A stretch of DNA of 64,000 nt from the NCBI GenBank assembly GCA_022829145.1, contig CM040748.1, forward strand, positions 285,001 to 349,000. The letters run 5' to 3'. Position numbers and translations under genes: made by a program. Of this stretch, positions 1 through 64,000 are shown piece after piece (within the stretch, counting starts at the first letter, position 1; each line of letters opens with the position of its first letter). Origin of the DNA: Albula goreensis (Eukaryota; Chordata; Actinopteri; Albuliformes; Albulidae). Under the pieces are notes generated by a model. The model made no database searches. It saw nothing but the letters and a program-made list of their open reading frames with translations, and was not told the DNA's origin.

Positions 1-1410
1 TGAGACAGGGAGGCAGGCCGGTACCAATTATTATATGAGTGAGTAAAGAGCAGATTATATCCTCTCTGATGTACCAAGGAGGTTTGTAAGAAGCTTACCA
101 GGCTCCTTGAATATATAAAGACATGCTCTATGATATACATCTATATGACCTGTTTTTATTATGCAAATATTTCAAGCGTTCACACAGTTTTGGCTTTCAG
201 AGAAAGCTCTGTTCCTGCTACAGTACAGCTCTGCTGCTGCTTAATGCTTTCTGCACATCTTATCTGCATTTCGCATTCAGATCTTCTGTATTTACGGGTG
301 AATAAGAAGTATTTTGTTTATGGGTCCTTTTGCAGAATTGTTACAGGGTTGTGTGACATGTGCTCACAGTAAGGAATGCTTAATGTTTCATCTGGTCATG
401 GTTGGTGTACTGCTCTTCCAAACTGAATCTGCATTTTCATGAAGACTCGCCACAGAGATAATCCCTGGCAGTCTAACAGGGTTGGGAGAAAAGGATGTGC
501 AGTAGGACCATGCAATGCCAGGATGCAGTTCATTTTGTGCTTTCATCTTTCATGAATTGGAAATTTATTGAAGAAGCTGCTGGAAACAAAAACAGCCATA
601 GACCTCTGGTGTGTGATTTTGCTGGTGTGTGATTTTGGTTTCTTACTCCAGATCTGGCTGCATGTAAGAGAATACTGCTGTGCTTTGTGTTGAGGATGTT
701 TTTCTTGCAGTCTTTTGGCTGTTCCAGCATCGTCCATTAAGCCTAACTAATGAAGTATTTCCTGAGGTTAATGATCACCCATGTGATCAGCCATGTGATC
801 AGAGGGGCTGTGTACTTCCCTTCAGAGCGTGATGTCATCTCTTCCGGACCCTAATAGATGACACACTGAGCAAACCCTCCTGCACACTCGCCCAGTTTCC
901 TCAGCCTGGACTGCGGCAGCTAGCCTTTCCCACGCTGTACGTGTCACACCTTCACGTGTGTACCTTTACATGTGCATGCATTCGTCTTTGCATATTTTGA
1001 GTGCTTTTCTTGTCCAGTGCTCTCACCCCATAAAGCCCCACCCTTTCATGGTTCAAAGCAGGTTTGTTGTTCAGGCCTTCTGCTCTTATTCTTTAAAGAG
1101 CCAGTGGCCAGCCCTGGCAGCTAAGCTGCCACTCTGTGTTTTAGGAGTGAGTTAACTGTGCTCAGGGAACAGCGTACTGTATTCAGAGCCTCTGCACGTT
1201 ATCCTGTCAGTACGGAGGAAGAATGGATGCTTTGTTGGGTTACAAACCTCCCCAATGTGTGTGGGAGGGGCCTTTGCTCTGGTCACGTTATGACTCCTGA
1301 TCTTCAAACTGCTGCGTTAAAGCTGATTACTGAGGATGCATGATATGAAGCAAACCGACTGGAGGGTCTGGATTTCACATGCAACACCTCATTTCTCATT
1401 TTCTACCTGT

Positions 1411-1532
1411 GTGTGTGTGTGTGCTGTGTATGCACTGTGTGTGTGTGTGAGTGTGTGTGTTTGTGTGTGTGTCTGTGTTTGTGTGCTGTGTATGCTCTGT
1501 GTGTGTGTGTCTGTGTGTGTGTGAGTGTGTGA

Positions 1533-1615
<83 letters not shown>

Positions 1616-1662
1616 TGAGTGAGTGAGTGAGTGTGTGAGTGAGTGTGTGTGAGTGTGTGTGT
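1411..1662. repeat. (TG)n microsatellite
   Basis: About 250 bp of TG dinucleotides with TGAG and TGTC interruptions at both ends and a pure core near 1535-1612. The His/Thr/Ser-rich open frames on the - strand are artefacts of the repeat. Confidence 0.95.
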
Positions 1663-3919
1663 ATCCCTCATGATTATTCCTCATGATGTACTTGTTGAAC
1701 CTTTTTTAATGTTGCTCTTGCCTTTAAAACAAAACAAAAAAAATGAAACTTATTTATTGGCATTTGGGACAAGCTTCAGTTTTTCCTAGAGTGCACTGTC
1801 AGACATGATTAGGAAAACTGTGCCACTGCTGTTTCTCAGTGTGTGCATACGCAGAGGGCAGAAGCTGTCTATCACTGGGCTAAACTAAGGCAGTAAACTG
1901 ATTTGCTGAAGGAGTCAGACAGGGCTGCAGGGGACTGTAAAGCACAATCTAATTCATGGAGTCTTATTAATGTCCACTTTCAGAGAACAGAAGTGTTCTC
2001 ATTCAGCTTTTCCTACATGCAGTATTGTCATTGGAGTTTACCCTGGCAGGGCTCATAGTGCTCTGTGAGGGATATACCCCCCACACTCTGTCCACTCTCT
2101 GTGGTGGGGGGCTGCCCTCCCCCAGCTCAATTTAATGACCTGTTTTACTGCCTAATTGATAACTGACGAGGGCTCCTCAGTAAGGCTGCTTGCATGACAT
2201 CTCCCTTTAACTCCAGCTTTAATTCGAAACTACACTCAGTGCAGTAATGGGGTGTGCAGGTCCCCAGAAGGTCAGAAGGTTTCTGAAACAAGAGAGCAGG
2301 TACAGAACAGAGAAAGTGAGACTCAAAGAAGCTGTCAGGGTTCGGTTTCAAAGCTCCTAGCTGTTTGCAACTTTAATCGAATATTTTTAAAATTTGAGAT
2401 TTGAAAGAGAGAGATTATGATGAAACACAAAATTACAGATAACAATTATCCACTCGTGCTGAAATGAAACATAGTGTATTAAACAGCCAGAGTGCTGTCA
2501 GCAGGAGAATAGCCCAATTCTTATTTTTTAAGTCCTTATTTTGTTGTTTTATGGAACCATGTCCTGCCATTTGATAATGGCAAACAAAGCAAACAACAAA
2601 AAAATAAACCACTTGAAGTTCTATCAAACACTACAAACCATTAAATTCTCCCCAATCTTGCTCCCATCTCTCTCTGTCAGCCACCCATGGTCAAGTCTTG
2701 TGAATTAAAAAAATTGGTATCATAAATCCTGTGGAAGGAAACACTGAGTTTGGGGGAATGTAGTAAAACTCCCCTGGTCAAGCTTCAGTGCTGGAGTACT
2801 GTGATGTAGTTTGCTGTGAGGGAACTGAGAATGAGGAAGAGAGGTCGAGATAAAGGGCCCTAAGAGATTGAGTATCCCCAGCTCAGCTCACGGCACACAT
2901 CATGGCAGGCGTACTTCGGCTCATATTCTGCTCCTCTTCCTCTTTACAGGTAGCATGTAGCAAATACATATCTCATTATTTTGTGATGTCCATTCTGTTT
3001 CACTGTATCGTTTATACAGAAATGGAGAAGCTCTACATATGTGAATGTCCTGGGAAGTTATTTTAGTTGCTGTGGAAAATAAATATAATTGGGTGAAAAA
3101 TCAGTCCGTGATTTGTGACGAGTGTCACAACTCATTAACTTTGAACATCGCTTGCTCAAGAGCAGCTTGAGAAAGAGAAGGGGGGGGGGTGTCATTGTAC
3201 TTACCAAACACAGAAACTTTAGGTGCATGTAATGCTATGAGCAGAGTACTGCTGTCTCCTCACAGAGTGGAAGGAGTCGGGACCCACTCATACAGACTTA
3301 TATATAGAGTTGTACATGAGATATTACTGCAGAATACGCAAGGCAGTGAAGCAGGGAGAAATGAAAAACTTCACCTGAGTCATCAATGTTCTGCACTTTG
3401 TAAATATTTAATAAAGTCTCATTAAAGTTTGATTAAAGTTTGAGTGCTTGAATAGAGAATGGCTTCTTTAATGTCTGCTGTGCATCGTTCAGCAGGGAAA
3501 GAGCAGGGGTCGCACATTACTGCCTTTCCATAACTGATTATTAATACTGAAGGGTGGATGAATGTGGGAAAACAGACCTGTTTGATCGGAGCTCGCTTTA
3601 TAAACTGAATTTTTCTGATAAGGGATATTGGTGTGAGGATTTTAGGCTTTGGAGGCTGGGGGAGCCAGACGAAGCAGTTTGTGTGAAGACTGCAGGACTG
3701 CAGGTCATTCTCACATCAGCACAGTACATCACACAGCATCTGTGCTGTTGCCAGAGAGTCAGTGGGGGAAAGACACCAAACCTCGCTCACCAGAGACCCT
3801 AAAGAAGCAGCTTTTTCAGAAAGTGGAAACTGAAACCTTGGAGGTTTGAACTATTTCCGTCTGGCAGCCCACTTTACCTAAGCCTGTCAGGATGGAGTGT
3901 TGGCTGGAGCCAGCAGCGT

Positions 3920-4442
3920 GATAGCATTGCCCTGGGCGTAGCATTGCCCTGTGAGAGAGTTAGCAATAGCATTGCCCTTGGACATAGCATTGCCCTGTGA
4001 GAGAGTTAGCAACAGCATTGCCCTAGATGTAGCATTGCCCTGTGAGAGAGTTAGCAACAGCATTGCCCTAGATGTAGCATTGCCCTGTGAGAGAGTTAGC
4101 AATAGCATTGCCCTAGATGTAGCATTGCCCTGTGAGAGAGTTAGCAATAGCATTGCCCTGGATGTAGCATTGCCCTGTGAGAGAGTAAGCAATAGCATTG
4201 CTCTGGATGTAGCATTGCCCTGTGAGAGAGTAAGCAATAGCATTGCTGGATGTAGCTCTGGATGCAACAGCATTGCTCTGGATGTAGCATTGCCCTGTGA
4301 GAGAGTAAGCATTAGCATTGCTCTGGATGTAGCATTGCCCTGTGAGAGAGTTAGTAGCACTGCCCTGGATGTAGCATTGCTCTGGATGCAATAGCATTGC
4401 TCTGGATGTAGCATTGCCCTGTGAGAGAGTTAGCAATAGCAT
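3920..4442. repeat. 45-bp minisatellite in cyth3 intron 1
   Basis: About eleven units built around GCATTGCCCTGTGAGAGAG and TAGCATTGCCCTGGATG. The period is divisible by three, which explains the long open frames on both strands. Confidence 0.92.
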
Positions 4443-6169
4443 TATTCTACATTCCCTGCTTCAGTGTGAAAAAAGCTGATTGAGGAAAGCGCTCAGTTTC
4501 TGGCTCAAAAGGGGCCCCAGCTGGCTGGGCATGTTTTAGTTCTTGAAAAACTAAGAGAAAAACTAGGAGAAAAAAGTAAAAATACTGTTCATTTTAATTG
4601 TGAGACATTACAGTATTTTGTTTTATTGTGCTGTTCTCTTGATTTTCTCATCAGACACAAAGCCAGGCCCCGGTGCTTCAGAGGCCAATGGCAGCAGTGT
4701 AAAAACACTAGAATGGGCAGAAAATCACAATTCAGTGTATTTGTAATGATGTTAAAACACAATACGATTTAAGTCATTTATATTGCAGAGTTGTATGTGC
4801 TTATACATGTCTGCTGAAGGAACTGACGTAAACTATTTTGTGTAACATTGTTACTGTTTTATGTAACCTTGTTGTTGCTTGATGTAACCCTGCCCAGTGT
4901 AATTGTGGCTACATCCTCTCCATTGTACTGCGGTGCACTTATAGAACAGCAGGAAGCCATGCTCGCACCTTGTCACAGTTCTGTTATATAAAAAAAACTA
5001 AATGCAACTAAATGCAGTCACATAAAGCAGTGAGTTTACAGAGCTGTATTTTCCACAACAAATTACAGCGGAGCATGATTTTCAGTTTGCACTTGTGTCC
5101 TCAAAGAGGTAAACAGAGCTGAAACACAAGTATGGGGGTTGGATAAACTGATCACTAAGTTCTGTTTGTTAAGTGCTAGTTTGTTTTTCATTTGTTGTGT
5201 CTCGCTGATAAAAAACTAGACAAGGATCTTGGGCCAGGCTTTTCTGGTTGTATTCTGCAGACTAATGCATGACTAATTATCTGTCAGTATCGTTGGTTTG
5301 GGGCTGAATAGCTGGGTTTGGGGCTGAGGACAGCAGTATAACTGGGTTTGGGTTCTGCGCATGTCTGAGTTTGTTCTGTCTTTGGGTCTTCCTAAAGGTG
5401 GAATTTCTTTTGAAAAGGCCTGGTGTTTGAACATACTGTGAGCTCTGGTAGAGCGTCTGTGCACTATAGCTAATGGCTTCTACTCCAAAGGCCTCCATCC
5501 ACTCCATAGACACCATGATTACTCTATCCACTCCATAAACATTTTTAATGCATTAGGTTGCATCAAAATCAAGTATTTATGATGATGTGAAATTGTAAAA
5601 TTTTAAATTCCTGTCAGTGTGCTGGCAAACACAGCAAGGCTTGTGGTTAAACGCATCAGCTGTGAATGGAGCCCCTTCTCTGGGTGCCGGTATTCTCCAC
5701 GCAGCGTAGGAGGCAGTGTGTTCTGTTCTGCGGCCTACGGGGGACCGCCTGACAATCAGAGCTTTATGTGCCGTGCAGTCAGCCTCAGACTATTGTGCGG
5801 AGACAGAGCCGTGCTGAATAATCTCTGCGTCTTTGTAAATGTGCTGTGGCATTAACTCAGATGCAAATCCACTGCATTTTCATAAATGTGCAAGTTATAT
5901 TCTGGCTGTATGGCTTTTGCCCTTACCTCCATGACATGGCTCCATAAACACATACAGGGAAGAATGGTACGTATTATTGCAGCTTTAAAAGCTTACTTTT
6001 TGGTATGTATCATTGTTGCTTAAAAAGCTCTTTTTATTAATCATTGAAAAATGAACAATGCCGTTTACCGTAATTTTACAGGATGGGGTTAGCCAGGCTG
6101 GGCTTTCTGTAACCTGGGAAGCTGATAGACCCATCTCACACAATAATGTAGCTCAGCTAACCTAGGAAG

Positions 6170-6663
6170 TAGTGGTGTAACTGACCACAGCTGATCCGTG
6201 ATCCGCACGGATCCCCCCTGATGGTTCGGCACGCATGCGAACCGCGGATTAATTGCAAAGTTTAACTATAATAGTGTGAAATACAGTTTTACTGCTGCTG
6301 TTACTTTTTAACGTAATAAGTCCACAAATCTTGATGCAGAGTGTAATGTTACGAACACAAATAAAAAATTGTTGTATTTCTGTTTGAAGAATTTATTTAC
6401 TAACCGTGCAGTTACACTGGATTGTATGCAGGTGCATCCAATTGAAAATGGCATGTTGAATCTCATAGCGCACTGGAACTCATTTCTGACGCGAATAACG
6501 TCACATAGCATATCAATGCACTCTGCGCTCTAATAAAATAGTGCCAGTAACTAAAAGTTAAATTTGCCTCCCTTTTTTTGATTATCCGAAAAATGATCTG
6601 ATCCGTGACTCAAAAACCGTAATACGATCCGAACCGTGAGTTTTGTGATCCGTTGCACCCCTA
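6170..6663. mobile_element. hAT-family MITE, 494 bp, with 8-bp target-site duplication
   Basis: The left end reads TAGTGGTGTAAC and the right end, reverse-complemented, reads TAGGGGTGCAAC. The 8-bp sequence CTAGGAAG flanks both sides (6162-6169 and 6664-6671). The interior carries inverted GATCCGTGA-like blocks and no coding frame. An 8-bp duplication with such termini is typical of hAT elements. Confidence 0.88.
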
Positions 6664-7131
6664 CTAGGAAGTAGATAGACCAAGCTTACACAGTACTGTT
6701 GCACAGCTAACCTGGCAAGCAGATTGACACAGCTAACAGTAATAATGTAGCTCTGCTAACCTAGGAAGCTGATACACCCAGTTTACACACCTGGTACTGT
6801 GTTGGGTCATCTGAATAGCTTCTCATTAGCGAGGAGCAGTGGTGGGATTTGTGCAATATCCCTGTCCTGGTAAAGAAGTACTCCCAGGAAGAATCGGGCC
6901 AGTATTTGATTAAAGTGCGAGTAATCTTCCACAATCCATGTGTGTATAGAATCTAGATTAAACATGCAATATCCTGCATTGGGTGCTGTGGTAAGTAACA
7001 CAGGGAAGCTGAATGGATGAAACGAGTCCAGATAATGGATTTACAGGTGTAAGAACAGAAAAAACTGTAACTTTGTTAAATGTGCAGCAGTTGCCAGATC
7101 CAGCCTGATTCCCCTGTTCCATCTCTTGCAG

Positions 7132-7214
7132 TACCTGAGGACCTCTCATTAGACGAAAGAGATGAGCTGTCAAACATACGGCGCCGGAAAAAAGAGCTGT
7201 TGGATGATATAGAG
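7132..7214 (+). CDS. cyth3: cyth3 exon 2 (coiled coil start)
   Basis: Encodes [20 protein letters not shown] and onward to LLDDIE. The acceptor is a pyrimidine run ending cttgcag and the donor is gag|gtaaat. It enters in phase 1 and leaves in phase 0. Confidence 0.95.
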
Positions 7215-10200
7215 GTAAATGAATCTGCTTGCACTGCTAAACCCTCCAGTCCCTGCTTACATGTCTACATCTTTAAACAGAGCAGAGCACCATGTTACAA
7301 TGGTAGAGCTTAGCTGTCAGGGTTTTTGGGAAGTTGGGATTCAGTGTTAAAGTTAGATTGTTTTGCATTTAATATCACAGGTGTTTATACAGATCGAGTA
7401 ACCCTTATCCAAAATGCCTGGGAGCAGAAGTGTTTCGGATTTTGGATTTTTTCGGATTTTGGAATATTTGCATATACAGCCATTCCCCAATACATCCGAG
7501 TTCCGTTCTGACCCACTGGTTGTATCTGGAAATTGACGGTAGTCGGATGTATGTTAGCATGTAGAAGTACACGTGTAGCATGTAGATGATGAAAGCTACT
7601 ACACAATGCCGGAATATGGTCTGGCGGTCACTATCGTACGCATGCAGCTGTAAGCACTGGCGGATGTACGACCAAGCCTAACTTTTATATTTACATGTAT
7701 TTTTTCATTATTTATTTTTTTTATTTATACAGTATTTTTTCAGTCGTATGTACAGATGGTCATAAGTCACATAGGTCGGTTGTGGAATTTTCACTTGTGA
7801 TGTCATGTTGGCGTTCAAAAAGTGTCAGGTTTTGGGGCATTTCGGATTTTCGGATGAGGGATCCTCAACCTGTATGAAAAATGAATGTGAAATCCTTATA
7901 GCTGATCATGGCAGATAAGACGTGGCTGTGGTGATGTGTTGCAGAGGCTGAAGTTTGAGATTGCAGAAGTCATGACAGAGATTGAGCAGCTGACGTGCGT
8001 GGGGGAGAGGTGAGTACAGGCTCCGCCTCCCAAAGGCCCTCTGAGGGGCAGCCTGCATGCTAATGTCTGAGTTAGGCAGGAGCAGCATGCCCACAGTGAT
8101 GCAGTAATTATGTGATAATGGAAGCACACCGTGTCTGCGCTAACACTGCGCTGGGTGAGTGGGCTGAACAGGCTGATTACAGGTGAAACGCTCAGAGCTC
8201 GAAACGCCAGTCAGGGCTCACAGATGCAGGTACATGCAGCAGGGGGTCCACAGCAGCCTAACACTAATACTGCTGTTACAGGCCAGCAGTCCATCGGTTA
8301 CATTAAAGCCACTCAGAAACACTAATACTGCTGTTACAGACCAGCAGCCCATCAGTTACATTAAAGCCACTCAGAAACACTAATACTGCTGTTACAGACC
8401 AGCAGCCCATCAGTTACATTAAAGCCACTCAGAAACACTAATACTGCTGTTACAGGCCAGCAGCCCATCAGTTACATTAAATCCACTCAGAAACACTCCT
8501 CAGCCATCAGTAGCTGAAACAGATCCTTAGTGGACTCATACACGCTTGCAAGTCAAAACCAGACAATGGTGGAGTGTGACTGCTGGTCTGGACCTATTTG
8601 CATGTAGCCAAACATAGTGTGAAGTGGCTTCCTCCTTGCAATGTTATTTTCATCACATGAATAACCAATTTTCTCAATGTAGCAAAACATCACAGAGAAA
8701 CAAACAGATTGCCATGGGAAGGAAGAAGTTTAATATGGATCCTAAAAAAGTAAGTGTATTTTCTTTTTAGTATCATATGCGCGGTGTGTTCACATACTTT
8801 TATTAATACTGTATCTTGAGCCAGGGGTCCTGATAGACTTTAGGCACTACTGGGCCACAGGCCCCTCGGCATGCACATCCCCATTCATGATAAATTGCAA
8901 ATTCTCATTATTTTAAAAAATCATGATCATTTACTGGGGCACATGCAGGGTCTGGTGACACCCCTGCGACCAAACATTTGATTTTTGTTCGACTCGGTTT
9001 CCCAAAATAAATCACAGTCAAGGTGTCTTAAGAGTAAACACAAACCACAGGACACTGAGTGGACATCTGAAATATATCTTTGTTAAAGAGCTGCTTTTCC
9101 CAAACCTGCAGTCTAATTAGAGTTATCATCCATCTGTTTGGTCCTTGTTTTTCTCCCTACTGTCAAAATTCAAAGGCATAATAAAATAAATTTGAAGTTG
9201 TTAGTTATACTCTTTAAAAATTGAGGAAAGGGAAGTTTTTATCATGAATAAGAAGTAATTCAGTGTCGGACATCTTTCAGCACCATTTGTTTTGCTCTGC
9301 ACTGTGGCTCACTGTGGAGAGAGTGATTTTTTCTGTTGTGTGACAGAGTTTTCTGTTGTGTGAGAGTTTTCTGTTGAGAAAAGCTTTGTCAGTATCTATT
9401 GAATGGCCCCATACAGAGGCATTAACACTGTAGAGATTTAACACTGTGCAGATGTCCCAGCACAGAGCCCTGCAGAAAACGCCTGTGCTGGGGGTGTTTC
9501 ATACCTCTACAGGAACAAACATGGCCCAAAGGACTGAGAGCTCAGCTTACCCCCGCAGCAAAGCTAACATAATCAGAAATTACAAACATCAGGAGAACAG
9601 ACATGGGAAAAATGTAAACATTAGGTTTACAATAATGTTTATAATAATCTTAACAAGTTCATGTTAAGGAACTCCTTAAGGGTCCCATTAGAAGTAATCA
9701 ACTTTGTCTTCATTACAGGGAATTCAGTTCCTTCTGGAAAACGACCTCTTGCAGAACACTCCGGAAGATATAGCACAGTTCCTATATAAAGGGGAGGGTC
9801 TGAACAAAACCGTCATCGGGGACTACTTAGGGGAGCGGTAAGAGTCACACCTCAATTACTTTTTTCAGTTTACAAATAATTTCCAATACTGTCCTCTGCA
9901 GGGTCTCAGATGGGTGTGTGAGTCTCTGCCCTGAGCTTCAGGAAATTCAGTGTCTGGATTTATTGATGAAAATAGCCTGCAGTTTTCCTCAACAATAAAA
10001 ACCATTCCTGCACCATGAGTTCATTATCTCTGCAATGAAAATGAGCCACGCCAGGAGAGATGCCTCGCAAAACAAGATTTGTGTACGGCCTCCTGTACAA
10101 ACGGTCAGATGATATCCTCTCTCAGTGACACTACAGACCCTACTGAAAGAATAATGAATACCCAGTCTGAGTGCATTTAGCATCTTAGTTTGTCCCTAAA

Positions 10201-13200
10201 CTATCAAAGAGCTGGTTAGTCATGAGTATGGTGCTGAGGAAAACACCCACACTGTTCTTTATTTCCTTTTGCTGCCACACCTGAATCTGCAGCCCACACT
10301 GTTAAGGGCAGCATGTGGTTGTAGCATAGTTGAGAGGAGCGGTCCTGAGCTAGCGCTAATGGCCTACTGAAAGGCCTCACTTTGTTCACATGATGTATTG
10401 CATTGGCTGCTTTTCATATTTGATAATCGGAGCTGACCTGAAGACTTTGATCCTGTAAGACTTTGTTCCTGAGCCTTTTCAGGTGGATGAGAGTCAGGTG
10501 CAGGGCTTTGTCTCTCACACTTTATATTTACATTCGTGGAGCAGTCGCTGTACAGGCTTTGTTATCTGCACACAGAGATGCAGCGATTTCCACGAAAGCC
10601 TCAGTCACACTGTGGTCACCCCACAGCACAGAGCTGGCGGTGCAGCTTGTTTATTGTACTTCTGAGGTGGTTTTTATGTCTGTGTAATGAATTGCTGGGG
10701 ATGTTGATGAATGACTAATGATGTGGAATGTCAAACACTGCCACTACAGTAATATACACACAACTTACATCATACCAGTCTGGCACATCGTTTCATTTCC
10801 ACACAATACTCATTCATAACCAGTCAGTTCAAATATTTACTTTATCTATAATTCCCGTACAAATAATGTACACAATATTGTTGGTATGACTGAAAAGGTA
10901 TATTAAAAATGTCCATGGAAGCAGAAGTGCTAAAGTTTTCCTTAGGGTGTAACCCTAATTATCACCGGGTCATTTCTGACACACCCCTGAGATGTCCGAT
11001 GCATCTTTCAGTCTGCATCCTCATCCCACAAACAAATGAGATACTCAGTAAGATTTTAAATAGTGCATTACATTTTAATGAGATTTAAGAACACATTATC
11101 ATGTATTTATTTGTAAAAACCTTCATGGTCAAGTAGAATAAAATGTAATAAATGATGATTTATGAGGGATATAATCATTATTTCTGGTCATTGATTTCTG
11201 TTATGCCATTGCCTTTCCCAGCCTGTGTGGTTGAGCATGAGCTGGGGGGGCAGTGTTATCTAAAGAACTGTTTGTCAAGCAGAACTGAAGTGGCTACACT
11301 GTAGCTGCAATATTCGCATGAAAAGCACTCTTCCAGTTTAGGGCTGAGCGAAGGGTGAGATGGGGGTTTGAAATGGAGGAAGAGAATAATGGAGAGACTG
11401 ATGAGTGAGTGAGCGATGGAGAGACTGATGAGTGAGTGAGTGATGGAGAGACCGATGAGTGAGTGAGCGATGAGTCTGAGAGAGGTTGGAGTGAGGGGCA
11501 AACACAAGAGAATGAGAGAAACGGTTCAGAAATGATAATGGAGCAGAAATAAGCAAACATCAGATATGGACATTTCAAAAGTATTTTTACTGATCAAGAA
11601 CCGAATAGAGACATAATTGCCAAATATTATATAAGAAATGGTAAGAGCAGTGTCCCCTCCAGGAAAGTCCACCCTGTGACAGAGTTGTGACACTATTGGC
11701 AAGAGCCAGTCTGACGCTGGTAAACCAGTTTGTTTCTGAACTTGGGCAAAGACCAGTCCCAGACCGGTCTCAACACAATGCTAGGAACCGTAAACAAAGG
11801 TGGAACCGGCATGCTTATGCAATTACGTCTGATTGCATCTATGAGAGGCCCTGAAGTCTATCATTTCACACACTGTAATTACATCTTCAGTGTGGGGAGA
11901 GAGAGAGAGGGGGAGAGAGAGAGGGAGGGAGGGAGAGGGAGGGAGGTGAGTTTGGGTCAGAGAGTGTTATCCAGAGTGTGCCACACTGTAAATACGCTCA
12001 TTTTAGAGAAAGAGAGAATACTGACACCCATCCCCTTCAGTGGGCATCCTTGTTCCTGTGCTCGGTCTGGGGGGACCCCTGCGTTGTATTTTGGTTTTGG
12101 GGTCCAGTAGAACATGGACATGCCTGTATATCACAGTGGGAATACTGTTTCTGCAGCACTGGCATAACCTGTGCTGCTCTGTCATTATTTCTCCCTGGGT
12201 GTCATGTGACAACCCACTGATAGTAACACATCTAATATTAAATATTATCATAACACTTTTATTATAATGTACATAAAAACAAAATATCTTGATTTTAATT
12301 CTTTGTTCTCAGGGATGACTTCAACATCAAGGTCCTGCAGGCGTTTGTGGAGCTTCATGAGTTTGCGGATCTCAACCTTGTGCAGGCGCTGAGGTAGGCC
12401 GCAGCCTGAGGCCCCTCCATCCCCCTGCCCTGCTCAGAAAACAGCAGCTAATGACAACACAGTCTCATTAGAACCTAGCTCTCATCCCTCTCTCTCTCCC
12501 CCTCTCAGGCAGTTTCTCTGGAGCTTCAGGCTGCCCGGGGAAGCCCAGAAGATCGATCGAATGATGGAAGCCTTTGCGTCGCGGTACTGTCAGTGCAACC
12601 CGGGAGTCTTCCAGTCCACAGGTCAGAACCTCACAGAGGAAGCATATATGTGTGTACGGGTCATACATACGCATTATATGTGTGTACGGGTCATACATAC
12701 GCATTATATATGTGTACGGGTCATACATATGCATTATATGTGTGTACGGGTCATACATACGCATTATATATGTGTACGGGTCATACATACGCATTATATA
12801 TGTGTACGGGTCATACATACGCATTATATATGTGTACGGGTCATACATACGCATTATATGTGTGTACGGGTCATACATACGCATTATATATGTGTACGGG
12901 TCATACATACGCATTATATATGTGTGTACGGGTCATACATACGCATTATATATGTGTACGGGTCATACATACGCATTATATATGTGTACGGGTCATACAT
13001 ACGCATTATATATGTGTACGGGTCATACATACGCATTATATATGTGTGTACGGGTCATACATACGCATTATATATGTGTACGGGTCATACATACGCATTA
13101 TATATGTGTACGGGTCATACATACATACGCATTATATGTGTGTACGGGTCATACATACGCATTATATATGTGTACGGGTCATACATACGCATTATATATG

Positions 13201-16200
13201 TGTACATTATATATAAATGTCATACATACGCATTATATATGTGTACGGGTCATACATACGCATTATATATGTGTACGGGTCATACATACGCATTATATAT
13301 GTGTGTACGGGTTACATATTATATGTGTGTACGGGTCATACATACGCATTATATATGTGTACGGGTCATACATACGCATTATATATGTGTACGGGTCATA
13401 CATACGCATTATATATGTGTGTACGGGTCATACATACGCATTATATATGTGTACGGGTCATACATACGCATTATATATGTGTACGGGTCATACATACGCA
13501 TTATATATGTGTACAGGTCATACATACGCATTATATATGTGTACGGGTCATACATACGCATTATATATGTGTACGGGTCATACATACGCATTATATATGT
13601 GTGTACGGGTCATACATACGCATTATATATGTGTACGGGTCATACATACGCATTATATATGTGTACAGGTCATACATACGCATTATATATGTGTACGGGT
13701 CATACATACGCATTATATATGTGTACGGGTCATACATACGCATTATATATGTGTGTACGGGTCATACATACGCATTATATATGTGTACGGGTCATACATA
13801 CGCATTATATATGTGTACGGGTCATACATACGCATTATATATGTGTACGGGTCATACATACGCATTATATGTGTGTACGGGTCATACATACGCATTATAT
13901 ATGTGTACGGGTCATACATACGCATTATATATGTGTACGGGTCATACATACGCATTATATATGTGTACGGGTCATACATACGCATTATATATGTGTACGG
14001 GTCATACATACGCATTATATATGTGTACGGGTCATACATACGCATTATATATGTGTACGGGTCATACATACGCATTATATATGTGTACAGCAGGATAAAG
14101 ACTAACCCTAACCCTACAGGCCTATAGAGGCACACAGGGGCTGTTAGTTCAGTCGAGTGCATCGAGCTCTAACCAGCATAAGGAAGCAAAAGGATGTCAG
14201 TAAGTAGCGCAGCGTAATGATTTATTTACAGGCAGAGAGTCTCAAGCAGCAGAGCATTAATATGGCAGCACAGGGATCTCAGTCTGCACTGATTTCAGAA
14301 CACAGATCTCATTCTGCTCTGATTTCAGCACAGGGATCTCATTCTGCCCTGATTTCAGCGCAAGGATCTCATTATGCTCTGATTTCAGTGCAGTGATCTC
14401 ATTCTGCTCTGATTTCAGCACAGGGATCTCATTCTGCTCTGATTTCAGCACAGGGATCTCATTCTGCTCTGATTTCAGCACAGGGATCTCATTCTGCCCT
14501 GATTTCAGCGCAGGGATCTCATTCTGCCCTGATTTCAGTGCAGGGATCTCATTCTGCCCTGATTTCAGCACAGGGATCTCATTCTGCCCTGATTTCAGCG
14601 CAGGGATCTCATTCTGCTCTGATTTCAGCGCAGGGATCTCATTCTGCCCTGATTTCAGCGCAGGGATCTCATTCTGCTCTGATTTCAGCGCAGGGATCTC
14701 ATTCTGCCCTGATTTCAGCGCAGGGATCTCATTCTGCTCTGATTTCAGCACAGGGATCTCATTCTGCTCTGATTTCAGCACAGGGATCTCACTCCATGAA
14801 GTTCTGCACAGTATATTTTAAAAATTCTATATTGTATTACATTTCCATCAGGGAAGACATGCACAGCCTCATCTACCCTTCAGAACTCATTCAGGATACT
14901 GCCATGACAACACATGCCTACAGTTTTGATTGGCCATTCCAAATTGGGGAGAAAAAATGGGAAATTAAGAGCTTTAAATAATATTTACCTAAGTACATTA
15001 CCGTGAAGATGTGTGGTGTGACTCACTGCATTTGTGACTCTGAGGTGTTTGCGCTCTGCAGATACGTGCTATGTCCTGTCCTTCGCCATCATCATGCTGA
15101 ACACCAGCCTGCACAACCCCAACGTGCGCGACAAGCCGGCCGTGGAGCGCTTCATCTCCATGAACCGCGGCATCAACGAAGGAGGAGACCTGCCCGAGGA
15201 GCTGCTGCGGGTGAGCGCGTCTGCAGGCTGCGCATCCCATGGGGTGATGCAGTGAAATGAAAAACTGCATCTGCGTGTTTCCCGCATATGCAGGCGCAAA
15301 CTGACAATTACTAACCAAGATCTTTAGTCCATCACAGAGTCCAGGTCCATTAATAAGCTTGTTTTAGCATGTATAATGGCATAAATCTACAGCTCATTAT
15401 CTGCTCTGTTTTTACAGAATTTATATGAAAGTATTAAGAACGAGCCTTTCAAAATCCCAGAGGATGATGGGAATGACCTGACACACACGTTCTTCAACCC
15501 AGACAGAGAGGGCTGGCTGCTGAAGCTGGGTGAGTGACGAGGTTTTCCATTGTACAACTGCGCAGCTCACAAACCCCACAGAAGCCACACAAAAAACCTG
15601 ACTTTGGCAAGATACTGGCTATAAACCTCAACTCTGAGTCTCTCAGTGCACTGGGCAGAATCCATCCTCAGATGCAGGAAAGTGAAGAGCAGTGGATCTC
15701 AGTGAAGGGTGAAACTGTTGGTAAAGATGAGTACTGTCACATGTGTGCAGCGACATGGCTGAAGTATGAATCTGCCCTCTTGGGCACTTTGCTGTGTTAT
15801 TGGCGGTGCTTACAGAACACATGTACATCATTTATTAAAATTAAAAACAAATTATTTATCAAGCAACTCATTTTTGCCAAGCAGATAAATGTACTAAAAA
15901 GAATGTCTTGTACAGGGATTCAGAGGTATAGTGAGCCCGACCCCATGCCACGTTTCTGTGTGTGAAATAAGAGCTTCTGAGAGCAAAAACCTCCTCATTA
16001 CCCTCATTCTGACAAAGGTGCAAGTGTGAAGTATGATTCATCTCCATTTATCCTTAAACTACAGATCCCTTCACTATATGAGAAAAGAGAGTTTATGTCA
16101 CTGTTACAACTGCAGTTATACATTTCCAAGCTTTCTAACTTCAAAAACCAGATATCAATAACAAAAGAGTTGAGACTTTTCCCACATACAGTGTTACACT

Positions 16201-19200
16201 CACACTTGTTTCTGACATTCACTCAATGGGGAAGTAAAAAAATCTTAACCATTTGATTTTATACACAAATCACAGAATAGGATTCTTTACTCAAAGGTCA
16301 CAGATATGGGGTTTTCTCTTCTTTTGGGATTTCCTTCAAACAAACTCAAAAAAATCAGCTGACTGGCTGCAGGTGGCCCTGATCTTACAGGCTCAGCCCA
16401 TTAACCAGGGTAGCTCCACCCACCAGGGTAGCTCCACCCACCAGCCCCAGCATGAAAACCAGAAATGGACTTCAGGGAAGAATGGCTTTCAGCCACGGCT
16501 CCATTTCAGCCCTAAGTCATCATTTACTTATATTTTATACTCTCAAATGTATCTGAATTTGGGAAATAAAGGACATGCATTTCATTGTTCTTTCAAAAGA
16601 TGAAATTGAAGTGCCGTGTGCATATGTATTACATGCGGGTTTCTATTTTGTCTTTATGGCTTCCTCCTCCTCCATCTTCCTCCCCCTTGTGTAGCATGAC
16701 GTTTCTGACTTGCCTTTCCTGATTGCAGTGTGTCTTTGCTTTTGCTTGCTTTGTTGTAAATAGTGGATGTTTAAATGTGCCTTCTTGTTTCCCTTTTGGC
16801 CTTTGACCTCTCCCATTTCTGTTCTGTGACTGGCTGTCTCTACTTACTCTGCGCCAGGAGGTAGGTACCCACCCCCTCTGCTCCCCCATGCTCATCTCTG
16901 TGTGTCATCCTTAATGTTGCTGTTTTGCAACGTCGGCTGCACAGCACTTTCCATCTGATTTTCTGGAGATTGATCTGATGTCAGTGGATCAGTGGGCTGG
17001 TTTGTGGGGGTTAAAGGTCGCTGGGGATTTGGGGGGGGGGCATGTCCCTCTCCTGCTGGCTCAGATGGGCACATTCCTCTCACAACCAGGGGGTTAATCA
17101 AATCCACTTGCAGAGTGTCTCATGTGTCTCTTCAGGGATAAAAACAATTATATTGTACTTTCTGGAGGAAATTTAATGTCTGCAGTTTTGTAATTATTTT
17201 AATTTGGTGTGTAAATACAGCCCCTAAGAGGTATAATTCTGTTCTCTCTCTTTGGAGGTTACGCCATCAGCTGAGTCGGGATTAACCTGTTCAGCTCCTG
17301 CCATGTCATTGGTTTCTGTTTTTCATTTGAAATTGATGCTTCCAAAATATAGTAGATGGCAAGCAAACCCAGTTCAAACACAAAGTAGTCAATTATAAAA
17401 TGAAAGCTCTATGTTTCTCTAAGCTTAACCTCTTTTGAGGCACGAAGGGATGGTCAATGAATCACTGTGAAGGAATGCATTGGAAATGTCGCGTCACTGT
17501 CCGGTTAGCACATGCTCTGCTAATCTACTATGGCTAACTCCCACCCTCATTGGACAATGCTATGGCTAACTCCCTCAGAGGGCAATGCTGTGGCTAACTC
17601 CCTCAGAGGGCAATGCTATGGCTAACTCCCTCAGAGGGCAATGCTGTGGCTAACTCCCTCAGAGGGCAATGCTATGGCTAACTCCCTCAGAGGGCAATGC
17701 TGTGGCTAACGCCTTCACAGGGTACTCCTCATGCTAACTCCCTCACTGGGAAATGCTAAGGCTAATTCCTCTTTAGCAGGAGGAGCAAAACTCTTAGCAG
17801 AAGCACACACACACGGCTGTTGCGCTCAGGTCCTGGCAGGACTCAGCTTGCGTGGCTCTCAGGTCCTGGCAGGACTCGGCCTGGGTGGCTCTCAGGTCCT
17901 GGCAGGACTCGGCCTGGGTGGCTCTCAGGTCCTGGCAGGACTCGGCCTGGGTGGCTCTCAGGTCCTGGCAGGACTCGGCATGCGTGGCTCTCAGGTCCTG
18001 GCAGGACTCGGCCTGGGTGGCTGTTGCCCAGCACAGTGCAGGATCATTAAAAGCTGCGTCACAGTGACTGGCCCCCAGCCCTGGGGCTCCTCACCCACAG
18101 ACTGAGCTCACTAATTCACTCTAATGACTCTTTTCCTCCCTCCTGCTCTGTGTTAGGTTCAGCCAAACTGCCTGTGCAGGAAAGCTCTTTTACAGCGTAA
18201 TCCGCTGTTTTCAACAGTTTTCCAGGTGATCAAATGAAAGGCTGGCGCTCTGCTGGAGCTCCAGGCCTTCTCCATGGATACCGCCTCACCCGTCTCACTG
18301 AAGCACTTAAACACAGTGCTTACAGGACACAGCTACACCAGGCTGGAGAGCTGTAGGCAGGACTGAATGGGTGAAATATAAGCAGGGGAAGGTCAGCATA
18401 TGACAGGGCTGTGTGTGGAAGCTGAAAGGCTCCCCTGTGTGCTGGCATGTTCCTGGGCCAGAGCAGGGCGGATTCTGCAGTGCTCCGAGCAGAAGGAGGA
18501 AAACTGCAGCAGAAAGCATAAGCTTTGCTGAGAAGAGGGGAGAAAACGTACACCTCCCTGCAGGGAGATGCTGCTCGCATCCTTCAGTAACAGCATGGCA
18601 CCTCTCCCGACAAGAGACACAATTAGCTCACTGCGGAAAATACCCCAACCCTCACACCAGGGACCCATCCAGCTCCTATCGACTCGCTGCAGGGCCAGTG
18701 GCACCATCCACAGGGACAGGCACGCTCTCTGACTGCACCTCCTCACATGGAAGACAGTGTGAACATGCATCTGTCTCCTTCCATCGTTTAAGGCTAAATT
18801 ATGGGTGTGATGCTTGTACCACAGTAACTTATTATGCCTGAGGAAGGAGAGTAAAAAGAGCTCTCTTTATGCAGTGTACAATTTCCACAAAGCTGGATTT
18901 TACAAGAAATTATTGGAAAATACGGCCAAAGCAAATAAAGCTATTATATGATGGTTTTCTGCTGGAAAATGACATGCCGTTTTAAACAGAATGCTTTCAA
19001 TGGAATTTTGGTTGGAAAGAATAATTTTAAGAAGGAAAATGATACGCTACATACTTTAACAAGAGAAAAGGGCTGGAGGTTTGTCAAATGCATCTCTGCC
19101 TCTAGAAATAAAGAATTTAAAATCCTACTTTACACTGACATCCAAGATGAAGACATTCATTGCAGAAACAGTTCTGCTAAGCTACTTGCTTTTTATTTGA

Positions 19201-22200
19201 CTTTATTTTTTGCTTGTTCCATCTCATGCAGAATTGTAGTTTTTTTGGCATGGAGGTAACACTGTTGGAATGATGTCCTGTATCCCTCTGGCCCCTCTCT
19301 GCTGAGGAAACGCACGCTGTCACATGTGGAAGGCTCACATTACTGACATTTTTCCTCAAATTGAATGCACATTGTTCCTGTCCGGTTTCCTCAGCGGAGG
19401 CTCCACTCAGCCGCTCCCAGCAGCGCTGAATGCTGAGACCAGAATTATCAGGTTTCATTACAACTGTACACCCTTACAGCAGCCAGCACAAACAGCATAT
19501 GCACAAGAAATATAAATCATTTCTCAGCATAAACACTTGCCAGAGTGTGTATCCTATCCACTTCTACCTGCACTGCTGTGTTTTCATCTTTGGAGGATAT
19601 TTGTCTGATCTCAAGTCTTTTATTTTGTTTTACTGCAGGAGGAAGAGTAAAAACATGGAAACGAAGGTGGTTTATTTTGACGGACAACTGCCTCTACTAC
19701 TTTGAGTACACAACAGTAAGTTTGCATTCAGACATGTAGATTCCTGATGTTGACCCCCACCTAATCTGTGCCAAACAATCAAGGGTTAAACCTGCAAGCA
19801 CTTCTGATTGCTTCCATCTGAGTAATTAAAGAACTCAGGTGTCAGTGTTAAGTGATAGAGAGAGACAGACACAGGGAGACAGACAGCCAGTGAGAGAGAA
19901 ACAGAGAGAAAGTGAGAGACAGAGAGCGAGACAGACTGCAGAAGCATTTAATACAGGCAGTCCTTTCACCCCCTCCCAAAGACAATTAACACAAAGCATC
20001 AGCAACATCTGTCTGCCCCCCTCCTCCATGATCAGAAGTTCCAGGATACATGGCCCCATCAGCAGGGCAGTGAAGGCCTCCACACAGATACCCAAATGGC
20101 CCCATCAGCAGGGCAGTGAAGGCCTCCACACAGATACCCATTGCCGGAGGCATCAGCTCTGCCAATGTGGGGCTGGTTTTTTATTTTCTTGTTGTTAATC
20201 TACTCTTGGGTAACATCTTGTTTGTGCTCCACTGAGAGAGAGATTTCATGGAATGGCTAAGCCCCTCCCACTGCCTCCCACAGGACAAGGAGCCCCGCGG
20301 GATCATCCCCCTGGAAAACCTGAGTATCCGAGAAGTCGAGGAGCCCCGGAAACCAGTAAGTCATGTGACTTTTAAGAAGAACTTGCTGGTGGTAATTAAG
20401 TATTCAGCAGTAATTGTGTCTGTACCTAGCAGTAATTAAGCATCAGTACCTAGCAGTAATTAAGCATCAGTACCTAGCAGTAACTAAGCATCAGTACCCA
20501 GCAGTAATTAAGTGCCAGTACCCAGCAGTAATTAAGTGCCAGTACCCAGCAGTAATTAAGTGTCAGTACCCAGCAGTAATTAAGTGCCAGTACCCAGCAG
20601 TAATTAAGTGCCAGTACCCAGCAGTAATTAAGTGCCAGCACCCAGCAGTAATTAAGTGCCAGTACCCAGCAGTAATTAAGCTTCAGTACCCAGCAGTATT
20701 TAAGTGCCAGTACCCAGCAGTAATTAAGCTTCAGTACCCAGCAGTAATTAAGCTTCAGTACCCAGCAGTAATTAAGCTTCAGTACCCAGCTTGCCCTGAA
20801 TGGCCATGAATGAAGGCGCTCTTTATCTGTGATGATGTCTGTTACGGATAACCCCCTATCTGCATGTGTGTCTCACTCAGAACTGCTTTGAGCTGTACAA
20901 CCCCAATCACAAGGGCCAGGTAATCAAGGCCTGCAAGACGGAGGCCGATGGCCGGGTGGTGGAGGGCAACCATGTGGTGTACAGGATATCAGCGCCTACG
21001 CCAGAGGAGAAGGAGGAGTGGATCAAGTCAATCAAGTAAGATCTCCTCTGAGCCACTGTCTCCTCCCACCATCCCTTAGAGGGCTGAAAAGCCGCTAACC
21101 GCTAACTGGAGCCTGTGATGCTGCCCCACTGTGTGGTGTCTGATTGAGTGATAAGATTCTCCAGCTCTGTGGGGTTTTCAATGGATGACAAAAACAGATA
21201 ATTACATATTTTTGTCACAAAACAAGGAACTTGAAAACATGTACTATATATTAGAGAAAAACGTTCTGTAAGTATTCTACGCCCCAAGTCTTTTCTCTGA
21301 ACAAGTTGCACAGCTGTTTTTGTGTTACCTTCTGGGCAGAGGGGTTAAACATACTCAGGCAGGAAAAGTGGGAAATGCAAATATCTGGCTTCATTAGTCC
21401 CGAGGAAGAAACCAGAATTCACAGAATGCCTTATTTACTGTATATTGAAAACAAAGCAGTAAGCTACACTGAAATGATTATACTCTGCACAGAAAATGTC
21501 TTCATGTCCTTTTTTCTGGCAGTGCTGTTTGGAAAGATTAATAGACACCAGCTGAAACGCTGGTCTAGAGGGTAGAGCAGGGGTGGGCAACCCTGGTCCT
21601 GGAGTGCCAGAGACATTTCTGGTTTTCACTCCAGCCAAACCCCTGACAGTGTAATCAGACAGGGGTTAATTAACAGACAGAGTTATTTATCAGGCTTTAA
21701 TTACTGCAGTTGACCATGTGCTGGAGCTGGAAGAGGAGCTTCACCATTCAGGATTAGGCACTTCATAACCACTCAAACTGTACTCGAGAACTCGGGCAGA
21801 ACGAAATCCCGAAACAGCTCTAGCACTCAAGGACCAGGTTTGCGCACCCTTGGGGTAGGGGGAGGCACTCTGGATCTGAATAGATGTTTAAGTGGGAGGA
21901 GCAGAGAGGCTGTGGTTTCAGTGCTGAGGGGAGGGGCATAGAGGGTGTGGTTTCAGTGCTGAGGGGAGGGGCATAGAGGGTGTGGTTTCAGTGCTGAGGG
22001 GAGGGGCATAGAGGGTGTCTGGCCTTGGCCCACACAATCAGCTGTCTCCTCTCTGGATGTGGTCTGGCGGTGGTTGCCTGGCTGTGGTTGCCATGGTCAC
22101 TTCTGCCTGTTTGTGTGTGAACAGCAGCCTCAGCTGGTCTGGAGTAGAGTCTGCCACTCCTGGGAAAGCAGGTGTTAGTCACCGCTCCCGCCGCCCTGGT

Positions 22201-23121
22201 GGGCGAGGGCACACAGGCTGGCACAAGCAGGGCATGCTGCTCTTTCTATGCTGCACTGGGCAGTTTGGCTTCACATGCAGTATGGGAAAGATGGCAGTAA
22301 AGCATGTGACGGGAAGGAGAGGGAACGAGGGCACGCAGGCTGCTGGTGCTGGCCAGAGGGAAGGCTCTCACAGCTCAGGATAGCGGCTCCAGACTGCTGC
22401 TCATTTCTGCTCCAGATCTCCAGGGGCTTATCCCCTGCGCCCAGCAGCTCAAGCTCAGGAAACGTGATTATTCCCCTAACCCACTCGTAGTGTGAGACCT
22501 GGGCCGCATCCCTCCGATTCAGCAAGATGAGACACTGACCCAGTAAAGATGGAGAGGCGCCCAGCGTGGGGTAACACCCACAGCCCAAAGCAGATGCACT
22601 CAGTGTCCTACCCACATAAGGCCACTGTTCCTGGAGGCTTCTCCCCTCCCGCCTCTTCACACGATTTTATCTGATATTAGAAGATCAATTTGAGCATTGC
22701 TTCCTGCAGTGAGGTTGTGAGCTATTTAGACTGAGAACATTCTGGACTCAGTCCTACAGGACCTCAGATAGGACAGCCAAACATGTAAATAACCGAGTTG
22801 GTGTAAGTTTTCAACATACAAAGTTTCGCCGATTTATTCACCTGTGAAAGGTGAGGGGAGATGGATCGTGCACTTGAAAAAACAAGCGAAACAAGAATCT
22901 TTAGCAACCATGGAAACAAAACTGGGTCACAGAACAAACTTAAAAAATGCCCGGTTACAGCAGGGGCTGGCATGAGTGTGCTGCCATTTCCATATCAGAG
23001 AGTTTTCTGTGAACTATTTTTATAGATTTTCTTTGCTTCTCTCTCTAGGGCGAGCATCAGTCGGGATCCCTTCTATGACATGCTGGCCACCAGGAAACGG
23101 CGTATCGCCAACAAGAAGTGA
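7132..23121 (+). CDS. cyth3: Cytohesin-3 (GRP1/ARNO3), ARF guanine-nucleotide exchange factor; 5' exon missing
   Basis: Cytohesins load GTP on ARF1/ARF6 at PIP3-rich membranes. Exons read in phase: 7132-7214, 7945-8009, 8683-8749, 9719-9837, 12313-12393, 12509-12621, 15062-15210, 15418-15529, optional 16858-16860, 19639-19715, 20284-20355, 20881-21035, 23049-23121. Domain order is an N-terminal coiled coil (exons 2-4), a Sec7 domain (exons 5-8) with the glutamic finger in VIGDYLGER, and a PH domain (exons 9-13) with the phosphoinositide segment [11 protein letters not shown], closing with a basic tail. The C-terminus [13 protein letters not shown] is what I remember for cytohesin-3, which decides the paralog. 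Exon 1, carrying the start codon, is left of the window, since exon 2 begins in phase 1. The gene is tail-to-tail with usp42. Intron 6 (12394-12508) is only 115 bp, while intron 7 carries two large minisatellites. Confidence 0.96.
7390..7872. mobile_element. pogo/Tigger-like non-autonomous element, 483 bp, TA duplication
   Basis: The ends are CAGATCGAGTAACCC and, on the other strand, CAGGTTGAGGATCCC, matching at about 19 of the first 25 positions, with TA immediately outside each end. Internal CGGATTTTGGATTTT blocks are also inverted between the halves. It sits in cyth3 intron 2 and has no transposase. Confidence 0.72.
7945..8009 (+). CDS. cyth3: cyth3 exon 3 (coiled coil)
   Basis: Encodes [20 protein letters not shown], the rest of the heptad-rich coiled coil that binds scaffold partners in this family. 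The donor is gag|gtgagt and the exon leaves in phase 2. Confidence 0.95.
8255..8500. repeat. 58-bp tandem repeat, about 4 copies
   Basis: Units begin ACACTAATACTGCTGTTACA at 8261, 8319 and 8377, in cyth3 intron 3. Confidence 0.93.
8683..8749 (+). CDS. cyth3: cyth3 exon 4
   Basis: Encodes [20 protein letters not shown] plus PKK, the linker leading into Sec7. The acceptor is aatgtag and the donor is aaa|gtaagt. Confidence 0.95.
9719..9837 (+). CDS. cyth3: cyth3 exon 5 (Sec7, glutamic finger)
   Basis: Starts [20 protein letters not shown] and ends [12 protein letters not shown]. The Glu in GDYLGE is the catalytic finger that ejects GDP from ARF in Sec7 domains, so the domain looks active. Confidence 0.96.
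11385..11475. repeat. 27-bp tandem repeat, about 3 copies
   Basis: Units of GATGGAGAGACTGATGAGTG plus AGTGAGC in cyth3 intron 5. A purine-rich (GA)n stretch follows at about 11898-11947. Confidence 0.8.
12313..12393 (+). CDS. cyth3: cyth3 exon 6 (Sec7)
   Basis: Encodes [20 protein letters not shown] and NLVQALR. It joins to the next exon across a 115-bp intron, and the junction arginine codon is split AG|G. Confidence 0.96.
12509..12621 (+). CDS. cyth3: cyth3 exon 7 (Sec7)
   Basis: Encodes [20 protein letters not shown] through CNPGVFQST. The donor is aca-g|gtcaga, and a 1.45 kb minisatellite starts only about 20 bp downstream of it. Confidence 0.96.
12642..14089. repeat. 30-bp minisatellite, about 48 copies, 1.45 kb
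   Basis: The unit contains TGTGTACGGGTCATACATAC and GCATTATATA. A minority of units are 32 bp, with an extra TG, and one region near 13205 and 13310 is disturbed. It begins about 20 bp after the cyth3 exon 7 donor. Long open frames on both strands come from the 30-bp period and are not genes. Confidence 0.97.
14266..14791. repeat. Second 30-bp minisatellite, about 17 copies
   Basis: The unit is GGGATCTCATTCTGCYCTGA plus TTTCAGCRCA, unrelated in sequence to the array 180 bp upstream although the period is the same. Variant positions alternate C/T and A/G along the array. Confidence 0.96.
15062..15210 (+). CDS. cyth3: cyth3 exon 8 (Sec7 end)
   Basis: Encodes [20 protein letters not shown] through [12 protein letters not shown], the hydrophobic ARF-binding groove and the end of Sec7. 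It is more GC-rich than the flanking introns. The donor is cgg|gtgagc. Confidence 0.96.
15418..15529 (+). CDS. cyth3: cyth3 exon 9 (Sec7-PH linker, PH start)
   Basis: Encodes [20 protein letters not shown] then [13 protein letters not shown], the autoinhibitory linker and first PH strand. It ends in phase 1 after a single G, so the next glycine codons depend on which exon follows. Confidence 0.96.
16858..16860 (+). CDS. cyth3: cyth3 3-nucleotide alternative microexon (GAG)
   Basis: The trinucleotide GAG lies between a long pyrimidine-rich tract ending gcgccag and a donor gtaggt. Exon 9 ends with G and exon 10 starts GAGGAAGA, so skipping gives GGA-GGA-AGA (two glycines, GGR) and inclusion gives three (GGGR). 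Cytohesin diglycine and triglycine PH variants made by a 3-nt exon are established for this family; diglycine forms prefer PIP3. The position, phase and product all fit, though a 3-nt match alone proves nothing. Confidence 0.82.
17528..17755. repeat. 28-bp tandem repeat, about 8 copies
   Basis: Units of GGCTAACTCCCTCAGAGGGC plus AATGCTAT/TG, diverged at both ends, in the large cyth3 intron before exon 10. Confidence 0.9.
17826..18028. repeat. 33-bp tandem repeat, about 6 copies
   Basis: Units of TGGCTCTCAGGTCCTGGCAG plus GACTCGGCCTGGG, starting 70 bp after the previous array. Confidence 0.92.
19639..19715 (+). CDS. cyth3: cyth3 exon 10 (PH phosphoinositide site)
   Basis: Encodes [20 protein letters not shown] then FEYTT. 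The Lys/Arg residues of KTWKRRW contact inositol phosphates in cytohesin PH domains. The acceptor is tactgcag and the donor is aca|gtaagt. Confidence 0.96.
20051..20142. repeat. 46-bp direct duplication
   Basis: Two nearly identical copies beginning TGGCCCCATCAGCAGGGCAG at 20051 and 20097. It may be a nascent tandem array. Confidence 0.85.
20284..20355 (+). CDS. cyth3: cyth3 exon 11 (PH)
   Basis: Encodes [20 protein letters not shown] plus PRKP. It is in phase 0 on both sides, and its donor is followed within 60 bp by a 24-bp tandem array. Confidence 0.96.
20405..20790. repeat. 24-bp tandem repeat, about 15 copies
   Basis: Units of CAGTACCCAGCAGTAATTAA plus GTGC or GCTT, lying just after the cyth3 exon 11 donor. 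The period of 24 gives spurious open frames. Confidence 0.95.
20881..21035 (+). CDS. cyth3: cyth3 exon 12 (PH end)
   Basis: Encodes [20 protein letters not shown] through [12 protein letters not shown], the C-terminal PH strands and helix. The final lysine codon is split AA|G. Confidence 0.96.
21578..21852. mobile_element. hAT-type MITE, 275 bp
   Basis: The left end CAGGGGTGGGCAACCCTGGT pairs with the right end, whose complement is CAAGGGTGCGCAAACCTGGT. Flanks GGGTAGAG and GGGTAGGG are an 8-bp duplication with one mismatch. No coding capacity. Confidence 0.82.
21905..22018. repeat. 35-bp tandem repeat, about 3 copies
   Basis: Units of GTGGTTTCAGTGCTGAGGGG plus AGGGGCATAGAGGGT, shortly after the hAT MITE. 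Confidence 0.88.
23049..23121 (+). CDS. cyth3: cyth3 last coding exon
   Basis: Encodes [20 protein letters not shown] then NKK and TGA at 23119-23121. This is the polybasic tail that helps membrane docking. Confidence 0.96.
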
Positions 23122-24470
23122 GAGGCGGCGCTCCCGGGCCCGGCTCGCACACTGATCTCCTCTCAGGGGGGTTTAACACTACCAGCACAAAGGGCACGGG
23201 ACTGGAGCAAGGACCAGGGACCAGACAGAAAGCTGAGCGAGAGACTCTGTCACCACAGCGTGATGGCAACCCTGTCCCCATAACCACCCCCCTTAATTAT
23301 TCTGCAGCAGTGTTTTCCACCCATGTCTGTACCCCTGGTTTGTTTCAGTGACTTCAGTAGCACAACTGCCATTTTTTATATGCATGGATGTATGTACACG
23401 TAGGCAAAGGATAAAATGTGGGGAGACAATCAATTTTCTGAGAAGCCTTCAGTCAGTATGATTAACGTAAGAAAAACGGCATTCTGGGAGGCTAATGAAG
23501 TGCCTGTACATGTGCGTGTTACCAAGGAGACCCAGCACCGCCAGCACAGGTCACATGACACTTTGCCTGTGTCACATCACAGACTCCATACAAGAAGTGT
23601 GTGCGAGTCTCAGTGATGCTGAACACAGATGGTGCTCCCGCCTCTGAACCCAAATACCTCTGTAATTCACCTCATCTCTGGCAAACTTCATGTCACTGAT
23701 TTTCATATCCTCTTACTTCTGTTGATATTTCATAACTATAAGATTTCAAAACATAGCAGTAGCTAACAGTCTGAGTCAGCTGGGCTGATCACTGATATTG
23801 AAAACAAACGTTTTTATCTCCTGTCAGTGAGTGAGGTGCAGTCAGCCCTGGCGCTTTGAGAAGCCTACGTTAACAGCAGTGTATAGAAACGCTGTCATTG
23901 TTCTGGGGGAGTATACTGAAAGCACTCATATTTTTGTAAACTGTTATGAAGTAAAACTGCTTGCTGACAGTTTGTATTGAAGATCCTCTCCCATAACCAG
24001 TTGTGTTTTATATTTATTTTTTATTGTTTAAAATGATAGATTTTAAGTTATGTGTAAATAATGTATAGCCTGTATTAGTTTTCCCTGTTTTGTTACTGCC
24101 TGTAAAACCTAATGGCTGTAAGCTGCATCATTGTTGAAATTTGTATTTAAAAACACTAACAGAAACAAAAAATTTGCAAATATGGTCTTGGATCGGACAT
24201 GCAGAGTGAGGTGCCACATTGAAAACTGATGAAGCTGCAGCTAGCAGTTTTACCAGAAAATGTGAAACAGACGCCCTGACCGAGGGAAGCGTGATTTCAG
24301 TAAGACGCCCAGTGGAAAAGCAGGCTTTGTGACATCACATCTGCAGGCGGCATACAGGCAGACACCATGATGATGCAGCTCCAGCTCAAATACTATATGA
24401 AGAATTAACTAAATGTTTAGACCTTCCTATATGTGTAAAAACTACATAATTAAAAGCCAGTGACTGTTTG
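23122..24470 (+). other. cyth3: cyth3 3' untranslated region (end approximate)
   Basis: AT-rich non-coding sequence follows the stop. An ATTAAA hexamer at 24449-24454 is a plausible poly(A) signal; I see no AATAAA nearer the stop, and the true end is not determined. Confidence 0.45.
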
Positions 24471-26612
24471 TGAATGTGCTCTGGTATTTACTGTGCTGCT
24501 TGTATCAGGAGCTTCACGACACAAGGAAACACACAGAGGAAGGAAAGTGCCATTTGCATCATTTTTGAAACAAAGCAAAACAAAAAGTAGCACACAGGGC
24601 AATGCAGGTACTCAGTATCAGCTCCTTTACCACAGCCACAGGTAAGCCCAGGAGCTCACTGCACAGGCACACACCCCATGTTTTACATAGGCAAATACCC
24701 TCCCATCAACATTTACATTTCAGCCCCCAGCATTTGCCCCAGATAATACGGGAAATCCAGAGAAAAGAAAATTACAATTAGAAACAATGACATGTATTTT
24801 TAAGGCTTTTTCTTTATATATGTTTTTACAATTTATAAATGTTACATGCTACAGTACAACCTAGGGTAGAATGTCATTAACCATTTTCCATTCTGCAGTA
24901 GAAAAAAGCAACCCATTCCCATTTTACTGAGTTATTCTCGCAGTACAGGGTCTGAACTCTGCTGAGGAAATTTATTAAAACAGAAAAACATCTCTATTGG
25001 TATTCCTGATACAGGACTGTATGTATAAAAATAACTGATAGTACAGTTCAAATTAAATTCACAGTATTTTTCTTATGAAGCGAGAAACTCAACTTGATTT
25101 TTTTAAAAAAAGCAAATCGTTTCAGGAGCAAACATGATAAATGATTAAATTTTTCTTAAAGGAAATGCATGTTCAGTGAGTAGTGAACGCTAACGGATCC
25201 TTTCCAGTCCAGGGGAGCCGGAACACTCGGCTTTAGAGAAAATAAGAACGTCCTAAAAGATCAAGTCTGTCCAGGCTTGGGGCTGCGATGCTGGGGAGCA
25301 CAGCGACTCGGTCTGCTCCTTTCAGTCCACGTTCAGCCCATACGGTGACATCACAACTTGCAGTTGAATGACAGAATTACAGTTTAGCTCTTTTTACGGA
25401 AAAGCTGACTTTCATGAGTTGCCCTGGCACGGACGCTCAGAGGCAGAGTCTGGTTAAGGAGGGGAAGGTCCTGAGTCTGGCTGAGCAGCAGGTGGGACGA
25501 TGAGCTCCAGGCTTCTTTTATTACTATCTTTCATTAAATATTTAAATTCTATATTTTAGATTTCCAACGTGTTATTTTTCACCACCGAAGAGTGACGTTT
25601 TTAAAAAAATTGAGCATATAAAAGAATTTAAAAGCTCTTCAGTGGTAAAAAGAGAAGATATTCTGGATGAATAAAGCACCACTTTCAGTATCCACCGTCG
25701 CATTCCTTTGCTGTGGAAATACCCATCTGTGAGGGAAGGCCTCTACACCAAACCAGAGCTAACAGAGAGAGGAAAAACATGAAGGCCAAAAGTTAAATAT
25801 TTATGGAAATGGAAAATGTGTGATATGCTCAAAATCAAAAACCAAATTAAGAATGTCACCCAACTGCTGCAATTACTGCAAACTTCTGTGGACATTACAG
25901 AGTGATACAACTGTGAAGAGCAGCACACTGCCAGGTGGAATGCTCGCTGAAGACCGAATGGACTCAGAGGCACTGTGGGACGGCACGTCTCATCCAGCCA
26001 CACACACACACTCACCTGGGTCTGGGGCGAAGCCGCTCTCCTTTAATGTCCATTTTCAATCTGTGGAGAAGCAGGGAGGTGTTTTTCAGACTGAGATCAC
26101 CCTTCAGATGGCAAAGTCACCACAGAAAATTATAACCTCACAGGTCAGGTTTGAGTAGCATATTAAAGGCATTCCCCCGCATCACAATAACATCCATTTG
26201 CCAGTGTGCTGCCAATCAAATGCTTACAGCCATTCATTAAAGAAGTGACAGCCATGTGCTAAACATAAACTTACTCAAATCAAACCTCAAAGCAGACGGA
26301 TGTTTTTCAGGCTTTAAACCTCCCAGGACCATTATTCACCTTAATATATAATTCACTGTATTAAATATGTATTTTTCACGGCTGCTGAATGTGGTGCTCC
26401 ATGACTCTGTACAGACTCCCACAGAAACAGCCGCCTCATAAATACAGCATTGGCTGGATCAGAGGAAACTATCACTAAAACTACCGAGAGTAAAGGTGTA
26501 TTAACGCAGACTTTGAGATGCTGTGAGTCATTCACCACTAATGACACAAAAATTCTCACTACTTCGAAATGAGCACATTCTTGGTGTCACATTACTGTCC
26601 TAAGTTCTGTTG

Positions 26613-26646
<34 letters not shown>

Positions 26647-27490
26647 GCTGAAGATCTGTGATCCACTAATGGTCCATAACGCACAAACACATTTGCGATG
26701 CTTCATTGAAGATTGTGAAAGATAATCTTCTTAATCGGAGTAAAACATGCAGACATCCTGCTGATTAGCTGTGCTGATGTCTTTCCCACCTCATGACTCA
26801 ACCCCTGGAGTCTGGGACCCACACTGTCCCACAATGCACCCCTGCAGCAGCATGGCGGCATCCACCACAGTAATCTCTAAGCCATCTGACTGAACACAAA
26901 TGCTGGGCAGATTGCCCCGACAGATATCCTGCCAAACAGGAACCCTTGACTGTGTCAGAGGAGATGTTTGACAAATTGATCATAGTTGTTACAATGCATG
27001 CCAGTATTTCTGTGGTTGCCATTGCATAACAGTCGTGTGAATTCATAAGTGTTCCACAGCGCTATCAATTTCCGTATCTTAACATTTCCATGGAAATAGA
27101 TGTTAATAGACTTCAAATGCATTCTCATATGTCCCCAGTATTCCTGGGGATTGGTATTCAGTCTGATATTATGTCCACTGATATTGTCATGTATGTCTGG
27201 GTCTGAATAATTTCTGAATTATTGAAAAAATGAAAAACCACTCAGGGGACTGATGTAGCAAACTGTATATATATATAATTTTTAATGGAGAAATATCCTG
27301 TATATTTAATGGAGAAATATACAGGATATTTCTCCATTAAATTATAAATATACACAGTTTGCAACATCAGTCCCCTGAGTGGTTTTATCCAGAGCAGATG
27401 CACAAGACAGCAGCTCGTTACAGGCATTCTCAACCTGCCAGAACCATCAGAGAGCAGATCCTGCTCACACAGGTCCAGTTAGCACAGTGG
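24471..27490. other. Tail-to-tail interval between cyth3 and usp42
   Basis: No gene is confidently seen. It should contain the usp42 3' untranslated region. Present are a 29-T run near 26615-26643, a palindrome at 27234-27386 and a possible short terminal usp42 exon at 26012-26060. Confidence 0.5.
27234..27386. repeat. 150-bp palindromic hairpin element
   Basis: The outer arms AAAACCACTCAGGGGACTGA and its complement TCAGTCCCCTGAGTGGTTTT are perfect. The inner stem AATGGAGAAATATCCTGTAT pairs with ATACAGGATATTTCTCCATT around a loop of about 13 nt. It may be a foldback MITE or another hairpin-forming sequence. Confidence 0.85.
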
Positions 27491-27492
27491 AA

Positions 27493-27662
27493 CCCTGCGC
27501 TGGCCAGCCGGCCGTATGATTGTAGCCCTGCGCTGCCCGGCCTGCTGTATGATGGCAGCCCTGCGCTGCCCAGCCGGCTGTATGATGGCAGCCCTGCGCT
27601 GGCCAGCCGGCTGTATGATGGCAGCCCTGCGCTGGCCAGCCGGCTGTATGATTGTAGCCCCA
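27493..27662. repeat. 33-bp tandem repeat, about 5 copies
   Basis: Units of GCCCTGCGCTGGCCAGCCGG plus CTGTATGATGGCA, GC-rich, starting about 110 bp after the palindrome. Confidence 0.92.
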
Positions 27663-27974
27663 CCCTGTTAGCCTCCCCCGGCTTATCTCACCCCCTCCAG
27701 AGAGTGAGCCCATTGGACTGACATGACCTGTTATCCACACACAAAACAGGGCACATGCAGCCCTGTACATTCTGTACTCCAGAATGAAATCCGGCATCGT
27801 GTCGCCATCTGTTGCCAGAAATGGTGTACTGCAACAGTGGGAATTCTGAAAACTGTAGGCATACAGTAACAATGAATTCTGAGAGGATCAAGCCAAAACA
27901 AACCCATTTAACACACAGTAAACAAAACACACAGAGGCAGATCTCTGGTGTCAGTGTGTGGTGGTGGCTATTAC

Positions 27975-28213
27975 CTGCATGAGGGTGGTCATTACCTGTG
28001 TGGTCGTGGAGATGGGCGGCTCGGTGAGAGAGGCCGTTTTCCGTGTGCCGCGGCTCCTCCCGCTCTCGGCAGAGCCGCTTGTGGCTCACCCAGTCACCAT
28101 CGCTCTCTCGTGGGGATTTCTCACGGTCCATCTCGTCGTGTCCTCTCTTCTTCTTCTTGTGTTTCCATGAGCTGTTGTCCAAGCTCTTGTCTGAGTTAGA
28201 AGGATCTTGGGCC
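27975..28213 (-). CDS. usp42: usp42 exon 17 (last exon traced)
   Basis: Continues in phase after the split Trp codon: [20 protein letters not shown] then [13 protein letters not shown]. It ends at one of two in-frame donors 21 nt apart (27996 or 27975, both ag|gtaat). Reading on without splicing gives a hydrophobic tail unlike USP42, so a further exon is expected. Confidence 0.75.
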
Positions 28214-31200
28214 CTACAGAAGGTTGAGGAGAAAAAGCTGTAATATTTGTAAAATATTTGCATTAAATATCTATATCCAATCCAGGGATAATGGTGCCCT
28301 GGCTTTCCATTTCCTCCGCTCGGTTCAAACCTTGATTCTTTGAGCCATGCTGCAGGTTTTTAGCCACATGCAAGAATAATAGGTTTGCGAATGTATTTTA
28401 CTTAATCAACAGCAAAGATGGCGTAAACATTTTATATGTCCTTCATTTGTTGTGTGTACAGTGTGAGTGACTTAAGGTGTTAACTTAGGTATAATTTAGG
28501 TATAAATTCCGACTTACGTTGAAAATCGGCTTAAAGTCGTCGAGGAACGGAACTTGTTCGTAAGTCGAGGACCCCCTGTATTTTTATTTTTTTATTTATT
28601 TTTTTTTTTTTTAAGTGAATGGGTGCTGCCACTTTGTCAGAGATAGAAAAATAGTGGAAATGTGTTAAACAGATAAATGATGTGAATGAAAAAAGAGAAA
28701 AAAAAAAGGAAAGAGCTGCAGATTCATGCAGGTGTAAAACTGGCTTGACCATAAACTTACAAGGACAATAACTAACGGCTGCATTAAAATAAACACGGGC
28801 TCTTGGTTATCAGAGACGCTCCTAATGCATAACTAGCACAGCATATCCATACTGAGCTGACAGTGGAGCGGATCTGTGCAGCGTAAGTTGGGAGCTGATG
28901 TCAGTCAGCATGCAGGGATACATTGTAAAACATACCGGTCATTTCCCTAAAAAGAGACGTTCATATTTCTGCGGCAGGACAAACATCGCCCCATGTTTAA
29001 CCCAAAGAGATCCGTCACAGCCCAATTTCAGGGGACCTCAGCAACTGGCTCTGTAAGGTCACCATTACCTCCCATTCCCAACATAGCATGAGTAAAGCAA
29101 TGCAGTACCATCATCATGAAGACAGGGGGCAGTGTTTCCACACTTAGTGAATAACAGTATGCCATCTGAATGAGAACCTACTAAAACTTCCACTGTAGCA
29201 ATAAAAGAAAGCAATGTTGTAGGTGTAGTGTAATTTTCTGGTGAATTCTCTCAGAGGGACAGCACTGGCATGGCCCCTGAGATAGCGTTGGGCAGTCACA
29301 GAGGGAAGAGCTTCCAGCCACAGGAAACCCACAGGCACATAAAGAGAGAAGAGCTCACCAGTACTCCCGGTCCTTGTCTTTAGTCTTCTTCTTCTTCTTG
29401 GACTTTTTGTGTTTCCTGGCCCTATGTTCCTCTGATTGTCTGTCCCAGAGGTGCTGCCTCCTGTCAGAGTCGCCCCGGTGACGGTCGCGGTTCGGGGGGG
29501 TGCTGGCCGAGGTTGGGGGCGAATGGTGCCTGTTGTGGCTGCCGTCCTGAGAGTGGCGCCCCCTCCCTCGGCCCTCCTCTGTCCATCGGCGTCGGCTGTG
29601 GTGCTCCTCTCTGTAGTGGTGCCTGCGGTCTCGGCTCTCCCTGGATCGGTGCCGGTCGTCCCGGTGCCGGTGGGTGTGCCGGTCCCAGCGGCGCTCGGTG
29701 TCACGGTCCCGGTGATGGCGTCGGTCCCGGCTGTGCGACCTGTCCCCGTGGCTGCGGTATTCTCTTTGGCGTTTGTGAGCGGGTCGGTCCCGGCTGCGGT
29801 CCCGCTCCCTGTGGGGCCTGTGTCTGCTCGGCGTCCGGCCCCGGTCCCGAGCGGGGGAGAGGGGCAGGCCATCTCTGGAGGGATATCTCTGCTTCTCTGC
29901 GCTGCTTTTCCCCTCTCTGAGCTCCGGCTGCCCGTCGCGGCCCGGGACCCTGCCATCACTCCCCCAGGTGCCTCTGGAGTCCTCCTCAGGCTCCTTCAGG
30001 CGGGGGCGGCGGTGAGGGGGTCGGGTCTCCCAGGAGGCAGCTCGGGCCATACGGGACGTTTGCTCTACTGGCCGTGGTGCTGGAGCGGAGGCTCTCAGCT
30101 GATGCTGCGCCGAGAGGAGCGCAGGGTGGCCGGGCCCGGGTCTCTGTGCCAGTGCTCTCCTGCCTGGCCGAGGGCTCCAGCAGGCTCTGGGCTCCAGGCC
30201 CGCAGCTCACAGCTGTGTGAGGTGCATGTGGAGTGAGGCTGTGCAGGTGAGGTTTAGCCCTTGAGTCTTGGGTGGAGGGTGGTCTGTCAGGGGCTGGGGA
30301 ATGCCGGAGGGTGTCATTGCTGGCGGAGCTCTGGTCCAGAGGAGGGCCCCCTAGGAGGGTGGGTGGGGAGCAGCAGAGGACAACTCTTTGCTGCTAAATA
30401 AGAAAACAAAACTGCAGTCAATCACACTGAATAATGTGAAGTCTGCTACTTTGTATTGCCAAAAGCTGAACTTAAAACAGTCCCCCGCTGAACAGCCCAA
30501 GAACTACATTTAAAGCCACACAGGCCAGACTTTCTGTGGGGAATTTTAATTTCTCTGATCGTGGCTGGCGCTGCACACGACTATTACCCACACAACAGCG
30601 GGGTTTAGCTGGGAATGTTTGCCAGAGATGAACAACTGTCACAGCAGAAATTGTGTTAGACACACACAGTTGGGCAGTGTTATTCTTGTGCTAGGTAACA
30701 TTATGCAACAGCTGTATTGAAGCTACACCACTTAAACAGCAATCGGCACCTGCTGGGCCTACAGGCAGCACTTGTGTTTAACACAGCTCAGCACAAGCTG
30801 CCCGCCGAGCCAAGATGACAGCTAGCTGGACAGATTTCTGTTACTGGAGCAATCTGACTGAGGGCACCACTACCATGTAAGATTTTTGCAGTGAATCACA
30901 TATTGCCCATTACTAAAAAAACAGAAAACAGTCAGAATAGATCTTACAGCCAGTTGTACACTATGTACATTCTATGGCATAAAACATACATATATACATA
31001 CATATAGTGTCATATTTATTATTTTAAATGTTGCATGTTTTAATTTTTTGGACGATGGAAGCGTTTATTCATTAGCAATGCAATAAGTATGTCGGCATGT
31101 CTGTTACGATGCATGAACACAAAAATGCTTTGAGTTCTACGCTAGTTCATTTCCACTCTTTTGGTCCCAGCTCACGGAGCGTGCTCACCTGGGCCTGGTG

Positions 31201-34200
31201 ACCGCAGACGGGTTTGTCCTGAGCAGGGTTTCCATGGCAGCACTGGCTGTGCTGCTGGCTGCAGTCTGAGCACTACCCGAGCCAAAAACATCAGGGGAAG
31301 CCTAAACAACCAGCAGAGGCACATTAGAGTGACAGGAACACAAAACAAGGAGGTACATCTACAAACACTGTGAATCTCAGCACCTCCTTCTGCTCTCTGA
31401 CCATCACAAACACCGTCAGCACATAAACATGAACACAACCGTTCCAGGTGATGTAGTAACACGTGCATTAACAGAGTATACCTGCTCTGTGTGTTTGAGG
31501 CCGTTGGGCGCATGCAGCCCGTTCTGGCTGGGTTTGGGGGTGCAGCGGACGGGTGCCGGCCGGCCCTCTTGCACACACGTCTCTGGAGCAGAGGAGCCGT
31601 TGGCTCTGGGGAGCGGCTGAGGTCGGGGGGTGGGGCTGTAGGAGGGGACGCTCCCCCCATTCTTCCCGTTTACAGTTGCAGGGAGGCGGGGCTTGGTCAG
31701 ACCGTTCTCCAGGGCGCCGCCCTCCTGGTCAGACTCCTCCGAGGACTCCTGCCCATAGGGCACCAGGAAGGTGGCGCAGCGGTTTGGGGGCGTGCCGTTG
31801 ACACGGGGCGGGCGGGGGGCGGGGAGGGCATCGGGGCGGGACACGGTGGCTGCCCGAGTTTCTGAGGTAGACTTTGAGGAAGAGGAGGAGGAAGATGAGG
31901 ACGAGGCTGAGGATGAGGGCTGCAGGTGTGAGGTGGAGGGCTGGGAGCAGCTGGGGCCACTCTGCAGGGCCGGCTGGACCTGAACGGGCCTGGCCTTGCC
32001 CTGCGCAATGGGGAAGGACAGCTTCTGCCTCTTGGCTGGCTCCGGGATCCCAGTGGGACGGCTGGTTATCTGGGGCAGGCTGGAGCTGCTGGACAGCTCC
32101 TTCAAGGAGCCGTTGCCATTGATGTGGGGAGGTTTCTGTAGGACAGACACACAGTGTTCACCGCCGCACACACAAAACCCCACACCCTCAGCCTTAAGCA
32201 GCAATACCCCTCAGACCCGCAGCCACACGACTCCTGTTTGTTTCCCAAGTATTTGTCATGTTATTCTTGAAAGGCTCAATGGTAAGTCTGTTTGGATTTG
32301 TGTGCAAGTACTCTTTTGGAGCAATGTTCGTTAATTCTACATTTCTGATCTTCAAACATTGTACAACTCGCTGTTACGTTTGTCTTAAACCATGTTTCAT
32401 TTTTGGAAGTTATTTTTTAAGGAATAATAAAGCCCAGCCGGATGCCTATCCTGCCGTTTCCCCTCCCTTTCACCACGGTCCGTTTAGTTTGCCTGTTGGC
32501 CCTCAGCATGTTTGCATGCGGCGTACCTTGCTCATGTGTGCTGGCAGCTGCGGCCCGATGAAGCCGGTGGTAGCATGGCGCGGTGCGGCGGGGCGTGGCG
32601 CGGCAGGCCGCGGGCTCAGGATGGGCCGGGGGGAGGACTGGCCGGGTGTGCGGAGGGCAGGGCTGTAGTCCCAACCGTTCTTCAGATCTGGGGACCTGTC
32701 AGCCCAAAACGGGGGGTTCTGTAAGCAGGTCTGCACTACCCAGTACCACAGCAGCCCTTAACCCAGGACCCGCAGCACCTCCCAACCCCCAGTCTGCATC
32801 ACAGACTACTACCTGAGTTTGAGTCCCATACTTTCAGTACATATTTCAACACAAAATGTAACCTCTCTCTGATAGAACTAAGCAAACAGCTAAAGCATGC
32901 TGATTAAAAGTCCTTCAATGAAAGTGGAATACTCATTATCAATACCTTGATAACCTTTTTCTGACTAAATCTGACATATGTTGGGTAAATCATCGCTGGG
33001 TATATTACATTAGGCCTGACACCGCCTGCCTGATCAGCAGTTAATCTGGGGTGATCTGCAGCACCCAAACAAGGCCGAGCGAAACTCAGAGCCTGCGGAA
33101 AGCCCGCTGTGCACAGAGGAGCACGGCCCACCTGATGTAAAAGAGAACATAAGCTTGCTGGTTGAGCACAGATCTGACATCGCTGATGGAGACCGACGCG
33201 TCGTTCATCTCGTACCACTGTCCATTGCTGGCCTGGGAGACAAGGTGAGGAAGCTTACTGCCATACACAAACACGTGCTACACATCCAGCAAACCCTGCT
33301 TATATACAGATTTAAAACTTTCTAAACATTACCAGCATTTTAGAATTAATAACCAACTAGTAGCCAAATAGTAACTTAAACTGACAAGAATGATAACACC
33401 ATTAAAATGGTTCTGCATATTTTCAAAATCAAATCAGGATTGAATTTCAGTCCAACTTTAATAACAGGATTGGAATGCGTGTGTGACGGGCTGCGTTTAC
33501 CTTTATGAAGCAGCGATAGTGGTGTGACGGGCTGGGTTTACCTTTATGAAGCAGTGATAGTGGTGTGACAGGCTGGATTTACCTTTATGAAGCAGCGATA
33601 GTGGTGTGACAGGCTGCGTTTACCCTTATGAAGCAGCGATAGTGGTGTGACGGGCTGGGTTTACCTTTATGAAGCAGTGATAGTGGTGTGACGGGCTGGG
33701 TTTACCTTTATGAAGCAGGATTGCTGGGAAGCAGTGATAGTGGTGTGACGGGCTGGGTTTACCTTTATGAAGCAGCGATAGTGGTGTGACGGGCTGCGCT
33801 TACCTTTATGAAGCAGTGATAGTGGTGTGACAGGCTGGGTTTACCTTTATGAAGCAGTGATAGTGGTGTGACGGGCTGCGTTTACCCTTATGAAGCAGTG
33901 ATAGTGGTGTGACGGGCTGCGTTTACCTTTATGAAGCAGTAGTAGTGTCCAGCATGGCAGCTGAACCCAGAGTGGACCAGCACAGCATACAGGAGGTAGA
34001 CCAGGGGCTCCCCGTGAGGCTGGGACATGAAGGGACGCATGTCCAGGTACTCCGGATAGCGCACATCCTGCAGAACAGCACAGCGGCAAACCCTCAGCAC
34101 AGACACCCTCTACTGCTCCGAGTACAAACCTGCATCCTCTTACAAACTCCCACTGCTCTGAGCAAATCAGAAAATAAGAAAATAAACCCTGTCGGACTAA

Positions 34201-37200
34201 GTTAACCAGAAGGTTGAACTTAAAAAAATACACCCCAGATATAACTGAAAGAGGCATAATGTCAAATGCTCCGTAACAACAAGGTCATACCGGAGCTGGC
34301 TAGTCACTGCTTTGTCACTCATGCACCATGTAATCAGTTAGCATGCAACATGTCAACAAGCAGCTAACTAACTAACTAGCAAGCTCAGTCATTGAACTGT
34401 AATGGTGAATTAGCCTGACTATTTTGCAAAATACAGCTTGTTATGGGGATATCTCAAAGTGTAGTACCTAAAGTACATTGCAATATAGAATGCTCAAATG
34501 ACTATAAGCAAATAGCTTTTATTGTGGTCAATTCTGCTTTTTCATTCATATCACCAACTAGCTGCTTCTCCATATCTGGTTGAACCTAAACTGTAAACAC
34601 ACCCCCCTAACTTTTACGGGGTTGGTTTAGCGCAGCATTCAGCTGCCACTGAGCCCGGGTGAGCGGCCGTAGCAGAATGCAGTCGCGGTGATCGCTCCAG
34701 ACAGACAGCTGCTCTGTACACATGTCTCTGGGTGAGAGGCACCACCAGCTGCCCAAAGGACAGAATACCTCTGTTATTCTGCTAAGAAACTGTGCACCAG
34801 CACGTTAAGCCCTGAAAGCAAGACAACAAGCACACAACAAGCATACAGCAAGCTCAATCTCGTTATGGAGATGATTTTAACCAAAGAGAGCCAGTAACTA
34901 CTTTCAGTGGTTGCTTCCCCCTTTGTAGTCCAGAACATGGTGCTAGCACAGCAAGTAATGTTATTTCCCTCTTAACAGCCACTAGAATTATGGGGCATTA
35001 CAATGTGCTGTTGAAAATTCCTGAAATTCAGCATATGTCTTGAAAGACAACTATCTGATTGGGCAAAAGAAAAAACATAAATGATTATGAGAGTTATGAT
35101 TCAAATATCGCTGCCACAGACCTAGGCCTTCACACTCTGCATTCTGAGAGAGCAGGACTAGTTATGGCCACTGGATCTTTGAAGGTACATTGTGAAGTTA
35201 ATGGTGAGTAACTGATTGCAACTTCACATTTTAAATTATGAATTACTTGCTCAGGTCAGAGGTCATTTATTATCTATAGATCAGGAGGCGCTGAAAATGT
35301 AAGAGGCAAAACCGGAGCCCCACCTTTGCAATCTTTGCTCCATTGTAGTTTGCGAAACGGTTCAGAGAAAGAGTGAGTACATTTGAGGTTCGGTGGATGG
35401 TAAACCTTTTTGAGGCTGGAACCATCTTCCTGCACCTAGAGAGAAATTAAGAAAACAATATTACTCCATGTGTAAGATGAAATAGCATGATAAACTAATA
35501 ATGTATGTTCATATGGAATTTTTCCTGCATTTGATGAATTTTCCACAAAAATTAAAATTCACAAGTGCATACTTAAAATGGTTAAAGAACAGTTGTAGAG
35601 GCAGTGGACAACAATATAACTACAGATTAATAAGAAACATGTCTATATTTATGTACACCAGTGTAAATCAACAAACCAATAAAACACCAGGCTGTTTTAC
35701 ATTACGTTAATTCTATAAATTTCCCACTCATTTTGCACATTGTTTTGGTTGCTTGAATATCAGCTTCCCACCCTGAAAAAGCCACCGAGAAAAAACAAAG
35801 TGTTTCTTACTTGGTACACTTGTACGCATTCTCTCCATCCAGTTGTTCAGGTTTAACAAACTGTTCAAGAGCTTTGGTGATGTTCTGTGCAGTCTAAAAG
35901 TCAGCAAGACAACCAGTTCAAGTTCTTTACTATATAGTAAATACAAATGTAATTGATATAACACAATTTACATAAAGACAAACAAAAAGTATGCTTTTGA
36001 AAACTTGCATTAAATATTCGTTGAATATGATGATATACTGCACTTTCATATGCCAGTCACAGAGCATAAGAGCACGTGTGACAGAACGCAGCATAAAACT
36101 CTTAAAAGTGCTCAGTTATATAAAACAACAAAGAGGCAAACAGCGTGGAAGAGGTGAATTACCTTGATCTCCAAGGCAACATCCAGGTAAGGGTCGTAGG
36201 TGTCAGACACAGCCTTACAGTTCAGACATTTTACTTAAAGAGAAAAATTGAAAAAAGATTTATTTCTCATTTCAAAATATAAAATCTAGACGCAAACTGT
36301 TGATTTATTAAATACAAGAAGCACCAAATCTAAGCGCCAAACTGTCAACGCCACTGTACCAAAACTCAAAAGAAGAAAATGATAAAATGTTGAATAACTT
36401 TCACATTCAAATTATCTGTGCTCTCTTAACCTGCTCAAAAGGTATACAACCTTTCCACGAAGAACAAACTATCAGTCAGCTCAATCAGAAACATTACGAA
36501 TGTGTTAACTGCATTATTTATTTGATGCTACATAACTGCTTTGCAGAAAAAGGCATGAATCTCAGTTGAAGACAGCGTACCTCTGGACCTCAGGTAGCCG
36601 CCAAAGACCTGATGGATTAATGTTGTTGCCTGTGTATGTCTGTCCAGTCTACCAAAAAAGACACAAAGATGCCAGAATGTCACACTCTTTTCATAGGACA
36701 CTCATATAAATACAAAATCTGCTCCAAAGGCACCTGGTGGTAACCTGAATATCAGTATTACATGGAAAACATATAATCTGAACAAAGCAGACCAGACAGC
36801 ACATACAATATGATACACAAATGAGCATTTAGGATTTAAACGCTACGCATCTCTTATGGAAATAACAATAATTCACGTGAGGAGAAAATATTCCAAGGAC
36901 CTTGGAAACACTGAATTAATTACATTTAGAAGCAGAGCACAGAGAAGGACAGTTTTTATGTAAACACTGTTAGTACCAAATACATTATTGCAGAGACTTC
37001 ATATAGAAAGATACATGCAGTTAAAGTACACCAAGCCCATGGGGTGTGAAACTCGCTGGGTAAACTCACTTGTTCCCAGACAGGCAGGCCTTTTGCATAG
37101 CATCCACTGTGTACCGGAGGAACTCGTGGGCATCCTCCTGGCTCCCAAAGCGAAAATGTGTTGCGATCCCTGCAAGATAATCCAAAATATGAGCAACACA

Positions 37201-38879
37201 CACAGGTAAGAATGTTACCAGTGAAAATGCTTGGAAAGAATAATTTGCTTTGTAATGCCAGTGCAAAGAGCCTGATACTGCAACTCACGTTTCAGCTCAT
37301 TCAGAACACCAATGGGTTTGATGACGTTTCCAGAGTTGGCGAAGACCTGGGTGATGTGATTCTGCATGGTGCACATCATACAGAACCCGGGCTCCGTACC
37401 TGCATCAGGGCAAACACACACTCAGTACATCATACAGAACCCGGGCTCCGGACCAGCATCAGGGCAAACACACACTCAGCATCAGAACCCGGCACCAGCA
37501 TCAGGGCAAACACACACTCAGTACATCATACAGAACCCGGGCTCCGGACCAGCATCAGGGCAAACACACACTCAGTACATCATACAGAACCCGGGCCCCG
37601 GACCTGCATCAGGGCAAACACACACTCAGTACATCATACAGAACCCGGGCCCCGGACCTGCATCAGGGCAAACACACACTCAGTACATCATACAGAACCC
37701 GGGCCCGGACCTGCATCAGGGCAAACACACACTCAGTACATCATACAGAACCCGGGCTCCGGACCAGCATCAGGGCAAACACACACTCAGTACATCATAC
37801 AGAACCCGGGCCCCGGACCTGCATCAGGGCAAACACACACTCAGCATATCATACAGAACCCGCCAGCATCAGGGCAAACACACACTCAGTACATCATACA
37901 GAACCCGGGCCCCGGACCTGCATCAGGGCAAACACACACTCAGCATATCATACAGAACCCGGGCCCCGGACCTGCATCAGGGCAAACACACACTCAGTAC
38001 ATCATACAGAACCCGGGCCCCGGACCTGCATCAGGGAAAACACACACTCAGCATATCATACAGAACCCGGATCCTGACACTCCTGCTCTGGCAGCTGCAC
38101 AGAGTAACACACAGGCTCGGGACCTACATGTTTTTGAATGCTCCCGGGAAAGCAGGTAGTTGGCCAGCGGAGGCGTGTAGGTGAGACACTGAAGAGCGGA
38201 GTTGAGGAAGCATGTGTTGCCAAGGTTCTGGAGTCCTGCTCCGACACGGTGAACTTGGTTCCATTTCAGGTTGAGTCGCTCTGCCGGAAAAAGAACTTTC
38301 TGGGGGACAGCAATTCCATCTCCGCTGGTCATCACCACTGCATAACACAAACAATCATTTAGGTCTTTTGAAGCAACTGTAAACAAACAGTCATTCAAAT
38401 AGGAAGGTAACTTTCAAGACTGATACATGCTGCAGATTCTCTTATACTACTTTGCAGAAACTCCGGAAAATGTTCAGACTGTCCAGACTGCAAACCTGAA
38501 AACACTGCCAAGCCTCAACATACCACAGTGAATCTCTGAGAAAAACCTGCAGTTGATCATGCAGTGCAGTTTCCAATACATTAAGAAGTATGAAGTTGTC
38601 ACAGACAGCCTTTCAGTGAGTGGAGACTGAGGGCCACTTACTCTGCTCCTTTGGCCTCTCTCCTGTGACAGCTGTGCTGCTGCTGTACAGAGCAGCCCCC
38701 GGGGTGGGGCCCGCGTAGGGGCTTTTGGTTTTGGGGGTGTCAGAGGGAGAGGACCCCACGCCCCAGCTGCTGGAGCTGCCATCCATATCTCCAGAGGTGA
38801 ACGGAGTCAATGAACCAGAGCACTTTGGCCGATCTGACTCTGGGTCAGACTTCTCTGATGGTTTGTCAACTATGGTCAT
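27975..38879 (-). CDS. usp42: Ubiquitin carboxyl-terminal hydrolase 42 (C-terminal exon unresolved)
   Basis: A cysteine protease of the USP family that removes ubiquitin from nuclear substrates; p53 and histone H2B are reported for the human enzyme. Exons run from ATG at 38879 down: 38642-38879, 38128-38337, 37289-37399, 37070-37169, 36581-36648, 36163-36233, 35811-35893, 35324-35435, 33927-34067, 33132-33232, 32527-32695, 31482-32135, 31189-31272, 30211-30393, 29359-30104, 27975/27996-28213. The start [15 protein letters not shown] resembles human USP42. The catalytic Cys box [14 protein letters not shown] is at about residue 122 and the His box [12 protein letters not shown] at about residue 372. 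The tail holds [12 protein letters not shown], a Ser-rich stretch and an Arg/Asp/His-rich domain. About 1,090 residues are seen against about 1,320 in human, so the tail is shorter or its last exon was missed. Two introns carry arrays that duplicate splice sites. Confidence 0.95.
28457..28578. mobile_element. Short Tigger-like MITE fragment
   Basis: The right end, on the - strand, reads CAGGGGGTCCTCGACTTACG next to TA, a terminus common in pogo/Tigger MITEs. The left end CAGTGTGAGTGACTTA is only weakly similar, so the element may be truncated. Confidence 0.5.
29359..30104 (-). CDS. usp42: usp42 exon 16, Arg/Asp/His-rich nuclear domain
   Basis: Encodes a charged tail full of RDR, HRH and SRD dipeptides ending [18 protein letters not shown], typical of the nuclear and nucleolar-targeting end of USP42. 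The acceptor is ggcgcag at 30105-30106 and the donor is TG|gtgagc. It is very GC-rich, so overlapping frames are open too. Confidence 0.88.
30211..30393 (-). CDS. usp42: usp42 exon 15
   Basis: Begins [20 protein letters not shown] and is open until 29986 in its own frame, but the next block is read in another frame. I end it at the strong donor GCT|GTGAGC (phase 0), giving a 106-bp intron to 30105. Confidence 0.65.
31189..31272 (-). CDS. usp42: usp42 exon 14
   Basis: An 84-nt phase-0 exon encoding a Cys/Gln/His-rich segment, [15 protein letters not shown] onward to GHQAQ. It is supported mainly by phase continuity and splice sites. Confidence 0.78.
31482..32135 (-). CDS. usp42: usp42 exon 13, low-complexity linker
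   Basis: A 654-nt exon, phase 0 at both ends. It encodes KPPHINGNG, a run of ten or so serines near 31880, [16 protein letters not shown] and Pro-rich sequence ending [13 protein letters not shown] is a diagnostic acidic motif remembered from USP42/USP36. Confidence 0.93.
32527..32695 (-). CDS. usp42: usp42 exon 12
   Basis: Encodes [20 protein letters not shown] then [13 protein letters not shown]. The NGWDY and GFIGPQLP segments match human USP42. It holds a short Pro-Arg-Ala repeat. Confidence 0.95.
33132..33232 (-). CDS. usp42: usp42 exon 11, end of USP domain
   Basis: Encodes [20 protein letters not shown] then [13 protein letters not shown], the typical USP finish with the acidic or Asn residue of the triad in WYEMND. 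Confidence 0.97.
33475..33950. repeat. 41-bp minisatellite carrying copies of a usp42 splice donor
   Basis: About eleven units start GTTTACCTTTATGAAGCAG at 33495, 33536 and so on, the last overlapping exon 10. On the - strand each unit reads CTTCATAAAG|GTAAAC, the exon's own end and donor. Confidence 0.93.
33927..34067 (-). CDS. usp42: usp42 exon 10, catalytic histidine box
   Basis: Encodes [20 protein letters not shown] through [16 protein letters not shown]. The His of AGHYY is catalytic. The donor AAG|GTAAAC is repeated about ten times in the array immediately downstream. Confidence 0.97.
35324..35435 (-). CDS. usp42: usp42 exon 9
   Basis: Encodes [20 protein letters not shown] then [17 protein letters not shown], the LxxxLxRF region of USP domains. 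Confidence 0.96.
35811..35893 (-). CDS. usp42: usp42 exon 8
   Basis: Encodes [20 protein letters not shown] plus ENAYKCT. The second CxxC straddles the next junction. Confidence 0.96.
36163..36233 (-). CDS. usp42: usp42 exon 7 (zinc-finger half)
   Basis: Encodes [20 protein letters not shown] plus LEIK. The CxxC pair is half of the USP finger zinc site. Confidence 0.96.
36581..36648 (-). CDS. usp42: usp42 exon 6
   Basis: Encodes [20 protein letters not shown] plus SR, the segment leading to the finger subdomain. Confidence 0.96.
37070..37169 (-). CDS. usp42: usp42 exon 5
   Basis: Encodes [20 protein letters not shown] and [20 protein letters not shown] is the QQDAxEFL box conserved in USP domains. 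Confidence 0.97.
37289..37399 (-). CDS. usp42: usp42 exon 4
   Basis: Encodes [20 protein letters not shown] through GVLNELK. Its first 26 nt and acceptor are copied about 13 times in the array just upstream on this strand. Confidence 0.96.
37386..38090. repeat. 54-bp minisatellite carrying copies of a usp42 splice acceptor
   Basis: About thirteen units contain GCATCAGGGCAAACACACAC and TCAGTACATCATACAGAACC. The block CATCATACAGAACCCGGGCT is the complement of the first bases of exon 4, and GCATCAGGGC is the complement of its 3' splice site. One unit is shortened to 42 bp. Confidence 0.94.
38128..38337 (-). CDS. usp42: usp42 exon 3, catalytic cysteine box
   Basis: Encodes [20 protein letters not shown], then [20 protein letters not shown] and LLSREHSKT. 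The Cys of NTCF is the nucleophile. Confidence 0.97.
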
Positions 38880-38888
38880 TGTTCATTG
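38642..38888 (-). CDS. usp42: usp42 exon 2 with start codon
   Basis: The acceptor tttttgcag precedes 9 nt of leader and ATG at 38879-38877. It encodes [20 protein letters not shown] onward and leaves in phase 1 (AGA|gtaagt). The coding part is 38642-38879. Confidence 0.93.
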
Positions 38889-40424
38889 CTGCAAAAACAT
38901 TATCCAACAAAATAAACAACAAACATATATAGACAATCCCCATGTACACAATTCATATTCACATGTAAGCACAAGTGATTAAACTGCTAAAAAAAAATCT
39001 GCTGAACTTGTGATCTGGTTTTTTCAAAGGGACAATGCTAGGAGAAATTGCAGTATGTGATGCAAAGAGAGAAGTATTATTTGTTACCACAAAAATATAT
39101 ATCTCACAAGCTGGTTTGTTTTGGCCAAACATTTTGTATCCATTATTTTTCTCATGCCAACAGCTACATGGTAACAAATACGACAACAGAGCAATAACTT
39201 ACATTATCAGGTATATTTTATTGTCGTATTTATACGCCTAACTAGTTGGCTTTCTACCAACATAGTATCATAAATCTTTACAATTAACACATGACACGAT
39301 ATAAGTTGCGTTGTTTTTCACCTCAACTGCCAAGCGGACTCTACCCTAATTGGGCAAGAGCCCTCATGTGACACAAATAGTCGAATTAGATGAGTGTGCG
39401 CTCTGAGCGACGCGGAAAGCGACAGCCGTAAACGTTAAAAACTAAAAGCGAAAGCTGTCTTCAATGTAAATAAACGAGAACAATGCCTAGGGAATAACAA
39501 TGTCTGAATTTAGCCCTAAATATTACGGAAAAGATAAAGTGTAAACGCTGAACAATGACTATCTACAAATCATGCGCGTAGTAAACTCAAATAAGAAGCT
39601 ATTTCACTTCCTCTAGGAGCTTCAACTACCTACCAAAACCGCCCCCTCCTCCTCAACTGTGTTAGCCAACTAGCTAACTATCTACTACTGGTAGGCCTCT
39701 AGCTTAAAAAAACAACCATACGTTCTCAGGGATAAGAAGCATTCAGCAACTTATGTATAACTGCCTGCCAAAAATAATCAAATTTTGTCTTGTAAACACA
39801 TGCGGAGAATTGGAACAAAAAGCGTGCCATAACTCAGCTAAAAACGCCATGGTAACGGGAAAACGATACAATAAATCTGTCAGAGAAGCGTGCTACTAGG
39901 CAGCTACATATTCAACAATGTTTTAAAATAGCAATGTGGCAACATCGTGTGATGAAATGGCTAGACAGTTACCCTGGGAGCTAGTTATCCAGTTACCCAT
40001 GTAGTAGTACACACAAGCCGGTGTAGTCGACAAACAGAAGTGGGAACATCCAGACCAGCTAGCGAGTTTGCTACCTGAGGAAACAGCTACTATTTATGCT
40101 CTTAGTAGATATCCATTTATCCGCAGATATAGGTATATCGGAACCCAAAACACGTTCTCGACCTGGCGTTCAGCTTTCGTTATGTTTCGAACAAGAGGGA
40201 CTGTAGAATTTAAATTCACCGGTGGTCGCGCACATTCGTCCCCGACACCACATTAACTGCGATATGAGGAGCCGGTGTGGTAGCAAGCTAGGCAGCTAAC
40301 TACACAAAGCTTTTATGTAGAACAAAAAGGCATAGGTAGCAAGAGTCATCCACACTACATTATTATAGGCCTCTAGAATACAAATTAATAACTTGGAAGC
40401 CATTATTTTAAACAAGGCCCTTAC

Positions 40425-40530
40425 CTGTTATTTTGTAAATCTATCGGTTATTGTAGCTGTTTCTGTCCATCCCCTTATCCAGCGGGCGTCCGGCGGTGAA
40501 CAATGACGTACATTCCTCACGGTGCATCCG
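40425..40530 (-). promoter_or_regulatory. usp42: usp42 non-coding exon 1 and promoter (approximate)
   Basis: A good donor TAACAG|gtaagg at 40424 precedes a 1.5 kb intron whose acceptor is at 38889. The flanking 80 bp is GC-rich with CpGs and contains TGACGTA, a CRE-like site, at about 40503. The transcription start is inferred, not seen. Confidence 0.5.
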
Positions 40531-40559
40531 GGTAATCGCTGCAAGTTCGCCTTCAACCA

Positions 40560-43281
40560 AGTTTCAGTTCAGCCTGTTTGCAATGTGAACATCTGGGGGA
40601 GCTAGTGCATAGCGAGTCCATGCGCAGTTAACTTCATTGTTGTAGGACTATCAGTCACTGGACCTGCTAGCCTGGCAAAATATCTGACAGAAATAATTAA
40701 CAGCAAGAAACAGGTATCGAGTTGAAAACAACCAGCAATAAACAAACCGGGAATGATTCCGCATACAGTAATTCCAGAACAAGCCAATGCATAATGTTAC
40801 CCAACGGCAGACAATGCAACATCATGCATACACCTTAATATTACAAAAGACAAATAATTAGGAGGTTTTCCATTCAAACTACATTTTGCCAGAAATATTG
40901 GATTTACTGCATATTTGGTACTCCACAATGCAATATTCCTACAATATCATGTTAGAAATTCTGGTGATCATATCTGGATCCGAGCCTGAAAAAATACATC
41001 CTGTCCCTGAATACCTTTCTCTCTTGTGTGACATCTAACTGACTGTAATGTAATGTGTGAATGTACGCCTTAAACGATCGACGAATTATACAATATGAAT
41101 ACGCAGTAAGCAGGCTACTATACACATTTTATTTTCACATGTTATCTTTTTCCATTTAAAAACATAAAATGTTGCTTTTTCACAATTCCTACTCTTGGAC
41201 TGAGCAGCGAAAATATGACACACAACAATAAAAGCGAATAAAAATGCAAGCGGCAATTATAAGCAACTGAATAAAATAGAAGTGGTTAGGCAATGTGGTC
41301 GTGACATCATAAGTAGGCGCCGAAAAAAAAGGTCGGCCTTTGTAAGGTACTGCGAGTAGTCCGTTTTCTAGTTGATAATGGGGTAATGGCACAGGAGTGT
41401 ACACTGATGTGTAGACGGAATTTTTTCTTGAATATATTACTCTGCAGTCGTAACATATTTGACTACCTAATATTTAAAGGTCGTCAGTATTGAAGATGCA
41501 AATGGAACGATTTACCAATCAGCATCTTCAACTTCATGGCAAAGGATATTCAGTCAAGAGACGGCGCATCATGTTTGAGCATTGGCTTAATTCACTGAGG
41601 CCATTGTAATCACCGTTTATCTCTTTTCTGTGAGGTCTAACTTAAAATATGCTTAATAAAAAACTGTCTTGACACCTGTTAATATCATATATATGTAAGT
41701 ACCATAACTAACATAACTTCAGAACATAGAATTTAAAAGTTTTAAAATGAGCTAGAGGGAGCTACTGCTCACTGCTACACGATAGTAGCTATACATGTTT
41801 TGTTTTTTGTATTGTTTAATCAGGTAATATATGTTCTTTCCCCATCTACTGTGGCAATGCAGTTTGGGATTATACATGAACTGCTTACATCTGAGGATAT
41901 TTTAGAAGGAGAGCTGTAAATGAATATGATGCTTGAATAAATGGTGATGAATCAAAGACAGTATTGTCATACGATTGCTAACGTTGTGTCATGTCTTTGA
42001 GCTGTGGCACTGTATGTCGACATTAACCCATATGTAATTAGTACTTTGAATTTTATTTTCAGGGGATGTTGAAATGGCTGTGTAATAAATATGTTAACAT
42101 TTTAATTTTAAATTGTTACATATTTATTCACCCAAAATGTCTTTTTATGTTAACTGCTGTCAATTTCTGGAGGTTATTTCCTATCATTATCTAATAAAAG
42201 TGAAACAATGTGAAATGTTTTTCTTACCACTCCATCATATGGTCTGAAGAAAATTCAGACATATCTCACTAGAAAACTAGTATGAATCTTTGCACAGTTA
42301 AAGGCACTGCACACTATCACACAACCACATGGATTCAGAAGAACATACAATAAATTAAAAAAAAAAACTCAACAGTCTGCACTCACATTGCCTAATTCTA
42401 CAACATTCCACACACACACCATAGATCACTTCTTCATGAGCCTTTATAAATGTAGAAATTCATGACAACAATAAAGCCTGGGTTTACAACCATGCTAGAC
42501 TTAGACAACCTGCAGTAATCATGCCCTGGCCTGTGAGCTGCCCCATCCGATGCTGTTCAAAGGAAAATACACAGGCTGAGATTCAATCAACATTTCTCCT
42601 TAATTTATTCATTTCATTTCATATGAGTATTATACTTTTTCTCTTCAAGTTTGGGGAGAATTCTCATGATTGCTGGATTCACCAAACCATTGGTGAAGAG
42701 AAACATTAATACTTTAATTTGTCAGCAAAAGTTACGGGCAAATATTGATTGAATCCCAGCCGATATCTTCAAGAACAAAAGTTTTCACTCGCATGACAAT
42801 ATTAACAATGGAAAAACATGGCTGTGCTTGTGACACGATAACCATCAGAAAAACATGGCTACGCTTGTGACACGATAACCATCGGAAAAACATGGCTGCG
42901 CTTGTGACACAGAAACGAATCCTCCGACTTTCTGTGTCCCCAGAAGAGCCCTTTCAGTGAGCTCCTGAATGTTCTAACTGTTGACATCCTCCACTTAACA
43001 GCAGAAACTGTTTTGAGGATTCTGTCAACAGATAATCCAATGACCAAATTCTTCCTACAATGCAGGATGTCCTACACACAGTGGTGGTTCAATTGAAGGA
43101 TTGTAAAGAATAAACTCGTTACTCTGAAGACATCACACAGTGCCATTGTTATTTTACAGTTTATGAAATAGCACAATAGAGAGAAGAGGATTCTCATACA
43201 AATCACCATCTGCAATAAATTAACATAGTGAACATTCCATAAGCAACTTCATCTGTTGTGTAGTCCAGTTAGGTCCGTCAG
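40560..43281. other. Interval between the usp42 promoter and the eif2ak1 stop
   Basis: AT-rich, with no supported exon. The 3' untranslated region of eif2ak1 must occupy the right part; TTTATT at 42604-42609 is AATAAA on the - strand and a possible poly(A) signal. A diverged triplication containing AAAAACATGGCT lies at 42810-42905. Confidence 0.5.
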
Positions 43282-43383
43282 TTACACTGCATTTTTTGAG
43301 CTCTGTAGTTCACTGATCCGTCTCTTCAGCTGCACAATTTCTTCTTCCTGCTCCTCCACTTTCCGCTGCAACCCCAGGATAAC
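43282..43383 (-). CDS. eif2ak1: eif2ak1 last exon, coiled coil
   Basis: Encodes [20 protein letters not shown] and [13 protein letters not shown], with TAA at 43284-43282. Confidence 0.94.
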   Translation of the reverse strand, partial: VILGLQRKVEEQEEEIVQLKRRISELQSSKNAV

Positions 43384-46300
43384 CTACAAGGGGAGAGAGG
43401 CCACAGAAGATACGATCCAATTGGCTTGACTGAAAAATTCAACTGAAGGTGCTAAATACATTAAACAGGTTGAAACATTTTCTCTTGGACAGCTAAATTT
43501 TGCCAGTGAACAGACTAACATTTGTTAATTATAAACAAATGCAGACAGTCAACTCAAAGGGACATATGTTTGGCATAACAGAATTAGAAACTAAAGGTTA
43601 ATACACTGTTTTTTAGCTATGTGTGCGGTGGTGAAAGTGGTTGTTCAGTAATAGGTCTGGTACTCTGTCTGAGTTGTTGAAGAGTTCACTCTGCAGCAGC
43701 TGGTCAGCGGTCGGTCGCATGGAGGGGTCTGTGCTGGTCAGCAGGTGGATGTACTTGGCCAGGACAGGCCAACGCTTGGACAAGACCTCTGGAACCTTCC
43801 CCTCCCTCAGCTCCCCGAGCCTCTGCACACGCTCCATCTCTGTTCCAAAGGGCTGGAAGAGCTCCAGAGCCACCACTCCAACACTGTACATGTCTGACTG
43901 TGGAGAGCAGCAAACAACACCTGAGCTCAGCATCTCACCCCACAGCACACCTGAGCTCAGCATCTCACCCCACAGCACACCTGAGCTCAGCATCCTACCC
44001 CACAGCACACCTGAGCTCAACATCTCACCCCACAGCACACCTGAGCTCAACATCTCACCCACAGCACACCTGAGCTCAGCATCTCACTCCACAACACACC
44101 TGAGCTCAACATCTCACCCCACAGCACACCTGAGCTCAACATCTCACCCCACAGCACACCTGAGCTCAACATCTCACCCCACAACACACCTGAGCCCAAC
44201 ATCTCACTCCACAACACACCTGAGCTCAGCATCTCACTCCACAACACACCTGAGCTCAACATCTCACCCCACAGCACACCTGAGCTCAACATCTCACTCC
44301 ACAGCACACCTGAGCTCAGCATCTCACTCCACAACACACCTGAGCTCAACATCTCACTCCACAGCACACCTGAGCCCAGCCTGACAGGCTCCTAAAACCC
44401 CCGGCCCCCAGTGAAACTTCGCCCCAATGCTATAAATACCTTTGAGTCATAATGTGAGCCTTGCAGCTGTTCAGGGGCAGCATACACAAACGTCCCTACC
44501 CCAGTGGTGTGCGAGGAATCTGCAAAAAAAAAACCAAAAAAACAAGAGATTCCGAATCTCAATGAGACTTCCTGGTTAAATAAAGGCAAATAAATAAAGA
44601 AATAAATAGAACACCTCTTTTACAAAAGCATGCTGTGTCAAGAATGCATTACCTTTTTATTTATTTCTTTGCTTTTACCCCTTAATCCTCTTATATGCTA
44701 TTATAGGTTTTACGTTACTTGATACAAACATAAAGATCAGGGCCGTGGCGCAGTCTGCATGCAGTGTCAGACTGCAGCGGAACAGGGCCGTGGCAGCCCT
44801 GTCTGTGGCCTCACCTCCAGCCTGTGAGCTGGGGGACAGGTGCATACCTCCAGCCTGTGAGCTGGGGGACAGGTGCATACCTCCAGCCTGTGAGCTGGGG
44901 GACAGGTGCATACCTCCGGCCTGTGAGCTGGGGGACAGGTGCATACCTCCGGCCTGTGAGCTGGGGGACAGGTGCATACGCTCATCCACAATTATGTCTC
45001 TGCAAGCCAGGCCAAAGTCGCCGATTCGCACACGGCAGTCCGGTCCATGCAGGAAAATATTTCTTGGCTGAAAGAAAACAGAATCTGTTGAGTGGCACAA
45101 CAAGACCAATTGACAGTATATATAATGTTTGAATTATATTTAATAATTTTAATCAACAATATAAACATCAGCCTATCAGCCGTGAATATTTACTTCAATT
45201 TTAATGTTGTCATGTTTTTACTTGTGTTTCTGCCAATATTTTAATAGTTGTTAATGTGATGTAATTAAACAATTGCATTTATTGAACAATTTCATGCTTT
45301 TGGTGGAGCACCAGAGCCATAGAGTTGTGATTTTCCTAATCTTGTGTAAAACAATTGGTGATGGTCCAGAATCTTATAACATCTGTTCAAAATATTCATA
45401 TTAAGAAACAATGAAGCTTCACAGAACAGAACCAGAAGGTTGAAACAAAGCTAGGGCACTGTGCTGATAATACATATTTTACTCAACACTTATACAAGCA
45501 CATATTATTTAGCATTCTGTCCACACAAATATTTTTTGAGTGGTTGAAAATATGCCGGCTAAAAAGAACAGGGTTGGGAACACAAGCTATATGGCCTTAT
45601 GTATAGTATGATTTTTCATCTGTCAATCTGCTTTTCAGTAATTTGGCTGAAAATACTATTCCTGAAGAATGACCTAAAATATAAAGTCACACAAAAAACT
45701 CAGAAAACTAAAACCATGTCTTATCAGGAAGGGCTGGGATGTGTTACTGATATTTAAACAGAAAGATTTTCTCTGCATTTGCATACATGTTGGTTGTTTG
45801 ACAAACCACAGAAGAACTCCACTTACTACCATCTCACTGGAAAAACAGGAAGTATAACTGCAGGGTGAAGATAAAGGGCGTGCGGCTGCTTGTGGTACGT
45901 CGCACAGACATTTCACAAGTCAGAGAGCTGACGGCTGGCAAAGGCCAGATAAGATAAGCCTCCAAAACGGGACATTTTCACGCATCAGCTGATAACATAA
46001 ACATGAACGCCCCACAGAGCTGGACACCCACGGACAGGGAGGCTGGAGTGGACCATAAAGTGAAGTCTGAAGTGGAGTCTACACTGGACTCTGAAGTGGA
46101 GTCTACACTGGACTCTGAACTCAGCTATTCAGTGGATTCTGACAGTGAACCCACTCAGCCCAGCAGAGATGTTGCGCTACACGATGCAATTTTGTCGGGA
46201 CATGCACCAGTGATTGGGGATATTCTGAGAAATCGCTCAGCTGATTCTCCAATCCACGACCCAGCTGGACTCCTTGGGAAAGCTCATTCAAAGGTAGAAA

Positions 46301-49300
46301 ACAGTGTAATCATTTAGCTGTATGCTTTTGTTGTGATCCTCTTCATTGATCATTTCAAACTTCTGTGGCAACGTTTTTTACTGTTAAAACATACTTAAGC
46401 TGAACAGCAGCAAAATAGAAAGGTGGTGACATTCTTAGGATTTCTTCATTGCCTGAGGAGCTCCTTTCAGATGTTCTTTGTGGTGTACCAACTTGCAAGC
46501 CTCGATTTCACAAGCCTTGCATTACATTTAACATGTTCTACAACATACTGTGTTTTGTTGCAAATAGTAAATTGGAATGACTGAATTTCTGACTGAAAAC
46601 TGACCAGTCCGACCTCACCAAGCAGTGACCTGTCTGAGGGCCGTTACTGCTCAAAACGGCCAGCTCTCGTCAGCCTCATTACCAGCTTCTGCTGATGCAC
46701 TGCTCTCTCCCCAATCAGTAAAGAGGACTCCTCAGGCAATCAGGGACATGCTAAGGCATGTGTCATGAACAAATGTTACATCATTTTAAATTGCATTTTA
46801 AAAGCTTTGTTTAAAAACTATATATGTATAATTATTTCATTAACATACTATTAATCTTGATTTGGGGGGAGTGATAACACACAGGTGATCCGGGGGGTGA
46901 TTTTAATATAAGATCACAGCTGATCTCAGAGCTGCTCCCACATAACTTAGACTAAACACAGTTTAATGCTAAAAGTTACTTCCTGTATTTGAAGAACACA
47001 ACCTAACAGATTCACCCAACCTGACTGAGCACTGTTTTGAAGACCATGAATTTTTCTTCCCTGAAAATGAATCTCTGCAAAGGGCAGAGTATTACAGTGG
47101 ACATTTTGAGCTGAAGAACATGAGTATGTGTTACTGTTAGACTCCAGGAGTGTTTGGCATGTTCTCCACCTCTCTCAGCTAGGCTTTCCTACCGGACCAG
47201 CCGTCGGCCATCCCCCACCTTCACCTCACTGCCATTCCCACCAAGGAGCAGAGCCCCAGGAGCCTCCTGCGCCCAGGTGCAGAGCCAGATAAAAGGTAAC
47301 CACTAACACCTCCTCACTTATAATACCTACTCACCCGTAACACCTATTCACCTGTGATACTCACCTTTAAAACCTACTCAACTGGATCGTCCAATCAGCA
47401 TACATAGCATTGCGTTAGGAGGTATTGCCATATCATATAACACAATAAATCAATCACATTGAAGTGTGACAGTACTGAATCTCTCCACAGGGACCAGCGT
47501 GGTGTGAATGCTGTGCACGTGCTGCTGGCTCAGTGGCCCAAAGGCGGTGTCCCCAGGCCAGAGGTGAGCAGTAGGTTTGAGTGCTCTGTGGCAGAGCGCC
47601 AGCAGCAGGCTGCGGGCTGTCTGAGGCTGCTCTGTGGATCTGGACTGGACCTTAATGCCGGGCTGGACAGCGAGAGCAGGGAAACTGCGCTGCACCTGGC
47701 CGTGCGGTATGGAGCTCTGCCCGCCGTGTCCATCCTAGCCAGCCATGGCGCCAATCTGAACACCGCCGACCGGCACGGCCTGATGCCCCTGCACATGGCA
47801 GTGAGCACGCTGAACCACGCCATTACCGCCAGCCTCCTCCAGCATGGAGCGGACCCAAACGCAGCCATGACCCGGACTGGCTCCACTGTGCTTCACATGG
47901 CTGTGATAGCCGTTATAACGGGCAACAGAGGCCGGGCTGTGGACCTGAGCTGCATCCACGCACTGCTGGAGCATGGAGCCCTGCCAGACACGCAGAGCAG
48001 GGCGGGCCGGACGGCCCTGCACGAGGCCTGCACAGCCGGACAGGTGGAGGTGGTAGACGTTCTGCTGAGCTACGGGGCCGACGTCAACGTGCAGACCGGG
48101 CTGGGGGAAAACTGCCTGTTCCTGTTCCTGGACCGCGAGGCCAACCTGCAGCGGACGGCCCTGCTGCAGGAGCTGCTGAGCCTGACCTGCCCTCTCACCC
48201 TGCGCAACTCTGCAGGGCTGCTGCCCCAGGGCCTGCTGCTCCCTACCCATCAGCACCAGACACGCACCCTGCTGCAGCTCAGCATGCAGCCGCCGCACCT
48301 GCAGCACCTGTGCAGGATTCACCTGCGGCTGCAGGGACGCCACGCCCAGCCCCACCTCAGGGCCACACTGCCCCACAGCCTGTACGACTTTGTCTACAGC
48401 AAGGGTGTAACTGTGAGGTGCGCCTCCCCTGTGAGGCACAAGCGAGTGATAGGGGAGGCGCAAGGACTGAGGACAATAGATAAATAAATATTTAAAAGTT
48501 AGTTTTGTGTTTCTGTTCTACAAAGTAGAATATATAAACTTAAAATGGTAACAGAATTACAGGGTATTGTAACACCAGCGTGATTCAGCTAATCTCATTC
48601 TAAATCGCATCCAAAGTTGTTTTCTCAGCCAAATCTTGAATCATATTATTTGTAGTCTGTTTTGCGCCTTCCCAAGAGAAAAAACACCAATAAACCAATA
48701 ACAGCAAACAGCTGGCAGTGCCTTGGATTTATTCCCCTCCCCCTTTTTATTTGGCAACGTAGAAGTTTGGATTTTCCAAAACGACATGGTGTAAACAAGT
48801 TATTTGCAAAGTGGCAAAGGTAAGGTTCGCAATTAGGATGGCAACATGATGAACCTTTTTAACCACCTCAAAAGAAAGCACCCAAAAGAGAATTCAGACA
48901 GTCAAACAGAGAGGGGATCCCAAGACAGTGCATCAGCTCCAGCCACACGGCCAGAGGCTACAAGGCCCAAACTAACAACTAACAGAGGCATTTGAGAAAG
49001 GCACTCCGTATGACAGGACAAGTAAGCGCTGGAAAGAGGTAACTGATGCAGTGACATTTTACCTGGCCAAGGATAAGATTCCCACAAAAACTATGGAAAA
49101 CAAGGGTTTCAAAAGACTGCTCAAAATAGTTGATCTGCAGTATGCAATACCCAGCCGGAAATATTTTCCCAACACAGCCATTCCACGGCTGTACTCCAAA
49201 TACCGGGACAAGATTCAACACAGCCATTCCACGGCTGTACTCAAAATGCCGGGACAAGATTCAACACAGCCATTCCACGGCTGTACTCAAAATGCCGGGA

Positions 49301-52300
49301 CAAGATTCAACACAGCCATTCCACGGCTGTACTCCAAATGCTGTGACAAGACTCAACACAGAATTCAAAACGTCCAGTTTTTTGCAACTACAAGTGGTTT
49401 ATGGTCTAGTCGCACTTCAGAACCTTACTGTCTTCCTGCAGTTTCTGAGGTTTTGTTATGCAAACATGGCATAGACATTCTTAGAACTATCGTGTTCATG
49501 TTCATAAGATCCTGCTTCAGAGCTGTAGCTTTCAATATCTTTCAGTTTTTATTTTAATGTGCTGCTATTTTAATTGCTAATTCAGCAATAAGCATGATGA
49601 GTTGTAATCCAGTTTAACGGGTCTTTTGCCTAGGGATGCCTGTTTGTGTGTGTGAGTGTGTATGTGTGTGTGAGAGAGAGTGTGGCGCCCCTGCTATGCT
49701 GTGCAGGGTGTGTGTGTCCAAATACAAATACAGCAAGGCTAACTGCAGCAGGGCTAACTGCAGCAAGGCTAACTGCAGCAGGGCTACCTGCAATAAGGCT
49801 AACTGCAGCAGGGCTAACTGCAGCAAGGCTACCTGCAGCATGGCTACCTGCAGCACGGCTAACTGCAGCAAGGCTAACTGCAGCAGGGCTAACTGCAGCA
49901 GGGCTAACTGCAGCAAGGCTAACTGCAGCAAGGCTAACTGCAAGCCCTCACTGGACACCACAGTCTCTGCTGTGTGCCACAATGAGAACTATTAAACACC
50001 ACTGGATTTACTCACACCCCTGAGATGTGAATCTGCCACAGAGCAAACACCACTGGATTTACTCACACCCCTGAGATGTGAATCTGCCACAGGCAAACAC
50101 CACTGGATTTACTCACACCCCTAAGATGTGAATCTGCCACAGAGCAAACACCACTGGATTTACCCACACCCCTGAGACGTGAATCTGCCACAGAGCAAAC
50201 ACCACTGGATTTACTCACACCCCTGAGATGTGAATCTGCCACGAGCAAACACCACTGGATTTACCCACACCCCTGAGATGTGAATCTGCCACAGAGCAAA
50301 CACCACTGGATTTACCCACACCACTGAGATGTGAATCTGCCACAGAGCAAACACCACTGGATTTACTCACATCCTTGGGGCTAAGAAGGCTGCAGAGTGA
50401 AACAGGGCTCTGCTGGCCTCTGCCGTTGGGCCATTCATGGCCATGCAAATTAGGCTTCACAATAACCACTATTGCTAAGTATTATGGCCTCTTCAAGCCC
50501 AAAATGGCACTGTGAGTATAAGTAACCTACCTTAAGGTCTCTATGCATAATTCCCTTGGAGTGGATGTATGCCACTCCTTCCAGTATGGTCCGCAGAATG
50601 CTGAACGCATGCTCTGTGTCCACACATCTGTACGGATCTGCACCTCAGAAGAAAACAAAAAATGTTAACTGCAAAATAAGATACATGTACTACAACCCAA
50701 CTGATTTTACCTTCACATACGAACTGTGATAGTAAATATACCTATCCAAGACTATTAAAAGAGGTATTTATGAGATGAAGACGTAGAACTTGAGGGCTCC
50801 AACAGTGACACAGCTGTAGCAGCTTTTAACAGTTATGTTGGGGAAATGTGCGATAGTAACATGGAAATGTAGAGACTGAAGGTTAATAAAGTCAGTTCAT
50901 GGCTGGACTGTGCTAACAGCGAAATAAGCGATTAAATCTGACATCTCTGTGTGACTGAAATGAATGAATCTGTGCTAACAAGCCTGTAATTTATAGGTGG
51001 AACAGACACAATGCCAAGTTGTATTGTTTGAGGTGCAAAGGGAAAACCAACTCTGGAAAAATCTATGGTAAATGACGGAACTTTCCTAAAGCAGTCTATT
51101 ACACGTTACAGAATGCATGCAACAAGCCAGACATGACTTCTGCAATGGCACATATGCAGTGCACATATATGAGCCAAATATCACTGCTGTATGCAGCATA
51201 CTGGTGCGCACGCATTTCCTTATTTTACCTGCTAACTCCACTCAAGCCTGAGTCACCCTCTCCTCCCACACACTCCTCTAGACTGCTCTGAAAATGAAAC
51301 CTCTCCACACAAGTATCTCACTGCAACTAGCTAAGACCTAATTCAGGAAAAATAGTGATGCAAAGAATGACAATGAAAATTGGTGCCTTTTATTGCTGTT
51401 TGTCTTCTCTCTTGTTGCAACAGAGAAAATCATATAATGTAACATGCTGTATTAGACTGGCAGTCAAATAAATACATAAACACATGAATGAAGCAAGATC
51501 CTGTCACCTGAGAAGGCCTCACCCCCTGCAGGCCGGCTGTTCCGCTCCAGGATCCAGTCTCTCAGGGAGAGGTCACACAGCTGCATCTGAATATACAGCA
51601 TGAGGTAGAACTGCCCCTGGGGAACAGAGAGAGGAACATGAGGTAGAACCGCCCCTGGGGAACAGAGAGGAACATGAGGTAGAACCGCCCCTGGGGAACA
51701 GAGAGAGGAACATGAGGTAGAACCGCCCCTGGGAAACAGAGAGGAACATGAGGTAGAACCCCCCCTGGGGAACAGAGAGAGGAACATGAGGTAGAACCGC
51801 CCCTGGCGAACAGAGAGGAACATGAGGTAGAACTGCCCCTGGGGAACAGAGAGAGGAACATGAGGTAGAACTGCCCCTGGGGAACAGAGAGAGAACATGA
51901 GGTAGAACTGCCCCTGGGGAACAGAGAGAGGAAGATGAGGTAGAACTGCCCCTGGGGAACAGAGAGAGGAACATGAGGTAGAACTGCCCCTGGGGAACAG
52001 AGAGAGGAACTTGAGGTAGAACTGCCCCTGGGGAACAGAGAGGAACTTGAGGTAGAACTGCCCCTGGGGAACAGAGAGAGGAACATGAGGTAGAACTGCC
52101 CCTGGGGAACAGAGAGAGGACCATAGGCCTTCCTGATCTTTTCTATTCCAGAACCTGTAGCAATACATAATTTCAACAGGACACACACCTGGTTCTGTTT
52201 TACATACCTCACTGCTTTTTACTGGTATTTGAAATGACTGTGCTGTTTAATGACACTGGTGAGGGTGCCAAATAAATGCAATGGGATGGTGGGTGTTGGT

Positions 52301-55300
52301 TAGTTCTGGCTCATTGTGCCCCTGCCGCAGCTGAAGATAAGCAGGGCATTATCTGAGCTGAGCACCATGGCACAGGCTAAGGGCCAGGCGTATGAGGGCA
52401 TGCAGTGCACTGATACTCAGCACTAAGATGTGAGAGGTGAGGAGGGCGCCCTCACCTCCTCTGGGCTGGGACCTTCACACAGCGGACTGTCCATGTCTAT
52501 GTATGAGTTGTTGTTGATCTCCAGGCAGTCCCTGCTGTGGTCCTGTTGGGTCAGGGCAGAGGTGTCCGTGCTGGCCGGGCAGGTGGACACTGCCGTGCGC
52601 GGGCGGCCCAGGAACACACAGGGCAGGAAGCCCTCAGCACTGCGCATGGCTTTGGGGCACACCGCGGCACTACTCTCCCCCCTGGAGACCGACCCTTTCC
52701 CCTGCGCGCTCAGCAGCCCCTGCAGCCCCTTCTGTGCCGCCACCAGGTCTGGCACGCCCCCCGAGCTCTCAAACACGATGGAGGAGCCGCTGCTGCTTCC
52801 ACTGCTGACCTCCGGTCTGCGGAATGCCAAAACCACAAGTTAGATGCAGAAAAGAGGCGCGACACACATGAAATGGATTCATTCCTGCCGCAAATCATCA
52901 CGATGCCACCATGGCTGATTATCATTAAGCTGCTTTCTTACGCTTCTCTCTGTGAGGGGGTCTGCAGAGCTGGAAACTGTGATGTGATGGAGTTTGTGCC
53001 TAGAAGATAAACGAATCACAGGGACATTAGGAAACCCTAATACACAGGACGGAAACATTTCATGATTTTCAGTGCTGTAAATGTAAATGATGAAACTGAC
53101 TCAGAGTTAACTTTAACAATCTGTTGTCGTCTCACAAGAAACATCAGTACCTTAAGCAAAGCAAGAACTCCACCACTGCAACAATAAAAACTCCTAGCTT
53201 AAAGATCAATTTGAGTGTAATTCTGCTACTTTAAACAAATCAATAAGGCAGACAATATTGCTTAAGATGTGAAATCTTAAACAAAATTGAAAACTTATTT
53301 CACTGAAGAGCATACTGAAGATCACATCTTAAAAATCACTAAAAAAACATAATTGATTAATTTAATTGATTGACTTCAGGTACTTTTGAACTCTTGCAGA
53401 CGCCTGCTCGGTGTTTAGAATAACACTGTTTTCTGCTGGTGGCAGAAATCACAACATCAGGTCAGTGAGAGCCTCAGACCTGCTTTCGGCTGTGTGTGAG
53501 AATATGCTTTAGTACGATCTATGTATTTCTGCATGTAATATGTACTATGCTGTAGTATGGTGCAGTATGCTGTAGTATGCTGTACTATGCTGTTGTATGG
53601 TGTAGTATGCTGTACTATGCTGTAGTATGGTGTAGTATGCTGTAGTATGGTGCAGTATGCTGTACTATGCTGTAGTATGGTGTAGTATGCTGTACTATGT
53701 TGTAGTATGGTGCAGTATGCTGTAGTATGCTGTACTATGCTGTTGTATGGTGTAGTATGCTGTACTATGGTGCACTGTATTGCTACTGTTATAGAATGAA
53801 GCTGTGGGAGGAAGTTTTTTTTTCAATACATTTAGTTTTGCCTGCCCAAAGACAGGTAAATAACCAACTCGGGTACAAGTGAATAGAAGTTGCACATTAT
53901 TTATAATTTATTAAATGAATACGGAAAGGTAACACATCAGTGCCAATGAAGCTGTAAATAATAAAAATGAGTGTGAAGTTTCTTTTGGTTGCGGATATTA
54001 GCAATTCCCTGCATGGTGTCTCTGCTCGGTCTTTATCGCAGGTAAGGAGCTTACCCTTTGCTGAAGGCTGCACATGCTCCATCCAGGCAGTGTGGTAGCC
54101 AACTATGCTGGGATGCTGGAGGCTGGACAACACCTTCACCTCTCTGAGCACCTGCAGTAAATACAAGCCTGAGTGGGAGCATCCTCCAACAACCTGATCA
54201 CACAGCCAGCTGCAAACATCGGATTTTCTGAAGCAACACTTCCTATTGGCCTGTGTTCAGTCTGTGACAGAATGTAGTCAGTGACATGCTACGTTAATTC
54301 AGTATTCTGAGGGAAAGAGTGGATGAGGGAGGGTGGGGAATGAGTGGATGAGGGAGGGTGGGGAATGAATGGATGAAGGAGGGTTGGGAATGAGTGGATG
54401 AAGGAGGGTGGGGAATGAGTGGATGAGGGAGGGTGGGGAATGAATGGATGAGGGAGGGTGGGGAATGAGTGGATGAGAGAGGGTGGGGAATGAGTGGATG
54501 AGGGGGTGGGGAATGAGTGGATGAAGGAGGGTGGGGAATGAATGGATGAAGGAGGGTGGGGAATGAGTGGATGAGGGAGGGTGGGGAATGAATGGATGAA
54601 GGAGGGTGGGGAATGAGTGGATGAGGGAGGGTGGGGAATGAGTGGATGAAGGAGGGTGGGGAATGAGTGGATGAAGGAGGGTGGGGAATGAATGGATGAA
54701 GGAGGGTGGGGAATGAGTGGATGAAGGAGGGTGGGGAATGAATGGATGAGGGAGGGTGGGGAATGAGTGGATGAAGGAGGGTGGGGAATGAGTGGATGAA
54801 GGGGGTGGAGAATGAGTGGATGAAGGAGGGTGGGGAATGAGTGGATGAAGGAGGGTGGGGAATGAATGGATGAAGGAGGGTGGGGAATGAGTGGATGAGG
54901 GAGGGTGGGGAATGAATGGATGAAGGAGGGTGGGGAATGAGTGGATGAAGGAGGGTGGGGAATGAATGGATGAAGGAGGGTGGGGAATGAGTGGATGAAG
55001 GAGGGTGGGGAATGAGTGGATGAAGGAGGGTGGAGAATGAAGTGAAACACATAGGTGGAGCCCATATTCATCTAGTGGGCCGTGGGTTGGGTTCCACCCC
55101 ACAGCAGCACAGCCCTGGGCTGAGCCGGGGGCAGGGACAGCCAGAGTCGCACCTTCATGCAGTCCTCCCGTCTGACGCTCTTAATGAGAATCTTCTTCAC
55201 AGCATAGCTCTGCCCATCCAGCTTGTTGGTGACCTGTGGATATTACAGGTTCAACAGTAAATGCACAAGAAGTTAATGCTTTGAATGTTTTTGGAGTTTT

Positions 55301-58300
55301 TAATTTATTGGTCTGTTGCTTGCATTAGACCATTGTTTGCGTTGTTTTGTTTTCCTCTGGTTGTTGCATTAGTGGCGTTTGAGGCAGGAAAGAATGAGCA
55401 GGGTGGATACCTTGAAGACTCGGCCATAGGACCCTTTGCCAAGCGCACATATTTCCTCAAACTCACTGATGTACCGTGATGTCTGTGCTTGGAACAGACC
55501 GTCTTTGGATCTGAGATAGCCGGAAAACAATGTAAGTATGAGTCAAGCAACCAAACACAGGGTTCCCACGCTTACAGATGCTCCTTCACACAAAAGATCA
55601 TATAAGAAATCCTGATGGCACACAGCAAACAATGGAAGTCTAAAGGACAGAGAAAGAGTGCCTGCTAGTCACAGCACAACAACAGAGACAGCGTACAGAA
55701 TATATGATTAATAAACACATACACCTACCTTAATGTAAAGCTCTGGCCATCTGCATTCAAATACCTATGATCCTACAAGCAATAAAAAAAATACTGTCAG
55801 GTTTTTATACAGAGGACTGAGATAACGCACTGTTAGCATACAGCACGTCCCTGTGAGAGTTGCCTGTATAACACACAGTTAGCATGTAGCATGTCCCTGT
55901 GAGAGTCACCTGTGTAATGCAGTTTTAGCATGTGAAATGTCCCTGTGAGAGTTACCTGCATAATGCACTATAAAACTGTAGCACGTGCCTGTGGTAGCTA
56001 CCTGTATAATGCACTGTGAGCCTGTAGCAGGCATCTGTGGGAGTTACCTGTATAATACACTGTGAGCCTGTAGCATGCACCTGTGGGAGCTACCTGTATA
56101 ATGCAGTGCTAGCGTACAGCATGCACCTGAGAGAGTTACCTGGGGGAACAGGGAGGTGCTAGCAGCGTGCAGGAGCTCAGTAAATGCTCGGTTATGCTGC
56201 AGCCTCACTGTGCTGAACTCGTCGCTGATCGCCAGGGGAGACAGCAGGTTCATGCCTGCTAAGCGCTGACCAATCACTGAGGAAGCAATGAGCATGTCTG
56301 ATTACCATCCAATGACATGAAATACCAAACTTCTGACTAAAATCCAGACTAAAAAACATTAATACATACAGAGTTTGATGCATAACAAAAGTGTCATTTC
56401 ACACATACAGCTCCTTCTCTTGAGCAGAATCTGTCTGGAGCAAACATTTTTAACTCAACATTCCCACTCTTGGAATCCCATGTTAAGTTTATTCTGCAAT
56501 ATCATTATGGGATCACGTCACCAAACACACTGCATCACTACAGACAGCGATGTAAACAACCATAGTTACCACATCAGCGCACTTCCTCATAAGTCTGACA
56601 GGAAATGGTTTGGGTGAGACACAGGAAACGCTCACCTTTGAACAGCATGCGCGAGCGGTGCGGGTCCTTCTCATACACAAAGCACAGATGTTCCAACAGG
56701 GAGCCCAGCAGCAGGTGGTTTGGGATGGCAGCGGCAAACTCCTGGATGGAGGGGTAGTGTTTGCCATGCGGCCGCACATCCCCGGCCTCCACACAGTCAG
56801 AGGCTGTATTTACGCGGGGACGACACACCAGGGATTCATCAGACACAGTTCACAATTCAGTTCCTTAGTTTGATGAGCAAGCTTAAATATCATTCATTTA
56901 TACAAATGGAGTCATTACCCATACATGAGAGACATACTCATACATAAGAGACATACTCATACATGAGAGACATACCCATACATGAGAGACATACCCACAC
57001 ATGAGAGACATACCCATACATGAGAGACATACCCATACATGAGAGACATACCCATACATAAGAGACATACTCATACATGAGAGACATACCCATACATGAG
57101 AGACATACCCATACATGAGAGACATACCCATAAAACGGGAGCAGTGAGTGGAGGGGCAGCAGTCCACAGAGGCAGCTGGGACAGAAACACCCCCTCATTC
57201 CTGTCTGACATGTTCAAGACCTAATCTCTTTAGTTGTTATTCACTAACTTTAAGACCAGGGTCACTACCATCACATGTGTCCCCTTGGTTGTTCACTAAC
57301 TTTAAGGCCCAGGTCTGTGATGTGCACTATGCACATCAGGGCACATGGGAAGATTCCGGGAGGAAGTGAACAGACTGAGTTGAGTTTTGGGCTTGGATAC
57401 CAGTGCAGCACTCTGCATTCACCCTGCATTATGGTCAGTCATGTGGTACTTTAAATTCAACCCTGTGCATTTATGTCCTGTTTCAATTGTTGCATTACTT
57501 GTTTTTCCTCAAATGGTTCTTAATTCCACATGCAAACAAAATAGCCATTTCATAATTGAAATATTAACAGGAAGAAAACTTCAGCAGTTACAATTAAATT
57601 TTCTGACTTCTTTATTAATGTATTAACAAGAGAAAAATGGCCATTCTTACCTTCAGCAATAACTTTGGCAATCAGCCTAAAATATCTTTATTCTCAGGAT
57701 CCATTTTGCATGAAAATAAACTTCCAATTCAACAATAACCCACAGTTGAATATTTCAGAAGCTTTCTGCTGGAGCCTCTTGTTTATGTGTGGGGTGTGTT
57801 CAGGGGTCAGGCTTATCGGTCTGAGACACTAACGCCCCCTCCACCCCACACACGTAACAGCACCATGGGAGACTGGTAAAGAAATGTAAAATCTGTAAGA
57901 TACTCATATTTTTGATGTATGTGACATTACATATGGCATTACATATGCTCTGAAATGTGTATTAAATGCTTCAGAATTGTGTATGCACATTTAATAACCC
58001 CACTGCTGATCATGTTAAAATGTCTAATTATTTACACACTTTATGTGTTTTATTTTGAAATAAAGCACACACACACTCATATAATATTTGAATATAAATA
58101 TCTTACAATAAACATTGTGCCTTAAAAATATTGACTTAGTCTCCATAGTCTCCACAGCCTTTGTGATATAATGAGTATGTATTATGTTAATTGTAATAAT
58201 ATGTACAATTGTAATTGCACAGCATAAAAAATATTCTTAAAACAGGTGGATTCTAAAGAAAATCATTATTCTCCAACATGTTACATTTTAATCTAAACAA

Positions 58301-59289
58301 ATGTTGCTTTTTCATACTTTCAAAGTTTTTTCATGACTGTTTTAGCCAATAATCCTCAGCCATTCCATATTTACACTTACAGTATTTAGATTGTCGGAAT
58401 GGTTTTAAACAGGGTTTACATATGGATTGCATTAAATATTAAGGCTTTTACAGTCACTTCAGTTGGTTTATTGTATACAATACTCAACGATGTGAAAGTC
58501 ATTAAGTAGAGTGCAGTGCATAAATCTGTCGTTCAACATTAAGGATTATTCATTTTTCCAAACAAGGTATCGTGCATTAGCATACACTTATTAAGGGTGA
58601 ACTAAATATGCTCAAGCAAATACTACTGGATGAGAAATTAAAATGGCTGACAACTATCAGTAATCGAGCCAAATCATGGGGCAAGTCACTTTAGTTTCCC
58701 GTCTCAGCACTGTGACAGCTGACAGTCCGACAATTTACAGTATTTTTCAATGATAACATTTTGAAAAATATTACTATGCCCACTAACTGTCGGAGACACT
58801 AAAATAAATTAAAAATAGCTTCACTTGAAGTGGCCCCGTCCGTCCATGTACTTCCATGTAAGTTTGAGCGTAAATGAGGAAGCGCTCACCGGAGGACACA
58901 TGCGTCATACTTTCTCAATGGGAAAGCATTACCTGGGAGAATGACGTCTGACGTCATATGTGTGGTTGTTGGATTTAGCGTGTGTGTTTCTTTAATGCAT
59001 CATAAACGCAGCATATCTGTCATGGCTTTACTCTCAGCTCTCTTATCTCTCTCTGCAATTGGTCGGGGTAACGCAGGCGAGCCGATGTGGTTTCCTTGGC
59101 TAACGTTTGTTAGCTAGCTAGCTACTCACTGTCAAATTCGACGTCTTCGTCCTCCTCCGGGGGGAATGTGAAGGGTCTTCTCTCATGTCTTCGACTGCTG
59201 GAGCTCAGATTCCGGCAGATCTGCAACTGGCTGCCGTCATCCGAATTTTCTTCGGGCAATACAAACTTTCCTCCCCGGCTACTGAACAT
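43282..59289 (-). CDS. eif2ak1: Heme-regulated eIF2-alpha kinase (HRI)
   Basis: A cytosolic Ser/Thr kinase that phosphorylates eIF2alpha Ser51 when heme is low or on mitochondrial stress relay, starting the integrated stress response. Exons: 59130-59289, 56636-56803, 56140-56276, 55729-55772, 55411-55510, 55153-55233, 54055-54151, 52942-52999, 52456-52816, 51508-51616, 50531-50637, 44815/44980-45067, 44440-44519, 43664-43897, 43282-43383. Landmarks are the Gly loop [10 protein letters not shown] (about residues 192-201), the catalytic Lys in YAVKKIL (about 216), an acidic Ser-rich kinase insert (exon 9), HRDLK (470-474), [17 protein letters not shown], and a C-terminal coiled coil [18 protein letters not shown]. 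The length is 641 residues plus 11 per repeat unit used, against 630 in human. The gene hosts ankrd61 in intron 11 and arrays in at least six introns. Confidence 0.96.
43664..43897 (-). CDS. eif2ak1: eif2ak1 exon 14, C-lobe
   Basis: Encodes [20 protein letters not shown] through [17 protein letters not shown]. The donor AGA|GTACCA is mediocre but joins exactly onto the coiled-coil exon, giving [12 protein letters not shown], which aligns with human NSGNVNLTLQMK. Confidence 0.92.
43911..44388. repeat. 30-bp minisatellite filling an eif2ak1 intron
   Basis: About sixteen units of CTGAGCTCAGCATCTCACCC plus CACAGCACAC. The intron (43898-44439) is 542 bp and almost all of it is array, leaving about 14 bp between the array and the exon 14 acceptor. 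Confidence 0.95.
44440..44519 (-). CDS. eif2ak1: eif2ak1 exon 13, activation loop end
   Basis: Encodes [20 protein letters not shown] plus SHYDSK. The Thr residues before VGT correspond to the autophosphorylated loop in mammalian HRI, and APE anchors the P+1 loop. Confidence 0.96.
44814..44980. repeat. 33-bp coding minisatellite with a splice donor in every unit
   Basis: Five units of CCTCCRGCCTGTGAGCTGGG plus GGACAGGTGCATA. On the - strand each begins GTATGC and ends GGAG. The two units nearest the exon body have G at the variable position. Confidence 0.95.
44815..45067 (-). CDS. eif2ak1: eif2ak1 exon 12, DFG motif and in-frame repeat in activation segment
   Basis: Encodes [20 protein letters not shown] through DIIVDER, followed by five copies of the 11-residue [11 protein letters not shown]. 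The exon can end at 44980 or after any of the five 33-bp units. The last donor, GGAG|GTGAGG, is the best match to consensus, so the full length is given. All six choices leave in phase 1. Confidence 0.8.
46003..46293 (+). CDS. ankrd61: ankrd61 exon 1
   Basis: 97 codons from ATG at 46003 to GKAHSK, donor AAG|gtagaa, phase 0. It includes a 24-bp in-frame duplication encoding EVESTLDS. Confidence 0.85.
46003..48487 (+). CDS. ankrd61: Ankyrin repeat domain-containing protein 61, nested in eif2ak1 intron 11
   Basis: Three exons, 46003-46293, 47183-47295 and 47491-48487, give 466 residues (human is about 420) with start [16 protein letters not shown]. The N-terminus has an acidic duplicated block, [18 protein letters not shown]. 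Ankyrin repeats run from about residue 199: [52 protein letters not shown] and [20 protein letters not shown], each followed by a GADxN-type turn. The C-terminal region resembles a SOCS-box-like tail but I do not claim it. The gene lies on the strand opposite its host, as I recall for human ANKRD61 inside the EIF2AK1 locus. The molecular role of the family is unknown; ankyrin repeats mediate protein binding. Confidence 0.88.
47183..47295 (+). CDS. ankrd61: ankrd61 exon 2
   Basis: Encodes [20 protein letters not shown] then [17 protein letters not shown], acceptor gctag, leaving in phase 2. An alternative acceptor 6 nt upstream would stop in frame, so this one is chosen. Confidence 0.85.
47491..48487 (+). 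CDS. ankrd61: ankrd61 exon 3, ankyrin repeats
   Basis: Contains all the recognisable ankyrin repeats and ends TAA at 48485-48487; AATAAA overlaps the stop at 48483. It is much more GC-rich than its flanks. Confidence 0.92.
48731..49380 (+). pseudogene. Decayed hAT transposase (ZBED-like) fragment
   Basis: One frame reads [20 protein letters not shown], a BED-finger end. After a stop, another frame reads [20 protein letters not shown], then [20 protein letters not shown] and [19 protein letters not shown], as in ZBED/hAT transposase-derived proteins. At least two frame breaks, stops and a tandem triplication show it is dead. It lies between ankrd61 and eif2ak1 exon 11. Confidence 0.8.
49166..49345. 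repeat. 46-bp tandem repeat inside the hAT relic
   Basis: Three to four units of AACACAGCCATTCCACGGCT plus GTACTCAAAATGCCGGGACA, copied from transposase coding sequence (AIPRLYSK). Confidence 0.92.
49722..49952. repeat. 15-bp tandem repeat, about 15 copies
   Basis: Units of AACTGCAGCARGGCT with occasional ACC or CAY variants. Three open frames per strand are artefacts. A (TG)n patch precedes it at 49644-49670. Confidence 0.95.
49990..50375. repeat. 51-bp tandem repeat, about 8 copies
   Basis: Units of GCAAACACCACTGGATTTAC plus TCACACCCCTGAGATGTGAA and TCTGCCACAGA, ending about 150 bp from eif2ak1 exon 11. Confidence 0.94.
50531..50637 (-). CDS. eif2ak1: eif2ak1 exon 11, catalytic loop
   Basis: Encodes [20 protein letters not shown] then MHRDLK. 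There are two acceptors 6 nt apart (gag and gtgcag), both in phase, and I took the second. Confidence 0.95.
51508..51616 (-). CDS. eif2ak1: eif2ak1 exon 10
   Basis: Encodes [20 protein letters not shown] then WILERN. The acceptor cccag and the first 18 nt are copied about 13 times in the upstream array. Confidence 0.96.
51598..52122. repeat. 38-bp minisatellite carrying copies of an eif2ak1 splice acceptor
   Basis: About fourteen units (38 bp, some 34-36) of GAGGAACATGAGGTAGAACT plus GCCCCTGGGGAACAGAGA. The first overlaps exon 10; on the - strand each unit reads CTGTTCCCCAG|GGGC then GTTCTACCTCATG. Confidence 0.95.
52456..52816 (-). CDS. eif2ak1: eif2ak1 exon 9, kinase insert
   Basis: A 361-nt exon: [20 protein letters not shown] onward to [20 protein letters not shown]. 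This is the long acidic, Ser-rich insert between N-lobe strands that eIF2alpha kinases share. Confidence 0.93.
52942..52999 (-). CDS. eif2ak1: eif2ak1 exon 8
   Basis: Encodes [18 protein letters not shown], the start of the kinase insert. It fits only in phase, with the split codons G|GC and GC|A, and the sequence is not conserved enough to check further. Confidence 0.82.
53538..53772. repeat. 10-bp based tandem repeat
   Basis: Decamers such as TGCTGTAGTA, TGGTGTAGTA and TGCTGTACTA arranged in higher-order blocks of 50-70 bp, in eif2ak1 intron 7. Confidence 0.9.
54055..54151 (-). CDS. eif2ak1: eif2ak1 exon 7
   Basis: Encodes [20 protein letters not shown] then [12 protein letters not shown], the C-helix region. 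Glu of LREV is the salt-bridge candidate. Confidence 0.96.
54308..55042. repeat. 25-bp minisatellite, about 29 copies
   Basis: Units of GTGGATGARGGAGGGTGGGG plus AATGA, with A/G swaps at the first base and one 23-bp unit. It fills most of eif2ak1 intron 6. The purine-rich strand is the + strand. Because 25 is not a multiple of three, all frames cycle and stay open. Confidence 0.96.
55153..55233 (-). CDS. eif2ak1: eif2ak1 exon 6, catalytic lysine
   Basis: Encodes [20 protein letters not shown] plus RREDCMK, phase 0 at both ends. Lys of AVKK is the ATP-binding lysine. Confidence 0.96.
55411..55510 (-). CDS. eif2ak1: eif2ak1 exon 5, glycine loop
   Basis: Encodes [20 protein letters not shown] then [13 protein letters not shown], the ATP-binding loop. 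Confidence 0.96.
55729..55772 (-). CDS. eif2ak1: eif2ak1 exon 4
   Basis: A 44-nt exon encoding [14 protein letters not shown], leaving in phase 2. Confidence 0.85.
55845..56141. repeat. About 49-bp diverged tandem repeat beginning at an eif2ak1 donor
   Basis: Six units with the blocks GTTACCTGTATAATGCACTG and TAGCATGCACCTGTGGGAG. On the - strand each has AG|GTAAC or AG|GTAGC like the exon 3 donor at the array edge. Confidence 0.85.
56140..56276 (-). CDS. eif2ak1: eif2ak1 exon 3
   Basis: Encodes [20 protein letters not shown] then LFPQ. Human has a similar SDEFSSLRLHHNRA segment. The donor CAG|GTAACT is echoed in the array that follows. Confidence 0.95.
56636..56803 (-). CDS. eif2ak1: eif2ak1 exon 2
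   Basis: Encodes [20 protein letters not shown] and [10 protein letters not shown], matching the HRI N-terminal domain involved in heme sensing in mammals. Confidence 0.95.
56927..57135. repeat. 17-bp tandem repeat, about 12 copies
   Basis: Units of GAGAGACATACCCATACAT with CTC/CCA variants, in eif2ak1 intron 1. Confidence 0.94.
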
Positions 59290-59315
59290 AATATGACATT
59301 AGCTAGCTGACGTAA
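58942..59315 (-). promoter_or_regulatory. eif2ak1: eif2ak1 promoter region with CRE-like sites
   Basis: A perfect CRE, TGACGTCA, lies at 58949-58956 with TGACGTCT just before it (intron 1), and TGACGTAA lies just upstream of the start codon at about 59308. These are ATF/CREB-type motifs; binding is not shown. Confidence 0.4.
59130..59289 (-). CDS. eif2ak1: eif2ak1 exon 1 (start codon)
   Basis: Begins [20 protein letters not shown] and ends in an acidic stretch, [14 protein letters not shown] 59289-59287 is the first in this frame. A 6-codon upstream frame starts at 59299 and overlaps it. Confidence 0.85.
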
Positions 59316-61962
59316 TAACTGAGACTATTTCTGTTCAGTCACCTGTTTAACTAGCTCGTAATGTGTATCTAATTAAAACGGTGCATTAAAGTCATACTAT
59401 CTTACTGGTAGTTTGAAGTTCATTTTTCAAGAATACACGCAATTACAGTACTTTTAAGACCTTACTATACGGTCTGCCAACCTGATGGCACTCAGTAGTC
59501 CGCCATACTAACGGCAATGTTTACCTGGGGGTTATCGTACAATTCTTGTCGAAATTAAAATTGTAAGATTTAACTAGATAGGACAAAAGACCACAAAAAC
59601 TCCCCATGCACAGTTAAATGAATCTAGTATAATTAAATATATGCAAAATTGTGTGGGAATTTGCGCTTTGTTGTACATATCAGTTTTAACGTTTTGTTTT
59701 TTAAGTAGTTGTTCTTCATGGTCCCTTATGCAGCAGCTGCGTTTATGGTGAACTATCGAAGCCAAACAGGACCGACCGGCCTGGGCAAAGCGCCTGGCAT
59801 CACTGCTGAAAGACAGGAATGGCCTATTTCAGGTAACAATTAATACGTATCCAACGTAATTATTTTCGTTGACATGTTAGCTATGTATTTGGTATTATTC
59901 ATGAACCAGTACATTGAGTGCGTGGTTTCACACTTCTAATATTTCATTTTTGAAAACACAATAACAAATAACATTGGGCTCTGCATGAGAAATTGTAAGT
60001 GGGCATTTGTGTGTTAGATATAACTATAGCCCAGAGATAGAACCCTGATTACTTGGCTTCATGAGGAAGCCGCGTCCATCTCAGGTTCACCACAGCACAC
60101 TGATGACTGTACTGTACCTCATATGGGGAAATTATACAGTTATTTACCAAAGAAATAGTGCTGGTCATGTCCAGTAAAGCAAGCAAACTGTGACCACTGA
60201 CATTCACCAGTGTACTGATAGTGTAGGAGAGGAATTCAAACTTTAGATTACAGCGTGTTGCATCCCGTGTATGGAATTTCACCACGGGAGGGCAGTGTTT
60301 ACCAAAATAAAGTACCAGTGAACCCTCGTCATAGCGGACCTCGTTAAAACGGATTTCGGTTATAACGGACTATTTCTGCTGTAACATCATGTGTGGTCTG
60401 TTCTGCTTAATGTTGGTTAAAATTCCCATTTTTTCTTTCCTTACACTTTTCTGTCATCTTCTTTTTCTCTCTTTATTCCCCTCTTTTTCTCCCATTTCTC
60501 TATCTCTTATCTCCTTTCAGTGTTCTCACTTTCCCTTACTCAGTTTTTTCTTTACCTCTTTCTCTCTTTCAACTTCCTTTTAATATTCGTCATTATTGGT
60601 AGCTATTATGGTGGTGCCACATCGTATCACAAATGATTCTTTGGAAACGTAATTAAACTGACACAGTCCGAGTGTTGTACACCGAACTCTGAGTAAATAA
60701 GGCTTGGTGCCACAGCCAAGGTGGGACTACTGTGTCTTTTTTTTATTACCACCTGGTTATATCGTACTATCGGTTATATCGTACTCCCTTTCCCCGCAAT
60801 TAGTCCGGTTTAACGAGGGTTCACTGTATAACAATTATACAAATAATCAACATTTTTGATGAATGGAAAAATGTAGTAAAATCAGAAGAAAAGTCTGGAA
60901 AATCTATTTTAACCAAGCCTTACACATTCTGGGGAAATATGTCATAAAATTAAATCAATGAGCCTGAGATATTGTAGACATCATCAGTTTGCATTCATGA
61001 CTGTATGTGTAGTCTCCACAAGAATTTCAGTAACAGGTGTATGATTTCAAACGTGGTGCTCTAATAATGAAAATGGTTTAATCGCTGGACATGGAAATTA
61101 AAACATGAAAATGCTTGACAGAATGAGAATGAGTGAAGGCTGAAGAAAATTCCATCTGTAATGGATTTACATCATTTAGAATCAAATAGGAAAATAATTT
61201 CTCATTTCCTCGTGAAATAACGTTAACTTATATAAGAATTAGAACAATTATTTACATCAAGGTTCTGTGATAGGATACTGCACCAGATGATGTTCGTGTT
61301 AAGGGCACCCAAGATGGTGTTAGGTGTAGGATAGATTTTAACTCTGGGAATGGGGTTTCAGTCATTCCCAGAAATGCAATGTTCTAATTGGGGAGGAACT
61401 ACACTGGGACCAGGGTGGAAAGGAAGATATTGAATTGCTTCGACTGGTTGTACGTGGCTTTTGGTCAAGCGATCAATGCCATCTTTCATTTCCTTAAAGA
61501 ACAGGGGCTCGGACCGGAATCCTATAGAATGACCGCCGTTCCCCACGCCAGGTCGGTAGATGGCGGTACATACATTTTAACTCTGTATGATTTTTAAATA
61601 AACCAGAGGAAGGACAGTATTTCCTGTCGCGCGTTAATATTTTCGCGTGGTACTTGGGCGCACGGAATGGTGCTGGAGTTAGTGAATGTTTTTGAGCTAG
61701 GCTAAACATGTTCAACGTGCAGTGGCTCTCTACTTACATGCTTGCTTTCTCTTATTTTGAGGAAAAAAGTATATTAGCTGACTAGGTAGCCCTGTTACAC
61801 AAAATAGCTTGCCAATGTTGTTTAGCAGCAGAGACAAGCATTGTAGCTGCATAGCTTGGAATGGATGTTGCTGGCTGGCTAATATACTTTAGCAGTCGGC
61901 AGGTAGTGGCACAAATTCTGCGTTGAAATATACAAATGATTAGTGAAAGTCTACCATACAAA
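59290..61962. other. Head-to-head interval of eif2ak1 and pms2
   Basis: Contains an unassigned exon-like block at 59718-59832, a pogo/Tigger MITE at 60316-60826, and a CTCF-like motif with CpG-rich sequence at 61545-61690 near the pms2 promoter. No AIMP2-like coding sequence was recognised. Confidence 0.6.
60316..60826. mobile_element. pogo/Tigger-type MITE, about 511 bp
   Basis: The left end CAGTGAACCCTCGTCATAGC and the complement of the right end, CAGTGAACCCTCGTTAAACC, agree over the first 14 bases. TA follows the right end. Subterminal repeats GTTATAACGG and GTTATATCGT recur. No transposase. Confidence 0.85.
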
Positions 61963-61976
61963 ATGAATGACGTTTG
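61963..61976 (+). CDS. pms2: pms2 exon 1 (14 coding nt)
   Basis: ATGAATGACGTTTG followed by gtgagt. It is chosen because its phase-2 end completes a codon with exon 2 (TG|T). The residues are not conserved, so the start is inferred from phase and donor. Confidence 0.7.
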
Positions 61977-63524
61977 GTGAGTCACACTTAGCTGTTTCAT
62001 TTTCTCCAAGAAAGCAACACAGTATGGAGCCCATTTTTAATTTGCTAGTCAAGGTTGTATCATGAAGAGTTACACTGTTTCTTATGGTAACTACATTACA
62101 GTAACATTGAACTTTGTGCTGTCCGAAGTTCACAAAGATTATAGAGACATTCATACATTCATTCGTGTTTTAATACTGTGTTGTATCTTGCTAAAATAAA
62201 CTGTTCATTGTTATAGATGCTGCAGTGTTGTTTACTATGGCGCCGCCACACACGTACCGATTGACATACAATAGCTGTTCCCCACAGTTCCGAACCAGCC
62301 CAGGCCATCCGGCCAATAGACCGCCAGTCCGTACACCAGATCTGCTCTGGACAGGTTGTCCTCAGTCTGGCCACTGCTGTCAAAGAACTGGTGGAAAACA
62401 GTATAGACGCAGGAGCTACAAACGTTGGCAAGTAAAATTGCTGGTTTTTAATTTTGTAGTATTTCACATTCATATTGTTTCAGCTAATGTAAAATTATAT
62501 ACTATCAGTGTTTCCACATTGTTAGTTAATTTAATAGGAGAATCAGAAATCCTCATAAGTTGGAGGTTGCTCTTGTACTCCGCTAAATGGCAGGTTTTTT
62601 TTTTTTTTTTTTTTTAGAAATCCGACTGAAAGAGTATGGAGCAGAGCTGGTGGAGGTTGCAGATAATGGAAAAGGGGTGGAGGAGGCTAACTTCGAAGGG
62701 CTGAGTGAGTTTAACCAGTGTCTCTTCCTGCTTTTCTCTGCATTTAATTTGTCGCTTAGGTTCCACAAATCTTACACTGAATGTCTTTTCAGCTTTGAAG
62801 CACCACACCTCCAAACTAAGCAGTTTCTCTGACCTGATACATGTGGAAACATTTGGCTTCCGAGGCGAAGCTCTCAGCTCGCTATGTGCGCTTAGGTATG
62901 AATATACTTCTGGAATACACTATGTCATGTGCAGGTGAAATGTTACCAGTTTTGAATGTTTGCTTTAAGGCATTAGCAAAAAGTAGTGCAGTTCTGGCCT
63001 CTTTGACCTTAAGTTCTCAGTAAGTGATAGGGTTGAATCAGACTGGAGGAAGGCGTGAAGTGTTTGTTCTGATTTTGTATCCTGTGAGATGAGTGTTGGT
63101 GACTGTCAGTAGGAGCTGTTTGTAGCCGTTAATGCAGAGTTTTAGGATTGTTAGTAAGTTTGTACAACTTCTTTAAGAGGTCAGAGATCTATGCTGGTTT
63201 TTCCTGTCATTTCTCTATTGTTGTTTGCAAAGTAAGATAGTAATTTGCAGAGGTTGATCTCCTGAATGTGAAAGCCTGACCCTGGCAGTGGACGCAGTGT
63301 GTGGTAATGGTCCTGTTTCAGTAGTGTCCTCTGTGTGCAGTGACCTGAGCGTGGTGACGTGCCATGAGGCTGCCCAGGTGGGCACCCGGCTGGTGTTTGA
63401 CCACAATGGCAGGCTGTCCCAGCGCAGCCCCCATCCTCGCCAGCAGGGCACCACCGTGACACTGCTGCACCTCTTCTCCACCCTCCCTGTGCGACACAAA
63501 GAGTTCCAGCGCAACATCAAGAAG
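61963..63524 (+). CDS. pms2: Mismatch repair endonuclease PMS2, N-terminal part (continues beyond window)
   Basis: A MutL homolog that pairs with MLH1 as MutLalpha and nicks the error strand after mismatch recognition. Exons: 61963-61976, 62288-62427, 62618-62704, 62793-62895, 63341-63524, all in phase. This is the GHKL ATPase domain: [19 protein letters not shown] with the catalytic Glu of KELVEN, then [33 protein letters not shown] and [20 protein letters not shown]. The endonuclease domain lies outside the window. Exon 1 codes only MNDVC with a phase-2 donor, like the short first exon of mammalian PMS2. Intron 2 has a GC donor. The remaining exons are to the right; sequence from 63525 to the end is intron 5. 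Confidence 0.95.
62288..62427 (+). CDS. pms2: pms2 exon 2, ATP-binding N-box
   Basis: Encodes [20 protein letters not shown], then [20 protein letters not shown] and AGATNV. It ends G|gcaagt, a GC-AG intron donor. Confidence 0.95.
62618..62704 (+). CDS. pms2: pms2 exon 3
   Basis: Encodes [20 protein letters not shown] then VEEANFEGL. The acceptor is preceded by about 22 T residues (62594-62615). Confidence 0.96.
62793..62895 (+). CDS. pms2: pms2 exon 4, GFRGEA motif
   Basis: Encodes [20 protein letters not shown] then [13 protein letters not shown], the MutL signature in the ATP lid. Confidence 0.97.
63341..63524 (+). CDS. pms2: pms2 exon 5
   Basis: Encodes [20 protein letters not shown] through [20 protein letters not shown]. 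It leaves in phase 0 at AAG|gtacgg. Confidence 0.96.
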
Positions 63525-64000
63525 GTACGGCACTGGCCTGCCTGTGTAGCACTCAGCCACATTCACTAAGTCTTACCATGTGTCCCATACTGTCAGTCCC
63601 AGCCCCTGGCTTTACAGGAGCTTGTAGTAAGAGTCTTATGAATGCAGGGCAGATCAAATCAGGTGCTGTACAGCCTCAGTGTCTCTGGTACAGCCAGGCA
63701 AATAAATTACACGTGATAAAGGTGTTTCTCTCCGCTGCACCAGTTCAGCTTCACTTTCCTGAGTTGAGAGCACTAGAGGTTTTGTGGAAAACTCCAGTGC
63801 TGGAATTTTTTTTTTTTATGGAAAAGATTTTGGAAGCCAGCTGCATTGTGGTCCGTCAATAGTCTTCCAAACAGACAGAAAGATGGTGAGGTTCAAGCCT
63901 TCAACAATCAAATGAATAATGTAAAACAAGTTAAGATTTTTAAGAGGTAATAATTATTTTAAAATCCCAGGCTGACATTTTCAGTGTGTTTGTGTGTGGT

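What the first reader, a model, noticed from the sequence alone, without database searches (positions are those of the whole stretch)
44814..45067. In-frame 33-bp repeat with a donor in each unit inside the HRI kinase activation segment
Exon 12 carries DFG and then five 11-residue units, [11 protein letters not shown]. Six candidate donors (five GTATGC, one GTGAGG at the end) all leave in phase 1, so exons of 88, 121, 154, 187, 220 or 253 nt all join in frame to SSHTTGVGT. The kinase could thus vary in activation-loop length by 0-55 residues, both by splicing and by repeat-number polymorphism, with Ser/Pro-rich units that could be phosphorylated.
Basis: partly seen in the sequence, partly recalled or inferred. 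Interest (0 to 1): 0.87.

Follow-up and report, generated by a model that had tools for sequence, protein, structure and literature searches.

The report
Minisatellite at an HRI kinase exon's end
In an animal genome, a young 33-base tandem repeat has copied the end of an exon of a stress-sensing kinase gene five times, so the kinase's activation loop could have several lengths, but the gene lies in a region packed with such repeats and no transcript yet shows which lengths are made.

Summary
On the minus strand, the eif2ak1 (HRI) exon that holds DFG (45067..44815) ends in five 33-bp units ([11 protein letters not shown]); all six candidate donors are phase 1 and each gives an open kinase frame. 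Tandem duplication itself makes the inner donors, because each junction fuses GGAG to GTATGC. One unit gives 26 residues from DFG to the conserved Thr, against 25 in human HRI; five give 70.

The setting makes it fairly ordinary. Minisatellites cover 20% of the surrounding 264 kb near a contig start, against 0-1.6% in five interior 10-kb stretches. Four other arrays in the window also sit on splice sites, no more than uniform placement predicts, and donor motifs are not enriched in array units. Repeats at exon-intron boundaries that are spliced out or retained are known in human genes (PMC2812944, passages). Most likely: a tolerated expansion in a disordered loop, read mainly to the last donor. 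Splicing, polymorphism and function are unshown.

The parts
44815..45067 (-). HRI (eif2ak1) exon with DFG, 253 nt if read to the last donor, phase 0 in and phase 1 out
44815..44979 (-). Array of five 33-bp units, each [11 protein letters not shown] in the exon frame
44974..44979 (-). Candidate donor 0, AGC|GTATGC, very weak (-2.55 bits, U1 pairing -2.1 kcal/mol)
44941..44946 (-). First inner donor GAG|GTATGC (3.32 bits, -5.8); gives one unit and a human-like loop
44908..44913 (-). Second inner donor GAG|GTATGC
44875..44880 (-). Third inner donor GAG|GTATGC
44842..44847 (-). Fourth inner donor GAG|GTATGC
44809..44814 (-). Last donor GAG|GTGAGG, strongest (6.41 bits, -10.2); 28 of 31 window donors score lower
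44440..44519 (-). Next HRI exon, (D)[26 protein letters not shown], with the conserved HT..VGT; acceptor TTTTTTTTTTGCAG|AT
33481..33947 (-). Comparison: 41-bp array on a USP42 donor (AAG|GTAAAC); 11 donor copies, only the first precedes an in-frame stop
37373..38070 (-). Comparison: 54-bp array on a USP42 acceptor (TGATGCAG); the 7 upstream acceptors tested lead to a stop within 7-10 codons, the last does not
51599..52124 (-). Comparison: 38-bp array on another HRI acceptor; 14 acceptors, 6 in frame counting the last
55822..56142 (-). Comparison: 46-bp array beginning at another HRI donor (CAG|GTAACT)

Best explanation
A young minisatellite, in a minisatellite-dense region near a contig start, has tandemly duplicated the last 33 bases of the HRI exon that carries DFG. 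Shown: the copies, their frame, the donors, the dense setting. Inferred: the ancestor had one unit, flanked as GAGC[GTATGC...GGAG]GTGAGG, and duplication across the shared GT fused GGAG to GTATGC at each junction, putting a row of weaker donors in front of the strong original one. Inferred: the strong, intron-proximal last donor takes most splicing, so the main protein has five units and a loop about 44 residues longer than a one-unit, human-like form, while the inner donors give minor, shorter, in-frame forms. Inferred: it is tolerated because this part of the HRI loop is disordered and the critical Thr lies in the next exon. It is read as a tolerated by-product of repeat expansion, not an evolved switch.
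For: Array, unit register and the GT shared by unit and downstream flank. Six of six donors in frame. Last donor 6.41 bits and -10.2 kcal/mol against 3.32 and -5.8 for the inner ones. Loop count 26 residues for one unit against 25 in human. Human HRI activation loop 461-495 described as unstructured (PMC13181343, passages). 114 arrays cover 54,012 of 264,000 bases locally, against 0-1.6% in 5 of 5 interior stretches. Donor motifs not enriched in array units: 8 of 114 against 8.4 in shuffles. Advantage of the intron-proximal of two competing donors is recalled, not from a call.
Against: No transcript was available. In USP42 the conserved frame requires the array copy nearest the exon core, not the far one, and its forced donor scores 3.13, slightly below the inner HRI donors, so weak inner donors can serve. 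The Pkinase profile scores fall with length: 81.5, 75.0 and 70.7 bits for zero, one and five units, and the five-unit match splits in two. If the last donor is used, this is the only array of the window's tested ones to cover far more than 33 bases of a modelled exon.
Confidence: 0.55

Rival explanations
1. Self-buffered array: the first inner donor (44946) is the one used. The protein keeps one unit and a human-like loop, and units 2-5 are intron. Copying an exon end together with a donor leaves the protein unchanged whatever the copy number.
For: One unit restores the human loop length. In the two USP42 arrays the copy next to the exon core must be used to keep the conserved frame. The other four splice-site arrays cover 3-28 bases of their exons by the coordinates; this one would cover 33.
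Against: The last donor is about 3 bits and 4.4 kcal/mol stronger, the 253-nt exon is not unusually long (another HRI exon modelled here is 363 nt), and the donors of the USP42 array are nearly equal in sequence, so that comparison lacks the strength difference seen here.
Confidence: 0.3
2. One reading: a regulated or polymorphic ladder of activation-loop lengths that tunes HRI.
For: Six of six in-frame donors; graded donor strengths; HRI's activation loop is heavily phosphorylated and central to activation (PMC12235045, passages).
Against: The ladder arises automatically from tandem duplication; arrays are abundant here without regard to donors or frame; no evidence of use, polymorphism or conservation.
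Confidence: 0.12
3. Assembly error: the copy number or the array is wrong.
For: Near-identical units, and no reads could be checked.
Against: Chromosome-scale contig of 40.8 Mb; the array is only 165 bases; the GCC/GCT variant orders the units.
Confidence: 0.03

Closest known systems
Variable internal tandem repeats at exon-intron boundaries of human segmental-duplication genes (De Grassi and Ciccarelli 2009, PMC2812944; outline and passages seen)
   Same: Minisatellite of about 30-bp units, about four copies, at an exon-intron boundary; such repeats can be spliced out or kept in the exon, and 66% of the intron cases also have transcripts that keep the repeat.
   Different: There supported by transcripts and by paralogues; here one sequence without RNA, in a single-copy gene and inside a kinase activation loop.
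Tandem duplication of AGGT-containing exon segments (Rogers model; ATP2A1; 24-bp arrays in two fission yeast genes), as told in PMC4974935 (passages seen; Hellsten et al. not held)
   Same: Each unit junction here reads AG|GT, made by tandem duplication; in the yeast genes introns run across several copies.
   Different: Here the copies adjoin an existing intron and lengthen or shorten its start; no new intron is needed.
Rainbow trout irak3: first 15-17 nt of exon 5 repeated four times just upstream of exon 5 (PMC6763605, passages seen)
   Same: Exon-edge repeat in a fish gene, like the acceptor arrays of USP42 and HRI here.
   Different: Acceptor side and intronic; not the donor side, and not a loop of an active kinase.
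Human HRI activation loop (PMC12235045 and PMC13181343, passages seen)
   Same: Long loop between DFG and a conserved HT..VGT; one unit gives the same length within one residue.
   Different: Human HRI has no tandem repeat in the loop; five units would make it 45 residues longer than human.

Membership tests
eIF2alpha kinase HRI (EIF2AK1) | Kinase C-lobe closest to EIF2AK1 rather than to PERK, GCN2 or PKR | tested here: met
   E 9.2e-48 to human EIF2AK1, next PERK at 3.3e-20
eIF2alpha kinase HRI (EIF2AK1) | Activation-loop Thr equivalent to human T488 kept | tested here: met
   HTTGVGT in the next exon, aligned to HTSRVGT
eIF2alpha kinase HRI (EIF2AK1) | Heme-regulated eIF2alpha kinase activity | not testable with these tools
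   needs protein
Minisatellite | Head-to-tail units of 10-100 bp, several copies | tested here: met
   33 bp, 5.1 copies, 99% matches
Minisatellite | Copy number varies between individuals | not testable with these tools
   one match in one assembly
Repeat at an exon-intron boundary that alters splicing | Array overlaps a splice junction | tested here: met
Repeat at an exon-intron boundary that alters splicing | Transcripts with and without the repeat | not testable with these tools
   no RNA data on hand
Intron gain by AGGT duplication | AGGT at unit junctions | tested here: met
   GGAG|GTATGC at four junctions
Intron gain by AGGT duplication | A new intron absent from the ancestral gene | not tested
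   Not needed to explain the locus: the copies adjoin an existing intron; no related gene was at hand to compare

The most novel reading that the evidence does not exclude
In this species HRI exists as a ladder of activation-loop lengths (26 to 70 residues from DFG to the critical Thr), set by inherited copy number and by donor choice, and loop length shifts the threshold of the integrated stress response between individuals or tissues.
Probability: 0.1. Interest if true: 0.75.

Novelty: new member of a known kind. Interest (0 to 1): 0.36.

Why it matters
If the long form is made, it is a natural test of how much extra length the activation loop of an eIF2alpha kinase can carry. If the array is spliced out, it is a clean example of how copying an exon end together with a donor protects a protein from repeat expansion. 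Either way, the five splice-site arrays in two neighbouring genes make this a good place to study how exon edges withstand minisatellites.

Tried and rejected
Splice-site arrays as a special class: not supported as a strong claim. 5 of 26 merged arrays overlap one of 68 modelled junctions. For the 23 arrays inside modelled gene spans uniform placement expects 7.7 (P of 5 or more = 0.93); for the 14 in USP42 and HRI alone it expects 5.6 (P = 0.74). Only under a null that lets an array cover at most 35 exon bases is 5 above expectation (1.6, P = 0.018). That null was chosen after seeing the data and takes the HRI exon to end at 44947; if the last donor is used, this array covers about 165 exon bases and does not fit it. 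The exon list left out the ankyrin gene, the USP42 C-terminal exons, a probable small HRI exon and the HRI coiled-coil exon; a few junctions are up to 8 bases off, without changing which arrays overlap one.

Donor motif enrichment in array units: none at thresholds 4, 5 and 6 bits (8, 2 and 1 of 114 against 8.4, 3.8 and 1.7 in shuffles); the inner donors of this array (3.32 bits) lie below those thresholds. At 3.3 bits or more, 13 of 228 unit strands carry a donor (no shuffle control). Bias of periods to multiples of three: none.

Retrocopy of eif2ak1 as a natural cDNA record: none among 5 matches, three being the native exons and two weak matches elsewhere (the search scores only its best candidates). 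The array elsewhere in the genome: one match, the window itself (that search skips very common words). Acceptor-like AGs inside the units: by arithmetic they would leave 7- or 14-nt pieces that shift the frame. AIMP2 probe: no match shown at E below 0.1. Paper searches: 8 answered; none of the listings showed a tandem repeat in an HRI or other kinase activation loop, and the one aimed at this had 0 papers with all four terms.

Full report
What is there. The window holds CYTH3 (+), USP42 (-), eif2ak1/HRI (-), an ankyrin-repeat gene inside an HRI intron (+; the name ankrd61 is recalled) and the start of PMS2 (+). CYTH3, USP42, HRI and PMS2 were placed with recalled human probes and by reading frames. 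The HRI exon with DFG runs from 45067 to 44815 on the minus strand. Its last 165 bases are five copies of a 33-bp unit with one silent difference between units. Human HRI is the best solved relative of the one-unit spliced stretch (9rhh, E 9.2e-48; next PERK, 3.3e-20).

Frames. The exon is phase 0 in and phase 1 out. The six candidate donors give exons of 88, 121, 154, 187, 220 and 253 nt, and 6 of 6, joined to the next two exons, read without a stop to base 43614. The split codon is Asp at the inner and last donors and His at the first. From DFG to the equivalent of human T488 the count is 15 residues for zero units, 26 for one and 70 for five; in human it is 25 (DFG 461-463 and T488 in PMC12235045, passages). 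One unit is therefore the likely ancestral state, by inference, since no gene of a related species was at hand. The Pkinase profile accepts all three lengths tried, with 81.5, 75.0 and 70.7 bits for zero, one and five units; the score falls with length.

Donors. With a recalled donor matrix and computed U1 pairing, the first site scores -2.55 bits and -2.1 kcal/mol, each of the four inner ones 3.32 and -5.8, the last 6.41 and -10.2. Of 31 donors picked for modelled exons, 28 score below the last, 10 below the inner ones and 1 below the first; two PMS2 picks look misplaced. The USP42 donor that must be used to keep the conserved frame scores 3.13, so the inner HRI donors are within working range.

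How the donors arose. In register the array is GAGC, five times GTATGC...GGAG, then GTGAGG. The unit and the flank after it both begin with GT. Tandem duplication therefore puts GTATGC behind GGAG at every junction and makes a donor each time. No selection for donors is needed to explain them.

Setting. The window lies 285 kb from the start of a 40.8-Mb contig of a 932-Mb assembly. In the joined 264 kb around it (5,000 of its bases read N), 114 arrays of period 15-120 and at least three copies cover 54,012 bases, 20%. In 10-kb pieces, 26 of 26 local pieces (the last 4 kb of the window not among them) show 5-43% coverage. Five of five interior stretches from four contigs show 0, 1.6, 0, 0 and 0%; the first 5 kb of contig 8 itself shows none and no telomere array. 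At 300 kb from the start of three other contigs, coverage is 1812, 1388 and 0 of 6000 bases. A subtelomeric minisatellite zone is the natural reading, but it rests on few stretches.

Sister arrays. Four other arrays of the window sit on splice junctions: a 41-bp donor array and a 54-bp acceptor array in USP42, a 38-bp acceptor array and a 46-bp donor array in HRI. In the USP42 donor array, reading past the first donor meets a stop before the second; in the USP42 acceptor array, 7 of 7 upstream acceptors tested lead to a stop within 7-10 codons. The HRI 38-bp array has 14 acceptors, of which 6, counting the last, keep the frame. No frame test was made for the 46-bp array. Five arrays on junctions is not above uniform placement (7.7 expected, P 0.93); it is above only a null, chosen afterwards, in which arrays may cover at most 35 exon bases (1.6 expected, P 0.018). 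Donor motifs are not enriched in array units, and open frames are common in them (153 of 246). The coincidence of array, frame and donors needs no special cause.

Which donor is used. Strength and the recalled advantage of the intron-proximal donor favour the last; the USP42 arrays and the human loop length favour the copy nearest the exon core. I put 0.55 on the last donor as main with minor shorter forms, 0.30 on the first inner donor, 0.12 on a ladder with a regulatory role and 0.03 on assembly error. The activation loop of human HRI is described as extended and unstructured (PMC13181343, passages), which would let extra residues be tolerated. Its critical Thr lies beyond the array in all forms.

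Known or new. Repeats at exon-intron boundaries, kept or spliced out, are described for human genes (PMC2812944, outline and passages). Duplication of AGGT segments and the multi-copy yeast cases are told in PMC4974935 (passages). A repeated exon start upstream of a trout exon is in PMC6763605 (passages). One search aimed at a tandem repeat with alternative donors in a kinase activation loop found 0 held papers with all its terms. I file this as a new member of a known kind, in an unusual place.

Noticed in passing
51599-52124 (-): A 38-bp array with 14 copies of an HRI acceptor and the first 18 exon bases; 5 upstream acceptors would add 186-447 nt in frame and open, a second possible source of HRI length variants, in the kinase insert region.
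   Followed up: partly
33481-33947 and 37373-38070 (-): Two USP42 arrays on one donor and one acceptor of the catalytic domain; the conserved frame needs the copy next to the exon core.
   Followed up: partly
55822-56142 (-): A 46-bp array starting exactly at an HRI donor (CAG|GTAACT) and running into the intron.
   Followed up: no
43917-44375: A 30-bp array of about 15 copies ending some 20 bases upstream of the acceptor of the next HRI exon.
   Followed up: no
46058-46119 (+): A 24-bp repeat of 2.2 copies (VESTLDSE) inside an open frame at the start of the nested ankyrin gene.
   Followed up: no
48976-49361 (+): An open frame that looks like a transposase fragment (label recalled, not searched) with a 46-bp array inside it.
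   Followed up: no
C8:185001-449000 of the genome, around the window: Minisatellite coverage of about 20% near the contig start against near zero in five interior stretches; two of three other contig starts sampled are also rich.
   Followed up: partly
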